Source: Clostridiales bacterium (GTDB lineage: Bacteria; Bacillota; Clostridia; Oscillospirales; Oscillospiraceae). Taken from it: 63,759 bases of DNA. The stretch spans positions 94,101 through 157,859 of the forward strand of contig JAAVHV010000009.1 of assembly GCA_014799505.1 (NCBI GenBank). The letters are read 5' to 3'. Each line of letters starts with the position of its first letter. Within the stretch, counting starts at the first letter, position 1. The notes beneath the pieces are model-generated. The model saw only the letters and a program-made list of their open reading frames with translations, did no database searches and was not told the origin of the DNA. A program made the translations under genes and the position numbers. Below, one piece after another: positions 1 to 63,759 of the stretch.

Positions 1-242
1 TTGATGAGCAGGGACTTCCCGTCCGGGCGGAGCTTCTCCACCGCCACCAGGTCGAATTTCGTCTTGCGCTGGGGGTTGGCGCTGCCCTCCAGATATACGG
101 TGCAGCCGGGAAGTAAAAGCTCTTTACACCGCCCGGTATTCTTCACGTGGACGGTCTCTTCCCCGCCGTCCAGCTCCACCCGGGCGATGAATCGGTTGGG
201 CCGTGCGATAAAGCGGGCCGGGTGGATGTCCTGATACGTCAC
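1..242 (-). CDS. sfsA: SfsA family protein, 5' part (runs off the window)
   Basis: Only the first 80 codons are present; the gene continues past position 1. The N-terminus carries the SfsA signature: an early PARFIARPNRFIA block, then HVKNTGRCKELLLPG, then NPQRKTKFDLV. SfsA proteins are small nucleic-acid-binding proteins, first named for an effect on sugar fermentation in E. coli; their precise role is unsettled. The start is a GTG at 242-240 that overlaps the TGA of the upstream gene (239-241) by one reading step, so the two are translationally coupled. No ATG nearby would keep the conserved start. Family assignment is firm; function is known only by family. Confidence 0.88.
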   Translation of the reverse strand, partial: MTYQDIHPARFIARPNRFIARVELDGGEETVHVKNTGRCKELLLPGCTVYLEGSANPQRKTKFDLVAVEKLRPDGKSLLI

Positions 243-877
243 GTTCCATCCTCCCTTTCATCCTTCAGTTCCTCCACTCCGGGAGTGCCCGCGGTCCGCT
301 CCGGCGGCTGGATATTTCCCGGGACGGGCTTGTCCCCCCGCGCGGGGGCCCTCCCCGCTCCGGCCTGGGCCACCGGCTCGTAGGGCAGCAGCACGTCGAT
401 GCCGCAGGCCAGCGCCACCCCAACCACCGTCTCAAACACCCGCTCGATGGAGTCGATGGCGGGCTTGTCCCCCGGATCCACCACCAGGCACATGATCACC
501 ATGCAGGCCATGCCGGCGCAGCCTGGTTTTTTGATGGCCAGGCACAGCTCGATGACGGGAATGAGGAGCAGGGACATCAGCAGATAGCGCAGCAGATCAA
601 TGTGCAGGATATTCAGGGCGTTCATCGTGTGCACCGTCAGCACCCCCACCACGCCGCCGATCAGGGTGCCCAGCGCCCGGTCAATGGACGAGTGGATGGT
701 CTTGCCCGCGGAGTTCTGAACGCAGAACAGGGCGGCGAACATGGAATAAAGGGCGGATGTGTTCCGAAGAAAGGCCAGCACGCCGCACAGAAACACCGCG
801 ATCACCGTCTTGATGATGCGCATTCCGATGCGGCGCCGGCGCTCCGGGGTCATGATTCGGATATTTTTTTGTTCCAT
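239..877 (-). CDS. FUSC/aromatic-acid-exporter-like membrane protein
   Basis: A 212-residue protein with about four to five hydrophobic segments in residues 15-165 (starting around RIIKTVIAVFLCGVLAF) and a Pro/Gly-rich hydrophilic tail. Spacing and motifs such as DRALGTLIGGVVG resemble the N-terminal membrane half of the FUSC/ArAE family (DUF939 type). That family includes efflux proteins for aromatic acids, but many members have no known substrate. The start at 877 is chosen because a GGAGGT ribosome site lies six bases upstream; the open frame extends further but has no such site. It is the first gene of a pair with sfsA. The substrate cannot be inferred. Confidence 0.75.
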   Translation of the reverse strand: MEQKNIRIMTPERRRRIGMRIIKTVIAVFLCGVLAFLRNTSALYSMFAALFCVQNSAGKTIHSSIDRALGTLIGGVVGVLTVHTMNALNILHIDLLRYLLMSLLLIPVIELCLAIKKPGCAGMACMVIMCLVVDPGDKPAIDSIERVFETVVGVALACGIDVLLPYEPVAQAGAGRAPARGDKPVPGNIQPPERTAGTPGVEELKDEREDGT

Positions 878-974
878 CGCCGTACCTCCGTTGACTGAAA
901 TTAGTTTCGATATCATACCACAATGCAGGATTTCCCGCAACGGGCTTTTGTAATATATTCAATGAGGTGATTTT

Positions 975-1592
975 ATGCACATTCCAAGCGGTGACACCGC
1001 CCTGCTGGAGCTGATCCCCTTCGACGACGCCCTGGCCGGGGCGCTGGCCCCCTCCCCTGATTACGATATTACGAAATGGCTTTATGTGCCCAATCATTAC
1101 GGAGAGTATCGTTACATCCTGGGTACACGGGGGGAAAAGCCCCTGATCTGCGTGGGGGTGAATCCCTCCACCGCCGCCCCCGGCGACCTGGACAACACGC
1201 TGAAATCGGTGGAACGGGTGGCCCTGCACAACGGCTACGACAGCTTTATCATGTTCAACGTCTACGCCCAGCGGGCCACCCGGCCCGAGGACATGGAGCG
1301 CTCCCGCAACGCCGCCCTCCACGCCGAGAATATGCGGGCCTTTGACTACGCGCTGTCTTTGGACAAAGAGGGCGCGCCCGCGGTGTGGGCGGCCTGGGGG
1401 GCGGTCATCGAAAAGCGGGACTACCTGCCCCAGTGCGTCCGGGACATGATCGCGGTGGGGGAAAAGCGGAACGCCCGCTGGTTCTCCGCTGGGAAGCGGA
1501 CGAAGGCGGGGCATCCCCACCACCCGCTGTATCTGCGTAAGGACAGCCCGCTGGAACCCTTCGATGTGGGGGCGTATCTTGATGCCCTGTGA
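975..1592 (+). CDS. DUF1643 family protein
   Basis: A 205-residue soluble protein. It shows the DUF1643 hallmarks: YRYILGTRGEKPLICVGVNPSTA near residues 45-68, NGYDSFIMFNVYAQRAT near 85-102, then a WAAWG strand and a GKRTKAGHPHHPLYL segment near the end. The family has no established biochemical activity; the His-Pro-rich C-terminal motif is conserved and looks like an active or binding site, which is inference. An AATGAGGTGATTTT ribosome site precedes the ATG. It is divergent from the exporter gene at 877 and sits alone, followed by a structured intergenic stretch. Confidence 0.8.
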   Translation: MHIPSGDTALLELIPFDDALAGALAPSPDYDITKWLYVPNHYGEYRYILGTRGEKPLICVGVNPSTAAPGDLDNTLKSVERVALHNGYDSFIMFNVYAQRATRPEDMERSRNAALHAENMRAFDYALSLDKEGAPAVWAAWGAVIEKRDYLPQCVRDMIAVGEKRNARWFSAGKRTKAGHPHHPLYLRKDSPLEPFDVGAYLDAL

Positions 1593-1988
1593 GGGCAGGC
1601 CCTCCGGGGGCCTACTTTCTGTCGCGCGACAGAAAGTAGGCAAAGAACGCGCATAGGGGCTGCGGCCCCTATGTACCCCGCAGGGGACGCTATATACGAC
1701 CGTATGCGCAACCTTTCCGGCGCGTACGCGCGGGACTGAGTCCCCCCTATTGGCGCTGCCGCTTAGTTCCACACACTGTAAGCAGGCAGGTCCACGGTCC
1801 AGCGCCTAAGTGAATGGGATTATTGTTTCGGACGCCTATCTTGTGCAATGCCCAACTGCAAAGTTTTCTTTGCAAACGGGGTCCCCGCAAAGCCGCCCTC
1901 CAGGCTTTGTGGGGAAAGGAGAGGCAAGGGAGCAAATTTTGTTTTCGCCGTAGGCGGAAATAAAATTCAGCGGACTTTGCCTCGACGT
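1593..1988. repeat. Intergenic stretch built of palindromes, no gene seen
   Basis: No plausible gene lies here. The stretch opens with a 32-bp perfect palindrome (1610-1641). It continues with a 9-bp hairpin at 1652-1673, a GCAAAG/CTTTGC hairpin near 1857-1872, a 12-bp stem (CCCCGCAAAGCC paired with GGCTTTGTGGGG, about 1886-1917) and a TTTTCGCC/GGCGGAAA hairpin near 1943-1961. Back-to-back hairpins of this kind are typical of dispersed palindromic repeats in related genomes. The first could end transcription of the DUF1643 gene, though it lacks a clear T tract. Confidence 0.6.
1610..1641. repeat. 32-bp perfect palindrome
   Basis: Positions 1610-1625 are the exact reverse complement of 1626-1641, centred on TCGCGCGA. 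It is 18 bases after the DUF1643 stop. As RNA it would form a 14-bp or longer hairpin on either strand; as DNA it could extrude or bind a dimeric protein. No T run follows. Confidence 0.85.
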
Positions 1989-1989
1989 C

Positions 1990-2039
1990 TTGACAAGTAC
2001 ACTTGGCAGTGATATGATAGCCATACCAAGTAAACTTGG
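1990..2039 (+). promoter_or_regulatory. Promoter with two operator-like palindromes
   Basis: TTGACA (1990-1995), 17-bp spacer, TATGAT (2013-2018) form a strong sigma-A promoter for the three-gene operon that follows. Two related palindromes overlap it: ACAAGTACACTTGG (1993-2006, one mismatch, covering the -35 edge and spacer) and CCAAGTAAACTTGG (2026-2039, perfect, at the transcription start region). Their start points are 33 bp apart, about three helical turns, so both lie on the same DNA face. The XRE protein encoded at 2391 is the obvious candidate repressor (inference). Confidence 0.8.
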
Positions 2040-2064
2040 CAATACAGTTTGGGAGGTTCGCCTT

Positions 2065-2391
2065 ATGGATAAAGACGAAATTTTGGCGAGAAGCCGGAAA
2101 GAGAACCGGGATCAGGATCTGGTCGAGCTGGAAGTGCTGCACAAGGCCCACTCCATTGCCTTGGGCATTGGCATGATCGCCAGCGGGCTGCTGTCGGTCC
2201 TCCACGCCATTTTCCAAGACAAGCCGGACTACAGCGTCTGGATCATAATGTGGGCTATGTTGACTTCCGTGTTCTTTGTCAAATTCTACCGGCTCCGTAA
2301 GCGCCATGAACTGCTGCTGGGCCTGCTCTACCTGGGCTTCTGCATCTTTTTCTTTGTGCTCTATCTGCGTGACGTGCTGGGGGTCTTTTAA
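2065..2391 (+). CDS. Small membrane protein, DUF6442-like
   Basis: A 108-residue protein. The N-terminal MDKDEILARSRKEN block is charged. Hydrophobic helices follow at about residues 35-55, 60-73 and 85-105, with KFYRLRKRHELLLGLLY before the last helix. This layout matches small DUF6442-type proteins that commonly sit beside XRE regulators in clostridia; function is unknown. The start at 2065 is supported by GGGAGG eight bases upstream and by the conserved MDKDEIL beginning; a longer upstream frame would run through the promoter. Its stop overlaps the regulator start (TAATG), indicating coupling. Confidence 0.78.
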   Translation: MDKDEILARSRKENRDQDLVELEVLHKAHSIALGIGMIASGLLSVLHAIFQDKPDYSVWIIMWAMLTSVFFVKFYRLRKRHELLLGLLYLGFCIFFFVLYLRDVLGVF

Positions 2392-2597
2392 TGGACGAGA
2401 GCCTGATTCTGAAAAACCGCCTGAAGGAGGCCCGGGCTGAAAAGGGGCTGTCCCAGGGACAGCTAGCGGAGCTGGTGGGCGTGTCCCGCAACACCATCAG
2501 TTCCATCGAGACGGGGCAGTTCAACCCCACCGCCAAGCTGGCGCTGATTTTGTGCGTGGCGCTGGATAAGAAGTTTGAGGAATTGTTCTACTTTTAA
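2391..2597 (+). CDS. XRE-family HTH transcriptional regulator
   Basis: A 68-residue single-domain DNA-binding protein. It holds one helix-turn-helix: NRLKEARAEKGLSQGQLAEL, then VGVSRNTISSIETGQFNPT as the recognition helix region, then LALILCVALDKKFEELF. It lacks any ligand domain, as is usual for this short class that pairs with small membrane proteins. Its ATG shares one base with the stop of the preceding membrane gene. The twin palindromes in the operon promoter are its likely targets, giving autoregulation (inference). A GGAGG ribosome site for the next gene follows its stop. Confidence 0.9.
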   Translation: MDESLILKNRLKEARAEKGLSQGQLAELVGVSRNTISSIETGQFNPTAKLALILCVALDKKFEELFYF

Positions 2598-2609
2598 GGA
2601 GGTATCACC

Positions 2610-2906
2610 GTGGAAAAAACATATGCGGCAAGCCTGTGCTGGAACGGCCTGCTGGGCGGCTGGCTGATCCTGGATGACGAACGGGTGACCTACCGCACGG
2701 GGAAGCTCCAGGTGCCGCCGGACATCCGCAATCTCCAGCTCCCCTTCTGCCGCATCAAGAGCGTGGAGAAAAGCAAGGCGCTGTTCCTCCCCACCGTCAC
2801 CATCGGGATGGAGGATGGCAGGGAGTGGAAGTTCCTGGTTTTCCAGCGGGGCAGCTTCCTGAGTAATTTGAAAACCGCCATGGACGCATATGACTCCGGC
2901 GATTGA
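2610..2906 (+). CDS. Small PH/GRAM-like protein of unknown function
   Basis: A 98-residue protein starting with GTG at 2610, six bases after TAAGGAGG. It reads as a compact beta-rich fold: alternating hydrophobic strands such as GWLILDDERVTYRTG, LPFCRIKSVEKSKALFL, TVTIGMEDGREWKFLVF and a closing helix LSNLKTAMDAY. This pattern resembles bacterial PH or GRAM-type domains, but similarity is only structural in flavour and not certain. It is the third gene of the XRE operon, 12 bases after the regulator, and ends just before a strong terminator. Confidence 0.6.
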   Translation: MEKTYAASLCWNGLLGGWLILDDERVTYRTGKLQVPPDIRNLQLPFCRIKSVEKSKALFLPTVTIGMEDGREWKFLVFQRGSFLSNLKTAMDAYDSGD

Positions 2907-2910
2907 ATCA

Positions 2911-2946
2911 AAAAGTTCCCCGGTGCTGGCGCACCGGGGAACTTTT
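2911..2946. terminator. Bidirectional intrinsic terminator
   Basis: A perfect 16-bp stem (AAAAGTTCCCCGGTGC with its complement) and a 4-base loop, with A and T tracts built into the stem. It lies between the convergent XRE operon and psuG and can serve both. Confidence 0.9.
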
Positions 2947-2947
2947 A

Positions 2948-3862
2948 TCATTTGCCAGCCAGACACGCGGCAGTCCGCGCGGCTACCTTGGCGTTGTTGA
3001 ACACCAGCTGGATGTTGGAGTCCAGGCTGTCGCCGCCGGTGAGCTCCTTCACCTTGGCCAGCAGGAAGGGGGTGGTCTCCTTGCCGTGGATGCCGTTCTC
3101 CTCCGCCTGCCGCAGCGCCTCGTCGATGGCCGCGTTGATGACCGCCGGGTCCATGGAGTACTCCTCCGGGATGGGGTTGGTCACCAGCATACCGCCCTCG
3201 AAGCCCAGCTCCAGGCTGGCCCGGAAGGCCGCCGCCAGCTCCTCGGGGGTGTCCACCTGATAGTCCACCGCGAAGCCGCTGTGGCGGGTGTAGAACGCGG
3301 GCAGCTCCTTCGTGCCGTAGCCCAGCACGGGCACGCCGTGGGTCTCCAGGTATTCCAGGGTCAGCCCCAAGTCCAGGATGGACTTGGCCCCGGCGCACAC
3401 CACCATGACGGGGGTATGGGCCAGCTCCTCCAGGTCGGCGGAGATGTCCATGGTGGTTTCCGCGCCGCGATGGACGCCGCCGATGCCGCCGGTGGCAAAC
3501 ACCTTGATGCCCGCCATGTGGGCAATGATCATCGTCGTGGTCACGGTGGTGGCCCCGTCCTGGCCCCGGGCGCACAGCACGGCCAGGTCCCGGCGGCTGG
3601 CCTTGGTGACCCCGGCGCCCGTTTTGCCAAGATATTCGATCTCCTCCTTGGTGCAGCCCGCCTTGAGCCGCCCGCCGATAACGGCAATGGTGGCGGGGAC
3701 GGCGCCGTTTTCCCGGATGATGTTCTCCACCGCCAGGGCAGTCTCCACATTCTGGGGATAGGGCATCCCGTGGGAGATGATGGTGGACTCCAGAGCCACC
3801 ACGGGCTTGCCGTTGGCAAGGGCCTCAGCCACCTCGGGCGAAATGTCAAGATACTTGTTCAT
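2948..3862 (-). CDS. psuG: Pseudouridine-5'-phosphate glycosidase
   Basis: A 304-residue enzyme that splits pseudouridine 5'-phosphate into uracil and ribose 5-phosphate. Family motifs are clear: KPVVALESTIISHGMPYP near residues 19-36, ATIAVIGGRLKAG near 57-69, TVTTTMIIAHMAGIKVFATGGIGGVHRG near 105-132, VVCAGAKSILDLGLTLE and NPIPEEYSMD. Full length for the family. It lies 45 bases after psuK in the same direction, so the two form a salvage/degradation operon: kinase first, then glycosidase. The gene ends two bases from the shared terminator. Only the metabolic direction is inferred from family knowledge. Confidence 0.95.
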   Translation of the reverse strand: MNKYLDISPEVAEALANGKPVVALESTIISHGMPYPQNVETALAVENIIRENGAVPATIAVIGGRLKAGCTKEEIEYLGKTGAGVTKASRRDLAVLCARGQDGATTVTTTMIIAHMAGIKVFATGGIGGVHRGAETTMDISADLEELAHTPVMVVCAGAKSILDLGLTLEYLETHGVPVLGYGTKELPAFYTRHSGFAVDYQVDTPEELAAAFRASLELGFEGGMLVTNPIPEEYSMDPAVINAAIDEALRQAEENGIHGKETTPFLLAKVKELTGGDSLDSNIQLVFNNAKVAARTAACLAGK

Positions 3863-3907
3863 AGTCAGTTCCTCCTTATTTATTCAGAGCGAAACACAGT
3901 TTCGCGG

Positions 3908-4981
3908 TCAAAGTTTTTCTTTCAGCGCCTCCGCGCTCATGGCATCGTTGATGGTCTCTCCGCTCTCCATGGCGATGGCCGCGGCGGCAAGGCCCGCCCG
4001 GGCGGTGTCCTCCAGCGCGGTGCCCTCCAGATAAGCCCAGGCCAGCGCCGCCATAAACGCGTCCCCGCAGCCCGTGGTATTCACCATATCCCCCTCCATG
4101 CAGGGCAGGCGCACCCGGCCGCTGTGATCGGCGGCCAGCACACCATCCCCGCCCAGGGAGATGAACACCCGGCGCAGGCCGGTGTCCAGCAGCACATCGG
4201 CGGCGCGGTTCAAGCTGTCCTCGTCAGTGATGGGGACACCGGACAGCAGCTCGGCCTCGATGCGGTTGGGTTTCAGGGTGTGGAGCCTGCCCATCACCGG
4301 GCGCAGCTTTTCCGCTTTGGCGGTGGACACTGGGTCGGCAAAGATGGGCGGCTTGACGTGCTGGGCCAGCCATTCAATGGCCTCGGCGGGGATGTTGGCG
4401 TCCACAATGACCAGTTGGGCGTTTTGCAGCAACGGGGCCCGGGAGGCCAGAAACGCCGGGGTGATGTGGCGGTAGATGTCCATGTCGGACAGGGCCAGGG
4501 CCATCTCCCCCCGCTCGTCAGCGATGAACAGGTAGGTGGAGGTGCGCTCCCCGGGCACCACCAGCGACCGGCTGATGTCGATGCCCAGCTCTCCGCAGGA
4601 GGCGGCGATGCGCTGGGCGTGTCCGTCGTCCCCGAAAGCGGTGAGCAGCCGCACATCCAGCCCCAGAAGCGCCATGTTGTGGGCGATGTTCCGCCCCACG
4701 CCCCCCAGGCTCATGCGCACCACGCCGGGGTTGGAGTCGGCGGGGATCAGGGCCGCGCTGGACACGCCGCCGATGTCCATGTTCACGCCCCCCACCACCA
4801 CGGCATAGGGCGCGGTGGACACGATGTAGCCCTTCCCGGCGATGTGCCCCTTTTTCATCAGGTTGGAAATGTGCACCGCCACCGACGACCGGGCAATGCC
4901 CGCCTTGTCCGCCAGCTCCTGCTGGGAGATCAGGGGGTCCTCCTCGATCCATCGGAGGATCTGGCGCTCCCGCTGGGTCAT
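3908..4981 (-). CDS. psuK: Pseudouridine kinase (PfkB family) with N-terminal winged HTH
   Basis: A 357-residue fusion. Residues 1-55 form a winged helix-turn-helix (QQELADKAGIARSSVAVHIS). The rest is a PfkB/ribokinase fold with VVVGGVNMDIGG, SLGGVGRNIAHNMALLG and the catalytic loop NTTGCGDAFMAAL, where GCGD stands in for the usual GAGD. It phosphorylates pseudouridine to feed PsuG. The ATG at 4981 is preferred because GAGGTG lies six bases upstream; an in-frame GTG at 4990 overlaps that site. The fused DNA-binding domain suggests self-control through the palindrome over the promoter at 5013-5026. Confidence 0.9.
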   Translation of the reverse strand: MTQRERQILRWIEEDPLISQQELADKAGIARSSVAVHISNLMKKGHIAGKGYIVSTAPYAVVVGGVNMDIGGVSSAALIPADSNPGVVRMSLGGVGRNIAHNMALLGLDVRLLTAFGDDGHAQRIAASCGELGIDISRSLVVPGERTSTYLFIADERGEMALALSDMDIYRHITPAFLASRAPLLQNAQLVIVDANIPAEAIEWLAQHVKPPIFADPVSTAKAEKLRPVMGRLHTLKPNRIEAELLSGVPITDEDSLNRAADVLLDTGLRRVFISLGGDGVLAADHSGRVRLPCMEGDMVNTTGCGDAFMAALAWAYLEGTALEDTARAGLAAAAIAMESGETINDAMSAEALKEKL

Positions 4982-5012
4982 GGCCGTCACCTCTAAACTT
5001 CTCTCTTTTTAT

Positions 5013-5043
5013 TAAGCATATGCTTATTCTGTGCCGTTGTCAA
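5013..5043 (-). promoter_or_regulatory. psuK promoter with palindrome over the -10
   Basis: On the minus strand, TTGACA (5043-5038), 17-bp spacer and TATGCT (5020-5015). A perfect 14-bp palindrome TAAGCATATGCTTA (5013-5026) covers the -10 completely, an ideal repressor site. PsuK's own N-terminal HTH is a candidate binder. Confidence 0.75.
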
Positions 5044-5064
5044 GGGGTTATCCAAATTTCGCGT

Positions 5065-5101
5065 AAAAAGACGGCGCATGGAAAACCATGCGCTGTCTTT
5101 T
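5065..5101 (-). terminator. Terminator of the ABC importer operon
   Basis: A stem of about 16 bp (AAAAGACGGCGCATGG paired with CCATGCGCTGTCTTTT, one mismatch) and a short A-rich loop, immediately after the ATPase stop at 5109. It also separates this operon from the psuK promoter. Confidence 0.8.
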
Positions 5102-5108
5102 ACGTCTA

Positions 5109-5903
5109 TCAGCCCAGCAGCAGCTTGTCGTCCGCCTCGTCAGAGCCGGTGGCCTGGCCGAACTTGGCCAGCAGCTGCTCCACAGTGAGCTTCTTCTTGT
5201 CCTCCCCGGAGATGTCCAGGGCGATGTTCCCCTCGTACATCATGATGAGCCGGTTGCCGTGGACAATGGCGTCCTTCATGTTGTGGGTGATCATCAGGGT
5301 GGTGAGATGATCCTTCCGCACAATACGCTCGGTGGCGTCCAGCACCTTGGCCGCCGTCTTGGGGTCCAGGGCGGCGGTGTGCTCGTCCAGCAGCAGCAGC
5401 TGGGGCTTTTGCAGGGTGGCCATGAGCAGGGTCAGCGCCTGCCGCTGTCCGCCGGACAGCAGCCCCACCTTGGACGTGAGCCGGTCCTCCAGCCCCAGAT
5501 CCAGGATCTTCAGCATCTCCCGGTAGTGATCCCGCTCGTCCCGGGTGATGCCGGGGCGCAGAGTGCGCCTCCTCCCCCGGCGGGCGGCCAGGGCCATGTT
5601 CTCCTCGATCTGCATGGTGGCGGCGGTGCCCATCATGGGATCCTGGAACACCCGGCCGATGTGGCGGGCCCGCTTGTGCTCCGGCAGATGGGTCACGTCC
5701 ACCCCGCCGATAGAGATGGTCCCCTCGTCCACCGGCCACACCCCCGCCACCGCGTTGAGCAGGGTGGACTTGCCCGCGCCGTTGCCGCCGATGACGGTGA
5801 CAAAATCGCCGTCGTTCAGCGTCAGAGACACCCCCCGCAGGGCGGTCTTTTCGTTCACCGTCCCGGGGTTGAAGGTCTTATAGATGTTCTTCACGTCAAG
5901 CAT
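5109..5903 (-). CDS. ABC transporter ATP-binding protein
   Basis: A 264-residue ATPase. Walker A is GGNGAGKST near residue 39-47, the Q-loop follows at VFQDP, the signature is LLSGGQRQAL near 148-157, and Walker B is LLLLDEHTAALDP with the H-loop in MITHN. The long ARRGRRRTLRPG insertion before the signature is typical of the ATPase group that works with single-permease importers such as the TrpXYZ-like systems. It overlaps the permease gene by eight bases and is the last gene of a binding protein-permease-ATPase operon. Substrate is not evident; amino acid or small organic compound is a guess from the family. Confidence 0.93.
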   Translation of the reverse strand: MLDVKNIYKTFNPGTVNEKTALRGVSLTLNDGDFVTVIGGNGAGKSTLLNAVAGVWPVDEGTISIGGVDVTHLPEHKRARHIGRVFQDPMMGTAATMQIEENMALAARRGRRRTLRPGITRDERDHYREMLKILDLGLEDRLTSKVGLLSGGQRQALTLLMATLQKPQLLLLDEHTAALDPKTAAKVLDATERIVRKDHLTTLMITHNMKDAIVHGNRLIMMYEGNIALDISGEDKKKLTVEQLLAKFGQATGSDEADDKLLLG

Positions 5904-6843
5904 TGGTGCTGCCCTCCTTCCGCGCGGGCTTCACGGCTTTGGAGAAGTACTTCTCCTGCCAGTAAGGGACGGTCAGGAACACGGCCACGATGGCGGCGGA
6001 GATCAGCTTCAGGTAGTTGGCGTTGATGTTGCTGAAGGACACCACCGCCTGGATGACCACATAGTACACCACGCCGCCCAGGGAGACGCCCAGCAGCTTC
6101 AGGGCGAAGTTTTGGAAAAGCCGGGAGAACAGCACCTCGCCGATGATGACGGCGGCCAGGCCGATGACGATGGCGCCCTTGCCCATGCTGGCATCGGCGA
6201 AGCCCTGGTACTGGCTGAGCAGCGCCCCGGACAGGGCCACCAGCCCGTTGGAGATGACCAGGCCCAGCACCTTGTTGTACTGGGTGTTGATGCCCTGGGC
6301 CCGGGCCATGTGCTGGTTGGTGCCCGTGGCCCGGAGGGAGGCCCCCAGCTCGGTGCCGAAGAACCAGTACAGGATGGCGATCAGCGCCGCAGTGAACAGG
6401 CCCGCCACGAAAATGGGATGGCGGTAGAGCACATAGTTGCGCAGGAAGCGGGAGCACACCAGCAGCCGCTCCATATTCTCCTTGTCCAGCAGGTTGATGG
6501 CCACATTGGAGGTCATGCCCATGACGGCCAGGTTGACGGACCACAGGCCCAGCTGGGTCAGGATGCCCGCCAGGATGGCCGGGATGCCGCACACCGTGTG
6601 GAGCAGGCCGGTGACCAGCCCGGTGAGCATACCCGCCAGCAGGGCCGCCAGCAGGGCCAGCCAGATGTTGACCCCTTTGCCGAACAGGACCACGAAAACC
6701 GCGCCCCCGGTGCAGAAGGAGCCGTCCACCGTCAAGTCGGCGATGTCCAAAATCTTATAGGTGATATACACGCCGATGGCCATGATGCCCCAGATCAGGC
6801 CCTGGGATATGGCGCCCGGCAGCGCGCCGATGAAATTCATCAT
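5896..6843 (-). CDS. ABC transporter permease
   Basis: A 315-residue polytopic permease of the branched-chain amino acid/ribose permease superfamily. About eight to nine hydrophobic helices are visible, with the family motif LRATGTNQHMARAQGIN near residues 188-204, followed by NGLVALSGALLSQYQGFADASMG. Start ATG at 6843 has GGGGGG seven bases upstream; a second ATG follows at once. It overlaps the ATPase gene, while 116 bases containing a hairpin separate it from the binding-protein gene, suggesting lower expression than the binding protein. Confidence 0.92.
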   Translation of the reverse strand: MMNFIGALPGAISQGLIWGIMAIGVYITYKILDIADLTVDGSFCTGGAVFVVLFGKGVNIWLALLAALLAGMLTGLVTGLLHTVCGIPAILAGILTQLGLWSVNLAVMGMTSNVAINLLDKENMERLLVCSRFLRNYVLYRHPIFVAGLFTAALIAILYWFFGTELGASLRATGTNQHMARAQGINTQYNKVLGLVISNGLVALSGALLSQYQGFADASMGKGAIVIGLAAVIIGEVLFSRLFQNFALKLLGVSLGGVVYYVVIQAVVSFSNINANYLKLISAAIVAVFLTVPYWQEKYFSKAVKPARKEGSTNA

Positions 6844-6895
6844 ATGCGTTCCCCCCGTGCTCTTTCTATATTCTTACTGTGGCAGTGTAACACAT

Positions 6896-6929
6896 AACAG
6901 CGGGAAAGGAAAGACCCTTTCCCGCTGTT
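6896..6929. terminator. Hairpin between binding-protein and permease genes
   Basis: A 14-bp perfect stem (AACAGCGGGAAAGG and complement). Read in the operon direction (minus) it lacks a T tract, so it may act as a partial terminator or a 3' end-protecting structure for the binding-protein mRNA. On the plus strand a T5 run follows. Confidence 0.6.
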
Positions 6930-6959
6930 TTTATGCGTGTTTGTGTTTCCCGAAGCCGA

Positions 6960-8003
6960 TCAGTCCTGCGCCAGGGCCTCGTAGCCGTCGGGCACGGTAA
7001 TGTTCAGCGCCTCACAGATGGTGGGGTTATACTTCTTCACGAACTCGGGGGCGTACTGGATGGGCATGGTGGAGATGTCCGCGCCGTTCAGCAGAATTTC
7101 GGCGGCCATTTCGCCGGTCTTATAGCCGATGTCGTAGTAGCTGATGGACAGGGTGGCCACGCCGCAGCCGGAGCAGATGCCCTCTTCGCCGCAGAACACG
7201 GGGGTGACGCCCCGGCAGATGTTGTCGATGATGGGGGTGTTGGCGGCGGCGGAGTTATCGGTGGGGACGTAGAGCACGTCGCTGTTGTCGCTGGCAGTCT
7301 GGCACACGGCCTGGATGTCGTTGGAATCGGAGAACGCGTACTGCTTGCACGTATAGCCCATGCCCTCCAGGTAGCCCTGGACGGTGTCCACCTGGTACTG
7401 GCTGTTGGCCTCCTTGGAGCAGTAGAGCAGGCCGATGGTCTTGGCCTCGGGGTACCACTCCTTGATCATCTCGGCCTGCTGGTCCAGGGGGGCCAGGTCG
7501 GAGGTGCCGGAGATGTTGCCGCCCACGGTGCCGTTGAAGTTCTCAATGTTGAAGGCCACGCCGTACTCGGTGACGGAAGTGCCCAGGATGGGGATGTCGC
7601 CGGTGGCGGTGGCGGCGGCCTGGAGGGCCGGGGTGGCGTTGGCCATGATCAGGTCAACGTTCTTGGCCACGAAGGAGTTGGCGATGGTGCCGCAGGTGGG
7701 AATGTCCTCAGCGGCGTTCTGGAGGTCGTACTTCCAGCCGTCCTCGCCCAGCTTGTCGTTCATGGCGTCGATGAAGCCCTGGGTGGCGGCGTCCAGCGCG
7801 GGATGGGTGACGTACTGGGAGATACCCACCTGGAAGACCTTGCCGGCGGGGGCGGGCTCGTCGGGATCGTTGTCGGCGGGCTGGGACTCAGCGGGATCGC
7901 CGGTGGGGGCGGCGGAGTCCTCGGCATTCTTGCCGGAGCAGGCGGCCAGGGACAGGATCATGGTCAGTGCCAGCAGCAGCGCCAGCAGCTTGAAACTCTT
8001 TTT
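6960..8003 (-). CDS. ABC transporter substrate-binding lipoprotein
   Basis: A 347-residue extracellular binding protein. The N-terminus is a lipoprotein signal: MKKSFKLLALLLALTMILS followed by the lipobox LAAC. A Ser/Pro/Asp-rich linker leads into the PF04392-like periplasmic-binding fold (FQVGISQYVTHPALDAATQG, then ILGTSVTEYG and TIGLLYCSKEANS). This family serves TrpX-like importers among others. The ATG at 8003 has GGAGG eight bases upstream; an earlier in-frame ATG would disrupt the signal peptide. It is the first gene of the importer operon, with its own strong promoter. Confidence 0.93.
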   Translation of the reverse strand, partial: KKSFKLLALLLALTMILSLAACSGKNAEDSAAPTGDPAESQPADNDPDEPAPAGKVFQVGISQYVTHPALDAATQGFIDAMNDKLGEDGWKYDLQNAAEDIPTCGTIANSFVAKNVDLIMANATPALQAAATATGDIPILGTSVTEYGVAFNIENFNGTVGGNISGTSDLAPLDQQAEMIKEWYPEAKTIGLLYCSKEANSQYQVDTVQGYLEGMGYTCKQYAFSDSNDIQAVCQTASDNSDVLYVPTDNSAAANTPIIDNICRGVTPVFCGEEGICSGCGVATLSISYYDIGYKTGEMAAEILLNGADISTMPIQYAPEFVKKYNPTICEALNITVPDGYEALAQD

Positions 8004-8093
8004 CATTCTGTATTCCTCCAAATCTTGCTTTATCACTTTGTGTCGTCAAAGTGCCTGGGCACAAAGAAACGAGTCTCGCAACTCATAGCCGCT

Positions 8094-8122
8094 AGTATAG
8101 TCCTTTCCCCTGTCCATGTCAA
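8094..8122 (-). promoter_or_regulatory. Promoter of the ABC importer operon
   Basis: Minus strand TTGACA (8122-8117), exactly 17 bp, TATACT (8099-8094). The leader of about 90 bases to the ATG contains a CTTTGTG/CACAAAG hairpin. No tRNA-sensing T-box motif was found in it. Confidence 0.85.
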
Positions 8123-8286
8123 GGGCCAATTATGCCAATTTCCCCAAAAGTCCCCCAGTTTCTCCCGTCATTCTGCCGGGGAGGATGAACGGACTGTAAA
8201 TACTTTCCGCCATGGGTGGACTTTTTTCCAAAACTATGCTAAAATACCGGCAAAATGGATCGTTATGCCAAAGAGGAGGGAACGCC

Positions 8287-9009
8287 ATGCGGGTGGACGT
8301 GCTGGGCGTGGCCTTTGACAATGTGACCATGGACGAGGCGGTGGACAAGGCGCTGGAGCTGCTGGAGCGGGACGGCCCCCACCTGGTCGTCACCCCCAAT
8401 CCGGAGATCGTCCAGCGGGCCAACAAGGACCCTGAATTCGCGGATATTCTGTCCAAAGCCGACCTGGTCATCCCCGACGGCGTGGGGGTCATCTACGCCG
8501 CCAAAATCCTGGGCAGGCCCCTGCGGGCCCGGGTGCCCGGCATCGACTTTGCCGCCGCTCTGATGGCACGGGCGGCACAGTCGGGCAAGCGGCTGTACCT
8601 ATTGGGAGCCGCGCCGGGGGTGGCGGAGCAGGCCGCGGTCAATCTCCGGGCCTCCTATCCAGGGCTTGTTGTGTGCGGAACCCATGACGGTTATTTCAAG
8701 GAGGACGGCCCGGTGGCAGACGCCATCCGGGAGGCCAGGGCCGACATCGTGTTCGTCTGCCTTGGGGCCCCCAAGCAGGAGAAGTGGATCGCCGCCAACG
8801 GCGGGGCCGCCGGGGCGAAACTGTACATCGGCCTGGGGGGCGCCATGGACGTGTTCGCCGGCAAGGTGGAGCGGGCCCCCGAAACGTTCCAGAAGCTGGG
8901 GCTGGAGTGGCTGTACCGGCTGATGAAGGAACCCTCCCGCATTGGCCGGATGTCCAAGCTGCCGTTGTTCCTGGTGTCCGCCGCGGGCGCGCGTATCCGT
9001 GGAAAATAA
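8287..9009 (+). CDS. WecB/TagA/CpsF family glycosyltransferase
   Basis: A 240-residue enzyme of GT family 26, which transfers N-acetylmannosamine-type sugars to undecaprenyl-linked GlcNAc in wall polymer synthesis. Seen motifs: VDVLGVAFDNVTMDEAV at the start, VTPNPEIVQRA near 38-48, the catalytic-site LVIPDGVGVIYAAK near 64-77, RVPGIDF, YLLGAAPGVAEQA, and VCLGAPKQEKWI with GLGGAMDVFAGKVERAP. The ATG at 8287 follows AGAGGAGGG; the open frame upstream lacks a ribosome site. It acts at the cytoplasmic membrane face. No other teichoic acid gene is adjacent, so the polymer is unknown. Confidence 0.92.
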   Translation: MRVDVLGVAFDNVTMDEAVDKALELLERDGPHLVVTPNPEIVQRANKDPEFADILSKADLVIPDGVGVIYAAKILGRPLRARVPGIDFAAALMARAAQSGKRLYLLGAAPGVAEQAAVNLRASYPGLVVCGTHDGYFKEDGPVADAIREARADIVFVCLGAPKQEKWIAANGGAAGAKLYIGLGGAMDVFAGKVERAPETFQKLGLEWLYRLMKEPSRIGRMSKLPLFLVSAAGARIRGK

Positions 9010-9055
9010 CACAGTACACAATACATTAACATTATAAATGAAAGGCAGATGCTCT

Positions 9056-9613
9056 ATGGTCTATATTCTGTTGGGCACAGGCTTTGAGACGACGGAGGCC
9101 CTCACTGCCGCCGACGTGCTGCGCCGCGCCAATGTGCCCGTCACCCTGACGGGCATCGGCGGGGACACCGTCACCAGCTCCCACAGCGTCACTGTCCGCG
9201 CCGACCTGCCCGTGGAACAGGTCACGCTGGAGGCGGGCGACATGGTGGTCCTCCCCGGCGGTCTGGGCGGCGTGGCCTCCATTGAGGGCAGCGAGGCCGC
9301 CATGGCCCTCATCCACCAAGCGGCGGGGGACGACAGGCTGTGGCTGGCCGCCATCTGCGCCGCCCCCACCCTGCTGGCCCGGGCGGGGCTGCTCTCCCCC
9401 GGCGCCCACTGCGTGTGCTACCCCGGCATGGAGGGTGCGCTGGCCGCCGCCGGTGCGATTCCCATGATGGAGCAGTCCGTGGTCACCGAGGGCAGGCTGG
9501 TCACCGGCCGGGGCCCCGGCTCCGCCTTTGACTTCGCTCTGGCTCTGGTGGAGGTGCTGGCGGGCACCGCCGCCGCGGATCAGGTCTGCGCCGCGCTGCA
9601 CTACCGCGGATGA
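9056..9613 (+). CDS. DJ-1/PfpI family protein
   Basis: A 185-residue class I glutamine amidotransferase-like protein. It has the DJ-1 layout: VYILLGTGFETTEALTAADV at the start with the conserved Glu, MVVLPGGLGG near residue 63-72, and the nucleophile elbow LAAICAAPTLLARAG with the reactive Cys near 101. DJ-1 relatives have been linked to protein or metabolite deglycation and oxidative stress; the actual substrate is not shown. The second ATG (9056) is preferred because the fold begins directly after it. Its stop overlaps the start of the cyclo-ligase gene (ATGA). Confidence 0.9.
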   Translation: MVYILLGTGFETTEALTAADVLRRANVPVTLTGIGGDTVTSSHSVTVRADLPVEQVTLEAGDMVVLPGGLGGVASIEGSEAAMALIHQAAGDDRLWLAAICAAPTLLARAGLLSPGAHCVCYPGMEGALAAAGAIPMMEQSVVTEGRLVTGRGPGSAFDFALALVEVLAGTAAADQVCAALHYRG

Positions 9614-10137
9614 CGGTCAAGGAACGCAAGGAGGAACTGCGCCGCCACGCCGCCGGTCTGCCCCAGGTGGAGGCCGGGGCGCTGTTCGACCGCTTTCTGG
9701 CCCTCCCCCAGGTGGAGGGGGCGGACACCGTGATGGTGTTTTACGGCACCGGCCGGGAACCCAATACCGTCCCGCTCATCCGCGCTTTGCTGGACATGGG
9801 CAAGCGGGTGGCCCTGCCGGTGTGTCTACCCCACCGGGGCATGGAGGCCCGGCAGGTGCTGGACATCGACCGGCTTGTCCCCAACCGCTTCGGCATCCCG
9901 GAGCCGGACGGCTCCTGTCCCGTCATCGGGAAGCATGAAATCGCCGCCGCCCTCATCCCCCACCTGATGGTGGATCGGGACGGCTACCGCTTGGGCTGGG
10001 GCGGCGGATACTACGACCGCTGGCTGGCCGATTTTCCCGGCTTCACCGTGTGCGTGTGCCGCCCTGGGCGGCTGGTGGAGCATATGCCCCGGGAGGAGTT
10101 CGACATTCCGGTGCAGCTCGTCCTCATTGAGGAATAA
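9610..10137 (+). CDS. 5-formyltetrahydrofolate cyclo-ligase
   Basis: A 175-residue enzyme that converts 5-formyl-THF to 5,10-methenyl-THF with ATP. The diagnostic C-terminal motif GYRLGWGGGYYDRWL is present near residues 123-137, preceded by ALIPHLMVDRDG. The N-terminal basic segment VKERKEELRRH and VFYGTGREPNT (phosphate/folate region) also fit. It overlaps the DJ-1 gene by four bases, so the pair is co-translated; the pairing may simply reflect an operon of housekeeping functions. Length is normal, slightly short. Confidence 0.93.
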   Translation: MTVKERKEELRRHAAGLPQVEAGALFDRFLALPQVEGADTVMVFYGTGREPNTVPLIRALLDMGKRVALPVCLPHRGMEARQVLDIDRLVPNRFGIPEPDGSCPVIGKHEIAAALIPHLMVDRDGYRLGWGGGYYDRWLADFPGFTVCVCRPGRLVEHMPREEFDIPVQLVLIEE

Positions 10138-10141
10138 GGGC

Positions 10142-10165
10142 GGGCGGAGGGTTGCCCCTCCGCCC
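10142..10165. other. GC-rich hairpin after the cyclo-ligase gene
   Basis: A 10-bp perfect stem (GGGCGGAGGG and complement) with a 4-base loop starting five bases after the stop. No T tract follows, so termination is uncertain. Confidence 0.5.
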
Positions 10166-10266
10166 GGTGGGCAGTGCAAGCACTGCCTCCCCATACTGGC
10201 TGGTTTATAAGGACTAGTCAGGCAGACTGCTCACGACGGCTCAACAGCAGCCATTTTCGTGCTTTA

Positions 10267-10378
10267 CCTGCTCACGACGCGGTTCTAAGCCCTCCGACTC
10301 CGCAAAAGCCGTCCGGCCCCTCCGGGCCCTCCCCGCTTTCGCTCCGCTTCGGTCTTAGCCCGCTGTTCGCGACGGCTC
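10267..10378. repeat. 112-bp dispersed repeat, copy 1
   Basis: About 90 percent identical, without gaps, to 37940-38051. It is one long imperfect hairpin (CTAAG...CTTAG outside, GCAAAAGC...GCTTTCGC inside, GGCCC...GGGCC at the tip). Its flanks are near-identical direct repeats CTGCTCACGACG (10268-10279) and CTGTTCGCGACGGCTC (10363-10378). One more flank unit sits at 10227-10242. The right end touches the stop codon of the Cys-rich peptide gene. Confidence 0.85.
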
Positions 10379-10553
10379 AGCAACAACCGTCGTTGCAGCC
10401 GCAGCCGTTGTTGCAGCCGCAGTTGCAGCCGTTGTTGCAGCCGCAGCCACAGCCCATGTTGTTCCCGCCGCCGCAGCAGCAGCAAATCAGGAGGATCAGG
10501 ATGATGATCCACCAGCAGCCCCCACCGAAACCACCATTGTTACCACAACACAT
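10377..10553 (-). CDS. Cys/Gly/Asn-rich small membrane peptide
   Basis: A 58-residue protein on the minus strand with a good GAGGTGAC ribosome site six bases before the ATG. It begins MCCGNNGGFGGG, has one hydrophobic helix (WWIIILILLI, residues 14-23) flanked on the far side by CCCC, then a low-complexity tail of CGC, NNGC and CNDG units. In total 18 of 58 residues are Cys. It resembles small peptides annotated in clostridia as chorion class high-cysteine HCB protein 13; no function is established. The Cys content could mean metal binding or disulfide cross-linking, perhaps in a spore layer (inference only). Other frames through this stretch are the antisense of the same repeats. Confidence 0.8.
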   Translation of the reverse strand: MCCGNNGGFGGGCWWIIILILLICCCCGGGNNMGCGCGCNNGCNCGCNNGCGCNDGCC

Positions 10554-10717
10554 GATTTTGTCACCTCACTAATAATTTCCCGGCCACAGGGACCGGCCCC
10601 GACGTCGCCTTCGGCGGCGCCGGGGGCGAGCCCCGTTTTCCACCCCGTTTCTGCGTTATACTATGTGGGGGCCGAAAAATTGGTTCCCCCCTGCCGCAAC
10701 CCAAAGGAGTGAGCTAC

Positions 10718-11875
10718 ATGGCAGATGAACATCGCGCCAGCGAGCGCAGCCAGTCCCAGCGTGAGCCGTCCCAGCCCCAGCCCCGGAAGAAGCGTCCCCG
10801 CCGCCGGCGCAGCGCGGCGGCTCGGGTGGCCGGCGCGTTTTTGTACGTTCTTTTGGTCATCGGTCTGTCCGGCGTCCTGGCCACCCTGGGCTGGACCTGG
10901 GCCTGCGACCTGCTGGGATTGAACAAGACCTATGCCTCCACCGTGATCACCATCGAGGAGGATACCGACTTCAATGCCATTGTGGACCAACTGGAGGAGG
11001 AGGGGCTGATCCAGTACAAGTTTCTCTTCAAGCTCTACACCCAGTTCTCCCACGCCAAGGACAAGATCGCGCCGGGCACCTACGAGCTGAACACCGAGAT
11101 GGACTACCACGCCCTGGTGTCCAGCATGGGTTCCTCCTCCGCCACCCGGCAGACGACGGACATCACCCTCAAGGAGGGCCTCACCATCGACCAGGTCTTT
11201 GATCTGCTGGCCGACCGAGGCGTGACCTCGGTGGAAAAGCTCCAGGACATGGCCGCCAACTATGACTATGCCTTCGACTGGCTCCAGGATCGTCCCCTGG
11301 GGGATTACCACCGGCTGGAGGGCTACCTGTTCCCCGACACCTATACCTTTGAGCTGGGTGAAAACCCCAAATACGTCATCAACAAGATGCTGGTGAACTT
11401 TGACTCCAAAATGGACGAGTATATGGCTCAGTACTCCGGCGAGGAGGCCCAGTACTCCCTCCATGACATCGTCACCATCGCTTCCATGATCGAGAAGGAG
11501 ACCGACGGCACCAACACCGCCGAACGCAACGACTACAGAAGCATCGCCTCCGTCATCTACAACCGGCTGGAGAACCCCGCCGCCGAGACGGCGGGCTACC
11601 TGCAGATCGACGCCACCCTGGTGTACCTCAACGGCGGAAAGATCCCCACCGAGGCGGACAAGTCCATCAACTCCCCTTACAACACCTATTTGTACCAGGG
11701 CCTGCCCGCCGGGCCCATCTCCAATCCGGGTATGCAGTCGCTGCTGGCCGCCATGAACCCGGCGGACACCAGCTACTATTACTATGTGCTCAATCCCGAG
11801 ACCAAGCAGCACGAGTACAGCCGCACCTTCGCCGAACACAACGTGCTGGTGCAGCGATACAGCTCCAATGGCTAA
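10718..11875 (+). CDS. mltG: Endolytic transglycosylase MltG
   Basis: A 385-residue membrane-anchored enzyme that cuts nascent peptidoglycan strands at the outer membrane face of the cytoplasmic membrane. Residues 1-35 are a basic, Gln/Pro/Arg-rich cytoplasmic tail. One membrane helix follows (VAGAFLYVLLVIGLSGVLATL), then a LysM-like region (ITIEEDTDFNAIVDQLEEEG). The YceG catalytic domain has EGYLFPDTYTF, IASMIEKET with the catalytic Glu, and YNTYLYQGLPAGPISNPG. The ATG at 10718 has AAAGGAG eight bases upstream. It overlaps the U32 gene by eight bases, the same order as in the yrrL-yrrO region of Bacillus. Confidence 0.95.
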   Translation: MADEHRASERSQSQREPSQPQPRKKRPRRRRSAAARVAGAFLYVLLVIGLSGVLATLGWTWACDLLGLNKTYASTVITIEEDTDFNAIVDQLEEEGLIQYKFLFKLYTQFSHAKDKIAPGTYELNTEMDYHALVSSMGSSSATRQTTDITLKEGLTIDQVFDLLADRGVTSVEKLQDMAANYDYAFDWLQDRPLGDYHRLEGYLFPDTYTFELGENPKYVINKMLVNFDSKMDEYMAQYSGEEAQYSLHDIVTIASMIEKETDGTNTAERNDYRSIASVIYNRLENPAAETAGYLQIDATLVYLNGGKIPTEADKSINSPYNTYLYQGLPAGPISNPGMQSLLAAMNPADTSYYYYVLNPETKQHEYSRTFAEHNVLVQRYSSNG

Positions 11876-13079
11876 GCCGGAGGTACTGTCTCCGGCAGGA
11901 GATAGAGAAAGGCTGGACATGGCTCTGGCCTACGGGGCGGACGCGGTGTATCTGGCCGGGAACGCCTTTGGTATGCGGGCCTTTGCCGGGAATTTCGACC
12001 GGGAGGGGCTGGCGGGCGCCGTGGCCGCCGCCCACGCCAAGGGTGTGCGGGTTCACGTGACCTGCAACACCCTGGCGAGGAACCATGAGGTGGCCCAGCT
12101 CCCCGAGTATCTGGAGTATCTGGACGCCATCGGCGTGGACGCGGTGATCGCCGCGGGGCCCGACGTGCTGGATCTGTGCAAGCGCCGCGCCCCCCATGTG
12201 CAGGTGCATATGTCCACCCAGACGGGCATCACCAACTACGAGACGGCACGGGTGTGGCATGAGCTGGGGGCCAGCCGGGTCATCCTGGCAAGGGAGCTGT
12301 CCCTGGACGAGGTAGCGGAGCTGAAAGCCAAGGCCCCACGGGGCCTTCAGGTGGAGTGCTTCGTCCACGGGGCCATGTGCGTGTCCTGGTCTGGGCGGTG
12401 CCTGCTCTCCAACTATATGACCGGGCGGGACGCCTCCCGGGGGGCCTGCGCCCAGCCCTGCCGCTACCAGTACGCCCTGATGGAGGAAAAGCGCCCCGGG
12501 GAATACTTCCCCGTGTTTGAGGAAAACGGCGAGACCTTCATCATGAACAGCCGGGATATGTGCATGATCGACCACATCCCGGAGCTGATTTCCGCCGGAG
12601 TGGATTCCCTGAAAATCGAGGGGAGGGCCAAAAGCGCCTACTACGCCGCCATGACCACCGCCGCCTACCGCCACGCCGTGGACGCGGCGGGTTCGGGCGT
12701 CCCCATGGATCCAATATGGCGGGCGGAGGTGGACAAGGTGAGCCACCGGCACTACTCCACCGGTTTCTGGTTCGGCCAGCCGGGGCAGTACACCGACTCC
12801 GCCCGGTACGTCCGGGACTGGCAGGTGCTGGCCATCGTCACCGCCTGCGACACTCTGGGCAATGCCACCCTCTCCCTGCGCAACAAATTTGCCGCCGGGG
12901 ACAAAATCGAGGTGGTGGGGCCGGACGTGCCCGCCTTTTCCATGACCGCCCCCATGATGCGGGACATGGACGGCTTTGATCTGGCCGAGCCCAAGCGGCC
13001 CCAGATGGAGCTCCGGATGAAGCTGCCCCGCGCCGTCCCCCCGCTGTCCATCGTCAGGGCTTGTAGGCCCAATTCATAA
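11868..13079 (+). CDS. U32 family peptidase-like protein (TrhP-type)
   Basis: A 403-residue protein of the U32 family. N-terminal PEVLSPAGDRERLDMALAYG and DAVYLAG form the barrel start. The conserved core GLQVECFVHGAMCVSWSGRC, then LSNYMTGRDASRGACAQPCR, supplies four Cys residues typical of iron-sulfur-binding U32 proteins. In Bacillus, relatives encoded next to mltG (YrrN/YrrO) act in tRNA 5-hydroxyuridine formation, so TrhP activity is the best guess; older names call them collagenase-like peptidases. The start at 11868 lies inside the end of mltG, giving coupling. Normal length for the short form. Confidence 0.88.
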   Translation: MAKPEVLSPAGDRERLDMALAYGADAVYLAGNAFGMRAFAGNFDREGLAGAVAAAHAKGVRVHVTCNTLARNHEVAQLPEYLEYLDAIGVDAVIAAGPDVLDLCKRRAPHVQVHMSTQTGITNYETARVWHELGASRVILARELSLDEVAELKAKAPRGLQVECFVHGAMCVSWSGRCLLSNYMTGRDASRGACAQPCRYQYALMEEKRPGEYFPVFEENGETFIMNSRDMCMIDHIPELISAGVDSLKIEGRAKSAYYAAMTTAAYRHAVDAAGSGVPMDPIWRAEVDKVSHRHYSTGFWFGQPGQYTDSARYVRDWQVLAIVTACDTLGNATLSLRNKFAAGDKIEVVGPDVPAFSMTAPMMRDMDGFDLAEPKRPQMELRMKLPRAVPPLSIVRACRPNS

Positions 13080-13082
13080 AAC

Positions 13083-13110
13083 ATCTGCCTGGACGGAAGT
13101 CCAGGCAGAT
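13083..13110 (+). terminator. Hairpin ending the mltG operon
   Basis: An 11-bp perfect stem (ATCTGCCTGGA and complement) starting three bases after the stop at 13079. The T tract after it is poor (TTGCTATAT). Confidence 0.6.
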
Positions 13111-13175
13111 TGCTATATGGGCTTTCATGGGCATACTATAGTTAAGTGTGCAAAACTCTGAAAGGGGGCCCCGCC

Positions 13176-14336
13176 ATGCTGGACGCCATCCTGCGCCGCT
13201 TCATCCCTAACTATGGCCAGACCCACGACTCCAGCCTCCGGGAGCGCTGCGGCCTGCTGGCGGGCGGGGTGGGGCTGGGACTCAACATCCTGCTCTTCGC
13301 CGTCAAGCTGTGTGCCGGGGTGCTCACCGGGGCCATCTCCGTCACCGCAGACGCCTTCAACAACCTGTCCGACGCCGCCGGATCGGCGGTGACCCTGGCC
13401 GGCTTCAAGCTGGCCTCCCAGCGGGCGGACGAGCGCCACCCCTTCGGCCACGGCCGCATCGAGTACCTGGCGGGGCTGGGGGTATCCCTGCTCATCCTGC
13501 TGGTGGGGGTGGAACTGGGCCGCAGCTCCCTGGAGAAGATTTTTCACCCCGAGGAGACCGCCCTCACCCCCCTGGCCGTCTGCCTGCTGCTGGTTTCCAT
13601 CGCTGTAAAGCTGTGGATGGGCTGGTTTTACGCCGCCCTGGGCAAGCGGATCGACTCCTCCGCCCTGTGCGCCGCCGCCACCGACGCCCGGTCCGACGTG
13701 CTGGCCACGTCGGCGGTGCTGCTGGGCCTGCTGGCCTCCCGGCTGTTCCAGGTTCCGTTGGACGGCTGGCTGGGACTGCTGGTGGCGGCGTTCATCCTGC
13801 ACTCAGGCTGGGGCGCGGCCAGAGACACCCTGGATCCCCTGCTGGGCACGCCCCCCGATCCCGCCATGGTGGCGGACATTGAGGCGCTTGTCCTCAGCCA
13901 TCCTCAGATTTTAGGGGTTCACGATCTGGTGATCCACGACTACGGCCCCGGGCGGCGGATGATGAGCGTCCACGCCGAGGTGCCCGCCGACGGCTCCCTG
14001 GTGGAGCTTCACGCCGTCATCGACCGGGCGGAGCGGGAGCTGGGGGCGCGGTTCGGTCTGGAGGCGGTGATCCACCTGGATCCGGTGGAGCGGGGCGACC
14101 CCCGCTCGGATCGGCTGCGCGCTCTGGCGGAAGAGCTGGCCCGGGAATTGGATCCCGCCGCCACCATCCACGACTTCCGCCGGGTTGGGGACGGACAGAT
14201 ATCCTTTGACGTGGTGGTGCCCTACGACGTGCCCCTGTCCGATGAAGAGGCGCGGCAGGCTTTGACCGAAAAGCTGCTGGCCCGGGAGCCAGGCTGCGCC
14301 CCTGTCATCGGGGTGGATCGGTCTCATGTACTCTAA
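13176..14336 (+). CDS. Cation diffusion facilitator family transporter
   Basis: A 386-residue metal cation/proton antiporter. Six membrane helices occupy residues 20-210. Metal-site motifs are visible in helix II (SVTADAFNNLSDAAGS) and helix V (AAATDARSDVLATSAV), and HPFGHGRIEYLAGL follows helix II. The C-terminal cytoplasmic domain (LGVHDLVIHDYGPGRRMMSVHAEV) is followed by an extra 70 residues that look like a second dimerisation-type domain, a layout seen in Firmicute CDF proteins. ATG at 13176 follows AAAGGGGG. Likely exports Zn, Fe or Mn; specificity cannot be read. Confidence 0.93.
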   Translation: MLDAILRRFIPNYGQTHDSSLRERCGLLAGGVGLGLNILLFAVKLCAGVLTGAISVTADAFNNLSDAAGSAVTLAGFKLASQRADERHPFGHGRIEYLAGLGVSLLILLVGVELGRSSLEKIFHPEETALTPLAVCLLLVSIAVKLWMGWFYAALGKRIDSSALCAAATDARSDVLATSAVLLGLLASRLFQVPLDGWLGLLVAAFILHSGWGAARDTLDPLLGTPPDPAMVADIEALVLSHPQILGVHDLVIHDYGPGRRMMSVHAEVPADGSLVELHAVIDRAERELGARFGLEAVIHLDPVERGDPRSDRLRALAEELARELDPAATIHDFRRVGDGQISFDVVVPYDVPLSDEEARQALTEKLLAREPGCAPVIGVDRSHVL

Positions 14337-14433
14337 TTTCGGTTTGTTTACAAATAACTATGGAAATCCGACGTGGTTCGCACTATAATAGCAGAGGAAT
14401 CATTTTACTATCGAACGGAAGGGTGTGCGTCTT

Positions 14434-15120
14434 ATGCCCCGCAGCATTCTCATCGTAGAGGACGACAAGAACATCGCCGACCTGCTTCGGCTGTATTTGG
14501 AGAAGGAGGGCATGACCTGCCATGTGGCCGGGGACGGCCTGGAGGGACTGGAGAAATTCCAGGCCGTCCAGCCCGACCTGGTGATCCTGGACATCATGCT
14601 GCCCTCCATGGACGGCTGGTCCGTGTGCCGGAAGATCCGGGAGACGTCTAAGACCCCCATCATCATGCTCACCGCCAAGGGCGAGCTGGAGGACAAGGTG
14701 TCCGGCCTGGAGATGGGCGCCGACGACTACATCACCAAACCCTTCGAGACCAAGGAGGTGCTGGCCCGCGTCCATGCGGTTCTGCGCCGCTACGGCGAGG
14801 AGGAACAGCCGGAAAAGCGCCTGAGCTTTGACAAGCTGGTGGTGAATCTGGACTCCTATGAGCTGCTGGTGGACGGCAAGCGGGTGGACACCCCGCCCAA
14901 GGAGCTGGAATTGCTGTTCCACCTAGCCTCCTCCCCCAACCGGGTATTCACCCGCAATCAGCTGCTGGACGAGGTGTGGGGCTTCGATTACTTCGGCGAC
15001 AGCCGCACGGTGGACGTACACATCAAGCGCCTGCGGGAGAAGCTGGAGGGCGTGTCCGAGCGCTGGAGCCTGAAAACCGTGTGGGGCGTGGGATATAAAT
15101 TTGAGGTGGTAGACGCTTGA
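14434..15120 (+). CDS. OmpR/PhoB-family response regulator
   Basis: A 228-residue two-component regulator. The receiver domain (1-118) has the acidic pair VEDDKN, the phospho-acceptor Asp in LVILDIMLPSMDGW and the Lys in DDYITKPFE. The C-terminal winged-helix domain (about 130-228) ends with SRTVDVHIKRLREKL and VWGVGYKFE. It is the first gene of a run regulator-kinase-HtrA-birA, preceded by a TATAAT-type -10 near 14382-14387 with a weak -35. The kinase start overlaps its stop. A target regulon including the HtrA-type protease next door is plausible, suggesting an envelope stress role (inference). Confidence 0.95.
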   Translation: MPRSILIVEDDKNIADLLRLYLEKEGMTCHVAGDGLEGLEKFQAVQPDLVILDIMLPSMDGWSVCRKIRETSKTPIIMLTAKGELEDKVSGLEMGADDYITKPFETKEVLARVHAVLRRYGEEEQPEKRLSFDKLVVNLDSYELLVDGKRVDTPPKELELLFHLASSPNRVFTRNQLLDEVWGFDYFGDSRTVDVHIKRLREKLEGVSERWSLKTVWGVGYKFEVVDA

Positions 15121-16544
15121 AAACCATGTATGGGCGGCAGTTCGCCACCATGGTGGGCATGGTGCTGCTGTCCTTCCTGATGCTGGGGGCCTCCTTCGCC
15201 ACCCTGAGCTATCAGTACACCATCCGGGAGAAGAAGGACACCCTGGAACGCAACGCCAAATACATCGCGGAGTTCACCTCCAGTTCTGTCAGCGCCGGCG
15301 GGGGCGGGGTGTGGCAGACCCCCGCTTTCCAAAACTACCTCAATTCGGTGGCCAAGGTATCCGATTCCCATGTGATGGTGGCCACCCCGGACGGGGTCAT
15401 CCTCTATGCCGCCACCGGGGACGGCGAGCTGGCCGAAATGCAGGCCGCCACCCTGCCCCGGCCTCTCACCGAGCAGATCGTGGCGGGCTCCCGCTACGTG
15501 GGCATGACCACCCTGGACGGGCTGTATGGCGAGACCCGGTACCTGGTGGGCCTGCCCATCACCAGCGGCCAGGGATACCTTCAGGGCCTGGTGCTGGTGT
15601 CCTCCTCCGCGTCCAACATCAGCGGCGTATGGCGGGATCTGTCCGGCATCCTGCTGGTCACCGCCCTGGCGGTCATCCTCATCGCCGCCATCATCAGCTC
15701 GGCCACCAGTATGCGCCAGTCCCAGCCCATCAAGGAGATCGCCGCCGCCGCCCGGCAGTTCGGCCTGGGCCAGCTGGACGTGCGGGTGGACGTGGGGGAC
15801 CGCCGGGACGAGGTGGGCGAGCTGGCCGAGGCCTTCAACGCCATGGCCGAGTCCCTGTCCATCAGCGAGCAGCGGCGCTCAGAGTTCATCGCCAACGTGT
15901 CCCACGAGCTGAAAACCCCCATGACCACCATCGCCGGCTTTGCCGACGGCATTCTGGACGGCACCATCCCCCCGGATCAGGAGCGGCACTACCTGGAGAT
16001 CATCTCCTCCGAGACCCGCCGCCTGTCCCGGCTGGTGCGCTCCATGCTGGACCTGTCCCGGCTCCAGTCCGACGAGCGGGCCGCCCAGCAGCAGTTTGAC
16101 ATCTGCGAGACCCTGGTGCGGGCCCTGGTCACCCTGGAGCGCAAGGTGAACGCCAAGCACCTGGAGGTGGACGCCCAGCTCCCCGACGACGAGCCCATCC
16201 CCGTCTGGGGCGACCAGGACGCCATCACCCAGGTGTGCTACAACCTGCTGGACAACGCCATCAAATTCTCCAAGGAGGGCGGCGTGCTGGGGCTGGGGAT
16301 CACCGTGAAGGGCGCCAAGGCCACCGTCACCATCAGCAACCAGGGGGAAACCATCCCCCCCGAGGAGCAGCAGCTGGTCTTTGACCGGTTCCATAAGACC
16401 GACCACTCCCGCAGCGCCGACCGGGACGGGGTGGGCCTGGGTCTGTATATTGTGAAAACCATCCTCAACAGCCACAAAGAAAGTATTGTTTGCACCAGTG
16501 AGGACGGGGTAACCAAATTCGTGTTCACGCTGACAAGAGCGTAG
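15117..16544 (+). CDS. Sensor histidine kinase with HAMP domain
   Basis: A 475-residue membrane kinase. It has a first helix at residues 10-30, an extracellular sensing region of about 145 residues, and a second helix (LLVTALAVILIAAIISS). A HAMP segment follows, then a dimerisation domain with the phospho-His in NVSHELKTPMTTIAGF and an ATPase domain with NLLDNAIKFS (N box) and DGVGLGLYIVK (G box). It likely starts at TTG 15117, overlapping the regulator stop, because GAGGTGG is seven bases upstream; the ATG at 15126 is the alternative. Partner of the regulator at 14434. Confidence 0.94.
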   Translation: MKTMYGRQFATMVGMVLLSFLMLGASFATLSYQYTIREKKDTLERNAKYIAEFTSSSVSAGGGGVWQTPAFQNYLNSVAKVSDSHVMVATPDGVILYAATGDGELAEMQAATLPRPLTEQIVAGSRYVGMTTLDGLYGETRYLVGLPITSGQGYLQGLVLVSSSASNISGVWRDLSGILLVTALAVILIAAIISSATSMRQSQPIKEIAAAARQFGLGQLDVRVDVGDRRDEVGELAEAFNAMAESLSISEQRRSEFIANVSHELKTPMTTIAGFADGILDGTIPPDQERHYLEIISSETRRLSRLVRSMLDLSRLQSDERAAQQQFDICETLVRALVTLERKVNAKHLEVDAQLPDDEPIPVWGDQDAITQVCYNLLDNAIKFSKEGGVLGLGITVKGAKATVTISNQGETIPPEEQQLVFDRFHKTDHSRSADRDGVGLGLYIVKTILNSHKESIVCTSEDGVTKFVFTLTRA

Positions 16545-16560
16545 AAAAGGGGTGCTTCCC

Positions 16561-17859
16561 ATGGACAACTATCTTTCCCACCGCTGGCCCCAGGGCCCCG
16601 GCGTGCAGCCGCCCCCGGTGCCCTCCCTCCAATCCCCTCCGCCCAGACAGAAGCCCAAGCGCAGCATCCGCCGCTGGCTGGTATCCATCGTGTGCATCCT
16701 GCTGTGCCTGTCCATGCTGGGCGGGATCAGCTTTTGGGCGGTGAGCCGCATCGCCGCCCTCATCGCCGAGGCCGAACAGGAGCCCCCCTCCATAAAGGAT
16801 TCCCTCCCCCGGCCCAGCCAGTCGGCGCACGTCGAGTCCGGCTGGACCCAGGACGATCTGCCCTGGGGCAAGCCCGATCCGTCCGTCTCCCTGTCCGTCC
16901 AGCCCGCCGGGGCCGCCCTATCGCCCAAACAAATCTATGCGGAAGCGCTGCCCAGCCTTGTGGTAATAGAGGCCGCCCACCAGCCCGAGGGCCCCAGGCG
17001 AGTCCAGGGATACAGCATGGGCACTGGGGTCATCGTCACCGCCTCCGGCTATGTGCTCACCAATTACCATATCATCGACGAGGCCGTCAGCATCCAGCTC
17101 CGGCTGCTCACCGACACCAATGACGCCTACGACGCCCTGGTCATTGGCTTTGACGAGGAATTTGACATCGCCGTGCTGAAGTTCGACCCGGACGGCGCGC
17201 AGCTTATCCCCGCCCAGCTGGGCAACTCTGACAGCCTAATGGTGGGCGACTGGGTGTACGCCGTAGGCAATCCCATGGGCTATCTGCTGGGCTCCATGTC
17301 GGCGGGTATCGTGTCCGCCCTGAACCGGGACGAGGACGAGTCGGGCGGCGCCCTGGGCCTCATCCAGACCGATGCTGTGCTGAATCCCGGCAACTCCGGC
17401 GGCGCGCTGCTCAACGAATCCGGCCAGGTGGTGGGCATCACCTGCGCCAAGATCACCGGCCTGGTCCGGGAGGAGGGCGAGGCCATCGATGACGCCGCGG
17501 TGCTGGAGGGCATGGGCCTCGCCATCCCCATGAGCGATGCCATCCCCTTTGTCAACCACATCCTGGCCACCGGCGAGAGCTGTCGGCCCACCATGGGCAT
17601 CCTCTGCTTTGCCGCCACCGTGGACGGACAGCAGGGCATCCAGGTGTCCGAAGTGACCGGCGATAACGCCCGAGCGGCGGGGCTGAAGAAAAACGACCTT
17701 ATCCTGTCTGCCAACGGCTCCCCCGTCACCTCCCTGGTGGAGCTGAGACGGGTGCTCTACCGCACCGGCGTGGACGGGGAGCTGACCTGCACCGTCCTGC
17801 GGGGCGGTGAGGAGCTGGAGATCTCCTTCCGCCTAGTGGACGGCTCGGAGCAGGATTAG
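16561..17859 (+). CDS. HtrA/DegP-like serine protease with PDZ domain
   Basis: A 432-residue membrane-anchored protease. It has a cytoplasmic Pro-rich N-terminus, one membrane helix (WLVSIVCILLCLSMLGG, residues 40-56) and a linker. The trypsin-like domain carries the triad His in VLTNYHIIDE, Asp in EFDIAVLKF and Ser in NPGNSGGALL. A C-terminal PDZ domain follows (IQVSEVTGDNARAAGLKKND). It degrades or senses misfolded proteins outside the membrane. It lies 16 bases after the kinase gene, so it is probably in the same transcript as the two-component system. The ATG at 16561 follows AAAGGGGTG. Confidence 0.94.
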   Translation: MDNYLSHRWPQGPGVQPPPVPSLQSPPPRQKPKRSIRRWLVSIVCILLCLSMLGGISFWAVSRIAALIAEAEQEPPSIKDSLPRPSQSAHVESGWTQDDLPWGKPDPSVSLSVQPAGAALSPKQIYAEALPSLVVIEAAHQPEGPRRVQGYSMGTGVIVTASGYVLTNYHIIDEAVSIQLRLLTDTNDAYDALVIGFDEEFDIAVLKFDPDGAQLIPAQLGNSDSLMVGDWVYAVGNPMGYLLGSMSAGIVSALNRDEDESGGALGLIQTDAVLNPGNSGGALLNESGQVVGITCAKITGLVREEGEAIDDAAVLEGMGLAIPMSDAIPFVNHILATGESCRPTMGILCFAATVDGQQGIQVSEVTGDNARAAGLKKNDLILSANGSPVTSLVELRRVLYRTGVDGELTCTVLRGGEELEISFRLVDGSEQD

Positions 17860-17871
17860 GAGCGCGGCGGT

Positions 17872-18843
17872 ATGGAACGAGAGCAAGTAGCCGCCCTGCT
17901 GGCCCAGGCCGAGGGCCACATCTCCGGCGAGGAGATGAGCCACGCCCTGGGGGTCACCCGGGCGGCGGTGTGGAAGGAGATCGAGGCGCTGCGTCAGGCG
18001 GGCTGGCCCATTGAATCGTCCACCCGGAAGGGTTACCGGCTGACGGGGCCTCCCCCCGCCCTGTCAGCCCCCTACATCTCCGCGCAATTGAGCAAAGACA
18101 ATCTGTTTGCCGGGAAGGTGCGAGTGGAGCCCATCGTGGACTCCACCAACACCCGGCTGAAGGCAGTGGCCGCCTCGGCGGCCACAGGCTCCGCCCTGCT
18201 GGCCGAGGAGCAGAGCGGGGGCCGGGGCACCCATGGGCGCTCCTTCCAGTCCCCAAAGGGGGACGGGCTGTACCTGTCGGTGCTCATCCGGCCCCATGTG
18301 GGTTTGAGCGACCTGCTCACCCTGACCGGCTGGGTAGCTGTCGCCGCCCGGGAGGGCGTGGAAAAAGCCTGCGGCGCCCCGGTGGACATCAAGTGGCTCA
18401 ACGACCTCTATCTCAACGGGAAGAAGCTGTGCGGCATCCTCACCGAGTTCGCCCTGCTGGCGGAGAGCGGTGAGCCGGACTACGTGGTCATCGGCATGGG
18501 AGTCAATATGAACCAGACCCGGGACACCTTCCGGGCCCAGGGGCTGGAGGATGTGGCCACTTCCCTGGCCATTGAGGGATACCCCGTAGAGCAGAACCAC
18601 CTGGCGGTGTGCCTGTTGGAGGCGCTGGATCAATTAAGTCGGGATTTCCCAGCCAAGCGGGCAGACTATCTAGAGCGCTACCGCGCCCACTGCGTCACCC
18701 TGGGCCGCCGGGTCAGCTTCGACGGCGAGGGGACGCTCCAGACCGGCACCGTCGCCAGGGTGGACGATAACTTCGCCCTGCTGGTGGACGGGGACGACGG
18801 AAAAGCGCATACCGTGTCCTCCGGGACGGTGAAAATGATATGA
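17872..18843 (+). CDS. birA: Biotin operon repressor / biotin-protein ligase
   Basis: A 323-residue bifunctional protein. Residues 1-60 are a winged HTH (GEEMSHALGVTRAAVWKEIE) and the catalytic domain follows. The biotinyl-AMP loop is SGGRGTHGRSF, with GRGTHGR in place of the common GRGRxGR, and the active site KWLNDLYLNGKKLCGIL carries the key Lys. The C-terminal domain of about 45 residues is SH3-like (GTVARVDDNFALLVDG). It attaches biotin to carboxylases and can repress biotin genes. It starts 12 bases after the HtrA stop and ends at a strong terminator. Confidence 0.95.
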   Translation: MEREQVAALLAQAEGHISGEEMSHALGVTRAAVWKEIEALRQAGWPIESSTRKGYRLTGPPPALSAPYISAQLSKDNLFAGKVRVEPIVDSTNTRLKAVAASAATGSALLAEEQSGGRGTHGRSFQSPKGDGLYLSVLIRPHVGLSDLLTLTGWVAVAAREGVEKACGAPVDIKWLNDLYLNGKKLCGILTEFALLAESGEPDYVVIGMGVNMNQTRDTFRAQGLEDVATSLAIEGYPVEQNHLAVCLLEALDQLSRDFPAKRADYLERYRAHCVTLGRRVSFDGEGTLQTGTVARVDDNFALLVDGDDGKAHTVSSGTVKMI

Positions 18844-18877
18844 AAAAAGCCCTGTGCTGTGCACAGGGCTCTTTTTT
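18843..18877. terminator. Bidirectional intrinsic terminator
   Basis: A 9-bp GC-rich stem (GCCCTGTGC and complement) flanked by A6 and T6 tracts. It lies between convergent birA and the anti-sigma gene and serves both. Confidence 0.92.
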
Positions 18878-18879
18878 GC

Positions 18880-19887
18880 TCATTTCATGGGGAAATAATC
18901 CCCTCCCACATAGATACCCTCGATTTGCTCCGCCTTCACCGGCTCAAGGAAGTTCCATACCCTCACCCGGTAGCTGTTCCCCGCTTCAAGGGGCGGGAGG
19001 AATATCCCGCACGCGTTGCCCTGCGGAGCTTCCACGATGGAACCGTCCTTCAGCTTGACGCTGACGCTGCCGCTGTTACTCTCAACGGCGGGCCGCCAAA
19101 TATCATAATCCTCGAAGATGAAGGTCAGGCCCAGAGGGGACAAGCGCACCTCCGCCGCGTCCAGGCCGGAGGCCAGCGGCGAGCCCGCGTCAAGCACAAT
19201 GCTCTCCACCGGCTTCACGTCCACCGGGATGGTGACCCCCTCCTCATTGCGCCATACCACCTCATAGTCCCCCGTCAGGTAGCTGTTCATCTCAAACATC
19301 TCCACTGCGGCGCCGGTAAAATCTTCCGGCATCATTTTCCAGGTCGAGATAACCAACAGAGCGGTTCCGCTCTCCTCATCAAAGCCCAAGCACTCTGCCC
19401 CATGCGACCAGCTTTCGGCCGCATTGGGATCGAGCCACTCCGTGATCAGGGGGAGCTCCACCCCTCCCTGTATACGGGTCGGTATGGTCAGGTCGTCTAT
19501 CCCACTGAAAATGCCGCCCTCCAGATCCTTCGCCTCCACGTAGGCCCGGATGGTGAAGCTGTCCGCCAGTACAGACTTCACCCGGAACTCAATTCCATTA
19601 ATCACACAGGGCTCGCCCTCCTGCTCCTGGGCATAAGGCGCGAAGCCGCCTAGGGCTGCGGCCAGCGCCTCCCGCAGTCCGGGGGATGCCGCCACCGCCG
19701 TCCCCATCAGCGCCAGGCACAGCGCTGCCGCGATCAGCCCCGCCCGCAGGGAGCGGATACCTCGCCGTTTTGCGGAGTTTTTCCCCTTCTGTTCCATTAA
19801 GTTATTCATCATTCGCTCCTTTGCTTCATCCGAAAACCGCAGGCCGTCCAGCGCGTCCCGGTACTCCCGCTCAGTTTGCCTGTTCAT
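18880..19887 (-). CDS. Anti-sigma-factor-like membrane protein (DUF4179 type)
   Basis: A 335-residue protein. Residues 1-50 are a charged cytoplasmic segment (YRDALDGLRFSDEAKERMM), typical of anti-sigma factors that hold a sigma factor at the membrane. One helix follows (LIAAALCLALMGTAVAA), then an extracellular beta-rich region of about 260 residues. The organisation matches DUF4179-like proteins encoded with ECF sigma factors. It overlaps the sigma gene by 17 bases. The second ATG (19887) is chosen because AGGAGG is eight bases upstream; the first ATG is too close to that site. The sensed signal is unknown. Confidence 0.8.
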   Translation of the reverse strand: MNRQTEREYRDALDGLRFSDEAKERMMNNLMEQKGKNSAKRRGIRSLRAGLIAAALCLALMGTAVAASPGLREALAAALGGFAPYAQEQEGEPCVINGIEFRVKSVLADSFTIRAYVEAKDLEGGIFSGIDDLTIPTRIQGGVELPLITEWLDPNAAESWSHGAECLGFDEESGTALLVISTWKMMPEDFTGAAVEMFEMNSYLTGDYEVVWRNEEGVTIPVDVKPVESIVLDAGSPLASGLDAAEVRLSPLGLTFIFEDYDIWRPAVESNSGSVSVKLKDGSIVEAPQGNACGIFLPPLEAGNSYRVRVWNFLEPVKAEQIEGIYVGGDYFPMK

Positions 19888-20359
19888 ATTCATTGCCTCC
19901 TAACATGGCCCGTAATTTTTTCCTGCCCCGGCTGAGATGGGCGGACACCGCCGCCTCGCTCCGCCCCGTCAGGGCGGCGATTTCCCTAGTCGAATACCCC
20001 TCGTAATAAAAGAGGTAAATCGCCTCCCGGTATTTTCCCGGCAGCTCCATCACCGCGTCCAGCACATCCGACCGGGCCACCTCCGGGGCCGCCGCCTCCG
20101 CAGCCTCCTCCAGGGGCACGGCCCTGCGCCGGAAGGCGCGCAGCTCGTCCTTGCAGGCGTTAGCCGTGGCCCGGATGACCCACGCTTTCTCGTGCTCGGG
20201 GCTGTCAAAGACCTCGTCCCCGGTGAGCAGCTTGAGCAGCACCGTCTGGCAGATGTCCTCCCCGTCCTGGGTGGACTTGAGGTAGGTATAGCTCAGCCGC
20301 AGGATCAGGTCGGAGTAGGTATCCACCAGCCGCTGGGCCTCCTGTTCATCTCGTTTCAT
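19871..20359 (-). CDS. ECF-type RNA polymerase sigma factor
   Basis: A 162-residue sigma factor. Region 2 is seen at DTYSDLILRLSYTYLKSTQD with EDICQTVLLKLL, and AWVIRATANACKDELR closes it. Region 4 is LPGKYREAIYLFYYEGYSTR with a helix-turn-helix (ALTGRSEAAVSAHLSRGRKKL). The ATG at 20359 is favoured by GGAGAG six bases upstream and by family length; the open frame upstream adds 44 unconserved residues. It is co-transcribed with the anti-sigma protein it presumably answers to. Confidence 0.92.
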   Translation of the reverse strand: MKRDEQEAQRLVDTYSDLILRLSYTYLKSTQDGEDICQTVLLKLLTGDEVFDSPEHEKAWVIRATANACKDELRAFRRRAVPLEEAAEAAAPEVARSDVLDAVMELPGKYREAIYLFYYEGYSTREIAALTGRSEAAVSAHLSRGRKKLRAMLGGNEYEQAN

Positions 20360-20521
20360 GTGGTTCTCTCCTTCAAAGGCGCCTTCACTGACAATACGAA
20401 CGAGGGGGGCAGATCCTGACAGGGCGGCAAAAATTTCTTCGCCGTCCGCCCCGGCCTTAACAAAGCCGCAAATCCTTCCGATATATTCCATATAGTAATG
20501 GAAACGAAAGGAGCGGTCAAC

Positions 20522-21100
20522 ATGGAGCTGCGCACCACCCGGGAAATGCGGCGGAATGAACGGCTTTCCAAGGCCATGGCGAAAAAGGCGGACGCGTCGG
20601 GTGCCCCCGCAAAAACCCAGGCCCAGCCCGTCAAAGCCCAGACCCCCACGGACAAGGTGTCCCTGTCACAGCAGGCGCTGGCTTTTGTGCAGGAGCAAAA
20701 CCGCAAAATGTGGGAGGCGGCCCAGCAGCGGGAGCAGCGGCGTCAAGCCCGCTTGGACGACAGCCTCAGCGCCATGGAGAGCGCGAAAAACGAGCTGGAC
20801 ATCATGAAAAAGCAGCTCGAGGTGATGAACAAGTGCCAGAAAATCGCCGCGTCCATTATGAAGGGCAACCGGGTGCCGCCGGAGGATCTGGAGTACCTGA
20901 TGAACAACGACCCGGAGGGCTACAAGCTGGCCATGGCCATGCGCCGGGAAAACCCCGACCCTGAGGACGAAAAGAGCGTGCTGGACGACGAGGATAAAAA
21001 CGGCGGCTCCGCTGACAGGGCCGGAGACAGCGGGGAGCGCCACCAGCTCTCCGCTCCTGAGGCAGCCGGCCGCGGCGGGGAAACCTCCGAGGCAGAGTAA
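20522..21100 (+). CDS. Unrecognised charged coiled-coil protein
   Basis: A 192-residue hydrophilic protein that I do not recognise. It starts MELRTTREMRRNERLSK with a perfect AAAGGAG eight bases upstream. An Ala/Pro/Gln-rich linker follows (about residues 25-48), then DKVSLSQQALAFVQEQNRKM and a long Glu/Lys/Gln-rich helix (50-110) likely to coil. A conserved-looking NNDPEGYKLAMAMRRENPD segment comes next, then an acidic disordered tail. The DKVSLS block faintly recalls FlgM-type proteins but is too short to call. It is divergent from the sigma gene and 28 bases ahead of the HIT gene. Confidence 0.65.
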   Translation: MELRTTREMRRNERLSKAMAKKADASGAPAKTQAQPVKAQTPTDKVSLSQQALAFVQEQNRKMWEAAQQREQRRQARLDDSLSAMESAKNELDIMKKQLEVMNKCQKIAASIMKGNRVPPEDLEYLMNNDPEGYKLAMAMRRENPDPEDEKSVLDDEDKNGGSADRAGDSGERHQLSAPEAAGRGGETSEAE

Positions 21101-21128
21101 AAAACAAAATATATTGGAGGAACGCAAA

Positions 21129-21593
21129 ATGTGCCTGATCTGTGACCGGATCGAAATGATCAAACGGGGGGAAAACCCCTATTTTGTTAAGGAGCTTGAC
21201 ACAGGCTATGTGGTCATCGGCGATAACCAGCATTTTCACGGCTACACCCTGTTCCTGTATAAGTCCCACGGGAACGTAACGGAGCTGTTCCACCTTGACC
21301 GCGCCGAAAAGATGAGATTCCTCGAGGAGATGTCCATCGTCGCCCAGGCGGTTTCCAACGCGTTTGGGGCGGAAAAGATGAATTATGAGCTGCTTGGAAT
21401 GGGGGACGCCCATCTTCACTGGCATCTATATCCAAGAGTGACCGGGGACATCGAACACTACGGAAACAACGGTAAAGGCCCTGTCTGGTGGTACCCCATG
21501 GAAAAAATGTATTGTGACGACAACCGCCCGACAGAACATGAACTGTCAGAGATGAAGCAAAGGCTGTTGGTGGAACTGAATAAGCTGCTGTAA
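21129..21593 (+). CDS. HIT family protein
   Basis: A 154-residue histidine-triad nucleotide-binding protein. The active-site motif is AHLHWHLYPR near residues 94-103, where the second and third His flank a Trp. LCDRIEMI-like and FHGYTLFLYKSHGNV segments form the fold before it. HIT proteins hydrolyse or transfer nucleoside monophosphates; the C-terminal extension (WWYPMEKMYCDD) suggests a subgroup separate from Hint. The ATG at 21129 follows TTGGAGG. Base composition is noticeably more AT-rich than its neighbours, which may signal transfer. Confidence 0.9.
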   Translation: MCLICDRIEMIKRGENPYFVKELDTGYVVIGDNQHFHGYTLFLYKSHGNVTELFHLDRAEKMRFLEEMSIVAQAVSNAFGAEKMNYELLGMGDAHLHWHLYPRVTGDIEHYGNNGKGPVWWYPMEKMYCDDNRPTEHELSEMKQRLLVELNKLL

Positions 21594-21597
21594 ACGA

Positions 21598-21632
21598 AAC
21601 CCCCCCTGCCCAGCAAAGCTGGACAGGGGGGT
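21598..21632. terminator. Terminator between HIT gene and clpB
   Basis: A long GC-rich stem (AACCCCCCCTG...CAGGGGGGTT with inner CAGC/GCTG) followed by TTCTTTT. It serves the convergent HIT and clpB genes. Confidence 0.85.
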
Positions 21633-21636
21633 TCTT

Positions 21637-24231
21637 TTACTGCACTGTCAGCTCACCGTCCCGTGCATCCACAGTGAGGACGGAATCGGGCATCGTCTCC
21701 CCGGCGATGATCTTCCGGCCCACCAGGTTTTCCACGGTGTGCTGGAGATACCGGCGCAGGGGCCGTGCCCCGTACATGGGATCGTAGGCGGCGTCCAGGA
21801 TCAGGGACTTGGCCCCGTCCGTCAGCTCCACGCGGAGCCGCTTGTCCTCCAAGCGGCGGTTCAGGCCCGCCAGCAGCAGGTCGATGATGTGGTAGATGTT
21901 GTCGCGCGTCAGCGGCTTGTAGAATACGATTTCGTCCAGCCGGTTGAGGAACTCCGGCCGGAAGGAGCGCTTAAGCAGCTCATCCACTTGAGCGCGGGCT
22001 TCTGTAGAAACCTCCCCGTCCGGGCCGATGCCGTCCAGCAGGAACTGGCTGCCCAGGTTGGAGGTGAGGATGATGACGGTGTTCTTGAAGTCCACCGTCC
22101 GGCCTTGACTGTCCGTAATACGGCCGTCGTCCAAAACCTGGAGTAATACGTTGAACACGTCCGGGTGGGCCTTTTCCACTTCGTCAAACAGGATGACGGA
22201 GTAGGGGTGGCGGCGCACCGCCTCGGTGAGCTGTCCGCCCTCCTCATAGCCCACGTACCCCGGAGGGGCCCCGATGAGCCGGGAGACGGAGAACTTCTCC
22301 ATATACTCGCTCATATCAATACGCACCAGGTTCTTTTCGCTGTCGAACAGCGCTTCGCTGAGGGCCTTGGCAAGCTCCGTCTTGCCCACGCCGGTGGGGC
22401 CTAAAAACAGGAAGGAGCCGATGGGCTTGTCCGGGTCGGCGATGCCGGCGCGAGAGCGCAAAATGGCCTCGCTGACCAGCCGCACGGCCTCCTCCTGGCC
22501 CACCACACGCTTGTGGAGGATGTCCTCCAGGTGGAGCAGCTTTTCCCGCTCGCCCTCCATCAGCTTTGCCACCGGGATGCCCGTCCAGCGCTCCACAATG
22601 CGGGCGATCTCCTCCTCGGTGACCTTGTCCCGGAGCAGGTTGTCCTCCTTGGACCGGGCGGCGCAGCGCTCCTGCTCCTCCAGCCGCTTTTTCAGCTCGG
22701 GGATGGTGCCGTATTGCAGCTCCGCCGCCTTTTCCAGGTCATACTCCCGCTGGGCCTTTTCCAGCTGGGCGTTGGCGGCTTCCAAGTCCTCCCGCAGCTT
22801 CTGCACCTTGCCGATGGCGTTCTTCTCGTTCTCCCACTTGGCGCGGCCCGCGTTGAACTCGTCCCGCAGCTCGGCCAGCTCCTTCTGGATGTCCGCCAGA
22901 CGGGCCTGGGAGAGCTGGTCGTCCTCCTTTTTCAGCGCCGCCTCCTCGATCTCGCACTGGATGATCTTCCGGGAGATCACGTCCAGCTCGGTGGGCATGG
23001 AGTCCATCTCGGTGCGGATGAGGGCGCAGGCCTCGTCGATGAGGTCGATGGCCTTGTCGGGCAGGAAGCGGTCGGTAATATAGCGGTTGGACAGGGTGGC
23101 GGCCGCCACAATGGCCCCGTCGGTGATCTTCACGCCGTGGAACACCTCGTAGCGCTCCTTGAGGCCCCGCAGGATGGCCACCGCGTCCTCCACCGTAGGT
23201 TCGTTTACCATGACGGGCTGGAAGCGGCGCTCCAGGGCGGCGTCCTTCTCGATATACTGGCGGTACTCGTTCAGAGTGGTGGCCCCGATGCAGTGGAGCT
23301 CGCCCCGGGCCAGCATGGGCTTCAAGAGGTTGCCCGCGTCCATGGCCCCCTCGGTCTTGCCCGCGCCCACGATGGTGTGCAGCTCGTCGATGAACAGCAG
23401 GATGCGCCCCTCGGACTGCTTGACCTCGTTCAACACGGCCTTCAAGCGCTCCTCGAACTCGCCCCGATACTTGGCCCCGGCGATGAGGGCGCCCATGTCC
23501 AGGGCAAAGATGGTCTTGTCCTTCAATCCGGCGGGCACGTCGCCCTTGACGATGCGCTGGGCCAGCCCCTCGGCGATGGCGGTCTTGCCCACGCCAGGTT
23601 CGCCGATGAGAACGGGGTTGTTTTTGCTCTTGCGGCTCAGGATGCGAATGACATTGCGGATCTCGTCGTCCCGACCGATTACCGGGTCCAGCTTGTTCTG
23701 CCGGGCTCGCTCCACCAGATCCGCGCCGTATTTTTTCAGCGCCTCGTAGGTGTCCTCCGGGTTGTCGCTGGTCACCCGCTGGTTCCCCCGCAGGGCGGCC
23801 AGCGCCTGCATGACCTTCTCCCTGTCCACGTTGTAGGTACGGAACAGTTCCTTCAAATTGCCCTCCGCTGTGTCGATGAGGGCCAGCAGCAGATGCTCCA
23901 CGGAGACGAATTCGTCCTTCATGCCGCCCGCGATAGTCAGGGCCTGGTTCATGGCCTTGTCCACCCCGGCGGAAATGTAGACCTTGTCCGCCGCCCGGCC
24001 GGAGCCGGACACCTTGGGCAGGATCTCCACCTCATGGCGAACGGCGGCCCGGAAGGACTCCACCGTCAGCCCCATGTGGGTGAGCAGCTGGGGGATAAAG
24101 CCTCCCTCCTGGTCTACCAGGGCCAGCAGCAGATGGGCCTGCTCGATCTGCTGGTTGCCGTGCTGGACGGCGAGGTTCTGGGCGCTTTGGACGGCCTCCA
24201 GGGATTTCTGGGTAAATTGGTTCATGTTCAT
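21637..24231 (-). CDS. clpB: ATP-dependent disaggregase ClpB
   Basis: An 864-residue Hsp100 unfoldase. It has a Clp N domain (residues 1-145), AAA1 with Walker [16 protein letters not shown], the coiled-coil middle domain (about 410-520, rich in [11 protein letters not shown]-type heptads) and AAA2 with Walker [15 protein letters not shown]. Sensor and C-terminal regions are complete ([11 protein letters not shown]). It resolubilises protein aggregates with DnaK. The ATG at 24231 has GAGGAG ten bases upstream; further in-frame starts lie on both sides. A perfect CIRCE element upstream puts it under HrcA heat-shock control, together with groESL. Confidence 0.96.
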
Positions 24232-24333
24232 GAAGTTCACACTCCTCTGAGCTGGGGAAATCCTCAGCAGCTTGTATTTCTAACGTGTAGTATACCCCTC
24301 TTTCCTTGAAATTCATGAACTGGGTGTAAACAA

Positions 24334-24360
24334 TTAGCACTCTCGTTGTGAGAGTGCTAA
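24334..24360. promoter_or_regulatory. CIRCE element upstream of clpB (HrcA operator)
   Basis: TTAGCACTC-N9-GAGTGCTAA, a perfect match to the CIRCE consensus, 103 bases before the clpB ATG on the minus strand. A TATACT-like -10 lies between them without a convincing -35. A copy of the CTGCTCACGACGGCT unit lies just beyond it (24373-24387). Confidence 0.95.
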
Positions 24361-24406
24361 AAAGAAGCGTGAAGCCGTCGTGAGCAGCCATAGCGTGACA
24401 ACAAGC

Positions 24407-25060
24407 TTATTTGCATAATTCCAGAAACGCCCGGAAGATCTCCCCGCCATCCACCGTGTCGGGCCGCGCCAATGCCCCCGTCATCCGCTCCGGGTGGAAC
24501 TGGACGGAGATGAGGGGCAGGGCATCATGCTCCACCGCCTCGATGACCCCGCCCTCTGACCAGGCGGTCGCCCGCAGCCCCTGGCCCAGCCGCCCCAGCG
24601 CCTGATGGTGGCTGCTGTTCACCGGGAACACCGGGCCGTACAGACGATGGAGCAATGAGCCCTCCGCCGCCCGGATCAAATGGACCTGGTCGCCCTCCTC
24701 TTTTCGGTGAAAGGGAACCAGCTCAGGCCCCAGATCCTGGATCAAATCGCCGCCCAGCCACACATTGACCACCTGGTGGCCCCGGCAGATGGCCAGCACC
24801 GGCTTGTTCGCCCCCAAAAAGGCGTCCAACAAGGCCAGCTCCGCCTCGTCCCGGGCCCGGTCGATGCCTTGGGAGCCCTGATTCTCCTGGCCGAACAGGG
24901 CCGGATCTATGTCGTCCCCGCCGGTGAGCAGCAGACCGTCATAGCCCGGGCTGGAGGAGGGGAGATAGTGGGCGTCCCCCACGCCTCCGGCGGCCTCAAT
25001 GGCGGCCAGATAATTGGCGGCGTTCCCCCCGCCGGTGGAGATCAGAATGCGCGGTTTCAT
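24407..25060 (-). CDS. Peptidase C26 family glutamine amidotransferase
   Basis: A 217-residue class I amidotransferase of the gamma-glutamyl-gamma-aminobutyrate hydrolase group (PuuD-like). The catalytic Cys is in LAICRGHQVVNV near residue 92, the His-Glu pair in VQFHPERM near 190. GLLLTGGDDIDPALFG near 44-59 is the typical early motif. It hydrolyses gamma-glutamyl amide bonds; in this setting it might act on wall or metabolite gamma-glutamyl linkages (inference). It overlaps the flippase gene by four bases (ATGA) and is the last gene of the long minus-strand run. Confidence 0.9.
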   Translation of the reverse strand: MKPRILISTGGGNAANYLAAIEAAGGVGDAHYLPSSSPGYDGLLLTGGDDIDPALFGQENQGSQGIDRARDEAELALLDAFLGANKPVLAICRGHQVVNVWLGGDLIQDLGPELVPFHRKEEGDQVHLIRAAEGSLLHRLYGPVFPVNSSHHQALGRLGQGLRATAWSEGGVIEAVEHDALPLISVQFHPERMTGALARPDTVDGGEIFRAFLELCK

Positions 25061-26598
25061 AGCGCTCCTCTCTTTCTCTTGAAATACGCCCCAAACCGGG
25101 CAAACAGGTCAGTGACGGACACCCCCTGAGCCAATAGCGCGGCGGAATAAACCGCGATCCCCAGCAGCCCGCACACCAGCGACGTCCAGCCATGGCCGCA
25201 CCCGGCGTCGTTCATCACGCGGAACAGCAGATTGCACCACAGCCCCATCAGCACCGCCGCTAACAACGGACGGGCAAACCATTCAAAGGCTTTTACTTTT
25301 AACTCCGCCGCCCGGAGGACGGAGGCCAGATTCAGCCCCGCCCCCACCAGACCGGAGGCTACAAACCCCGCCGCGAAGCCCGCAAGCCCGAACCGGGACA
25401 CGGCAAAAAAGGTGAAGGCCAGCTGCGCCACGTCGCTGAGGATGGCGTTGCGGGCGGCCTTTCCCTGGAGGCCCAGGCCGTTCAGCGCCCCGGACAGCAC
25501 CGACTGCCAGCACCCCAGCAGGGTGCCCGCCGCCAGGGGCAGGATCAGCTCCCCCACCCGCTCGTCTCGGAACAGCGCCGCCCCCACCGTGGGGCCGATC
25601 ACTGTCAGCAGGGCCATGGCCGGGGCCATGAGTAAAGAGGTGGCGGACATCACCCGGTCCAGAAACCCCCCCGCCGCCCGGCGGTCGCCCTGGGCGGTGC
25701 GCCGGGCCAGGTCGGGCACCATCACCAGGCACAGCGCTCCGATGAAGCCCGTGGGCAGGGCCAGCAGGGGCAGGGTCATGCCGCACAGCACCCCGAACTC
25801 GGACATGGCCTCGGACAGGGTCATGCCCCCTTCCACCAATTTCGCGGGGATGAGCACAGCGTTGGCGGAGCCCAGCAGCGTCCCCAGCAGGGAGGTGGCC
25901 CCCACGGGAAGGGCGATGGTCATCAGCCGCCTGCCGCTCACCTCCGCTCCGGCGGGACCGGGGGGAAACCGCTTCCAGTGCCGCCGGAACAGCAGGGTGA
26001 GGGCGCAGGCGGAAAACACCTCGCACAGCACCATGCCCAAGGCGATAATGCCCACCGTCTCCTCGGCACTCCGGGGCAGCAGCGCCGCCAGGAGCAGCAG
26101 CACCGCCGCCGCCCGGATGAGCTGCTCCGCCGTCTCCACGGCGGCTGGGGGGCGCACCCGGCCGATGCCGTAAAAACAGTGCTTGTGGAGATTTTCCACC
26201 CCGGTGAGCAGCATACAGGGCACCATCACCACCACGCCCAGCCGCGTCCGGGCGTCTCCCAGGAGATAGACGGAGATGGGGTCGGACAGCGCCACGACCG
26301 CCAGCCCCAGCGGCGCCGCCAGCAGCAAAAAATCCCTCAGCGCGCGGCGCAGCACCAGCTTGACCGTGCCGCTGTCCCCCAGGGCGTGGTACCGGGCGGA
26401 CAGGGTGGACACCGCCACCGTCAGCCCCACGGCGGTCACCGACATGAGCATGGAGTACACCGGCATCACCAATTGATACAGCCCCATGGTCTCCGCGCCG
26501 ATGAGCCGGGACAGGGCCATGCGGTACAAAAAACCCACCACTTGGGAAAACAGGCCGGTGGCGGTGAGCAGCAGAGTTCCGGCCAGGATCGTAGACAA
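25057..26598 (-). CDS. spoVB: SpoVB-like polysaccharide/lipid II flippase
   Basis: A 513-residue MOP-superfamily membrane protein with about 14 helices. It starts STILAGTLLLTATGLFSQVVGFLYR, the typical SpoVB beginning, and continues with LYQLVMPVYSMLMS and GLTVAVSTLSARY. SpoVB acts in spore cortex peptidoglycan synthesis by moving lipid-linked precursors. I chose TTG at 26598 with a strong AAGGGGGG seven bases upstream; an ATG at 26631 would add MRTHPVKGGEP, which is not family-like, and it lies inside a large hairpin. It may equally be a related wall polysaccharide flippase. Confidence 0.85.
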   Translation of the reverse strand: MSTILAGTLLLTATGLFSQVVGFLYRMALSRLIGAETMGLYQLVMPVYSMLMSVTAVGLTVAVSTLSARYHALGDSGTVKLVLRRALRDFLLLAAPLGLAVVALSDPISVYLLGDARTRLGVVVMVPCMLLTGVENLHKHCFYGIGRVRPPAAVETAEQLIRAAAVLLLLAALLPRSAEETVGIIALGMVLCEVFSACALTLLFRRHWKRFPPGPAGAEVSGRRLMTIALPVGATSLLGTLLGSANAVLIPAKLVEGGMTLSEAMSEFGVLCGMTLPLLALPTGFIGALCLVMVPDLARRTAQGDRRAAGGFLDRVMSATSLLMAPAMALLTVIGPTVGAALFRDERVGELILPLAAGTLLGCWQSVLSGALNGLGLQGKAARNAILSDVAQLAFTFFAVSRFGLAGFAAGFVASGLVGAGLNLASVLRAAELKVKAFEWFARPLLAAVLMGLWCNLLFRVMNDAGCGHGWTSLVCGLLGIAVYSAALLAQGVSVTDLFARFGAYFKRKRGAL

Positions 26599-26657
26599 GG
26601 GCTCGCCCCCCTTCACAGGATGAGTTCTCATTCATCCTATGAGGGAGGGCTTGTCTA
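26594..26657 (-). promoter_or_regulatory. Hairpin enclosing the spoVB-like ribosome site
   Basis: An imperfect inverted repeat: AGACAAG...CTTGTCT outside, AGGATGA/TCATCCT around an 8-base loop, and the GGGGGG ribosome site paired with CCTCCC. Folding would bury the start region of the flippase gene. Confidence 0.55.
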
Positions 26658-26664
26658 AAATTCG

Positions 26665-27498
26665 TCATTGACCTGCCACCCGGGTCAGCGCCCCGGTGAC
26701 GCAGTCCAGATAGTAATTCGCGGTGTCGGTGGTCACCAGCCACACAGGCGTCAGCCGGGCGCCGCCGGACAGGGATTGGGCCGTGCCCCGGTAGCCCGGC
26801 TCCATGGCGCGGATGGCGGAGCACACGTCGCCGGTGGCACCCAGCCCCTCGGAAAACCGCATCAGCGCCGTGGGCAGCGTGAGCGTTTGCCCCGCCTCCG
26901 CCGTCCCCTCCGCCGCCATCAGCAGCGTGCCCCGGAGGGTGGTCAGATACCCCTCCCGGTACACAAACTCCACCTCGCAGGAGAACACCGGCGCCCCGTT
27001 CCAGCTCTGCCGAAATCGGAGGACGACGTCCTCCCCCTCGCCCATCTGGTTGGTCAGCGCCCCCTCCACCCCCAGCTTTTTCAGCAGGGCGGCGGCGTGA
27101 TCCTCCGGGTGGTCAGTTTTCCAGTGGTTATCCTGGGGGAAGTCGGCGGACAGCTCGCCCCCGGCCCGGAGGCTCACCTCCCCCAGCTTACCCTGGTAGA
27201 GATACAGCCCGCCCCCTCGGTTGTCCCCCTGAACCTCCTCGTCCAGCAGGACGCTCACCAGCCGGGCCTCCCGCTCCACATCCCGTTCCACCGTCATGGG
27301 GGTCAGTCCGTCCGCGGCCGCGACAGCCTCAATGTCCACCTGTACGCCGCCCTTTTCCAGCACCTGGACGGTCTGCTCCAGCGCCGAGCGCTCATAGCGG
27401 GCGGACTCCTCCCTGCGGATGCCCACCAGCACCAGCAGAAAGCCGTTCACCGTCAGCAGGATGAGGATGATCAGGTTTTTCAGTTTGCGCCATTCCAC
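26665..27498 (-). CDS. YycI-like regulatory membrane protein
   Basis: A 277-residue single-pass protein: short cytoplasmic start VEWRKLKNLIILILLTVNGFLL, membrane helix at about residues 8-26, and an extracellular beta-rich region with repeats of PepSY-like strands. Position and layout match YycI (WalI), which together with YycH controls the WalK kinase in Bacillus and Staphylococcus. The GTG at 27498 follows GGGGAG at eight bases and is the only sensible start near the helix. It is 16 bases after the YycH-like gene. Confidence 0.82.
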   Translation of the reverse strand: MEWRKLKNLIILILLTVNGFLLVLVGIRREESARYERSALEQTVQVLEKGGVQVDIEAVAAADGLTPMTVERDVEREARLVSVLLDEEVQGDNRGGGLYLYQGKLGEVSLRAGGELSADFPQDNHWKTDHPEDHAAALLKKLGVEGALTNQMGEGEDVVLRFRQSWNGAPVFSCEVEFVYREGYLTTLRGTLLMAAEGTAEAGQTLTLPTALMRFSEGLGATGDVCSAIRAMEPGYRGTAQSLSGGARLTPVWLVTTDTANYYLDCVTGALTRVAGQ

Positions 27499-27514
27499 GC
27501 CACATACTCCCCTT

Positions 27515-28780
27515 TCACACCGCCACCCAGTCCGGCGAGACGGCGGCTCCCCCGCCGTCCCGGTACTGAATGACCAGCTCCCGCCGCTCATCCGTCAGAT
27601 CGGGCAGCATGGCCGCCGCCTTGTCAACGGGCAGCAGCAGGGCGCGCTCCCCGTTGGCGGCGTAGCAGCGAAAGCGAAGGGTGAACCGGGTGATATAGCC
27701 ACTCTCCACCCAGAACTCCGCCGCCCAGCCCTCGCCGCCCAGGCGGACGGCGCAGCCGTCCAGCAGATAGCCAAAGCGCACCCGCAGCGCGCCTCTCTCC
27801 TCCTGAGCGGACATGAGGTACAGCCGGGCCTCGCCGCACAGTGCGCCCAGCGTACGCTCCGCCAGCGCCCGAACGCCGTCCACCTGGTCGGCAATGTCCT
27901 TGCCCACCGGGTATTTCTCCGGCTGGGCCGCCCGGTAGGTCACCGTGCCGTTGTCGCTCACCACCAGGCGGTCGCCGCCGTCCAGGTACACCTCGCCGCC
28001 GCTGACCGGGGCATGGTTCTGCGCGCTGTAGTCCAGGGCCTCCAGCACCGCCGCCGCACCGGCTCCGCCCGTCAGCGGGACGGACGCATCGTATCCCTCG
28101 CGGCCCTGCTCCCCCTCGGTGATGAGGGTATAGGGATCCAGCAGCCGGGTCAGCTCCTGGCTCTCAAAGGCAAAATAGGCTCCATTGGAGGTCGGCCCCT
28201 CCGCCGCCGGATCCAGATGGAGGCTCTGGGTCAGCGCGGTGGAGCAGGAGAAAAACTGGCCGCTGCCCGCCTCCTGCCAGCACAGCAGCACCTGATCCTC
28301 CGTCCCGGCACACAGCAGCACCCGCCGGGCGGAGCCGGATGGTGATCCGTCTTCCGGCCCCTGGAGCCACCGCTTCAGAGCGGCCAGGGGAACCTCGCCC
28401 TGAAAGTCGAAGTACACGCCCGTCCCGCCCAGATACCGCCGCCACTCCCCCTCCGTGATGGGCTGGGGCGTCCCGGCGGAGGCCAGCGCGTCCCCCAGCA
28501 GGGCGCCCAGCGGGGGAAACAGCTCCTTCAGGCGCTCCTCGTTATATTGCACGCCATAGCGTCCCCCTTCCCCGGTGACAGCCAGTCGGGCGGGGAGCAT
28601 GACCATCCCCTGGCTCTCCTCGGACAGGCCCGCGCCGGGGCTCTCCCGGGGGGACAGCAGATCCATGACGCCGCTGTCCCGCACCAGCGGCGTCATGGTC
28701 AGCAGATAGATGGCGGACAGGGTGAGCAGGACGATGAGGACATCCTTTCCCCATTCGATCCAGCGACGCTTATTCCTCAT
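27515..28780 (-). CDS. YycH-like regulatory membrane protein
   Basis: A 421-residue protein with a single N-terminal membrane helix (WGKDVLIVLLTLSAIYLLTM) and a large extracellular domain. LSPRESPG and later SGGEVYLDGGDRLVVSDNGTV are visible. Sequence similarity to characterised YycH is weak; the call rests mainly on gene order (walK, this gene, YycI-like gene) and topology. YycH binds and restrains or activates WalK depending on species. It overlaps walK by 11 bases, indicating tight coupling. Confidence 0.82.
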   Translation of the reverse strand: MRNKRRWIEWGKDVLIVLLTLSAIYLLTMTPLVRDSGVMDLLSPRESPGAGLSEESQGMVMLPARLAVTGEGGRYGVQYNEERLKELFPPLGALLGDALASAGTPQPITEGEWRRYLGGTGVYFDFQGEVPLAALKRWLQGPEDGSPSGSARRVLLCAGTEDQVLLCWQEAGSGQFFSCSTALTQSLHLDPAAEGPTSNGAYFAFESQELTRLLDPYTLITEGEQGREGYDASVPLTGGAGAAAVLEALDYSAQNHAPVSGGEVYLDGGDRLVVSDNGTVTYRAAQPEKYPVGKDIADQVDGVRALAERTLGALCGEARLYLMSAQEERGALRVRFGYLLDGCAVRLGGEGWAAEFWVESGYITRFTLRFRCYAANGERALLLPVDKAAAMLPDLTDERRELVIQYRDGGGAAVSPDWVAV

Positions 28781-30242
28781 TCCTGGCCTCCTCCCGGGGG
28801 CCCCGGATGGGCAGCTCCATGCGGATGGTCAGGCCGGGCTCCTGCTTGTCCACCAGGTACAGCCTGCCCTCGTGCTGCTTCATGATCTCCTGGGCGATGG
28901 ACAGCCCCAGCCCCGTGCCGCCGGACTGGCGGGAACGGGCCTTATCCACCCGGTAGAACCGCTCGAAAATGCGGTCCCGGTCGCCCTCGGGGATGCCGAT
29001 GCCGTTGTCGTCCACCTCCATCCACACCTTGTCCCCCGCCTGTCCGGCGGACAGGACGATGCGCCCCCCGTCGGGGGTGTACTTGATGGCGTTGGACACA
29101 ATGTTCATCATCACCTGCATCACCCGCTCCCGATCCGCCCGCACCTCCGGCAGATTTTCGGGCAGAACCAGCTCCACCGTGTGGGAGTGGTTCTGGGCGT
29201 CCATCAAAATGGCCTGATAGGTGTCGTCCACCGCCCCGGCGAAGGGGAACCGGGCCAGCCGCAGCCCGCTCCGCCCGGAGTCGAACCGGGACAGGGTGAG
29301 CAGATCCTGGAGGATATGGGCCATGCGGTCGGACTCGTTGAGGATGACCCCCAGGAACCTCTGCTCCATCTCCGGGGGCAGGTCCCCCACCCCGTCGTCC
29401 AGTGTCTCGGCGTAGCTCTTGATGTTGGTCAGCGGGGTGCGCAGCTCGTGGGACACGTTGGCCACAAAATCCTTGCTTTTCTGCTGCTCCCGCTCCAAAT
29501 CGGCGATGGTGGACTGGAGCTGCCGGGCCATGACGTTGAAGCTCTCGGTGAGCTGGCCGATCTCATCGGACGAGGTAACCTCCAGTTTCCGGGAGAAGTC
29601 CCCCCGGGCAACCTCCTCAATGCCGTTGGTCAGGCGCTGGAGGGGGTTGACCATGGTCTTGGCCAGCAGGAAGGACAGCAGGATCGAGATGATCAGGCCC
29701 AGCGCCAGCGCCTCTATAATGAGGGTGAACATCGACCCGTTCAGGCTGCGGGCGGTCTCGCGGCTGTCCAGGATATAGACGATGTAGGGCTGCCCGCCCC
29801 GGGTGATAGGGATGGCGGCGTCCATATAATCGGCGGTGACACTGCTGTCGTCTCCCGGTTTCCCCTGCAGGGCGGAGGCGATGTTGGGGGTGATGGGGAT
29901 ACCCCCCGCCGGCTCGGGGGCCGATCCGGCCAGATAGCGGCCGGTGGTCCCGTCCAGCACGTAGAAGTTGCGGTGGCGGCGGTCCACGCCCAGCACGCCC
30001 TCGTAGGCGGACAGCACCGCGTTCACCATAGACGCGCCGTCGGTCTCGTCCTCGGTGGCGGTCTGGAGATCCCGGACGAAGTCCGCGTTGTCCTCACTGA
30101 AGGCGTCGGCGATCTGGCTGTAAAACTCGTTGATATAGTAGCCGGTGACCGAGTTCATCAAAAACGCGCCCACCACCACCATCAGCGACACGATGAGCAG
30201 CACCATGATGAGCACCAGCTTGATGTGCAGGTTTCGGCGCAT
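28770..30242 (-). CDS. walK: Cell-wall sensor histidine kinase WalK
   Basis: A 490-residue kinase. It has a helix at residues 8-30, an extracellular PDC/Cache-like domain of about 140 residues (VNAVLSAYEGVLGVDRRHRN) and a second helix (LIIEALALGLIISILLSFLLA). A HAMP domain follows, then the phospho-His in NVSHELRTPLTNIKSYAE and an ATPase domain with NIVSNAIKYTPDG and GGTGLGLSIAQEI. It lacks the cytoplasmic PAS domain of Bacillus WalK. WalK monitors lipid II or wall integrity. RBS AGGAGG precedes the ATG. Unusually, another gene separates it from walR. Confidence 0.93.
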   Translation of the reverse strand: MRRNLHIKLVLIMVLLIVSLMVVVGAFLMNSVTGYYINEFYSQIADAFSEDNADFVRDLQTATEDETDGASMVNAVLSAYEGVLGVDRRHRNFYVLDGTTGRYLAGSAPEPAGGIPITPNIASALQGKPGDDSSVTADYMDAAIPITRGGQPYIVYILDSRETARSLNGSMFTLIIEALALGLIISILLSFLLAKTMVNPLQRLTNGIEEVARGDFSRKLEVTSSDEIGQLTESFNVMARQLQSTIADLEREQQKSKDFVANVSHELRTPLTNIKSYAETLDDGVGDLPPEMEQRFLGVILNESDRMAHILQDLLTLSRFDSGRSGLRLARFPFAGAVDDTYQAILMDAQNHSHTVELVLPENLPEVRADRERVMQVMMNIVSNAIKYTPDGGRIVLSAGQAGDKVWMEVDDNGIGIPEGDRDRIFERFYRVDKARSRQSGGTGLGLSIAQEIMKQHEGRLYLVDKQEPGLTIRMELPIRGPREEARNEE

Positions 30243-30289
30243 GGCGGGGCCTCCTTTCTGAATCCTGTGTCCGGCGCGGGGGCCGGGAT

Positions 30290-31390
30290 CTACTCCTTCA
30301 TGAACCCGTAATAAGTACCGGTCGTCATATTCGCAATATCAAGGTATGTCCCGTCCAGCAGCAGGAAACCGAAATAAGACGATACAGTTTCCTCGGAAAG
30401 CTGTTCCTTCCCATCCAGCATAAAAGACTGGTTGACACAAGAAAAACACACAAAATTATCAACGGTATATTCCGGCACTCTGGAGATCACGTCCCGCATC
30501 TCTCTTTCTGTCACAGCATACCTGGAAAGCTCGGTCGTCAAATAATCAAGCGCGTCCTGCCCGATATGAAATTCATAGGTGCCGGCAAAATAATTGTCGC
30601 CTGTTTCCCCTTTTGTCTGATACCAATGGAATGTCTGATCCCCACGGAATACCCATTGGGAGCCGTCACTGGTAGCGATCCAGGATGTTCCCGCCAGCAA
30701 GTCCGGGGACCGCGCCCCTGTTCGAGGGATCAACACGATCACGACCACTGCCACAAGACAAACAACACCAGCCAATCCGGCCAAAATAAGAGGGAGCCTT
30801 GTTTTTTTAGCGGGTTCCACGTCCTCCGCGGACATTTTCACCCCTGCCCCCGGCAGCGGTCTCCCCTCTAATTTGTCTACCACCATATTGTCAAACCGCT
30901 CCACGTTTTCCATCCCTTTTGTGGAAACGGTAATCAATTTGGTGTCCCCGCTGTAATAGGTGTAGGACATCTCTTTGGGCGACTGTATGGCAGCAGCATG
31001 TCTTTGCTGTAACGCATAGGCAAGCGCGCCGCCAAGCAGCATCCCGCCAATTGCCGCGTCTAATTGTTCGCCTGAGGTATCGCCCTCCGCTTTTCTGGAG
31101 GTGATCTCCCGCAGCGTGATTTTTTTGGACGGCCGCCACAACGGATAAATGGCGATGTGCTGACCGTTCACTTCGATGCGCGGACGTCTCTGCACATAGA
31201 AAGAGCCCACGAAAAACAAGAGGAAAATTCCAACAAAGCCCATGAAAATGATATCAAGTCCCTCCTGCCGGAGGGCGTCCCGCATGAGATCCCAGTTGAT
31301 GAACCACACGATCGCCGCGATCATGAGAACGCACAGGACTCGTACCACAATCATTCCGGGGTTTTTCTTCTTCCGTACTTCAAAAGACAC
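30290..31390 (-). CDS. Unrecognised two-helix membrane protein between walR and walK
   Basis: A 366-residue protein. Two helices lie at residues 12-30 and 43-63. A cytoplasmic PH-like segment follows (IEVNGQHIAIYPLWRPSKKI), and a third helix (LILAGLAGVVCLVAVVVIVLI) sits near residue 205-225. An extracellular 140-residue domain starts LLAGTSWIATSDGSQWVFRG, reminiscent of lipocalin-like or DUF-type stress proteins. Codon use is more AT-rich than walR and walK, suggesting later insertion into the operon. I do not recognise a family. It might sense the envelope with WalK or be a passenger. Confidence 0.7.
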   Translation of the reverse strand: MSFEVRKKKNPGMIVVRVLCVLMIAAIVWFINWDLMRDALRQEGLDIIFMGFVGIFLLFFVGSFYVQRRPRIEVNGQHIAIYPLWRPSKKITLREITSRKAEGDTSGEQLDAAIGGMLLGGALAYALQQRHAAAIQSPKEMSYTYYSGDTKLITVSTKGMENVERFDNMVVDKLEGRPLPGAGVKMSAEDVEPAKKTRLPLILAGLAGVVCLVAVVVIVLIPRTGARSPDLLAGTSWIATSDGSQWVFRGDQTFHWYQTKGETGDNYFAGTYEFHIGQDALDYLTTELSRYAVTEREMRDVISRVPEYTVDNFVCFSCVNQSFMLDGKEQLSEETVSSYFGFLLLDGTYLDIANMTTGTYYGFMKE

Positions 31391-31431
31391 TTTATGACCT
31401 CCTGCTGATCAAAATACAAGTATTTACTTTT

Positions 31432-32133
31432 TTACACGCCGAAGGCGTACCCCAGCCCCCGGCGGGTCACGATGAACTTGGGGTCGGCGGGGTCGTCCTC
31501 CAGCTTCTCGCGAAGCCGCCGGATGGCCACGTCCACCGCCCGCACATCGCCCACGTAGCCCTCGTAGTTCCACACCTGCTCCATCAGCGACTCCCGGCTC
31601 ACCGCCTGCCCCCGGCTGGAGGCCAGCGTCTTGACCAGCTCGTACTCCCGCTGGGTCAGGTCCAGGGCCTCGCCGTCCTTATACACCAGCATGGCGTCCA
31701 GATCCACCTGGATCCGGCCCAGCTCCAGCCGGTTCCCCGCGGTCTGCTGGACGCCGTTTGACAGCATTTCCGTGCGGCGGATGTTGCTCTTCACCCGGGC
31801 CAGCAGCTCCCGCATGGAGAAGGGCTTGGTGATGTAGTCGTCCGCCCCCAGCTCCAGCCCCAGCACCTTGTCCGTCTCCTCCTCACGGGCGGTGAGCATG
31901 ATGATGGGGGTGGCCCGCCCCTGCTCCCGCAGGGTGCGGCACACCTGGAAGCCGTCCATTTTGGGCAGCATCAGATCCAGCAGGATCAGGTCCGGGTCCT
32001 GCTCCAGGGCCAGCCGCAGCCCCGCCGCCCCGTCCAGGGCCTCCAGCGTCTCGTAGCCCTCCCGGGCCAGGTTGAAGGTGAGGATGTCCACGATGTTCCG
32101 CTCGTCCTCCACCACCAGGATCTTTTTACCCAT
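31432..32133 (-). CDS. walR: Response regulator WalR
   Basis: A 233-residue OmpR-family regulator of wall metabolism. The receiver domain has VVEDERNIVD, phospho-acceptor Asp in LILLDLMLPKMDGF and DDYITKPFSMREL. The DNA-binding domain has LTQREYELVKTLASSRGQAVSR and VDVAIRRLREKLEDDP, ending RRGLGYAF, all typical for WalR/YycF. It overlaps the nudix gene by eight bases. It probably regulates hydrolases such as the P60 protein at 60232 (family knowledge, not shown here). Confidence 0.95.
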   Translation of the reverse strand: MGKKILVVEDERNIVDILTFNLAREGYETLEALDGAAGLRLALEQDPDLILLDLMLPKMDGFQVCRTLREQGRATPIIMLTAREEETDKVLGLELGADDYITKPFSMRELLARVKSNIRRTEMLSNGVQQTAGNRLELGRIQVDLDAMLVYKDGEALDLTQREYELVKTLASSRGQAVSRESLMEQVWNYEGYVGDVRAVDVAIRRLREKLEDDPADPKFIVTRRGLGYAFGV

Positions 32134-32674
32134 TGGTCTCCTCCCGCATCAATTTCTCCGCCCGGAACAGGGCGGCCACTGTTTTCCCATCGTTGATCCG
32201 CCCGTCCGCCGCCTGGGCCAGCGCCTCGTCAAAGGGCAGCTTGAAGGGCTCCAAAAACTCGTCCTGATCCAGGTGCCGCTCCCCGAAGGTCAAATCGCGG
32301 GCCAGGTACAGGTACAGCATCTCGTCGGTATATCCCACGCTGGGCATGATATGGCCCAGGGCGTCCCACCTTCCCGCTGTGGCCCCGATCTCCTCCTTCA
32401 GCTCCCGCCGGATGGCGTCAAAGGGATCCTCCCCCGGCTCCAGCTTGCCCGCCGGGATCTCGGTGACCACCTTGTGGTAGGGGTAGCGGAACTGCCGCTC
32501 CAGATAGACATTCCCCTCGCCATCCAGGGCCACCACCGACGCCCCGCCGGGATGATGGACAAACTCCCGGACGGACGTTTTGCCATTGGTCAGCTCCACC
32601 TCGTCCCGGTAAACCTTCAGCAGCCGCCCGTCGAAAACCCGCTCGCTGGCCAGCGTTTTCTCCTTCAGTTCCAT
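32126..32674 (-). CDS. ADP-ribose pyrophosphatase (nudix hydrolase)
   Basis: A 182-residue NudF-type enzyme that cleaves ADP-ribose to AMP and ribose 5-phosphate. The nudix box runs from GKLEPGEDPFDAIRREL to KEEIG (about residues 76-97). VREFVHHPGGASVVALDG and the ERQFRYPY segment before the box are typical of the ADP-ribose group. A Pro about 15 residues after the box (IMPSVGYTDE) fits too. It leads the walR operon on the minus strand; such placement is common in clostridia and need not imply shared function. Confidence 0.93.
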   Translation of the reverse strand: MELKEKTLASERVFDGRLLKVYRDEVELTNGKTSVREFVHHPGGASVVALDGEGNVYLERQFRYPYHKVVTEIPAGKLEPGEDPFDAIRRELKEEIGATAGRWDALGHIMPSVGYTDEMLYLYLARDLTFGERHLDQDEFLEPFKLPFDEALAQAADGRINDGKTVAALFRAEKLMREETNG

Positions 32675-32786
32675 ATCAAAATAACCTCCCGGTGCATATC
32701 ATGCGCTTTTTACGTATTTAGATATTTTACCACAGCAGAGAAAAAATAGAAAGTCTAAAGTCATATTTTCCCGGGAAATTGAGGGA

Positions 32787-32815
32787 TTGTCATTTCCGCC
32801 GGGATGCCGTATAAT
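32787..32815 (+). promoter_or_regulatory. Promoter of the DUF815 ATPase gene
   Basis: TTGTCA (32787-32792), 17-bp spacer, TATAAT (32810-32815), 21 bases before the ATG at 32837. Confidence 0.8.
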
Positions 32816-32836
32816 ATCCCCACCGAGGTGATTTCC

Positions 32837-34030
32837 ATGAATGTAAAGACTATGCTGGCCGCCCTGCGGGGCGTGACCGCTTACAAGGACATACTTACCC
32901 AGCCGGTGATGGAGCGGGCGCTGTCCCTGCTGGCCTGCGCCGCCCATGGGGACGGCCAGGGCGGGCTGGAGGCGTACACCGGCCTGTTCTATCAGCTCCG
33001 GGTGGAGGGACAGCCCGGTCTGGGCCACTGGCTGGGGGAGGCCCTGCGGTGGTCGGAGGGGCCCTATCCCCTGCTGGCCCAGCGGGGGGACCGGGACCCG
33101 GCGCTGGAGCAGGCGGCCAAGCTGGACATCTCCGCCTTCGAGCTGCTGGCCAACGTGGACTGCGACAGGTGGCTGGCCCACCTGGGGAAGCTGCTGGACA
33201 GCGACTACCAGGGGGTATTGACCTCCCTGCCCCGGTGGCAGCGGGGGGTGCCCTTCTCCTTTGAGCAGCTCACCGCCGCCTATCAAAAGGAGGGCGCGGG
33301 GCTGTTCGCCCGGTACCGGGCCTTCGTGTGGGACAGCGGCGAGCTGATCCCGGTGGCCCACCCGGACTGCCCCACCGACCACCAGCTGCTGGGCTACGAC
33401 GAACAGCGGGCCGAGGTAGTGCGCAACACCCGCCTGCTCATGGAGGGGCGGTATGTGAACAATGTCCTCCTCTACGGCGAGAGCGGTACGGGCAAATCGG
33501 CCACAGTGAAAAACCTGCTCACCCTGCCCGGAATGGAGGAGCTGCGGCTCATCGAGGCGGATAAGGAGAATCTGGGCGGCCTGCCCGCCCTCATCCGCAA
33601 GCTGGACGGGCGGCGGCAGAAGTTCATCGTGTTCATCGACGATTTGACCTTTGACCGGGACGACCCCACCTACTCCGTCCTGAAAACCATCCTGGAGGGC
33701 GGCGTGGAGCGCCGGCCCCAGAACGTGGCGGTGTACGCCACCTCCAACCGCCGCCACCTGGTGCGCCAGACCATCTCCGAGCGGGCCGGGGACGAGATGG
33801 ACCGTTCCGAGACCATCCGGGAAAAGACCTCGCTGGCCGACCGCTTCGGGGTGCGGGTGCTGTTCCAGAGGCTGAACAAGACGGAATTTTTGGCGTTGGT
33901 CGATATGCTGGCCGATCAGAACGGAGTGGAGCTTCCCCGGGAAGAGCTCCACCGCCAGGCGGTGGCCTGGGAGCGGTTCCACGGGGCACAGACCCCGCGC
34001 ACCGCGTTACAATTTATCCTGTCGCTGTAA
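32837..34030 (+). CDS. DUF815 AAA+ ATPase
   Basis: A 397-residue protein. The C-terminal half is a P-loop ATPase: Walker A LLYGESGTGKSATVKNLL near residue 215-232, Walker B KFIVFIDDLTFDRDDPTY, and an Arg-rich ATSNRRHLV followed by the lid (FQRLNKTEFLALV). The first 180 residues form a helical domain specific to the family. DUF815 ATPases are widespread in bacteria without a fixed role. ATG at 32837 follows GAGGTG at six bases. The gene stands alone with its own promoter. Confidence 0.88.
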   Translation: MNVKTMLAALRGVTAYKDILTQPVMERALSLLACAAHGDGQGGLEAYTGLFYQLRVEGQPGLGHWLGEALRWSEGPYPLLAQRGDRDPALEQAAKLDISAFELLANVDCDRWLAHLGKLLDSDYQGVLTSLPRWQRGVPFSFEQLTAAYQKEGAGLFARYRAFVWDSGELIPVAHPDCPTDHQLLGYDEQRAEVVRNTRLLMEGRYVNNVLLYGESGTGKSATVKNLLTLPGMEELRLIEADKENLGGLPALIRKLDGRRQKFIVFIDDLTFDRDDPTYSVLKTILEGGVERRPQNVAVYATSNRRHLVRQTISERAGDEMDRSETIREKTSLADRFGVRVLFQRLNKTEFLALVDMLADQNGVELPREELHRQAVAWERFHGAQTPRTALQFILSL

Positions 34031-34056
34031 AAAAGCGTGGGAAATATAAAAAGCAT

Positions 34057-34175
34057 AGGAGAAGTGTTTTATGAAGATGATGTTTGTCTCGGTGACCGTG
34101 CGCTGACCGGGAGGTTTGCGTCACAATTAACTCACCCAAACCTCCCAAAAGAATCACATCTTTTAGGAGGTTTTT
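34057..34175 (+). promoter_or_regulatory. Leader-peptide attenuator upstream of the RNHCP gene
   Basis: Three segments can pair in two exclusive ways. Segment 1 (34109-34118, GGGAGGTTTG) pairs perfectly over 10 bp with segment 2 (34137-34146). Alternatively, 34138-34151 pairs with 34160-34173 (13 of 14 bp, 8-base loop). This second hairpin contains the AGGAGG ribosome site and is followed by T5, so it can act as an intrinsic terminator, a ribosome-site lock, or both. Segment 1 starts three bases after the stop of a translated 11-codon leader. Confidence 0.85.
34071..34106 (+). CDS. Leader peptide MKMMFVSVTVR
   Basis: An 11-codon open frame ending in TGA at 34104-34106, with AGGAGA eight bases upstream of its ATG. 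Its stop lies directly before segment 1 of the attenuator, so a ribosome at the stop would cover that segment. The peptide is hydrophobic and ends Val-Thr-Val-Arg; short leaders of this sort precede antibiotic-inducible genes (erm, ABC-F) where drug-stalled ribosomes switch the RNA fold. Function as a regulatory uORF is inferred. Confidence 0.75.
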   Translation: MKMMFVSVTVR

Positions 34176-34178
34176 CCC

Positions 34179-34583
34179 TTGAACAGAGAAAACAAGCGCA
34201 AGCAGTACGAAAAAGGCTACTACAAGACCCATCCCTGCCATGACAGCTTCACCTGCAAGGTGTGCGGCTGGCTGGTGACCCCGGCGGGCGCCGGGAGCGA
34301 CCACCGCAACCACTGCCCCAACTGCCTGTCCAGCCTCCATGTGGACATCGAGCCCGGTGACCGGGAGGCGGACTGCGGCGGCATCATGGAGCCCATCTCC
34401 GTGTGGGTGCGGAAAAACGGCGAGTGGGCGGTCATCCACCGCTGCCGGCGGTGCGGGGCGCTGTCGTCCAACCGGGTGGCGGCGGACGACGACCCCATGA
34501 AGCTGATGTCCATCGCTATGAAGCCGGTGGCCTTCCCACCCTTCCCCTTAGAGCGGCTGAAGGATCTGGCGGGAGACGCGTAA
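34179..34583 (+). CDS. RNHCP domain protein
   Basis: A 134-residue zinc-ribbon-like protein. The family-naming motif is present as DHRNHCPNCL near residues 41-50, with partners FTCKVCGW (25-32) and HRCRRCGALSSNR (87-99), giving two CxxC pairs plus CPNC. The role of RNHCP proteins is not settled. It starts at TTG 34179 with AGGAGG eight bases upstream; that ribosome site is inside the attenuator hairpin. The regulated context hints at a function tied to translation stress (inference). Confidence 0.88.
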   Translation: MNRENKRKQYEKGYYKTHPCHDSFTCKVCGWLVTPAGAGSDHRNHCPNCLSSLHVDIEPGDREADCGGIMEPISVWVRKNGEWAVIHRCRRCGALSSNRVAADDDPMKLMSIAMKPVAFPPFPLERLKDLAGDA

Positions 34584-34594
34584 CACACAAAGAA

Positions 34595-34627
34595 GCCCCC
34601 GCTGTTTCTCCATGAAACAGCGGGGGC
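34595..34627. terminator. Terminator between RNHCP gene and SLH gene
   Basis: A 14-bp perfect stem (GCCCCCGCTGTTTC and complement) and 5-base loop, shared by two convergent genes. T tracts are weak on both sides. Confidence 0.75.
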
Positions 34628-34637
34628 AAAACTATGC

Positions 34638-35729
34638 TCAGTTGTTATAGGCCCGGTAGAGGAACGCCGCGATCTCGCCGCGGGTGCACACCCGGTCGGG
34701 GGCAAAGGTGTTGTCGCCGTCGCCGGATCCGGTGGTGACGCCCTTCTCCAACGCCCAGGATACCGCGTCGGCATAGGGGGCGTCGGCGTCCACGTCGGAG
34801 AAGCTGGCCGCCTCCGCGGCCTCGGTCTCACCCAGGGCCTTCCAGATATACCACACCGCCTGGGAGCGGGTGCAGGGGGCGTCCGGGTCAAAAGAATCGT
34901 CGATCAGCCCTTTTTCGTAGGCCCAGTTGACGGCATCCTGATAGTAGGACGCCACGGTAAAGGGGGCCTCGGCGGCGGCATCCGGCTCATCCGCCGCCCG
35001 CCACAGGAAGGTCAGGATCTGGGTGTTGGGGCACTGAATGCCGGGGGCAAAGGTGGCGGAGCCGCCGTAGCCGTTGGTGATCCCCTTCTCCACCGCCCAC
35101 TGGGCCTCATTGGCGCACCAGGCGGGTGTGTCGGTGAAGGGGGGGACGGGGATCTGGTCAACGAACCAGAGCTGGACAAAGGTGTCGCCCATCTCCAACG
35201 TCAGCATATTAAACTCTTCCGGGATGTACTCTTCAAAATCGGCCTTCGTCTGGACGTAGTCTCCCGGAGCGTCTACAGTGAACAACCGGCTCTTATCCTC
35301 GACCACTTCCGTTTTCCAGAAGTGCTCGCCATCGCTGCTGCGCCGCTGGTAATACTCGGCGTTCCACCCATGGTAATAGACAACGTCCCCCTTGGCCATA
35401 CGAAAGGTGATGGAGGCATCGGGGGGAAGGAAAAAGCACCAGAAGGTGCGGATCCCCACAAATTCGTTCTCCGGGGTGGAGGGGTCTTCGTTCCACCAGA
35501 GCATCTGGGTGCCCAGGGCATAGTTGAAGTCATTCCCCGGCTCCGTGGTCTCCCCCTCCGCTCTGTAAAAATCCCCTAAACTGTCATAGTAGCTTGTGGT
35601 GAGCACCTCGCTGAAGGTCATGCCGCCCACGGTGACGGACTCCTGCGTCCCGGAGGCAAAGGTAGGCGCCGGGAGCAGGGCCAGGCACAGGGCCAGCGCA
35701 AGGAACAATGCCGGAAGTCGTTTTTTCAT
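34638..35729 (-). CDS. Secreted protein with three S-layer homology repeats
   Basis: A 363-residue exported protein. The signal peptide is MKKRLPALFLALALCLALLP with cleavage near TFASG. Residues 25-190 form an unidentified beta-rich domain. Three SLH repeats end the protein, about residues 195-245, 250-300 and 305-363, with AVEKGITNGYGG, DPDAPCTRSQAVWYIW and DRVCTRGEIAAFLYRA. SLH repeats bind pyruvylated wall polysaccharide. The start at 35729 is fixed by the signal peptide and a GGAGAG site. Ligand or enzyme role of the N-terminal domain is unknown. Confidence 0.9.
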   Translation of the reverse strand: MKKRLPALFLALALCLALLPAPTFASGTQESVTVGGMTFSEVLTTSYYDSLGDFYRAEGETTEPGNDFNYALGTQMLWWNEDPSTPENEFVGIRTFWCFFLPPDASITFRMAKGDVVYYHGWNAEYYQRRSSDGEHFWKTEVVEDKSRLFTVDAPGDYVQTKADFEEYIPEEFNMLTLEMGDTFVQLWFVDQIPVPPFTDTPAWCANEAQWAVEKGITNGYGGSATFAPGIQCPNTQILTFLWRAADEPDAAAEAPFTVASYYQDAVNWAYEKGLIDDSFDPDAPCTRSQAVWYIWKALGETEAAEAASFSDVDADAPYADAVSWALEKGVTTGSGDGDNTFAPDRVCTRGEIAAFLYRAYNN

Positions 35730-35841
35730 GTTCGTCTCTCCTTCTGCAAAATTGTTTGGGTACAGTGCCTTTATTTTACACCATTTGCGTGAGAGGCGCA
35801 AGCTGTTTTCGCGATAACATAGATTTGCGGGCGAGTCCCTT

Positions 35842-36612
35842 CTATGTCTCCTGGTCGGCCTCGTGATCCGCCCCGTACCGCTTGATGCCGTGGCTGTTCT
35901 CCACCGGGCCCCACTCGGGCAGGGGCAGGCGCTGCATGGCCCCGAATACATAGTCCTTCAGCTTGGGGTAGTCCTGGGACAGGCGGGCGATCAGCTCCTT
36001 CACCTCCTGCCGCCGGGTGTTGCCGTCGGCGGGACAGGGGTTGTAGACCACGGGCAGATGATAGCGCGCGGCGGCGTTGCGCAGCGTCCCCTCCCCACAA
36101 TAGAGAAGCGGGCGGATCTGGGTGATGCCCGTGCGATCCAGGTAGGTTACCGGCTGGAAGCAGGACAGACGGCCCTCATAGAACAGGGACAGGAAAAAGG
36201 TCTCCACCGCGTCGTCGAAGTGGTGGCCCAAGGCCACCTTATTGATACCCAGTTCCTTGAGGGCGTTGTGCATGGCTCCACGGCGCATTTTCGCGCACAT
36301 GGAGCAGGGGTTCTTCTCATGGCGCAGGTCGAAGATGATGCGGAAAATCTCCGTCTGAATCAGGTGGTACTCCACCCCCAGGTCTTGACACAGCGCCGCC
36401 ACCGGGGCGAAGTCCATCTCCTCGGGGCCGGGGTGCACCGTGATGGCGTGAAGCTCAAAGGGCGCGGGGTAGAACTCCCGCAGCTTGGCCATGGCGTACA
36501 GCAGCGCCAGCGAGTCCTTGCCGCCGGATACACCCACGGCGATCTTGTCGCCGGACTGAATCATGTTGTAGTCCTCAACGCAGCGGCGCATATGGGATAA
36601 AATCAGCCGCAT
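35842..36612 (-). CDS. TtcA-like tRNA thiolation / PP-loop protein
   Basis: A 256-residue ATP pyrophosphatase. The PP-loop is VGVSGGKDSLALL near residues 27-39. The conserved CSMCAKMRRG (about 102-111), LGHHFDDAVETFFL and a later Cys (NPCPADG) match the TtcA group, which uses a 4Fe-4S cluster to make 2-thiocytidine in tRNA. Similar PP-loop proteins with other sulfur-transfer targets exist in clostridia, so tRNA C32 is not certain. It is alone on the minus strand, facing the rplM promoter. Confidence 0.88.
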   Translation of the reverse strand: MRLILSHMRRCVEDYNMIQSGDKIAVGVSGGKDSLALLYAMAKLREFYPAPFELHAITVHPGPEEMDFAPVAALCQDLGVEYHLIQTEIFRIIFDLRHEKNPCSMCAKMRRGAMHNALKELGINKVALGHHFDDAVETFFLSLFYEGRLSCFQPVTYLDRTGITQIRPLLYCGEGTLRNAAARYHLPVVYNPCPADGNTRRQEVKELIARLSQDYPKLKDYVFGAMQRLPLPEWGPVENSHGIKRYGADHEADQET

Positions 36613-36732
36613 GGCAGCTTTCTCCTCTCTCTCAAAAGAAAAATATCAAAATGAGTTTACGCGAGAATTTCATTGATCTATCAAGAATAATTGAGTATTT
36701 CAAATTTATTTTGAAAAAAATCCGTTTTCCCG

Positions 36733-36789
36733 TTGACAGGGGCGTTTTTCCGCATTATAATACACCATGCTCCCCGTTGTAAAGGGGAG
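36733..36789 (+). promoter_or_regulatory. rplM promoter and leader hairpin
   Basis: TTGACA (36733-36738), 17 bp, TATAAT (36756-36761), a full-consensus promoter. The leader then has a GCTCCCC/GGGGAGC hairpin (36769-36789), consistent with the autoregulatory L13 leader found in Firmicutes. Confidence 0.85.
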
Positions 36790-36837
36790 CGTTCCCATGT
36801 TTCAAACAAATATGAATATAAATGGAGGAAACCAGAA

Positions 36838-37269
36838 ATGTCTACCTTTATGGCAAACAAGGGTAACATCCAGCGCAAGTGGTACGTGCTGGACGCTGCC
36901 GGCAAGCCTCTGGGCAAGACCGCTGTCGCCGCCGCCACCATCCTGCGGGGCAAGCACAAGCCCGAGTATACCCCCCACGCCGACTGCGGCGACTTCGTCA
37001 TCGTCATCAACGCTGACAAGGCCGTCCTCACCGGCAAGAAGCTGGAGCAGAAGTATTACCGCCGCCACTCCGGCTGGGTGGGCGGCCTGAAAGAGACCAA
37101 GTACCGCCTGCTGATGCAGGACAAGCCCGAGCTGGCCGTCCGGCTGGCGGTGCGCGGCATGCTGCCCCGCAACATCGTCACCAAGGACTCCCTCACCCGG
37201 CTGAAGATCTACCGCGGCGACAGCCACCCCCACGCCGCCCAGAAGCCCGAGACCTGGACCGTGGAATAA
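36838..37269 (+). CDS. rplM: 50S ribosomal protein L13
   Basis: A 143-residue ribosomal protein, full length. It begins [20 protein letters not shown] and carries [21 protein letters not shown] and the family motif AVRGMLPRN followed by RLKIYRG. L13 is an early assembly protein of the large subunit. GGAGG lies eight bases before the ATG. Codon use is strongly biased, as expected for high expression. It is followed after 14 bases by rpsI, the usual rplM-rpsI operon. Confidence 0.98.
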
Positions 37270-37283
37270 GGAGGTAACGGATT

Positions 37284-37688
37284 ATGTACAAGAGCAAGAA
37301 GCCTTATCATTACGGCACCGGCCGTCGGAAGTCCTCCGTGGCCCGCGTCCACCTGTTCCCCAACGGCACCGGCACCATCACCATCAACGGCCGCGACATC
37401 GAGGAGTACTTCGGCCTGGAGACCCTGAAGATGGTGGTTCGCCAGCCCCTGAACACCACCGGCGTCATCGGTAAGGTGGACATCACCGCCACCGTCACCG
37501 GCGGCGGCGTCACCGGTCAGGCCGGCGCCCTGCGCCATGGCATCTCCCGCGCCCTGCTGGAGATGGACCCCGAGTTCCGCCCCGCCCTGAAGGCCGCCGG
37601 GTTCCTGACCCGCGATCCTCGTATGAAGGAGCGCAAGAAGTACGGCCTCAAGGCCGCCCGTCGCGCGCCCCAGTTCAGCAAGCGCTGA
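37284..37688 (+). CDS. rpsI: 30S ribosomal protein S9
   Basis: A 134-residue protein, full length. Motifs: [15 protein letters not shown] at the start, [33 protein letters not shown] and the C-terminal tail [17 protein letters not shown], whose final Arg contacts the P-site tRNA. It has an AGGAGGT site nine bases before the ATG. It ends the rplM-rpsI operon, with a terminator 17 bases after the stop. Confidence 0.98.
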
Positions 37689-37704
37689 GTTTTCTCTGTT
37701 TCCG

Positions 37705-37732
37705 AAAATGCCGCCCATCCGGGCGGCATTTT
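37705..37732 (+). terminator. rplM-rpsI terminator
   Basis: A 12-bp perfect stem (AAAATGCCGCCC and complement), 4-base loop and T5 tail. Confidence 0.93.
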
Positions 37733-37851
37733 TCCTGTCCGCGGATGGGGCCGCTTCCATCGAAATTGGACGAAATTACGGGCGGTTCCCCGCCGAATAT
37801 GAACGGAGAGTGAATTTTTGCCAGAGAACCCAAATTTTTTGAAATGAGGGG

Positions 37852-37918
37852 TTGATTTTTTCCGGCAAAGAGGGTATTATCATACTCGTGGTTAGCACTC
37901 GATGAAAAAGAGTGCTAA
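37852..37918 (+). promoter_or_regulatory. groESL promoter with CIRCE operator
   Basis: TTGATT (37852-37857), 17 bp, TATTAT (37875-37880). A perfect CIRCE (TTAGCACTC-N9-GAGTGCTAA, 37892-37918) starts about where transcription would begin, the standard HrcA-repressed arrangement. The 5' leader continues for about 160 bases and includes the 112-bp repeat. Confidence 0.93.
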
Positions 37919-37939
37919 AACAACGGTACACATGCTGCG

Positions 37940-38051
37940 CCTGTTCGCGACGCGGTTCTAAGCCCGCCGATTCCGCAAAAGCCGTCCGGCCCCATCGGGG
38001 CCTCCCCGCTTTTGCTCCACTTCGGTCTTAGCCCGCTGCTCACGACGGCTC
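37940..38051. repeat. 112-bp dispersed repeat, copy 2, inside the groES leader
   Basis: Same length as copy 1 (10267-10378), about 90 percent identical. Its hairpin is better paired here (GCAAAAGC/GCTTTTGC and GGCCCC/GGGGCC), a compensatory difference from copy 1. The two flanking units are swapped relative to copy 1: CTGTTCGCGACG on the left, CTGCTCACGACGGCTC on the right (38036-38051). It lies between CIRCE and the groES start. Confidence 0.87.
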
Positions 38052-38079
38052 CGCACTTTAATTTAAGGAGGAACCAACA

Positions 38080-38364
38080 ATGAATCTCAAACCCCTGTCT
38101 GACCGCGTGATCCTCAAGGCCATGGAGGCCGAGGAGAAAACCAAGGGCGGCATCATCCTCACCTCCAACGCCAAGGAGAAGCCCGAAATGGCCGAGGTCG
38201 TGGCCGTGGGCCCCGGCGGCACGGTGGACGGCAAGGAGGTCGTCATGACCGTGAAGGTGGGCGACAAGGTGCTGACCAGCAAATATTCCGGCACCGAGGT
38301 CAAGGTGGATGGCGAGGAGTACACCATCGTCCGCCAGAACGATATTCTCGCCATTGTGGAATAA
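38080..38364 (+). CDS. groS: Co-chaperonin GroES
   Basis: A 94-residue Hsp10. It starts MNLKPLSDRVILKAMEAEEK, has the mobile loop TKGGIILTSNAKEKP that docks to GroEL, VVAVGPGG, and ends EYTIVRQNDILAIVE. It caps the GroEL folding chamber. AAGGAGG lies eight bases before the ATG. It is the first gene of the CIRCE-controlled groESL operon, 44 bases before groEL. Confidence 0.98.
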   Translation: MNLKPLSDRVILKAMEAEEKTKGGIILTSNAKEKPEMAEVVAVGPGGTVDGKEVVMTVKVGDKVLTSKYSGTEVKVDGEEYTIVRQNDILAIVE

Positions 38365-38402
38365 TTCAAGCCTGTTAACACATCTCAATATTTTGGAGGT
38401 AA

Positions 38403-40034
<1,632 letters not shown>

Positions 40035-40046
40035 GCGAAAGCTGAT

Positions 40047-40160
40047 GGATTTAACGGGCTTGTCGGCCACCAGGGCCGCCGCGAGTGCGGCGTCACGAGT
40101 GTTTTGCCGCAGGCAAAACCTCGGCGCAGGGCGAATTCACTTCGCCCGAGCATACTAAAT
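40047..40160. repeat. Three-hairpin element after groEL
   Basis: GATTTA (40047-40052) and TAAATC (40155-40160) can close around three hairpins: CGCCGC/GCGGCG (40077-40092), GTTTTGCC/GGCAAAAC (40101-40119) and GGGCGAA/TTCGCCC (40129-40147). The same plan, three hairpins inside a closing stem, occurs twice before rpoB. It also holds a 21-bp inverted copy of groEL sequence (40055-40075). Confidence 0.65.
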
Positions 40161-40196
40161 CAAAAGGGCCCCCATCGGGCCTGCCCGATGGGGAAC

Positions 40197-40259
40197 GCCG
40201 ACAAGCCCGAGCCTCCCGCCCCCGTGGCGGCCCCCTCCCCCGACATGGGGATGTATTGA
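40197..40259 (+). pseudogene. Duplicated 3' end of groEL
   Basis: Twenty codons plus stop reading [20 protein letters not shown], against [20 protein letters not shown] at the end of groEL. Codons differ at several third positions. It has no start or ribosome site and follows a CCCATCGGGC/GCCCGATGGG hairpin (40171-40192). It appears to be a remnant of the original groEL terminus or of a second copy. Confidence 0.85.
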
Positions 40260-40280
40260 TCCGCAGAGCCGGAAAGTTCA

Positions 40281-40317
40281 AAATATCCCCCGCAGTCACC
40301 GACTGCGGGGGATATTT
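40281..40317. terminator. Bidirectional terminator after groEL region
   Basis: A 17-bp perfect stem (AAATATCCCCCGCAGTC and complement), 3-base loop, T tract on the plus strand. It serves groESL and the convergent YxeA-like gene. Confidence 0.93.
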
Positions 40318-40704
40318 TTATCGACTGGCCGGCACGGCATAGTGCTCCTGCACGGCTGAGGGGAGCTCGTCATACTGCACCTCGCTCCATTCCAGTACAC
40401 CGCGGAGGGGGCTTACCTTCAGGCACAGGAACGCGCCCTCCCGCAGTTCCCGCGATGTGCCGAATGTAACGTCCTTTTCATTGCCGTGTTCATCATAGGA
40501 GGTCAGGGTATAAGAGTGGTCCATGCCCCCGTTGCCGGACAGGTCAACCGCCCCCTGCGGCGACACCTGACTGAGCTTGGTATTGTCAACTTGGGTGTAG
40601 TAACTGGTGCTGCCCGCACCGGAAAAGAACCAGTTGCAGCCGAGCACGATGCCCAAGACAAGAATTGCGGCGATTGCGATGGGGATAAGCATTTTTTTAT
40701 TCAT
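40318..40704 (-). CDS. YxeA-like (DUF1093) exported protein
   Basis: A 128-residue protein with an N-terminal helix (MLIPIAIAAILVLGIVLGC) that could be a signal anchor or a lipoprotein signal ending at Cys. The mature part has SYYTQVDNTKLS, YTLTSYDEHGNEKDVTFGTS and LRGVLEWSEVQYDELP, the pattern of YxeA/DUF1093 proteins, a small beta-barrel family of unknown role often secreted by Firmicutes. The ATG at 40704 is chosen because GGAGG lies eight bases upstream; an earlier ATG is too close to that site. Confidence 0.83.
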   Translation of the reverse strand: MNKKMLIPIAIAAILVLGIVLGCNWFFSGAGSTSYYTQVDNTKLSQVSPQGAVDLSGNGGMDHSYTLTSYDEHGNEKDVTFGTSRELREGAFLCLKVSPLRGVLEWSEVQYDELPSAVQEHYAVPASR

Positions 40705-40854
40705 GTTCATGACCTCCATAGTGGTATTTTGGCGATGGGCCGGCCCATCTGTCATAGGATTCTACCGCCCGGACACCAAGCCTTCGTTAAGCCGGCATTA
40801 AGATAGTATTAGGTTTTGCCTGGGCCGAAGGCGGGACGGCAGCGAGGCATGAAA

Positions 40855-40884
40855 AGCCCCCCGGGCCGAGGCCCGGGGGGCTTG
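40855..40884 (-). terminator. nrdR terminator
   Basis: A near-perfect 14-bp GC-rich inverted repeat (AAGCCCCCCGGGCC and complement) 12 bases after the nrdR stop, with a short AAAA/TTTT edge. Confidence 0.75.
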
Positions 40885-40895
40885 CGCTCAACTCT

Positions 40896-41351
40896 TCACT
40901 TTTCCTCCAGAAGCTTGGTCAGCTCCGCCATGAAGGTGTTGATGTCCTTGAATTGGCGGTAAACGGAGGCAAAGCGGACGTAGGACACCTCGTCCACGTC
41001 CTTCAGCTTATCCATAACCAGCTCGCCGATCTCGGTGGTGGGCACCTCCCGCTCCATCTCGTTTTGCAGGGACTGCTCGATTTCGGCCGCCAGCCGCTCC
41101 AACGTGGAGATGGGGACGGAGCGTTTCTCACAGGACTTGAGCATACTGCCCATCAGCTTGTTCCTGTCGAACGCCTGACGGCTGCCGTCCCGCTTAATGA
41201 CCATCAGCGGCAGGCTTTCCATGATCTCATAAGTAGTGAAGCGCTTGCGGCAGGCAAGGCACTCCCGGCGGCGGCGGATGCTGCTCCCCTCGTCGGCGGG
41301 GCGGGAGTCCACGACCTTACTCTCCAAATGGGCACAATACGGGCATTTCAC
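40896..41351 (-). CDS. nrdR: Transcriptional repressor NrdR
   Basis: A 151-residue repressor of ribonucleotide reductase genes. It has an N-terminal zinc ribbon ([17 protein letters not shown], then [17 protein letters not shown]) and an ATP-cone domain from about residue 45 ([20 protein letters not shown]) that binds ATP or dATP. The GTG at 41351 gives the standard VKCPYC start, with GGATGG eight bases upstream; an in-frame ATG at 41363 would add four residues. It stands alone with its own terminator; no nrd genes are in the window. Confidence 0.95.
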
Positions 41352-41515
41352 GGCAGCATCCATCCTTCCAGGCGGCATTAAATTTAAGTATAATTGTCGC
41401 CTTGCGGCTATTATATCACAGAGCGTCATAAATGGGTACTATTTTTAAAAAAATTTTTCCAGCCCGTATAACCCGGCGTTGAGCGTGGCATACTGTTCTG
41501 CGTGAGGTGATAATC

Positions 41516-41671
41516 ATGGATAACCGCAATTTCAACAACTCTGAAAACAAGAATCAGCAGAACGGCCAGAACAAGAACCAGCAGAATGGTCAGAACAAGA
41601 ACCAGCAGAACGGCCAGAACAAGAAGGACTCCAACAACCCCGAGAACCGGAACAACAGCCGGGGCTACTGA
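41516..41671 (+). CDS. Asn/Gln-rich repeat micropeptide
   Basis: A 51-residue open frame with GAGGTGA five bases before the ATG. The sequence is almost wholly polar. It contains three tandem copies of an 8-residue unit NGQNKNQQ (residues 16-39, coded by 24-bp repeats), flanked by Asn-rich ends, and finishes NNSRGY. About 20 residues are Asn and 10 Gln. No hydrophobic segment or known domain is present. Codons vary between repeats (AAC/AAT, GGC/GGT), which suggests selection on the peptide rather than fresh DNA slippage. Function unknown; spore-core or prion-like behaviour is speculation. Confidence 0.7.
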   Translation: MDNRNFNNSENKNQQNGQNKNQQNGQNKNQQNGQNKKDSNNPENRNNSRGY

Positions 41672-41731
41672 GTTGGGCGGGAAACGGAGGGCGCAGCCGC
41701 CCTCCGTTTCCGCTTTGCAGGAGGAAACGCC

Positions 41732-41923
41732 ATGAAGCACAAAAAGCCCGATGAGCGGGAGCTGGCGGCCCAGGATCCCCGATACCGTCCGCCCCCCTAT
41801 GAGGATCTGTCCAGCCTGGTGGCGGGGCGGATGCAGGCCGGACCCCAGTCCACGCCCCCCAGAGCGGGGTTTGAACTGGATGACTGGCAGGATCCGGAGC
41901 TGTTCCACTCGCCGGAACTTTAG
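41732..41923 (+). CDS. Small hypothetical protein
   Basis: A 63-residue hydrophilic protein with GGAGGAA seven bases before the ATG and a strong terminator just after its stop, so it is probably real. It starts MKHKKPDERELAAQDPRYRP and has PPYEDLSSLVAGRM and LDDWQDPELFHS. No transmembrane segment. It may share a transcript with the Asn/Gln-rich peptide 60 bases upstream. I do not recognise a family. Confidence 0.65.
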   Translation: MKHKKPDERELAAQDPRYRPPPYEDLSSLVAGRMQAGPQSTPPRAGFELDDWQDPELFHSPEL

Positions 41924-41924
41924 T

Positions 41925-41958
41925 AAAGAGCGCCCCCGCAGACGCGGGGGCGCTCTTT
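41925..41958. terminator. Bidirectional terminator
   Basis: A 15-bp perfect stem (AAAGAGCGCCCCCGC and complement) with a 4-base loop, between the small gene and the convergent barstar gene. Confidence 0.93.
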
Positions 41959-41961
41959 TAC

Positions 41962-42225
41962 TTAATCCAGTTCCAGCTCCAGCCAGGGGAACTCCTCCGC
42001 CGCGTCCTTCAGCACCCGGAGCAGGCGGCGGCCAAAGGGCGTCTCCTCCATGGCTTCCCGGTGGAACACTTCCAGCCGCACCGACCGGCCCAAGTCCGTC
42101 AGGCAGTCATACAGAGCGTCCAGGTTCCGCCCCCACCACTCCGGCAGGGCCAGCGCCTGACCCAGCAGCTCCATGGCCTCCTCCCGGTCGCGCAGCCGGA
42201 CGCCGTCCAATCTGATCGTCTCCAT
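41962..42225 (-). CDS. Barstar-like ribonuclease inhibitor
   Basis: An 87-residue cytoplasmic protein. The barnase-binding helix is obvious: LALPEWWGRNLDALYDCLTD (about residues 25-44), matching barstar [20 protein letters not shown], with both key Asp residues kept and Trp38 replaced by Tyr. It binds and blocks the active site of barnase-type RNases. The ATG at 42225 has GGGGAG eight bases upstream and lies directly after the RNase stop (42228-42230), so the pair is tightly coupled: toxin first, inhibitor second. Confidence 0.93.
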   Translation of the reverse strand: METIRLDGVRLRDREEAMELLGQALALPEWWGRNLDALYDCLTDLGRSVRLEVFHREAMEETPFGRRLLRVLKDAAEEFPWLELELD

Positions 42226-42227
42226 AC

Positions 42228-42827
42228 TCACGGCTCCCCATAGAGCAGCTCAAAGCTCTCATAATGATCCCCGGTGTAATAGATCAGCCCATCGTTTGAA
42301 TACACGATCCGCTTGGCTCCCCGGGAGGACGCGCCCACGGTGTCGATGTCGCACTCCTGGTAGCTGCGGCCCTCCGCCTCCGGCAACAAGCCTTCATAGT
42401 TGCCGAAGCGGCTGCCGCCGATGGCGGTGCCCTCCCCGGTGTAGCGCTCCACGCTGCCGCCGCTCCAGCCCTTGTCCTCGGCCTGCCGCTTGGTCACGTA
42501 GTTGCCCGGCAGATGACCGTAGAGGTGGATATACAGCGCCACCTCCTCCTTGGAGCTGTACCAGCCGTCCTCAGCGACGGCCGGAGCTTCGCTCTCCGGG
42601 GTCTGAGTCTCAGGGGTCTGGGCCTCAGGCGTCTGCGGTTCTGTCCGCTCCGTTTCGGCGGGCGGCTCAGACTCCAGCGCATGGGACGGTTCCTCCGATA
42701 CAACGGTGCTGGGGCCGGACGGCGCTGCGCCAGAGGGCGCTGGGGCATCCGCTGTGGGAACGCCGCAGGCGGTGAGCATCAGGGCCCATACCAGGGCCAG
42801 CAGAAGGGCGGAAATTCTTTTTGTCAT
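42228..42827 (-). CDS. Lipid-anchored barnase-family ribonuclease
   Basis: A 199-residue protein. Residues 1-22 are a lipoprotein signal with lipobox LTAC. Residues 23-85 are a Pro/Glu/Thr linker with TPEAQTPETQTPE repeats. Residues 88-199 are a guanyl-specific RNase of the barnase type: YIHLYGHLPGNYVTKRQA, IGGSRFGNYEGLLP, RSYQECDIDT, RIVYSNDGLIYYT and DHYESFELLY. Catalytic Glu, the two later Arg and His match barnase; the guanine-contacting Arg59 position is Tyr. Secreted RNase tethered outside the membrane, with a cytoplasmic inhibitor next door. ATG at 42827 has only a weak ribosome site. Confidence 0.92.
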   Translation of the reverse strand: MTKRISALLLALVWALMLTACGVPTADAPAPSGAAPSGPSTVVSEEPSHALESEPPAETERTEPQTPEAQTPETQTPESEAPAVAEDGWYSSKEEVALYIHLYGHLPGNYVTKRQAEDKGWSGGSVERYTGEGTAIGGSRFGNYEGLLPEAEGRSYQECDIDTVGASSRGAKRIVYSNDGLIYYTGDHYESFELLYGEP

Positions 42828-42925
42828 CACAATCACTCAAATCCACAAAAAATGGGCGCGTTTCCAAGTTTTCGCGTCATCTACATCATACGATACGCAG
42901 CGGTGCCTGTCAACCCGTTTTACCC

Positions 42926-42954
42926 TTGCGGCTTTTGGAAAAAAGGATTATAAT
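42926..42954 (+). promoter_or_regulatory. Promoter of the AAA+ gene
   Basis: TTGCGG, 17-bp spacer, TATAAT (about 42926-42954), followed after some 40 bases by AAAGGAG and the ATG at 42997. Confidence 0.7.
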
Positions 42955-42996
42955 AGGAGCCGAATAAACGCCAAGAGAAAAAGGAGCGTGCCCGCC

Positions 42997-44478
42997 ATGT
43001 CCCAGCCCATGACCCCCGCCGCCGTCCACAAGCAGTATGACGAGGCGATGACCGCCTTCCGCCGCCAGATCGCGGACCCCTCTGCCCGAGTGGCCTTTGG
43101 CCGGGAGGCCGACGGCTTCATGCGCAGCTGTGCCTGCGGCGTGTGGCAGACCGACCAGGGACTCACTCCCCGCCACGTGGAGCATTACAACGCCATCTAC
43201 TCCAAGGGCAACCCGGTGCCCACCGCCCTGTATTGGGAGCTGGCCTCCGCCGTGGAGAACTATAGCGGCTTCGTGCTGCCCAATTTCTTCCGCCGCCTGG
43301 TTCAGGCGGATCTGGAGCAGGGGCGCGGCCAGAGCCGCCGGTTTGTGGACACCTTTACCCTGATGCTGCTGCTGTTCGCCGCCGTGGACGGCAAGGTGAG
43401 CGAAGCGGAGGCGGGGTTTGTCAACGCCTGCGCCGACTCCCTGTCCGCCTACTGCGACCACGCCGGGGTGGCCGGGGGCAAATCCGACCTGGATGTGAAC
43501 GAGTTTGTGGCCCGCCGCACCGACGGCGCGCCCGTCAAGACCGGGAAACCGGAGGATGAGGCGGTCTCCCCCGCCCCCGCCAAAGCGGAAGAGGCAAAAA
43601 AGGAGGAGGCTCCGGCGGAGCCAGAGGAGACGCTGGACGAGCTGCTGGCCCAGCTGGACGGACTGTGTGGGCTGGACAAGGTGAAAGAGGACGTCAAGAG
43701 CCTCATCAACCTGGTGAAGGTGCGCAAGCTGCGCCAGGAGGCGGGGCTGCCCGTGCCGCCCATGTCTCTGCATCTGGTGTTCATGGGCAACCCCGGCACC
43801 GGCAAGACCACCGTGGCCCGGCTGCTGGCCAAAATCTACCACGCCGTAGGCGTGCTGTCCAAGGGCCAGCTGGTGGAGGTGGACCGCTCCGGGCTGGTGG
43901 CCGGCTTTGTGGGCCAGACCGCCCTCAAAACCCAGGAGGTCATCGACAAAGCCCTGGGCGGGGTGCTGTTCATCGACGAGGCCTATGCCCTGGCCAACCA
44001 GGACAACGCCAACGACTTTGGCCGGGAGGCCATTGAGGTGCTGCTGAAGGGGATGGAGGATCACCGGGACGACCTTATCGTTATTGTGGCGGGATACACC
44101 GATCTGATGGGGGATTTCATCCACGCCAACCCCGGTCTGGAGAGCCGGTTCAACAAGTATTTCTACTTTGAGGACTACGACGGCGGGCAGCTGGCGGAGA
44201 TTTTCCGCTCGGTATGCAAAAAGAACGGCTACGAGCTGGACGGGGATGCGGACAAGGCGGCCGCGGAGGCGTTCCAGGTGATGTATGACCGCCGGGATGA
44301 GAACTTTGGCAACGCCCGGGACGTGCGCAACGTGTTTGAGGCGGCGGTGGCCCGCCAGGCAAACCGGGTGGCGGCTATGGAGTCGCCAAAGATTGAGGAT
44401 CTGATGGCGCTAACGGTGGCCGACCTGGATCTGGAGGACGGCGACGAGGCGGAAAATTCGGAAAATCCCAAAGAATGA
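42997..44478 (+). CDS. AAA+ ATPase of the CbbX/SpoVK type with TerB-like domain
   Basis: A 493-residue protein. Residues 115-150 hold a TerB-like helical region (LLLFAAVDGKVSEAEAGFVN). An acidic Ala/Glu linker (190-215) leads to a CbbX-type AAA+ module: LCGLDKVKEDVKSLINLV, Walker A MGNPGTGKTTVARLL, pore segment VDRSGLVAGFVGQT, Walker B VLFIDEAYALAN and sensor VIVAGYTDLM with an Arg finger in PGLESRFN. SpoVK and CbbX remodel protein complexes. The target is unknown; the TerB fusion suggests a stress or membrane-associated role (inference). Confidence 0.9.
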   Translation: MSQPMTPAAVHKQYDEAMTAFRRQIADPSARVAFGREADGFMRSCACGVWQTDQGLTPRHVEHYNAIYSKGNPVPTALYWELASAVENYSGFVLPNFFRRLVQADLEQGRGQSRRFVDTFTLMLLLFAAVDGKVSEAEAGFVNACADSLSAYCDHAGVAGGKSDLDVNEFVARRTDGAPVKTGKPEDEAVSPAPAKAEEAKKEEAPAEPEETLDELLAQLDGLCGLDKVKEDVKSLINLVKVRKLRQEAGLPVPPMSLHLVFMGNPGTGKTTVARLLAKIYHAVGVLSKGQLVEVDRSGLVAGFVGQTALKTQEVIDKALGGVLFIDEAYALANQDNANDFGREAIEVLLKGMEDHRDDLIVIVAGYTDLMGDFIHANPGLESRFNKYFYFEDYDGGQLAEIFRSVCKKNGYELDGDADKAAAEAFQVMYDRRDENFGNARDVRNVFEAAVARQANRVAAMESPKIEDLMALTVADLDLEDGDEAENSENPKE

Positions 44479-44481
44479 CCC

Positions 44482-44510
44482 TTGCGTTTGGGGAGAAAGT
44501 GTAGTATAAT
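44482..44510 (+). promoter_or_regulatory. tRNA-Leu promoter
   Basis: TTGCGT (44482-44487), 17 bp, TATAAT (44505-44510), starting four bases after the AAA+ stop and 13 bases before the tRNA. Confidence 0.85.
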
Positions 44511-44523
44511 ACCCCATGCGCTT

Positions 44524-44608
44524 GCCGGTGTGATGGAATTGGTAGACGTACTTGACTCAAAATCAAGCGCCGCGAGGCGTGCCGGTTCGAGTCCGGCCAC
44601 CGGCACCA
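44524..44608 (+). tRNA. tRNA-Leu (anticodon CAA)
   Basis: An 85-base class II tRNA. Acceptor arms GCCGGTG/CACCGGC, D-loop with GGTAGAC, anticodon stem CTTGA/TCAAG around loop CTCAAAA (anticodon CAA, reads UUG), a variable arm, T-loop TTCGAGT and an encoded CCA end. Confidence 0.97.
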
Positions 44609-44610
44609 AC

Positions 44611-44646
44611 GGAGTCGACAAATTCCGACAGGGATTTGTCGACTCC
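44611..44646 (+). terminator. tRNA-Leu terminator hairpin
   Basis: Stem GGAGTCGACAAAT with its complement, extended by TCC/GGG, loop GACA, then CCCTTTT. The GTCGACAAAT core recurs in the hairpins after both tRNA-Ala genes. Confidence 0.85.
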
Positions 44647-44933
44647 CCTTTTACCGGGATGTTTTTCTGTGGCATCTATAGTGTTCGGCCTTGCCAAAAA
44701 GAAAGACACCCAACGGGTGTCTTTCTTTTTGGATTCCGGCGGCCCATGGCCGCCCCCACCTTTCGGTATTTTCATGCTCGGCTTGGCAAAGCCAACCCTG
44801 CGCAATTCTCCTCCGCTGTGCGGCTTCCCTTTCTGCAGATCATGTGAGACTGATAAAGCAACGCTAATTTTGGCAAACTACCGAAAGCAGATTTGGACAT
44901 ACCCGAAAAACAAATGATAAGGAGAGACGAAAA
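44647..44933. other. Gene-free gap with a second terminator
   Basis: Contains a strong hairpin with A/T edges at 44696-44730 (GAAAGACACCC and complement, AAAAA before and TTTTT after). The remaining 200 bases hold no convincing gene; no good promoter for the rubredoxin fusion was found. Confidence 0.6.
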
Positions 44934-45554
44934 ATGGATCAAAAGGCCATGTACAAGCTGTCCTACGGGCTGTTTGTCCTCACCTCCGCCGCCGGAGGCC
45001 GGGAGAGCGGCTGCATCATCAACACGGCGGGCCAGGTGACCAGCGAGCCCAACCGCATCAGCATCGCGGTAAACAAAGCCAACTTTACCCATGATCTGGT
45101 GAGGGAGAGCGGGCGGTTCAATCTGTCCGTCCTCAGCGAATCGGCCAGCTTTGACACGTTCAAGCATTTTGGCTTCCAGTCCGGACGGGAGACGGACAAG
45201 TTCGCCGGATATGAGGCGTGCCGGCGCTCCGCCAACGGCCTGTACTATGTCACGGACGGGACAAACGCTTTCCTCAGCGCCTCGGTGGAGCAGAGCGTGG
45301 ATCTGGAAACCCACACCTTATTGATTGCCAGGGTGGACGATATGGAGTTGCTGGCCGACGCGCCCTCCGCCACCTACGCCTACTATCAATCCCACATCAA
45401 GCCCGCTCCCCCGAAGTCCAGCGCCCCTGCGGGAAAGACCGTCTGGCGGTGCAGGGTGTGCGGCTATATCTATGAGGGAGAGGAGCTGCCGGAGGACTTC
45501 ATCTGCCCGCTGTGCAAGCACCCCGCGTCGGATTTTGAAAAAGTAACTGTATGA
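44934..45554 (+). CDS. Flavin reductase-rubredoxin fusion protein
   Basis: A 206-residue two-domain redox protein. Residues 1-150 are a flavin-reductase-like FMN-binding domain (YGLFVLTSAAGGRESGCIINTAGQ split pattern, then FDTFKHFGFQSGRETDKF). Residues 167-206 are a rubredoxin: WRCRVCGYIYEG and FICPLCKHPASDF, two CxxC pairs for one iron. This matches high-molecular-weight rubredoxin (Hrb) of acetogens, which passes electrons to oxygen- or NO-reducing flavodiiron proteins; no such partner is adjacent. GGAGAG lies nine bases before the ATG. Confidence 0.93.
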   Translation: MDQKAMYKLSYGLFVLTSAAGGRESGCIINTAGQVTSEPNRISIAVNKANFTHDLVRESGRFNLSVLSESASFDTFKHFGFQSGRETDKFAGYEACRRSANGLYYVTDGTNAFLSASVEQSVDLETHTLLIARVDDMELLADAPSATYAYYQSHIKPAPPKSSAPAGKTVWRCRVCGYIYEGEELPEDFICPLCKHPASDFEKVTV

Positions 45555-45558
45555 CGAA

Positions 45559-45598
45559 GCTGGCGCCGGACATTCCCAGAGGAACGTCCGGCGCCAGC
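45559..45598. terminator. Hairpin between rubredoxin fusion and GT2 gene
   Basis: A 13-bp perfect stem (GCTGGCGCCGGAC and complement) with a 14-base loop. Shared by convergent genes; no strong T tract. Confidence 0.7.
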
Positions 45599-45622
45599 CG
45601 TTGTATGCATTGAGCTTTGGTT

Positions 45623-46552
45623 TTATTTCAAAGCATCTTGATTTGTCTCGGCAACGATATAGATCGGACGCCGTTTCGTCTCCAGATAGGTCTTGGCCAA
45701 ATACTGCCCCAAAATTCCCGTGCAGAACAGCTGGATCCCGCCCATGAACATGACCATACACGCCAGCGAGGGCCAGCCCCCCACAGGATCTCCAAAGATC
45801 AGCGTTTTGATGACGATATAGCAGATCATGACGAACGCCGCGAAGCACAGCACAATGCCCGCCACGGAGGCAATCGCCAGCGGCGCGGTGGAAAACGCGA
45901 CGATCCCCTGAAGGGAATATTTGAACAGCTTCCAGAACGACCATTTCGTCTCCCCCGCTACCCGCTCCACGTTCTCATAGGGCAGCCACTTCGTCCGGAA
46001 CCCAACCCAGCCAAAGATCCCTTTGGAAAAGCGGTTATACTCGCCCATGGAGACAATGGCGTCCACCATCGGCCGCTTCATCAGGCGGAAATCCCGCGCA
46101 CCGTCCACGATGTCCGTATCGGAAATCTTATTAATCAGCCTGTAAAAGCTCCGCGCAAAAAAGCTGCGGATGGGCGGCTCCCCTTTCCTGCTCACCCGCC
46201 GGGTCGCCACCGAATCAAATTCCCCGCTTTGCAGCAGCCGGTACATTTCCGGCAGCAGTGACGGCGGATCTTGCAGATCCGCGTCCATGACGGCCGCGTA
46301 GTTCCCGGTGCAGTTCTGAAGGCCCGCGTAAATCGCGGCCTCTTTTCCGAAATTGCGGGAAAATGAGAGATAGCGGATCCGGCTGTCCTGCTTCGCAAAC
46401 CGCCTGAGCAGCTCCAAGGTCTGATCCGTCGATCCGTCGTCCACAAAGAGGAATTCAAAATCCAGGTCATTGGTGGCGGACATACTGTCCGCCGTCCTTT
46501 GCATTTCCTGCCGGAAGTACGAAAGGGTCGCTTCCTCGTTGTAGCACGGCAC
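45623..46552 (-). CDS. GT2 glycosyltransferase with membrane helices (GtrB/DPM1-like); start uncertain
   Basis: At least 309 residues. The catalytic part shows PCYNEE, FVDDGSTDQTLE, MDADLQDPPSLLPEM and KGIFGWVGFRTKW. Two C-terminal helices follow (VAGIVLCFAAFVMICYIVIK and MVMFMGGIQLFCTGILGQYL), as in polyprenyl-phosphate sugar transferases such as GtrB. The family start lies upstream as IISIIVPCYNEE, and these codons are present and in frame, but no ATG, GTG or TTG precedes them before a stop near 46635. The GTG at 46552 inside the first strand is the only standard start, so the 5' end may be truncated or frameshifted. Confidence 0.82.
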   Translation of the reverse strand: MPCYNEEATLSYFRQEMQRTADSMSATNDLDFEFLFVDDGSTDQTLELLRRFAKQDSRIRYLSFSRNFGKEAAIYAGLQNCTGNYAAVMDADLQDPPSLLPEMYRLLQSGEFDSVATRRVSRKGEPPIRSFFARSFYRLINKISDTDIVDGARDFRLMKRPMVDAIVSMGEYNRFSKGIFGWVGFRTKWLPYENVERVAGETKWSFWKLFKYSLQGIVAFSTAPLAIASVAGIVLCFAAFVMICYIVIKTLIFGDPVGGWPSLACMVMFMGGIQLFCTGILGQYLAKTYLETKRRPIYIVAETNQDALK

Positions 46553-46620
46553 AATAATGGAAATGATATCCGTGTTTACGCACCCGCCTTTTTTCTGCCC
46601 CGGCCTACGCCGGGCAAAGA

Positions 46621-46656
46621 AAAAGATTCATTCTGAGAACTCAAAATGAATCTTTT
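46621..46656. terminator. A/T-edged hairpin upstream of the GT2 gene
   Basis: A 12-bp perfect stem (AAAAGATTCATT and complement). Read on the minus strand it is followed by TTCTTT, so it could terminate tRNA-Ala transcripts or insulate the GT2 gene. Confidence 0.6.
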
Positions 46657-46720
46657 CCGACTTCTCAAAATGTATTACGTCGACGAAAAAATGCGTCGAA
46701 CGAAAAGCCAGCAAAAAGGG

Positions 46721-46757
46721 GAAGTCGACAAATTCCTTGCCGGAATTTGTCGACTTC
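46721..46757 (-). terminator. tRNA-Ala(GGC) terminator hairpin
   Basis: A 16-bp perfect stem (GAAGTCGACAAATTCC and complement) with a 5-base loop directly after the tRNA, followed on the minus strand by CCCCTTTTT. Confidence 0.9.
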
Positions 46758-46759
46758 GT

Positions 46760-46835
<76 letters not shown>

Positions 46836-46919
46836 AAATCGTTTCCCAAGGAAACTTTAGAGAAGTCCTTTATTCAATTGCATTTAGCGCGCCGCGGCGT
46901 CTCGTTCAGCGCAAGAAGA

Positions 46920-46948
46920 ATAATACCAGATACCGCCGGATTTGTCAA
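46920..46948 (-). promoter_or_regulatory. tRNA-Ala(GGC) promoter
   Basis: Minus strand TTGACA (46948-46943), 17 bp, TATTAT (46925-46920). Confidence 0.87.
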
Positions 46949-46976
46949 CACCCTTTTTCAAATTTCTTTAAAAAAA

Positions 46977-47009
46977 CTGCGTCCACCACTCAGCTGGCAG
47001 TGGACGCAG
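46977..47009 (-). terminator. trkAH terminator
   Basis: A 10-bp stem (CTGCGTCCAC and complement) followed on the minus strand by T6. A second, GC-only hairpin (GGCTGCCCG/CGGGCAGCC) lies at about 47028-47048. Confidence 0.85.
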
Positions 47010-47060
47010 CCAGGCATCCGCGAGGCGGGCTGCCCGACCGGGCAGCCCATGTGGGTTTTC

Positions 47061-48500
47061 TTACGACCGCTTCCAGGCGTTCCGGCTGAACAGCACCAGG
47101 ATGGGGTACATTTCCAGCCGCCCCAGAATCATGGCGAAGGACAGCACCAGCTTGCTCAGCACCGAAAAGGCGGAGAAATTACCCGCCGGACCTACCATGT
47201 CCAAACCGGGGCCCACGTTGCTGACGCAGGTGATGACGGCGGTGAGGGTGGTGGTAAAGGAGAAGTTGTCCAGCCCCACCACCACCGCCATGCCGAACAC
47301 CAGGAACAGGTTGATGATGAAATAGCACTGGGTGGTATGGAGGGTACTCTCCGACAGGGGCGCGCCGTCCAGCCGAACCACCGACACCGCCCTGGGGTGG
47401 ATGATGGAGCGCACCTCCCGGCCGGCGGAGCGGATGAGGATGAGGATGCGGCTGCACTTGATGCCGCCGCCGGTGGAGCCGGCGCACGCCCCGATGAAGG
47501 TGAGCACCACCAGAAGAACCTTGGAGAACTCCGGCCACAGCTCATAGTTGGTGGAGGAGAAGCCGGTGGTGGACACGACGGAGGCCACCTGAAACGCGGC
47601 ATAGCGCACGCACTCCCCCACTCCGCTGTAAATATCCCGCAGATTCCAGGCAATGGCGGCGGTTGACACCGCTACCATGATAAGGAAAAATCGCAGCTCG
47701 TCGCTCTTCAGGGCCTGCTTCGCCTTTCCGGTGAGGATGAGGAAGTAGACGGCGAAGTTGACGGAGAACAGCAGCATGAACACCGTGATGATGATCTCGA
47801 TGGCGGGGCTGGCATAGGAACCGATGGAAGCGTTCATCCGGGAGAAGCCGCCGGTGCCCGCGGTGGACATGGCGTGGGTGATGGAGTCGTACCAGTTCAT
47901 CCCCGCGACGCGCAGGCACAGCGCCTGCAATACAGTGAGCGCCAGGTAAATGGTGTACAAAATCTTGGAGGACTGGGACGCCCGGGGCACCAGCTTGCTC
48001 TTCACCGGGCCTGGGCTCTCCGCCCGGATGAGGAAGTTGGAGCTGATGCCCAGGAAGGGCAGCAGGGCGGCAGTGAGGATCAGCACCCCCATGCCCCCCA
48101 GCCAGTGGGTGAAGGACCGCCAGAACAGCAGCCCCATGGGCAGCCCCTCGATGGCGGTGAGGACGGTGGCCCCGGTGGTGGTAAAGCCGGAGATGGTCTC
48201 AAAAAAGCAGTCGATGTACGACCCAAACTGCCCGGAGAACCAGAGGGGCATCGCCCCGAACACCCCGAACAGCACCCAGATCAGGCCCACGGTGAAGAAG
48301 CCCTCCCGGGCAAAGAAGTCCGTCTTGGGCTTGAGCAGGAACACCGGCACCGAGGCCGCCGCCAGGATGAGCAGAATGGCGCACAGGAAAGGCACCGGGC
48401 TCTCCCCGTAGAGCAGGGCCACCCCCATGGGGATGAGCATGGCCGCGGCCTCAATGAACAGGGTGAAGCCGGTGATGCGCAGCACCAATTTAAAGTTCAT
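47061..48500 (-). CDS. trkH: TrkH-family potassium uptake protein
   Basis: A 479-residue membrane protein with the four-repeat pore architecture of TrkH/KtrB. Filter-type segments: SGFTTTGATVL, STAGTGGFSRMN, SVVSTTGFSSTNY and SNVGPGLDMV. FIGACAGSTGGGIKCSRI is the conserved gating-loop region after the third pore. Each filter Gly that sets K selectivity is in place. It overlaps trkA by four bases, so channel and regulator are made together. The last gene of the pair, ending at a terminator. Confidence 0.95.
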   Translation of the reverse strand: MNFKLVLRITGFTLFIEAAAMLIPMGVALLYGESPVPFLCAILLILAAASVPVFLLKPKTDFFAREGFFTVGLIWVLFGVFGAMPLWFSGQFGSYIDCFFETISGFTTTGATVLTAIEGLPMGLLFWRSFTHWLGGMGVLILTAALLPFLGISSNFLIRAESPGPVKSKLVPRASQSSKILYTIYLALTVLQALCLRVAGMNWYDSITHAMSTAGTGGFSRMNASIGSYASPAIEIIITVFMLLFSVNFAVYFLILTGKAKQALKSDELRFFLIMVAVSTAAIAWNLRDIYSGVGECVRYAAFQVASVVSTTGFSSTNYELWPEFSKVLLVVLTFIGACAGSTGGGIKCSRILILIRSAGREVRSIIHPRAVSVVRLDGAPLSESTLHTTQCYFIINLFLVFGMAVVVGLDNFSFTTTLTAVITCVSNVGPGLDMVGPAGNFSAFSVLSKLVLSFAMILGRLEMYPILVLFSRNAWKRS

Positions 48501-49867
48501 AGGCCGTCGCCCTCATAGATGTCGTTCAGATCCAGAATGCCGCTATCCCGGGCGATGACGATGACGTCATCCCCCTGTTCCAGGCAGGTGGAGCCCTCAG
48601 GGATAATGACCTTCCTTCCCCGGACGATGACGGCAATCAGCACGCCCCGGCGCAGCTTCAGCTCCTTCAGCGGCACCTTCAGGTTCCGGGTGGCGGGAGA
48701 AACCCGGAACTCCATAGCCTCCGCCTTTCCCCCGGCGATACGGTACAGGGCGTTCATCACCGTGCCCTTGGAGTTTTGCAGGCCCCGGATAAAGCGCAGA
48801 ATCAACCCCGCCGTGGCCAGCTTGGGGGACACCACCGACTCCACCCCGGCGGAGCGGGCGATGGCGGTGTAATTCTGGCGGCTGGACTTGGCCACCACCT
48901 TGGATACTCCCGCCTGATGGGCGTAAAGGGAAATGATGAGGTTGTCCTCATCCCTGTCAGTGAGGGCAATGAACGCGTCGCTGGCGGACATACGCTCCTC
49001 GGTGAGCAGCTCGGGGTCGGTGCCGTCGCCGTGGATGATGAGGGAGTGGGGGAACTCCTCCGCCAGCTCCCGGCAGCGCTCGTCGCTGCGCTCCACCACC
49101 TTGCAGCTCATGCCCAGCCGCTCCAGCTGAACCAGCAGATAGAAAGCGATGCGCCCGCCGCCGATGATGAACACATTGCGGATGCGGTGGGTCTGGCGGC
49201 CCAGCAGCTTGAACAACTGATGGATGCCGTTGGGGGTGCCTGCCACGGACACCCGATCCCCCTGGGCCAGCACGGAGGCGCCGTTGGGGATGAACACCTC
49301 GTCCCCCCGTTCCACGGCGCACAGCAGCATAGGCAGGCCCTGGATCTTGGACGAGAGTGAAGCCAGCGACCGGCCCACCAGGAAGTCCCCCTCCTGCACG
49401 GTGAAGGACATCAGCTCCACCCGTCCCCGGGCAAAGGAGTCGATGTTGGCGGCGCTGGGGAAGCGCAGCAGCCGGGAGATCTCGACGGCGGCGGTAAGCT
49501 CGGGATTGATGAGCATGGTGATGCCCAGGTCGCTTTTCAGCGTGTCCAGATCGTTGACGTACTCCGCGCCCCGCACACGGGCCACGGTGTAAGCCACGCC
49601 GATGCGGTTGGCGCAGTGGCAGCACAGCAGATTGATCTCGTCGGAGCCGGTGGCGGCGATGAGCACGTCGGTATCCTTGGCGCCGGCCTCCAGCAGCACG
49701 TCCCGGGAGACACAGTTGCCCTTCAGGCACATGACGTCCAGTTGGTTGGACAGGCGGCTGAGGGTGCTGTCCGACACGTCCACGATGGTGACGCTGTGGC
49801 CCTCGCCCGCCAGGTGCTCGGCCAGGGTGGAGCCCACCTTGCCGCCGCCCGCGATGATAATGGTCAA
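48497..49867 (-). CDS. trkA: TrkA, cytosolic regulator of potassium uptake
   Basis: A 456-residue protein with two tandem RCK modules. RCK-N 1 starts MTIIIAGGGKVGSTLAEHLAG, RCK-N 2 starts RNVFIIGGGRIAFYLLVQLE near residue 228, and each is followed by an RCK-C domain. The GxGxxG motifs bind NAD(H) or ATP and control the TrkH channel. A promoter lies upstream on the minus strand (TTGCGT, 17 bp, TATAAT, 49947-49919). A separate KtrAB system occurs seven kilobases away. Confidence 0.95.
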   Translation of the reverse strand: MTIIIAGGGKVGSTLAEHLAGEGHSVTIVDVSDSTLSRLSNQLDVMCLKGNCVSRDVLLEAGAKDTDVLIAATGSDEINLLCCHCANRIGVAYTVARVRGAEYVNDLDTLKSDLGITMLINPELTAAVEISRLLRFPSAANIDSFARGRVELMSFTVQEGDFLVGRSLASLSSKIQGLPMLLCAVERGDEVFIPNGASVLAQGDRVSVAGTPNGIHQLFKLLGRQTHRIRNVFIIGGGRIAFYLLVQLERLGMSCKVVERSDERCRELAEEFPHSLIIHGDGTDPELLTEERMSASDAFIALTDRDEDNLIISLYAHQAGVSKVVAKSSRQNYTAIARSAGVESVVSPKLATAGLILRFIRGLQNSKGTVMNALYRIAGGKAEAMEFRVSPATRNLKVPLKELKLRRGVLIAVIVRGRKVIIPEGSTCLEQGDDVIVIARDSGILDLNDIYEGDGL

Positions 49868-49918
49868 GTCAAATCATCCCATTTCCTTGATTGGGTTTTG
49901 ATGGATAAAAGCGGACAC

Positions 49919-49947
49919 ATTATATCACCATTCCAATTTGAACGCAA
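49919..49947 (-). promoter_or_regulatory. trkAH promoter
   Basis: Minus strand TTGCGT (49947-49942), 17 bp, TATAAT (49924-49919), about 50 bases before the trkA ATG. Confidence 0.8.
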
Positions 49948-50035
49948 CGGGGGATTCAAGAAGCCCCATCTAAAAAAGGTGCTGTTGGCTGAAAACTTCG
50001 ATGGACCCCGTAACCCCATGTCATCGGGAGCTCCA

Positions 50036-50094
50036 AAGTTTAATTTTATAATTATCAAATTAAACTTGACATTTAGATTTGATGATATTATAAT
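50036..50094 (+). promoter_or_regulatory. Promoter and palindromic operator of the M29 cassette
   Basis: TTGACA (50066-50071), 17 bp, TATAAT (50089-50094), a full-consensus promoter. A perfect 11-bp inverted repeat with a 10-base centre (AAGTTTAATTT...AAATTAAACTT, 50036-50067) abuts and overlaps the -35. The ArsR-type protein encoded by the third gene is the natural candidate to bind it. Confidence 0.82.
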
Positions 50095-50122
50095 CAACGC
50101 CAGACTGGAGGCCTGAAATGAT

Positions 50123-51109
50123 ATGGACAGAAAAATGATATCCAAAATTGTAAAAGCCAGCGGCATATCTGCTGGCGAAATGGTTCTTATTCATTTTTGG
50201 GGAGAGGACGCAGACAAGGAGATTGCAAACAGCTTCATGGCAGCTGTGGCGGAGATGGGGGCGGCGCCCGTATTGCTGCAGCAATCCCGTTCAGTCAATC
50301 GGGATATTTTCCTCGGGGCAAAAGAGAATTGCTTTGGTGAGCAATATTTTGATTTGTTCACGAAATTTGACGCGGTGCTTGATATTTTCGCATACCGTCC
50401 TGTTATTCTTGGATATGAAATCGATGAGGATCAATTTGAGCTTTACCGCAAGTATATGGCGCAGCTCTTCTCAAAGCTCATGACCTGCAAACGCTTTACG
50501 CAAATCAGAATCCCCACCGCGGCAAACGCGGAGGAATCCGGCCTTGATCCGCAGGACTACATTCAGCGCATGGAGCGAGCCTATGACGTTGATTACGCCG
50601 CTGTTTATGAGGCCTGCAAGCGGGAAAAAGACCGGTTTGAGGGAGTCAATCAAGTGCTGCTCCGCACGGGGGAAGACTGCGAGCTTTCCTTTGAGCTGAC
50701 CGATAGAGTGTGGCATATTGACGCCGGGGATGGCGATCTTCCATGCGGTGAGATTTACATTGCCCCAGTCGAGGACAAAACGCAGGGTACGGTTTATTTT
50801 GAAACATTCTACCTTGACGGCGCTCAATATGAGCGTGTTCGGCTGCACATCAAGGATGGGCGGATCATCAATAGCAATCAACCTGAAATTGCCGCCTTTT
50901 TTGAGAAGCAGCCACAGGAAAACAGAGTCGTCTGTGAACTCGGCTTTGGCATGAACCCCAATGTGACGGATCTGTGCGGCTATACTGTTTTGGATGAAAA
51001 AATGCGAGGCACGTTTCATATCGCGGCTGGCGCAAATCATATGTTCGGCGGTACAAACGTGGCTTCCGATCACATTGATTTTGTTGGTCATGGCACGATA
51101 GTCTTGTAA
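50123..51109 (+). CDS. M29-like metallopeptidase (aminopeptidase) homologue
   Basis: A 328-residue protein resembling the AmpS/M29 family. The C-terminal metal-site region is characteristic: CELGFGMNPNV, GTFHIAAGANHMFGGTN and SDHIDFV. An Asp-rich HIDAGDGDLPCGEIYIAPVED block near residue 195-215 also fits. It is shorter than classical M29 enzymes (about 410 residues), with the difference in the N-terminal half. The cassette is clearly more AT-rich than the flanking DNA, suggesting acquisition. GGAGG lies 11 bases before the ATG. First gene of three. Confidence 0.82.
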   Translation: MDRKMISKIVKASGISAGEMVLIHFWGEDADKEIANSFMAAVAEMGAAPVLLQQSRSVNRDIFLGAKENCFGEQYFDLFTKFDAVLDIFAYRPVILGYEIDEDQFELYRKYMAQLFSKLMTCKRFTQIRIPTAANAEESGLDPQDYIQRMERAYDVDYAAVYEACKREKDRFEGVNQVLLRTGEDCELSFELTDRVWHIDAGDGDLPCGEIYIAPVEDKTQGTVYFETFYLDGAQYERVRLHIKDGRIINSNQPEIAAFFEKQPQENRVVCELGFGMNPNVTDLCGYTVLDEKMRGTFHIAAGANHMFGGTNVASDHIDFVGHGTIVL

Positions 51110-51124
51110 CTGGAGAGAAACGGT

Positions 51125-51493
51125 ATGAATGAACAGCAGCGAAAATTTGAGTCCTATCTGGATGAACAGGCCGCAGCCTGTAAACAGCGCATACAACTGC
51201 TTGCGGAGGATGACCGCACAGATGAGGGAAATTTTGAAAAAGTCCGCGCAAACATCTATGAGATTTTCAAAACGATCCTCTCTGTTGCGGAAAGGGTCTG
51301 CGGAGAGGAGGATGGGGCTAAGAGGGACTTTTTCTTGCAAAAAGCGGAGCAAATCCCCACAAGCTGGACGGCTTCTTATGAAAAGGCAAAACAGAGTGGG
51401 GACGTTGAGAAAATGCACATTGAAAGCATCAAGCTCGACACCATCCAGGAAATCAAGGATATGTGTATGCGGATTTGGGAGGGAACCACATGA
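51125..51493 (+). CDS. Small helical protein of the M29 cassette
   Basis: A 122-residue hydrophilic, almost entirely helical protein (KFESYLDEQAAACKQRIQLL, then NFEKVRANIYEIFKTILSV and MHIESIKLDTIQEIKDMC). No signal, membrane segment or known domain. It starts 15 bases after the peptidase gene with GGAGAGA in front, and its stop overlaps the ArsR-type start (ATGA). The heptad-like pattern could support dimerisation or binding to either partner. I do not recognise a family. Confidence 0.75.
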   Translation: MNEQQRKFESYLDEQAAACKQRIQLLAEDDRTDEGNFEKVRANIYEIFKTILSVAERVCGEEDGAKRDFFLQKAEQIPTSWTASYEKAKQSGDVEKMHIESIKLDTIQEIKDMCMRIWEGTT

Positions 51494-52047
51494 CCGAAGC
51501 AGAAGCGATCAGCCTGTTCAAGTGTCTGGCAGATAAGTCACGGCTGCAAATTTTGAAATCCCTCGCGGTTGAGGATATGTACGTGGAGAGATTGGCAGAG
51601 CGATTGGGCCTCACCGCGCCCACCATTTCCTTTCATCTGAAAAAGCTGTCGGACGCCGGCGCTGTGGCCGCATACAAAAATCAGTATTACATGATGTATT
51701 CCCTGAATAAAGAGATGTTCCGGACCAGCATATTGGAAATTTTGCAGCAGGAATCGGACGAGGCGCAAAAGCAGGCGCAGCGGGATGCGGACTACCGGCA
51801 AAGAGTGATAGATGCCTTTTTTGAATATGGGAAATTGAAATCTATTCCCGTCCAGCGCAAAAAGGAGCGCATTGTTCTGGAAGTGATCGCCGAAGCGTTT
51901 GACTTTGACAGGATATATTCCGAACGGGAAGTAAACATTATCATTGCCGATTTCCATGATGATTTCTGTACCATTCGCCGTGACCTGATCGGCGAGCGGC
52001 TTTTAGACCGAAATGGTATGGAGTATTGGCGAATGAAAAACGGCTGA
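51490..52047 (+). CDS. ArsR-type regulator with DUF2087 domain
   Basis: A 185-residue transcription factor. Residues 1-85 form an ArsR winged helix (FKCLADKSRLQILKSL, then LTAPTISFHLKKLSDAGAV as recognition helix). Residues 110-185 are DUF2087, seen as FFEYGKLKSIPVQRKKERIV, YSEREVNIIIADFHDDF and TIRRDLIGERLLDRNG. No metal-binding Cys pair is evident, so it is not an obvious metal sensor. The last gene of the cassette, overlapping the gene before it. It probably controls the promoter palindrome at 50036-50067. Confidence 0.92.
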   Translation: MTEAEAISLFKCLADKSRLQILKSLAVEDMYVERLAERLGLTAPTISFHLKKLSDAGAVAAYKNQYYMMYSLNKEMFRTSILEILQQESDEAQKQAQRDADYRQRVIDAFFEYGKLKSIPVQRKKERIVLEVIAEAFDFDRIYSEREVNIIIADFHDDFCTIRRDLIGERLLDRNGMEYWRMKNG

Positions 52048-52130
52048 CAGGAGCAGATAACAGTGGAATTTTGCCGAATGAAGTTGAATCAGCAAAGAGA
52101 ATTTAGAAAAAGAAATTTTTGGAAATTATC

Positions 52131-52159
52131 TTGACACAAGAAATATTTGGGGGTATACT
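52131..52159 (+). promoter_or_regulatory. Promoter of the RpiR-family regulator gene
   Basis: TTGACA (52131-52136), 17 bp, TATACT (52154-52159). Confidence 0.85.
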
Positions 52160-52386
52160 CAGAGTAGAGGGAAAAAGACTTTTGACTTTTGAATGAACGT
52201 CCAAGCCACGTGTACGACCCGATATGGCGGCAGAGCGCCGCCCAGGCAGGAGAGCACGGCGGCGGGGACGTTTGCTTTTTAGAGACGGCTGACAGAGCGG
52301 ATGGAACCGCCCTCCCGGTCTGCGGATCTGCGGCAAACCGGTGTGCGCCCGGATAGCTCGGACGCGGGGCTGAGAGGAGAGAGAGC
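52160..52386 (+). other. Long structured leader of the RpiR-family gene
   Basis: About 220 transcribed bases with no gene. AACGTCC (about 52196) can pair with GGACGTT (about 52267) around a GGCGGC/GCCGCC inner hairpin, and a TGCTTTTT tract follows directly, so the fold could be an attenuator. No known riboswitch class was recognised. Confidence 0.45.
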
Positions 52387-53232
52387 ATGAAAAGCGCGCT
52401 GCTAAGGCTGGGAGAGAGCCGGGACTCCATGAGCGCCACAGAACGGGCTGTCGCGGACTATCTGCTGGGCCACCAGGGAGAGGCCATGGGGCTGAGCATC
52501 CACCAATTGGCGGAAAAAACCTTTACCTCCCCGTCCACCGTCATTCGGATGTGCCAGCACATCGGATTCAAAGGCTACAAGGAATTCCGCCAGGCCGTGA
52601 CCTGCGAGGTGGCGGTGCGCCGCCTGGATCAGCGGCAGGAGCGCGGAGAGATCACCCGCTCCGACAGCCTGGACGAGATCGTGGACAAGGTCACCTACCA
52701 GAATATTATGTCTCTGGAGAACACCAAAAGCCTGATCGACACCGGAACGCTCCAGTCCTGCGTGGATCTGCTGCGGAGCGCGCGGACAGTGCTTCTGTTT
52801 GGGCTGGGGGCTTCGCTGTGCGCCGCCCGGGATCTGAACCTGAGGTTTCTCCGGCTGAACAAGCCCTGCGTGGTAAACGACGACTGGCACGCCCAGCTGC
52901 TCCAGGCCAAAAACGCCTCCAGGGACGATTTGGCCATCGTGCTGTCCTACTCCGGGGAAACGGCGGAGGTTGTGGCCTGCGTCAAGGCCCTCCGGGAGAA
53001 CGGGGCGCCCATCATCGCCATCACCCGGCGGGTGGATTCCCAGGTGGCGGAGCTGTCTGACTACTGCCTGTATACCACCGACAACCCGTCCGCCGCCCAC
53101 AGCGGGGCCATGGCCACCCACATCTCCCAGCTCAACGTCATCGACATCCTGTTCACCGCCTACGCCAACAGCGTACACGGCCTGGAAGCAATGCCCCGGG
53201 CCGGCACGGCGCCCAAGCTGGGCTTGGCTTAG
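52387..53232 (+). CDS. MurR/RpiR-family transcriptional regulator
   Basis: A 281-residue regulator. Residues 1-80 are an RpiR-type HTH (SATERAVADYLLGHQGEAMG, then LAEKTFTSPSTVIRMCQHIG with FKGYKEFRQAV). The C-terminal SIS domain (about 115-260) binds a phosphosugar: VLLFGLGASLCAARDL, IVLSYSGETAEVVACV and APIIAITRRVDSQVAELSD. These proteins control sugar or cell-wall recycling genes, usually adjacent; none is here, so its regulon is elsewhere. AGGAGA precedes the ATG. Own promoter and terminator. Confidence 0.94.
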   Translation: MKSALLRLGESRDSMSATERAVADYLLGHQGEAMGLSIHQLAEKTFTSPSTVIRMCQHIGFKGYKEFRQAVTCEVAVRRLDQRQERGEITRSDSLDEIVDKVTYQNIMSLENTKSLIDTGTLQSCVDLLRSARTVLLFGLGASLCAARDLNLRFLRLNKPCVVNDDWHAQLLQAKNASRDDLAIVLSYSGETAEVVACVKALRENGAPIIAITRRVDSQVAELSDYCLYTTDNPSAAHSGAMATHISQLNVIDILFTAYANSVHGLEAMPRAGTAPKLGLA

Positions 53233-53272
53233 ATCATCCACCCGGATAGCTTCGGGGGCAAAACGAGATCAA

Positions 53273-53298
53273 AAAGCGCGGCCAGGAGGCCGCGCTTT
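53273..53298 (+). terminator. Terminator of the RpiR-family gene
   Basis: An 11-bp perfect stem (AAAGCGCGGCC and complement), 4-base loop, then CTTTAC. Confidence 0.8.
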
Positions 53299-53333
53299 CT
53301 TTACGTCTGGGATCAGGACCCACACCGCCCGAC

Positions 53334-53362
53334 TTGACAAGGCCGCGATATCATTTTATTCT
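53334..53362 (+). promoter_or_regulatory. Promoter of the ECF sigma operon
   Basis: TTGACA (53334-53339), 17 bp, TATTCT (53357-53362), about 80 bases before the sigma gene. Confidence 0.75.
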
Positions 53363-53442
53363 GGGGAAGCGTAATATCGGGCCTGAAATCCTGTCTTATT
53401 TCATGAAGGCCTTCATAGACAAACTCAAAGGGGGGGACGGGG

Positions 53443-54000
53443 ATGGAGGACAGTCAGATCGTGGAGCTGTACTGGCGGCGGGATGAGGCGGCCATCGGGG
53501 AGACGGAGCGGAAATACGGCGCGCTGTGCCGGGGCGTGGCCAGGAACATCCTGGGCGTGGACGAGGACGCGGAGGAGTGCGTCAACGACGCCCTCCATCA
53601 GGCCTGGAACTCCATCCCGCCCCAGCGCCCCGACAGGCTGGGGGCATGGCTGGGGAAAGTGACCCGCAACCTGGCGCTGAACCTCTGGAGCAAAAACCGC
53701 GCCCAGAAGCGGTACGCTGGCATGACCGCGCTTTTGAGCGAGCTGGAGGACTGCGTCCCCGCAACCGGGGGCGTGGAGCGGGAGCTGGAGGAGCAGGAGC
53801 TGTCCGCCGCCATCGACGGCTGGCTGAGAGAGCTGCCCCAGGCGGATCGCGTGCTGTTCCTGCGGCGGTACTGGTACGGCGTGGAGCTGCGGGAGCTGGC
53901 GGCGGAGCGGGGCGTCTCCCCCAACCGGCTGGCGCAGAAGATGTTCCGGCTGCGCCAAAGCCTGAAAAACGCATTGGAAAAGGAGGGCTTTACCCTATGA
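53443..54000 (+). CDS. ECF-type RNA polymerase sigma factor
   Basis: A 185-residue sigma factor. Region 2: IVELYWRRDEAAIGETERKY, NILGVDEDAEECVNDALHQA and AWLGKVTRNLALNLWSKNRA. Region 4: LPQADRVLFLRRYWYGVELR followed by AAERGVSPNRLAQKMFRLRQ. This layout fits the clostridial ECF group that is paired with a small membrane anti-sigma protein. The ATG at 53443 follows GGGGGGACGGGG. Its stop overlaps the anti-sigma start. Confidence 0.92.
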   Translation: MEDSQIVELYWRRDEAAIGETERKYGALCRGVARNILGVDEDAEECVNDALHQAWNSIPPQRPDRLGAWLGKVTRNLALNLWSKNRAQKRYAGMTALLSELEDCVPATGGVERELEEQELSAAIDGWLRELPQADRVLFLRRYWYGVELRELAAERGVSPNRLAQKMFRLRQSLKNALEKEGFTL

Positions 54001-54557
54001 GGAACGAGGAAAAGGCGGTGCGGCTGTTCAACGGCGTCACCGGCGTGGGGGACGACCTGATTGAAGAGGCACGAATGGTGCAGAGACGCAAAAAAGTCGC
54101 TATGAGGCGGCGATGGGGGATGATAGCGGCCTGCTTTATCGCAATCACGCTGATTACAATTGGAACTGTGTTTGCGGCAAGTGAAGATTTCAGGCAGCTT
54201 GCTATTTCCTTCTTTTTCCCCGTCTATACAGAGAATGAACTTCACGAAATAGACGAAGGACATCGGACGGGGTCGTTCAGTATGGAGGATACGCTGTTCA
54301 CCTTCCTGGAGAAATTTAATACGGAACATATGGCAGGTGAAATAACGGTAAAAAACGAGAATGGATTTGAATATGTCGTGCTGGCCCAGAATGAAAATTC
54401 CATAAACGTGATTGCATCGTGTACTACGCCTGATGATAAACTTTTCATTATCATGGAACGGACTAACTACAAAGAGACGACTGGTTTATGGCAGGTGACA
54501 GCCTATCAAATCCTTGACCGCGAGGCGGCAAATGAACTGATTGACAATGGACAATAG
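53997..54557 (+). CDS. Putative anti-sigma membrane protein
   Basis: A 186-residue protein. Residues 1-40 are cytoplasmic and charged (NEEKAVRLFNGVTGVGDDLI, QRRKKVAMRRRW), one helix follows (GMIAACFIAITLITIGTVFA), then an extracellular part with FLEKFNTEHMAGEITVKN-type strands, possibly a DUF4367-like fold. The gene start is GC-rich like its neighbours but becomes clearly AT-rich from about codon 22, as if the sensor half came from elsewhere. Overlap with the sigma gene supports a regulator pair. Confidence 0.82.
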   Translation: MRNEEKAVRLFNGVTGVGDDLIEEARMVQRRKKVAMRRRWGMIAACFIAITLITIGTVFAASEDFRQLAISFFFPVYTENELHEIDEGHRTGSFSMEDTLFTFLEKFNTEHMAGEITVKNENGFEYVVLAQNENSINVIASCTTPDDKLFIIMERTNYKETTGLWQVTAYQILDREAANELIDNGQ

Positions 54558-54591
54558 GATCATCTATTGTTTGACGGCTTCCAGACATATC

Positions 54592-54633
54592 AAAAAAGGG
54601 CACGCGCCGCCGAAACGGTGCGTGCTCTTTTTT
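54592..54633. terminator. Bidirectional terminator before asnS
   Basis: A6 and T6 tracts flank an 8-bp stem (GGGCACGC/GCGTGCTC, one G-U) with an inner GCCG/CGGT extension. Shared by the sigma operon and the convergent asnS. Confidence 0.87.
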
Positions 54634-54635
54634 CC

Positions 54636-56030
54636 TTAAAACTCCGCGTTGCCCACCGTTCTCGGGTGCAGCTCCACGTCCCGGATGTTGGACACGCCGG
54701 TGAGGTACATGACCATCCGCTCGAAGCCCAGGCCGAACCCGGCGTGGCGGCAGGAGCCGTAGCGCCGCAGATCCAGGTACCACCAGTAATCCTCGGGGTT
54801 TAGGCCCAGCTCGCCCATCCGCTTCTCCAGCACATCGATGCGCTCCTCGCGCTGGGAGCCGCCGATGATCTCGCCGATGCCGGGCACCAGGCAGTCGGCA
54901 GCGGCCACCGTCTTGCCGTCGTCGTTGAGGCGCATATAGAACGCCTTGATGTCACGGGGGTAATCGGTGACGAACACCGGCTTTTTGAACACCTGCTCGG
55001 TGAGGTAGCGCTCGTGCTCGGTCTGGAGGTCGCAGCCCCACTCCACCTTGTAGTCGAACTTGTCGTTGTTCTTCTTCAGGATCTCGATGGCGTCGGTGTA
55101 GGTGACGCGGCCGAAGTCGGAGGAGGCCACTAGCTTCAGCCGCTCCACCAGCCCCTTGTCCACGAAGGAGTTGAAGAAATTCATCTCGTCGGGGCAGCGC
55201 TCCATGACGTAATTGATGATATACTTAATCATGGCCTCGGCCACGTCCATATCGTCGGCCAGGTCGGCGAAAGCCATTTCCGGCTCGATCATCCAGAACT
55301 CGGCGGCGTGGCGCTGGGTGTTGGAGTTCTCCGCCCGGAAGGTGGGGCCGAAGGTATACACACTGCCGAAGGCCATGGCAAAGTTCTCCGCGTTGAGCTG
55401 GCCGGACACGGTCAGGTTGGCCCGCTTGCCGAAGAAGTCCTTCGACCAGTCCACAGACCCGTCCTCCAGCCGGGGCGGGTTTTCCATGTCCAGGGTGGTC
55501 ACCTGGAACATCTCCCCCGCGCCCTCGCAGTCGCTGGCGGTGATGATGGGGGTGTGGATATACACAAAGCCCCGCTCCTGGAAGAAGCAGTGGATGGCGT
55601 GGGCGGCCACGGAGCGCACCCGGAAGGCGGCGGAAAACAGGTTGGTGCGGGGCCGCAGGTGCTGGATGGTGCGCAGGTACTCCACGCTGTGGCGCTTCTT
55701 TTGCAGTGGGTAGTCCGGGGAGGACACGCCCTCCACCGCGATGGAGGCGGCCTTGATCTCCAGGGGCTGCTTGGCCTCCGGGGTGAGCACCACCGTGCCG
55801 GTGACGATGAGGGCCGCGCCCACGTTCTGTCCGGCGATGTCCTTATAGTTGTCCAGGGCGTTAGCGTCCATGACGATCTGAAGGTTTTTGAAGCAGGAGC
55901 CGTCGTTCAGCTCGATGAAGCCGAAGGTTTTCATGTCCCGGATGGTGCGGGCCCAGCCCATGACGGTGACGGTCTGGCCGCCCAGCCGCTCGCTGTCGGC
56001 GAAAACAGAGGCAATGGTGATGCGTTCCAT
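54636..56030 (-). CDS. asnS: Asparaginyl-tRNA synthetase
   Basis: A 464-residue class IIb synthetase. An N-terminal OB-fold binds the anticodon ([20 protein letters not shown]). Motif 2 is [20 protein letters not shown] and motif 3 is [15 protein letters not shown]. The [20 protein letters not shown] block is specific for AsnRS rather than AspRS. It charges tRNA-Asn directly. The ATG at 56030 follows GAGGGAAC; the upstream open frame is not conserved. It stands alone on the minus strand between the sigma operon and ktrA. Confidence 0.96.
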
Positions 56031-56135
56031 ATGCGTTCCCTCAATTTCTGATTTTGATGATTTCCGCCCCTGCGGGGCGGAAACAGGATGATTCCAATAG
56101 TATACCATTTTTTGCGGGTTTTGCAAGGGCTATTG

Positions 56136-56783
56136 TCATTTTACCATCTTGGCTACGTCGTCGGGCCGTCCCGCCACCAGGATGTGGGTGTCCGCCTTGA
56201 ATTTGAACTGGGCGGCATCCAGGGGCAGGATGGCCCCGTCCTCTTTGCGCCCGATGACGTTCACGTTCCATCGCTTGCGGATGTCCAGCTCCAGCAGGGT
56301 CATGCCCGCCCAATCGTCAGGCACGTCCAGCTCAAAAATGGCGTAGCCGGGGGCCAGCTCAATATACTCCAGCGCCCCGTTGACGCTGAAGCGCATGGCG
56401 GTGCGCTGGGCCATGTCCCTCTCGGGGAACACCACCTCATCCGCGCCGATCTTCAGCAGCAGCCGGGCGTGGAGATCCTTGTCCGCCTTGGAGATGACCA
56501 TGGGGGCCCCCAGCTCCTTAAGCAGGGAGGTGATCTCCAGGGAGGACTGGAAATTGTCGCTGATGCACACAAAGCAGAAGTCGAAGCTGGCCACGTCCAG
56601 GGAGCGCAGCACCTCCTCGTCCATGCAGTCGCCGATCTTGGCCTGGGTGACGTAGGGGGCGATGCGGTTCACCGCCTCCTCGTCGGTGTCGATGACCATC
56701 ACCTCGCTGCCCGAGTCCATGAGTTTCAGCGCCAGGTTGCTGCCGAACCGGCCCAGGCCGATGACCAGGAATGTCGCTGCCAT
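56136..56783 (-). CDS. ktrA: KtrA-type potassium channel regulator
   Basis: A 215-residue single RCK protein: RCK-N with FLVIGLGRFGSNLALKLMDSG (GxGxxG, ATP/ADP or NAD binding) and VMVIDTDEE, then RCK-C from about residue 135 (YIELAPGYAIFELDVPDDWA). It forms the octameric ring that gates KtrB. KtrA is half the size of TrkA at 48497, which carries two modules. It is co-directional with ktrB, 62 bases downstream of it, with GGAGG before the ATG. Confidence 0.94.
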   Translation of the reverse strand: MAATFLVIGLGRFGSNLALKLMDSGSEVMVIDTDEEAVNRIAPYVTQAKIGDCMDEEVLRSLDVASFDFCFVCISDNFQSSLEITSLLKELGAPMVISKADKDLHARLLLKIGADEVVFPERDMAQRTAMRFSVNGALEYIELAPGYAIFELDVPDDWAGMTLLELDIRKRWNVNVIGRKEDGAILPLDAAQFKFKADTHILVAGRPDDVAKMVK

Positions 56784-56845
56784 ACTGTCCGCCTCCTCTT
56801 AAAATCAAACAAATGTTTCACGTGAAACACATCAGGGCCGCCAAG

Positions 56846-58183
56846 TCACCCGATGGTGATGTGCTCCACCGGGTCCTTTACCCGGGGCGCCCCCCGCTCC
56901 GCCAGCGCCATCATCATGGACAGGCTGCCGATGCGCCCGCAGTACATCATGACGATGAGCAGCCCCCGGTTGAAGGGCGACAGGGCCCGGGTGATGCCGG
57001 TGCTCAGCCCCACGGTGCTCATGGCGGAGAACAGCTCGAACAGCGCGTCCTGGAGCGGGAAGGGCTGCGTGGCCAGCATGAGGAAGCCGCCCAACCCGAT
57101 AAAGGTCATATACAGCGTCACCCCCGCCGCCGAGCGGTGGATCTGCTCCTCGTCCAGCCGGCGGTTGAAGGCCCCTACCTCCCGCCTGCCCCGGACATAG
57201 CTGGCCAGGGTGAGCAGGCACACCGCCACGGTGGTGATCTTCACGCCGCCGCCGGTGGAGCCGGGGCCCGCTCCGATGAACATCAGCATAATGGTCAGCA
57301 GACCGCCCCCGCTGGTGAGCCGGGACAAATCAACGGTGTTGAACCCCGCCGTCCGGGGGGAGACGGCCTGGAACAGGGAGACCAGCGCCTGCTCCGCCGG
57401 GGACATCCCCGCCAGCAGATTGTCCCGCTCGGCAAACCAGAACAGCGCCGTACCGCCTATGACCAGGACGGCGCTGGCGGTGAGCATGATCTTGGTGTGG
57501 AGGGAGTAGCGGCGGAAGTGGATCCCCTTCTCCCACACGTCCCGCCACACCAAAAAGCCCAGCCCGCCCAGCAGCACCAGGGCGCACACCGTCACGTTCA
57601 CCAGCGGGTCAAACACGTAATGGGTGAGGGAGCTGTAGGGCTCCCGGAAGCCCATCAGATCAAAGCCCGCGTTGCAGAAGGCGGACACGCTGTGGAACAC
57701 GGCGTACCACAGGCCCTGTGCGAAGCCTAACTCCGGGATGAACCGGAAGGCCAGCAGCACCGCGCCGATCCCCTCGATGGCGGCGGTGCCGCCCAGGATA
57801 TAGCGCAGCAGGGTGAGCGCGTCGCTCAGCCGCTGGGCGCTGACGCTCTCCATCATCAACGAGCGCTGCTTGAGGCCGATCTTCCGCTTCAGCAGCACAG
57901 AGGCCATGAGCACCATGGTCATATAGCCCAGCCCGCCTACCTGGATGAGTACCAGCAGGATGACCTGCCCCAGCAGATTGAACTGCGTCCAGGTATCCGC
58001 CGCCACCAGCCCCGTGACGCAGGTGGCGGAGGTGGCGGTAAACAGGCTGTCCAGGAAGGACAGGCCCTGCCCCGTCCGGTTGGCGGCGGGCAGCATCAGC
58101 AGCAGCGCCCCCGCCAGGATGATAGCCAGAAATCCCAGGGCAATGCTCCGATTGGGGGAGAGTTTCAGCGGCTTGTTTTTCAC
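56846..58183 (-). CDS. ktrB: KtrB-type potassium transporter
   Basis: A 445-residue membrane protein with four pore repeats: TATSATCVTGLVAADTW, SVSAFCNAGFDLMGF, AVSPRTAGFNTVDLS and SAMSTVGLSTGITRA. FIGAGPGSTGGGVKITTV is the conserved gating loop. It takes up potassium with sodium. The GTG at 58183 follows GAGGGGGG at six bases. A longer reading frame would continue through the tRNA-Ala gene and is clearly not coding. It forms an operon with ktrA. Confidence 0.93.
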   Translation of the reverse strand: MKNKPLKLSPNRSIALGFLAIILAGALLLMLPAANRTGQGLSFLDSLFTATSATCVTGLVAADTWTQFNLLGQVILLVLIQVGGLGYMTMVLMASVLLKRKIGLKQRSLMMESVSAQRLSDALTLLRYILGGTAAIEGIGAVLLAFRFIPELGFAQGLWYAVFHSVSAFCNAGFDLMGFREPYSSLTHYVFDPLVNVTVCALVLLGGLGFLVWRDVWEKGIHFRRYSLHTKIMLTASAVLVIGGTALFWFAERDNLLAGMSPAEQALVSLFQAVSPRTAGFNTVDLSRLTSGGGLLTIMLMFIGAGPGSTGGGVKITTVAVCLLTLASYVRGRREVGAFNRRLDEEQIHRSAAGVTLYMTFIGLGGFLMLATQPFPLQDALFELFSAMSTVGLSTGITRALSPFNRGLLIVMMYCGRIGSLSMMMALAERGAPRVKDPVEHITIG

Positions 58184-58312
58184 ATCGGACCCCCCTCTTC
58201 CGCAGCGGGACGCGAAGCGTCCCAAAAAAGCCGCCGCAAGCGTTATATCCCTTACGGCGGCATATCTTGCGTTCATCAACAATACACCGCGCGAAAAATC
58301 CGCAAAGCAGGG

Positions 58313-58347
58313 AAGTCGGCAAATTTCTGATCGAAATTTGCCGACTT
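58313..58347 (-). terminator. tRNA-Ala(CGC) terminator hairpin
   Basis: A 15-bp perfect stem (AAGTCGGCAAATTTC and complement), 5-base loop, eight bases after the tRNA. Same design as the hairpins after the other two tRNA genes; the T tract is weak here (CCCTGCTTTG). Confidence 0.8.
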
Positions 58348-58355
58348 CGCCGTAC

Positions 58356-58431
58356 TGGTGGACCCGAAGGGATTCGAACCCTCGACCTCTGCGTTGCGAA
58401 CGCAGCGCTCTCCCAACTGAGCTACGGGCCC
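58356..58431 (-). tRNA. tRNA-Ala (anticodon CGC)
   Basis: A 76-base tRNA on the minus strand: acceptor GGGCCCG/CGGGTCC, D-arm GCTCAGTTGGGAGAGC, anticodon stem CTGCG/CGCAG around TTCGCAA, T-loop TTCGAAT, encoded CCA. Reads GCG codons, useful in this high-GC genome. Confidence 0.97.
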
Positions 58432-58450
58432 ATAAATTCACAACGGGTTT

Positions 58451-58478
58451 ATTATACCAGAAAAAACAAATTTGTAAA
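58451..58478 (-). promoter_or_regulatory. tRNA-Ala(CGC) promoter
   Basis: Minus strand TTTACA (58478-58473), 16 bp, TATAAT (58456-58451). Confidence 0.8.
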
Positions 58479-58554
58479 GGGGAAATCTCCATTTTGCTCC
58501 GATAATTTTCAGGCGCTCCGCAAAAGCGGAGCGCCTGGTCTCATTTTCCGCGCG

Positions 58555-59760
58555 TCAGGCCCGGCCATTGCCTTCCGTAACCGCCTCTGGGATATTGACG
58601 TAATCCCACTGGTGGTCGGAGTTGGCCATGTAGTCGCTGGTGACGTTGAAATAGCCCCAGTTCTCCTGACGCCCGTACCCGGTCATCTCCCGCATATTGG
58701 CGTCCCAGGTCACATCCACGCAGTACCAATTGCCGCCCAGCCGCACCATGTTCCACCCATGGTCCGACGAGCTCCTGTGGGCCGCGCCCACCACGGTGAT
58801 ACACTCCACCCCGGCCAGGTCCATCAGCAGCTGGAAGGTGGCGGCATAGCCCAGGCACACCGCCGTGTGGTTCACCAGGCCCCCGTACGGGGTGAAGGAC
58901 TCCCGGGGCGTGACAGCCATCCTGTCCTGGTGCGTCCAGTCGTAGTTCACATTCTGCACGATCCAGCTGTAGACGGCCACTTCCTTCTCATAGTCGTTCA
59001 TGCCGTTTTTGAGCACCTTATCCAGCACCTGTTTGGCCTGGTCGTAGATATCCCTGTCGTATTCGGACAGTCCCGCCGGGTCGCCCTTCTCCCAGGCGGA
59101 GCGGATGGCCGAGGTGTCATAGAGGGACATATCGTCCTCCCCAGGCTGGACATATTCCACCCTGGATCCATACGTCGGGTCCGCCTCCACCGTGGGCTCC
59201 GGGGCGGGTGTCCCAGTGCTGGCGGCGGGTTCCGGCGTCCGCCCATTGAGGGCCGCTTCCACCGCCGCCCGCGCCCCATCCGGGTCCGGGCAGATGAACA
59301 GCGCCACGAAGGGCCCCTCCTGCAAAATGCCGCCGTTGGCCACCATATCCGCCTCGGCAGGGGCGTAGCCCGCAAAGTCCCCCTGCCGGGTAAAGGTATA
59401 GCTCATCAGCGCGGTGGCGGCCCGGACGGCGGAGTCGCTGTCCGCCATACGCAGCACGGCGACCTCAAAGGCGGAGGCCCCGGTGGCCCGGCTCACCGCC
59501 GCGTCCTCCCACGGCTCCTCCAGCCCATAGGCATTTTCGATATAAACAGCCAAGCGCTCCCTGTCATGGTTGATGTATAGGTGCTCGAACTCATTCGACT
59601 CCTCAAACCCGGAGAACTGAAACGCGATCTCACACAGGTTCGCGGCAGTCCAGTCTGTTTTCCGCGCGGGAGACGATCCAGCCGGCGCGGGCTCCCGGCA
59701 GGCGCTCAGCAGCCCCAGCAGCAGCGCGGCGGACAGCAGCAGGGAAACAGCTCTTTTCAT
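58555..59760 (-). CDS. Lipoprotein with DUF4358-like and transglutaminase-like domains
   Basis: A 401-residue lipoprotein. The signal MKRAVSLLLSAALLLGLL ends in lipobox LSAC. Residues 35-170 resemble DUF4358 (ASAFEVAVLRMADSDSAVRA, then ILQEGPFVALFICPD). After a Pro/Thr linker, residues 235-400 are a transglutaminase-like cysteine-protease fold with the triad Cys in HTAVCLGYAATFQLL, His in SSDHGWNMVRLGG and Asp in CVDVTWDANM. Such proteins act on surface proteins or peptides. ATG 59760 is set by the signal peptide; AAGGAG is 11 bases upstream. Confidence 0.9.
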   Translation of the reverse strand: MKRAVSLLLSAALLLGLLSACREPAPAGSSPARKTDWTAANLCEIAFQFSGFEESNEFEHLYINHDRERLAVYIENAYGLEEPWEDAAVSRATGASAFEVAVLRMADSDSAVRAATALMSYTFTRQGDFAGYAPAEADMVANGGILQEGPFVALFICPDPDGARAAVEAALNGRTPEPAASTGTPAPEPTVEADPTYGSRVEYVQPGEDDMSLYDTSAIRSAWEKGDPAGLSEYDRDIYDQAKQVLDKVLKNGMNDYEKEVAVYSWIVQNVNYDWTHQDRMAVTPRESFTPYGGLVNHTAVCLGYAATFQLLMDLAGVECITVVGAAHRSSSDHGWNMVRLGGNWYCVDVTWDANMREMTGYGRQENWGYFNVTSDYMANSDHQWDYVNIPEAVTEGNGRA

Positions 59761-59793
59761 ATTGAACACAGCTCCTTAAGCAAATCTTAAAAA

Positions 59794-59816
59794 GCCGCCG
59801 GCCCGTGGCCGGCGGC
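59794..59816 (-). terminator. Hairpin before the IreB gene end
   Basis: A 10-bp perfect stem (GCCGCCGGCC and complement) with a 3-base loop, preceded by AAAAA, so on the minus strand a T tract follows: the terminator of the IreB gene. Confidence 0.88.
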
Positions 59817-59822
59817 TCTGTC

Positions 59823-60077
59823 TTACTTCTCTTTGAGATAGCTCTTCAGCAGCACCTGCAGCAGCTCATCCCGATCCAACTGACGGATAAGCGTACGGGC
59901 GTTGTTGTGGTTGGTGATATAGGTCGGATCCTCGCTGAGGATATAGCCCACAATCTGGTTGATGGGGTTATAGCCCTTCTCCCGGAGGGAACTGTAAACG
60001 GTGGACAGGATGACCCTGATCTCCTCGTCCCTATTCAGGTTGACATTAAATTTACGCGTGTAGTCCATGTCACTCAA
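59823..60077 (-). CDS. IreB family regulatory phosphoprotein
   Basis: An 84-residue protein of the IreB (DUF965) family. Conserved core: [31 protein letters not shown] and [19 protein letters not shown]. In Enterococcus, IreB is phosphorylated by the Ser/Thr kinase IreK and restrains cephalosporin resistance; early Thr residues (here in MDYTRKFN) are the phosphosites. I chose TTG at 60077, eight bases after AAGGGGG; the ATG at 60068 is possible but poorly placed. Typical neighbours (alaS, ruvX) are not here. Confidence 0.92.
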
Positions 60078-60231
60078 TGGGCGCACCCCCTTCTAATCGA
60101 TACCGTTATTTTAACGTAGACGGGCCAAATTGTAAAGAGGAAATCGAAAATTTAACAAGTTTCCTCTCGGGCCCCGGATAAAGCAGAGCCGCCCGGCGGA
60201 CAGGCCGGACGGCTCGGAAGGGTTCAAATCA

Positions 60232-61143
60232 TCAGCCGATGCGCTTGGCTCCCACGATGTAGGGGGCATAGTAGCCGGAAATGCTGTCGTACTGCACCCG
60301 GTAAGTGGTGGTAGAGGCGTGGATGAACTGACCGTTGCCCACGTACATACCCACATGGGTGGTGGGCAGGGTGCCGCCGGAGCTGTCAAAGCGGCGGTCG
60401 AAGAAGAAAATCAGGTCACCGGGCTGCATGGCGCTGATGGACACGAAGTAGCCGTTGTTATAGTACTGGCTGGAGGAGCCCCGGGAGATGGGGTGGCCCA
60501 GCTGCTTGTAGATGTAGTACATCAGGCCGGAGCAGTCGAAGGAATTGGGGCCGGCCCCGCCGGACACATACCGGCAACCCAGCAGGCTCTTGGCCATGGC
60601 GGCGGCCGCGGCGCCCAGTTCGCTGGAGCCCTCGTAATCGGCGCCCACCAGAACTATGTACTCAGCGGACACGTAGCCGGACTCGATCTGATACCAGCCG
60701 TTGCCGGGATCGGCCACGATGTCCACCACGGTGCCGGCCTTCAGGGTAGTTACTTTGTCATATGTAGTAGCGGGACCGGAGCGGACATTGAGCACGTCGG
60801 CGGTGACGAGGCCCCGCTGCTGCTCCGGCTCGGTGCCCTCCGTGGCGGGGACGACCGTGCCGTCCTCCAAGGTAACCGTGAGCCAAGCGCCGGACATATA
60901 GCCGGTCTGGCTTCCGTAAGTCACTTTATACCAGCCGTTCCCGGCGTCCTCCTCCACGGTGACCTCGGCGCCCTTGGGGGCCATGGTGACGGTCCCGGAA
61001 CTGGTGCTGGCCTCGCTGCGCAGGCGCAGGCTGTCGGCGGTGACGGTGGCGCTGCCGATCGAGGCGAACGCCACGCCGGTACACATCGTCAGGGCAAGAC
61101 CGGCGGCGGCCAGCGTCCGGACCGCCTTAAACTTGAAATTCAT
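60232..61143 (-). CDS. NlpC/P60 endopeptidase with two SH3 domains
   Basis: A 303-residue secreted wall hydrolase. The signal peptide spans about residues 1-27 (LAAAGLALTMCTGVAFA). Two bacterial SH3 repeats follow (VTADSLRLRSEASTSSGTV and VTADVLNVRSGPATTYDKV), then the NlpC/P60 domain with catalytic Cys in NSFDCSGLMYYI, His in TTHVGMYVGNG and a third His in FIHASTTTY. It cuts gamma-D-Glu-mDAP type bonds and is a typical WalR-regulated gene class. Downstream is a gene-free stretch before the IreB gene. Confidence 0.94.
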   Translation of the reverse strand: MNFKFKAVRTLAAAGLALTMCTGVAFASIGSATVTADSLRLRSEASTSSGTVTMAPKGAEVTVEEDAGNGWYKVTYGSQTGYMSGAWLTVTLEDGTVVPATEGTEPEQQRGLVTADVLNVRSGPATTYDKVTTLKAGTVVDIVADPGNGWYQIESGYVSAEYIVLVGADYEGSSELGAAAAAMAKSLLGCRYVSGGAGPNSFDCSGLMYYIYKQLGHPISRGSSSQYYNNGYFVSISAMQPGDLIFFFDRRFDSSGGTLPTTHVGMYVGNGQFIHASTTTYRVQYDSISGYYAPYIVGAKRIG

Positions 61144-61179
61144 TGGAAGCTACCTCCATTTTCTTTCGTAAAGGGTTTC

Positions 61180-61470
61180 TTACTTGCCGGCCAGCGCCCG
61201 CATCAGCCAAATGGAGCCCATGTCAACGGCGGAGAACAAATCGGGCAGATCGCTCTTTTTCACCACACGATCCCGGCTCTTCAGATCCGGATCGGTGAAC
61301 TGGAGCTCAAGATGGGCCTTGTTGGCCAGCTCCAGGCCGCCGTCCTTCTCGGTGCTCATCACCTGGATCACGACGATGTATTTGTCGGCCATGGAGCCGT
61401 AGTAGATCAGGTTGTCCTTGCGGCGGAGCGGGTGCCCCTTGTAGGTCAAAACGCCGGATTTTTCAGCCAT
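61180..61470 (-). CDS. Small conserved-looking protein of unknown function
   Basis: A 96-residue soluble protein beginning MAEKSGVLTYKGHPLRRKDN with GAGGAGG upstream. It reads as a beta-rich fold: NLIYYGSMADKYIVVIQVMS, then LELQFTDPDLKSRDRVVKKS and a C-terminal helix. Proteins of this look occur beside housekeeping genes in clostridia, but I cannot name a family. It is 36 bases ahead of the P60 gene and may be co-transcribed with it. Confidence 0.75.
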   Translation of the reverse strand: MAEKSGVLTYKGHPLRRKDNLIYYGSMADKYIVVIQVMSTEKDGGLELANKAHLELQFTDPDLKSRDRVVKKSDLPDLFSAVDMGSIWLMRALAGK

Positions 61471-61663
61471 GGGTGCCTCCTCGAGAAATTGTAACTGTTT
61501 GTAACTGGTTTGTAACTATTGCTATTGTAACCCCGGAACCGCCCGTTGTCAACAGGATATTTGAAAAAATTTTCTGGAATACGAAGAACCTGCCCAACTC
61601 GCCGGAAAGCGGCAGAGCTGGCAGGTTCCATAATCCCAAAAAGCGGTGGGTTTCGGCCCGGTA

Positions 61664-62416
61664 TTATCCCGGCGCTTTCCCACATTTAAAGAATATAAAG
61701 TCCGGCCGGTGGATCGTTCCCCCGAACACATCGGGATACCGCTCCCTCAATTCGTCTGAAATCTGTGATTCCCGGCACTCTTCTATCACAAATCCGGCTT
61801 TTATCATGGAATTCACTATGCTGGAGAACGTCCTGTGGTAAAGCTCGTAGTTGTCCACGAACCAAGTAATTTTTCTCTGGCCCTCCACGAAATAGTTGTT
61901 GATATTCGCGTAAAGCCGTTGCCCCGACTCGGAAAGGGTATATCTCGGGTACTGCCCGTCATACGCCGTCGACATGGGATGCGACATACTGAACACAAAT
62001 TCAGCGCCATCCCCCATGATCCCGTATACGTCTTTCATCAATTCATCAAAATCCTTGATGTAGTCAAACACCAGAGAGCTTGTGACCAAATCAAATTTTT
62101 GATCGAGTCCACGGATATCCTCCATCGCCATTTGACGGTATGTAATGTTGTCGGCACGGGAATGCGCCCTGGCGTACTCCAGCATTTTCTCGGAGATGTC
62201 GATGCCCAATACGGACGCCGCCCCCATGTCGGCGTATTGCTTGGCGTGCTGTCCCATGCCGCAGCCGATGTCCAATACGGTTTTGCCCCGCAGGTCCGGA
62301 AGCATTCCAAGCAAAATAGGGGTCTCGATGAGGTCGTTAAAATTGACCTCGCTGTCCCTGATGCTCTTAAAACTCTCAAAAAAAGCCTCATTATCATAGA
62401 TATTCTGCTTTGCCAT
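61664..62416 (-). CDS. Class I SAM-dependent methyltransferase
   Basis: A 250-residue methyltransferase. The SAM-binding motif I is KTVLDIGCGMGQHAKQYADM near residues 45-64, motif II VLGIDISEKMLEYAR near 70-84, and FDLVTSSLVFDYIKDFDELM near 108-127. The C-terminal third (ITWFVDNYELYHRTFSSIVN) is the substrate side. The substrate is unknown; relatives act on small molecules. Base composition is more AT-rich than the flanks. GGAGGAAGCAGG precedes the ATG. Confidence 0.92.
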   Translation of the reverse strand: MAKQNIYDNEAFFESFKSIRDSEVNFNDLIETPILLGMLPDLRGKTVLDIGCGMGQHAKQYADMGAASVLGIDISEKMLEYARAHSRADNITYRQMAMEDIRGLDQKFDLVTSSLVFDYIKDFDELMKDVYGIMGDGAEFVFSMSHPMSTAYDGQYPRYTLSESGQRLYANINNYFVEGQRKITWFVDNYELYHRTFSSIVNSMIKAGFVIEECRESQISDELRERYPDVFGGTIHRPDFIFFKCGKAPG

Positions 62417-62463
62417 CCTGCTTCCTCCTCCGATTCAAATAAATATTGTAATCCCAGTCAATC

Positions 62464-62748
62464 TCAATTCATGGGGGACACCGCCGCCCAGCCCAGCAGC
62501 GCGGCGTGGGCCAGCAGGCACAGGGGGACAAACCATGGGAACGGGGGCTTGCGGGTCTTGTGATGGAACAGGGCCATACCCAGCGCCGCCCCGGCGGAGC
62601 CGCCCATGAGGGCGCAGCCCAGCAGCGCCGCCTCGGGGACACGGCGGCGGTGGCGCTTTGCCAGCAGCTTGTCCCAGCCGAACAGGATAAAGGCCAGGGC
62701 GCCGGTCACCCCCAGCCAGATGAGCAGCAGGCGGACGGATTCCTTCAC
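62464..62748 (-). CDS. DUF1294 small membrane protein
   Basis: A 94-residue protein with three hydrophobic helices. DUF1294 motifs are FGWDKLLAKRHRRRVPEAAL, GGSAGAALGMALFHHKTRK and FPWFVPLCLLAHAALLG. Function is unknown. The GTG at 62748 follows AGGAGGGAGG, a very strong site, and fits the family start. It is co-directional with the methyltransferase gene 47 bases downstream and divergent from the rpoB promoter. Confidence 0.9.
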   Translation of the reverse strand: MKESVRLLLIWLGVTGALAFILFGWDKLLAKRHRRRVPEAALLGCALMGGSAGAALGMALFHHKTRKPPFPWFVPLCLLAHAALLGWAAVSPMN

Positions 62749-62805
62749 GATCCTCCCTCCTCTTACATTATAATAACAAAAAATCGCCCGCAGCCAAAAT
62801 TTCTC

Positions 62806-62834
62806 TTGACGCGGGACGGCAATTGTGGTATCAT
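62806..62834 (+). promoter_or_regulatory. Promoter upstream of rpoB
   Basis: TTGACG (62806-62811), 17 bp, TATCAT (62829-62834). It would give an rpoB leader of about 320 bases. A CAGGTGG/CCACCTG hairpin (62850-62881) comes first in that leader. Confidence 0.75.
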
Positions 62835-62891
62835 AAACTGCTTTTATACACAGGTGGTGATAGAAAGCCTTCCCCACCTGTTACAGCGAGT

Positions 62892-62973
62892 ATAACATAG
62901 CTACAAGCCGCTTTGCGGCTTGTGCGCCGTAAAACGGCGCGAAACCGGCAAAGCCGGTTTCTAACTATGTTAT
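62892..62973 (+). repeat. Cloverleaf-like element 1 in the rpoB leader
   Basis: A 9-bp closing stem (ATAACATAG/CTATGTTAT) encloses three consecutive perfect hairpins: CAAGCCGC (62904-62922), GCGCCGT (62924-62940) and GAAACCGGC (62941-62961), each with a 3-base loop. Nearly every base is paired. The stem is not followed by a T tract. The same plan is repeated right after it. Confidence 0.8.
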
Positions 62974-62974
62974 G

Positions 62975-63050
62975 CTGTCAACAATGGCATTTTGTTCACA
63001 AAATGCCGCCCGCCTTGCGGGCCGCCGCATCCTGCGGCGATTGTTGATAG
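62975..63050 (+). repeat. Cloverleaf-like element 2 in the rpoB leader
   Basis: An 11-bp closing stem with one G-U (CTGTCAACAAT/ATTGTTGATAG) encloses three abutting hairpins without a single unpaired base between them: GGCATTTTG (62986-63007), GCCCGC (63008-63022) and CGCCGCA (63023-63039). It begins two bases after element 1 ends. The primary sequence differs from element 1, only the fold is shared. Confidence 0.8.
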
Positions 63051-63163
63051 TATAGCAGATTTGCACAAGGAACGCAAGAGGAAATTTCGAAAACGTGTCA
63101 ACAGCCCCGGGCGTGTCAATCCCCGGCCCGGAACTATCTACGAAGTGGAGCGTGATCAGCAAT

Positions 63164-63759
63164 ATGGCTAGAGCGGTCAAAGACGTCTGGTACGGCAAGA
63201 CCCACCGCAAGAGCTTCGCCCGCAGCGAGGAGATCCTGGAGATGCCCTACCTCCTGGAGATCCAGAAGAAGTCCTACAAGTGGTTCCTGGAGAAGGGGCT
63301 CCAGGAGGTGTTCAACGATGTGGACTCCATCACCGACTACGCGGGCAATCTGGAGCTGTCCTTCATCAGCTTCTCTATGGACGACCCCCCCAAGTACACC
63401 ATCGAGGAATGCAAGGCCCAGGACATGACCTACGCCGCCCCCATGAAGGTGCAGGTCCACCTGCGCAACAAGGCCACCAACGAGATCAAGGAGCAGTCCA
63501 TCTTCATGGGCGACTTCCCCATCATGACCGACGCGGGCACCTTCGTCATCAACGGCGCGGAGCGCGTCATCGTGTCCCAGCTGGTGCGCTCCCCCGGCGT
63601 GTACTTCTCCCGGACGGCGGACAAGGCGGACAACATCACCTTCGCCTCCACCGTCATCCCCTACCGGGGCGCGTGGCTGGAGTATGAGACGGATCTGTCC
63701 GACGTGTTCTATGTCCGCATCGACAAAAACCGCAAGCTGCCCGTCACCTGCCTCATCCG
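63164..63759 (+). CDS. rpoB: RNA polymerase beta subunit, N-terminal part (runs off the window)
   Basis: The first 198 codons of the beta subunit. It opens [20 protein letters not shown], then [20 protein letters not shown], and reaches the conserved [20 protein letters not shown] with [15 protein letters not shown], which forms part of the protrusion domain. The gene continues beyond 63759. The ATG at 63164 is preferred by family alignment; the ribosome site GTGGAGC is 12 bases away and an in-frame GTG at 63152 is the alternative. The usual rplJ-rplL genes are not upstream; instead a long structured leader precedes it. Confidence 0.97.

Follow-up and report, generated by a model that had tools for sequence, protein, structure and literature searches.

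A candidate ribosome-sensing attenuator common to RNHCP, RsgA-type GTPase and GNAT acetyltransferase genes in Clostridia

An RNHCP-domain gene in a Clostridiales contig is preceded by a short leader ORF and by RNA segments that can pair in alternative ways, one of which buries the Shine-Dalgarno sequence (SD) of the gene. The locus lies in a stretch of 63,759 nucleotides (hereafter, the window) and was compared with leaders from other genomes. We consider it likely, with about three parts in four of our confidence, that the whole is best explained as a four-segment, ribosome-sensing translational attenuator common to genes for RNHCP, RsgA-type GTPases and GNAT acetyltransferases, with RNHCP induced by ribosome stalling and acting on ribosomes. 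Computation gave the leader's anatomy, covariation in each of its three helices, an ORF bearing a motif, three kinds of target and the RNHCP-RsgA fusions and operons; from these we infer translation of the leader, ribosome arrest on it, the inducer and the function of RNHCP.

Results

A leader ORF and alternative hairpins precede the RNHCP gene

The features of the locus are collected in Table 1. The leader was read from the sequence as an ATG at 34071, 11 codons in all and a TGA at 34104-34106. An initial annotation of this DNA had described the 11 codons and the leader's own SD correctly and had put segment 1 three bases beyond the leader; segment 1 lies two bases past the stop codon. The two hairpins described there, one of 10 perfect base pairs and one pairing 13 of 14, were recovered as described. 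Segments 1 and 2 (helix 1:2) form 10/10 pairs, and the arms of the 2:3 hairpin (34138-34151 with 34160-34173) form 13/14, C34146 and A34165 being left unpaired. When compared with dinucleotide shuffles, neither the 1:2 region (34103-34150, z -4.3) nor the 2:3 region (34126-34180, z -5.7) was equalled in stability by any of 200 shuffles, and the two helices have energies of -17.1 and -16.1 kcal/mol in the window, respectively. A third helix, termed hairpin A, is present in the minimum-energy fold of 34036-34178.

The RNHCP ORF belongs to the RNHCP domain family, with 135.9 bits against PF12647 at a cut-off of 24. Among its Cys/His positions, 13/14 hold the same residue in at least 46/47 aligned relatives, and 11 do so in 47/47; placement of the fold was attempted and none was obtained. 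The upstream neighbour is a DUF815 ATPase gene (PF05673; 32804-34030, plus strand), and the same sequence precedes the leader in the relatives L031 to L033. Downstream, a strong 14-bp terminator-like hairpin on the minus strand (34595-34627) lies between the RNHCP gene and a convergent minus-strand ORF (34638-35951).

Table 1. Coordinates of the leader, the alternative helices and the RNHCP gene in the window.
Feature	Position	Strand	Basis
Leader-ORF SD, AGGAG	34057-34061	+	sequence
Leader ORF, MKMMFVSVTVR-stop, class I (stop directly before segment 1)	34071-34106	+	sequence
Leader codon 8, last predicted ON codon (P site)	34092-34094	+	predicted, assumed +17 footprint
Leader codon 10, Val, conserved motif position	34098-34100	+	motif counts over leaders
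Hairpin A (segment 0 paired to segment 1 and its downstream loop)	34091-34136	+	minimum-energy fold, covariation
Hairpin A, outer arms	34091-34095/34132-34136	+	
Hairpin A, middle arms, bulged	34098-34103/34118-34124	+	
Hairpin A, inner arms	34105-34108/34113-34116	+	
Hairpin A, GNRA-type loop GGGA	34109-34112	+	
Segment 1, GGGAGGTTTG	34109-34118	+	sequence, pair counts
Segment 2, CAAACCTCCC, ON-fold partner of segment 1	34137-34146	+	sequence, covariation
2:3 hairpin (OFF), buries RNHCP SD	34138-34173	+	fold, covariation
RNHCP SD, AGGAGG, within segment 3	34165-34170	+	sequence
T5 run after AGGAGG, window-specific (1/56 leaders)	34171-34175	+	leader comparison
RNHCP-domain protein, 134 aa, TTG start 34179	34179-34583	+	PF12647

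The same leader precedes RNHCP, RsgA and GNAT genes

RNHCP genes were found in 50/250 genomes of the window's family and in 41/391 genomes of its class (38 above the cut-off); the four other listed genomes of the same genus are without one, and close relatives from another collection carry it (L031-L034). A search for the leader with its paired segments before other RNHCP genes, as the initial annotation had suggested, showed that the module recurs at 57/110 best-scoring RNHCP loci (52/101 distinct genes), these loci being the 30 best of one search and the 80 best of 561 of another rather than a random sample. Because many matches come from related species (e.g. L149-L154), locus counts are not independent. 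At the remaining 53/110 best-scoring loci the searches found no leader, and it was absent from 15/15 lower-scoring loci with short, distant RNHCP genes (L215-L229). RNHCP homologues that lack the leader and its compensatory pairs, which had been named as evidence against the switch, therefore exist in number, whereas loci that do carry the leader show covariation of its pairs. The class sample includes 15 RNHCP genes that score over 120 bits, of which 10 carry the leader, three are RsgA fusions and two have neither feature. A short RNHCP subfamily that lacks the switch is seen in small-genome Clostridia (L215-L227).

A MarR-type gene lies directly upstream at 24/110 RNHCP loci, with no overlap with the leader group (L025, a partial match, was counted under 'other' in this upstream-context count), and leaderless RNHCP genes stand directly behind such a regulator at L012, L019, L050, L057, L060-L062 and others. 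An upstream MarR-type regulator offers RNHCP a second route of regulation.

R1, a covariance model trained on nothing but 47 RNHCP leaders, gave matches in 36 of the 391 class genomes at E <= 0.01, and these also precede genes for an RsgA-like GTPase (~360 aa) and a GNAT acetyltransferase (~208 aa). A second model, R2, which combines RNHCP leaders with RsgA and GNAT leaders, gave matches in 27/67 genomes of another order (E <= 0.003) and in 25/398 genomes of the phylum (E <= 0.001); for both models E-values are per genome, weak matches include clear chance matches and related species are included. When distinct matches at E <= 2e-5 were pooled (22 + 20 + 17), 58/59 were found to precede an RNHCP (18), RsgA (23) or GNAT (17) gene, the target families being read from translations and then checked by tblastn; the sole exception is L189. 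Among the pooled loci, L121 is partly masked, L131 and L170 have broken GNAT genes and L125 lies at a contig end.

Two leader-RsgA proteins, tested against TIGR00157, scored 145 and 165.2 bits at a cut-off of 100, and a second strong RsgA match was present in 9/9 checked genomes with a leader-RsgA gene, which marks the leader-bearing copy as an extra paralog. The window's genome (65% complete) has one strong rsgA match. Judged by sequence, the leader-controlled GNAT bears only a faint resemblance to the Eis acetyltransferase, with 20.1 bits against a cut-off of 576 in one of two GNATs and no match in the other. In named species, the GNAT version is found on Pusillibacter faecalis pMM59_01 and Selenomonas ruminantium pSRC1. 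Of 17 GNAT genes at least 64% identical to the query (its own locus included), five have a model match of at least 50 bits.

Several relatives of this GNAT share a frame with other domains. In a relative with 70% identity (L247:1501-2754, minus strand), the fused domain is a Vat-like acetyltransferase of the streptogramin/chloramphenicol type (Vat_ABCDEFH, 260.3 bits, under the cut-off of 300); others are joined to PAP2 (L240), to an alpha/beta hydrolase (L259) or to a GNAT and a hydrolase-like stretch (L248), and in L262 a GNAT-like stretch was noted by eye. Separately, at L190 and L194 (G708:C1, G751:C27) an SD-burying hairpin resembling 2:3, probably convergent and with a weak model match, lies upstream of genes that we take to be chloramphenicol-acetyltransferase-like.

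Leader ORFs recur and all three helices covary

The collected loci yielded 112 leaders with 100 distinct peptides, a short ORF with its own SD lying directly upstream of the target as attenuation demands at the level of sequence. Leaders with duplicate peptides were dropped, and 99 were analysed; L048, where the frame was misread and an in-frame leader is visible, was left out of the folding, motif and arm-swap counts, and the L039 leader was read from an inner ATG. An SD-like match of at least four bases precedes 97/100 listed leaders, a count made by a leader-choosing script that favoured ORFs with such a match. Two classes could be distinguished: in class I (n = 59; 44 RNHCP, 15 GNAT) the stop codon lies directly before segment 1, and in class II (n = 40; 23 RsgA, 17 RNHCP) segment 1 is read through, often as REVC.

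In an arm-swap test, native arms were compared with arms exchanged within a target family (99 leaders, 3000 permutations). All three helices stood out, with z of -12.4 for hairpin A, -9.5 for helix 1:2 and -6.4 for helix 2:3 (0/3000 in each case), while controls with a reversed 3' arm gave -2.7, -0.4 and +1.5, respectively, the hairpin A control being itself mildly significant (9/3000). By target family, hairpin A gave -10.8 for RNHCP, -5.6 for GNAT and -3.2 for RsgA, and for 44 non-redundant RNHCP leaders it gave -8.3 (reversed-arm control -2.9).

Hairpin A keeps its pairs across relatives through changes on both sides. Over 47 aligned sequences, the putative OFF structure (hairpin A with 2:3) had 94.6% of cells paired versus 90.6% after shuffling, with both sides changed in 36 cells versus 15.3, and the putative ON helix (1:2) had 92.8% versus 89.7%, with 10 both-sided changes versus 3.0; slid alignments, used as a control, had 26-66% of cells paired. 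Upon adding divergent members, the OFF structure stood (63 both-sided changes versus 23.3 shuffled) and the ON helix became less clear (10 versus 5.0, with 6/500 shuffles as high). Taken together, all three helices (A, 1:2 and 2:3) covary across relatives, which bears out the mutually exclusive 1:2 and 2:3 pairings first proposed from the window as a leader-peptide attenuator. Mutually exclusive helices with compensatory changes, one of them burying the target SD, are the mark of a translational attenuator.

The position of the ribosome is predicted to set access to the target SD

A ribosome was assumed to cover the mRNA to base +17 from the P-site codon. With this modelled footprint, the RNA downstream of the ribosome was folded codon by codon and the openness of the target SD was determined. 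In the window, predicted openness was 0.12 without a ribosome, 0.00 with a ribosome at codons 1-5, rose to 0.21-0.25 at codons 6-8 and fell back to 0.00 at codon 9 and all later ones. Across leaders, the mean was 0.25 without a ribosome and about 0.17 to 0.4 at the first codons, reached 0.46 to 0.59 for P sites 16 to 23 bases ahead of segment 1 (at positions covered by at least 40 leaders), and was at most 0.09 at the codons directly after that stretch. Closure of the SD at the codon after the boundary was predicted in 96/99 leaders, and the SD was more open at the boundary than ribosome-free in 78/99 (53/61 RNHCP, 15/15 GNAT, 10/23 RsgA). When the P site held the final sense codon, mean openness was 0.02 in class I (59 leaders) and 0.14 in class II (above 0.3 in 9/40).

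We propose that the four segments form two states, hairpin A together with 2:3 being OFF and 1:2 being ON. On a leader free of ribosomes, the last codons and the stop codon would pair with segment 1 in hairpin A, and 2:3 would bury the RNHCP SD (OFF); a ribosome at the leader stop codon would mask segment 1 (OFF). A ribosome stalled with its P site at about codons 5-8 would open hairpin A and leave segment 1 free, which would then pair with segment 2 and release the RNHCP SD. On the modelled openness by codon, such a stall should therefore turn the gene on. Completion of the leader would give the OFF state in class I and in most of class II, and without initiation most RNHCP and GNAT genes would be OFF, whereas most RsgA leaders are not predicted to be less open in that state than at the boundary.

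The initial annotation had assigned OFF to a completed leader and ON to a ribosome that stalls early, and the model for the window agrees on both counts, the latter for stalls in mid-leader. It had also supposed that poor initiation would free segment 1; here the prediction is the reverse, as hairpin A holds segment 1 and an untranslated leader should for that reason be mostly OFF. The change predicted for the window is small (0.12 to 0.25) because the energies of 1:2 and 2:3 are nearly equal, so that only a kinetic switch would work there, one in which the order of transcription would give 1:2 the advantage over 2:3.

A conserved motif lies at the ON/OFF boundary

A Val codon stands two codons past the boundary codon in 84/99 leaders (GTG 42, GTA 32, GTT 6, GTC 4), a count that is somewhat inflated because the leader-choosing script favoured a loose V/A/G-like ending among several candidate ORFs. 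Its position is codon 8-11 in 97/99 leaders and codon 10 in 63/99. The boundary codon itself is Glu or Asp in 67/99 leaders, including 38/38 GNAT and RsgA leaders, and is Val in the window. We consider [D/E]-x-V, near codons 8-10 and on the ON/OFF boundary, to be probably an arrest signal; the motif is partly base-paired, so that amino-acid and RNA constraints overlap in it.

A general sensor of translation speed would need no specific arrest peptide: any slowdown over codons 5-8, from amino-acid shortage or several drug classes, would turn the gene on, as in toiL of E. coli, where drugs of at least five classes elicit a response (PMC12121999, in part). The N-terminal parts of the leaders vary freely and the predicted ON window spans several codons, both of which fit such a sensor, but the frequent Val and the acidic boundary codon suggest a specific motif, and we regard the sensor as possible and rather unlikely.

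The T5 run directly after a stable hairpin in the window could instead make 2:3 an intrinsic terminator that is read through upon stalling, and HflXr of Listeria does work by premature termination (PMC6310831, in part). The initial annotation was right that 2:3 both carries a T5 tail and hides AGGAGG. As a family trait, however, termination does not hold: a T-run of at least three directly after the SD was found in 1/56 leaders, namely the window's own (57 leaders, one without an SD match), and not family-wide after the OFF hairpin. At that site L031 to L034, the closest relatives, carry an A ahead of 3-5 T, with no T-run directly after GGAGG, and the 2:3 hairpin was absent from the terminators listed by a scan of the window. 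The T-run count argues that the family trait is the buried SD and not a terminator, which leaves transcription attenuation with roughly one chance in eight.

A riboswitch that binds a ligand, or a leader that binds a protein, with the short ORF a mere bystander, is improbable to a greater degree. Most members do have a conserved CCGGGAGG core with a GNRA-type loop, but no Rfam family matched (six matches in window positions 33900-34700 at E <= 5, none at gathering score; tRNA only at five loci with GNAT, RsgA or RNHCP leaders), the motif Val codon varies synonymously, and the 40 class II leaders that read through segment 1 all stop before a segment-2-like match, as defined by a loose pattern. 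Amino-acid sensing of the trp/his type, for which a leader peptide and alternative hairpins are present, is very improbable, since the 100 listed leaders show no common single-residue run or repeated codons and the targets are not biosynthetic genes.

RNHCP and RsgA are fused or adjoining

L017, L207, L209 and L232 each encode an RsgA-like GTPase joined to an RNHCP domain in a single frame (471-482 codons). L208, of 446 codons, represents a second fusion, in which the RsgA is more remote (25% identity); Pfam supports the fusions at L207, L208 and L209. The in-frame extension at L045 was considered as an RsgA fusion and rejected, as no RsgA was found there in the neighbour scan. This same-strand scan covered 263 loci, which are short, so that farther neighbours would be missed. 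The order leader-RNHCP-RsgA was found on one strand at eight loci (L127, L149-L154, L157), and a Vibrio coralliilyticus plasmid (L201) has the order TetR, RNHCP, rsgA, with RNHCP and rsgA overlapping. Other arrangements are leader-RNHCP-GNAT (L014), a leader match of 29 bits followed by RsgA and then GNAT (L251), and GNAT, RsgA and then leader-RNHCP (L108).

A Streptomyces plasmid (L230:2524-4404) carries a pair of adjacent RNHCP genes and, after them, a gene for an FBP treble-clef zinc finger (PF16571); a short aminoglycoside phosphotransferase is annotated on the opposite strand. Proteins of the FBP type target EF-G at the ribosome.

A switch held in common with an RsgA paralog, along with the RNHCP-RsgA fusions and operons, ties RNHCP to ribosome protection or rescue. 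As the switch also serves an RsgA-like GTPase and a GNAT, RNHCP is probably induced by inhibitor-jammed ribosomes, in line with the ribosome-targeting stress first suggested from the leader. RNHCP probably works at the small subunit, alongside RsgA-type GTPases, to protect or rescue ribosomes; with its partner it would clear or recycle inhibitor-jammed small subunits. The portable, stall-sensing attenuator would have been placed before at least three unrelated Clostridia genes (RNHCP, RsgA, GNAT), and since the targets adjoin or fuse in many combinations, they suggest a dispersed ribosome-defence regulon held together by a copied cis element with no shared regulator. That RNHCP is a new ribosome-protection or rescue class, a zinc-ribbon partner of dedicated RsgA-type GTPases in such a Clostridia regulon united by the attenuator, is in our judgement an even bet, raised from slightly below even by the leader-RNHCP-RsgA operons.

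Discussion

Attenuators driven by ribosome arrest are an already known kind; what is new, as far as our searches reach, is the attenuator family itself, the set of three targets and the connection between RNHCP and RsgA-type GTPases. Our literature search found no biological paper using the word RNHCP and no description of an attenuator in RNHCP leaders. A switch in common with an RsgA paralog, together with the fusions and operons, gives the RNHCP family a concrete, testable role at the ribosome and suggests undescribed inducible ribosome-defence genes in Clostridia. One attenuator module is reused before unrelated genes, and with its covariance model other genes of ribosome defence can be sought.

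The comparisons that follow draw on parts of the cited papers. Attenuation of the ermC/ermB type (PMC8274638, PMC5118997, and in part general background) likewise uses a short leader with its own SD, on which a stalled ribosome rearranges hairpins and frees the target SD. Here, in contrast, one attenuator is common to three unrelated targets, the motif is [D/E]-x-V, and the class I leader stop codon sits inside the OFF helix. HflXr of Listeria (lmo0762; PMC6310831) is similar in that a small ORF attenuates a homolog of a ribosome-associated GTPase, one that confers drug resistance. It belongs to the HflX family and uses transcription termination with a 14-aa leader bearing an RLR motif, whereas the family described here involves RsgA-type GTPases and RNHCP, SD burial and [D/E]-x-V. 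The uORFC-6-1 motif before hflX (PMC8632094) is, like ours, a uORF candidate from comparative genomics upstream of a ribosome-rescue gene; it concerns hflX in Bacillales, and neither rsgA nor an acetyltransferase appears in the main text of that paper.

In toiL-topAI-yjhQ of E. coli, which responds to ribosome inhibitors, stalled uORF ribosomes also open a hidden ribosome-binding site, but there the uORF itself pairs with the ribosome-binding site of the target, which is a toxin-antitoxin system (PMC12121999). Finally, the WblC/WhiB7 regulon of Streptomyces (PMC7157823) resembles the present set in that its drug-induced genes include eis-type GNATs, and RsgA/EngC (SCO6149, SCO5211) is among its paralog pairs with differing WblC-related profiles; our literature search for the word RNHCP did not return that paper. 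That regulon is governed by one transcription factor in trans, whereas the genes described here would be joined by a copied attenuator in cis.
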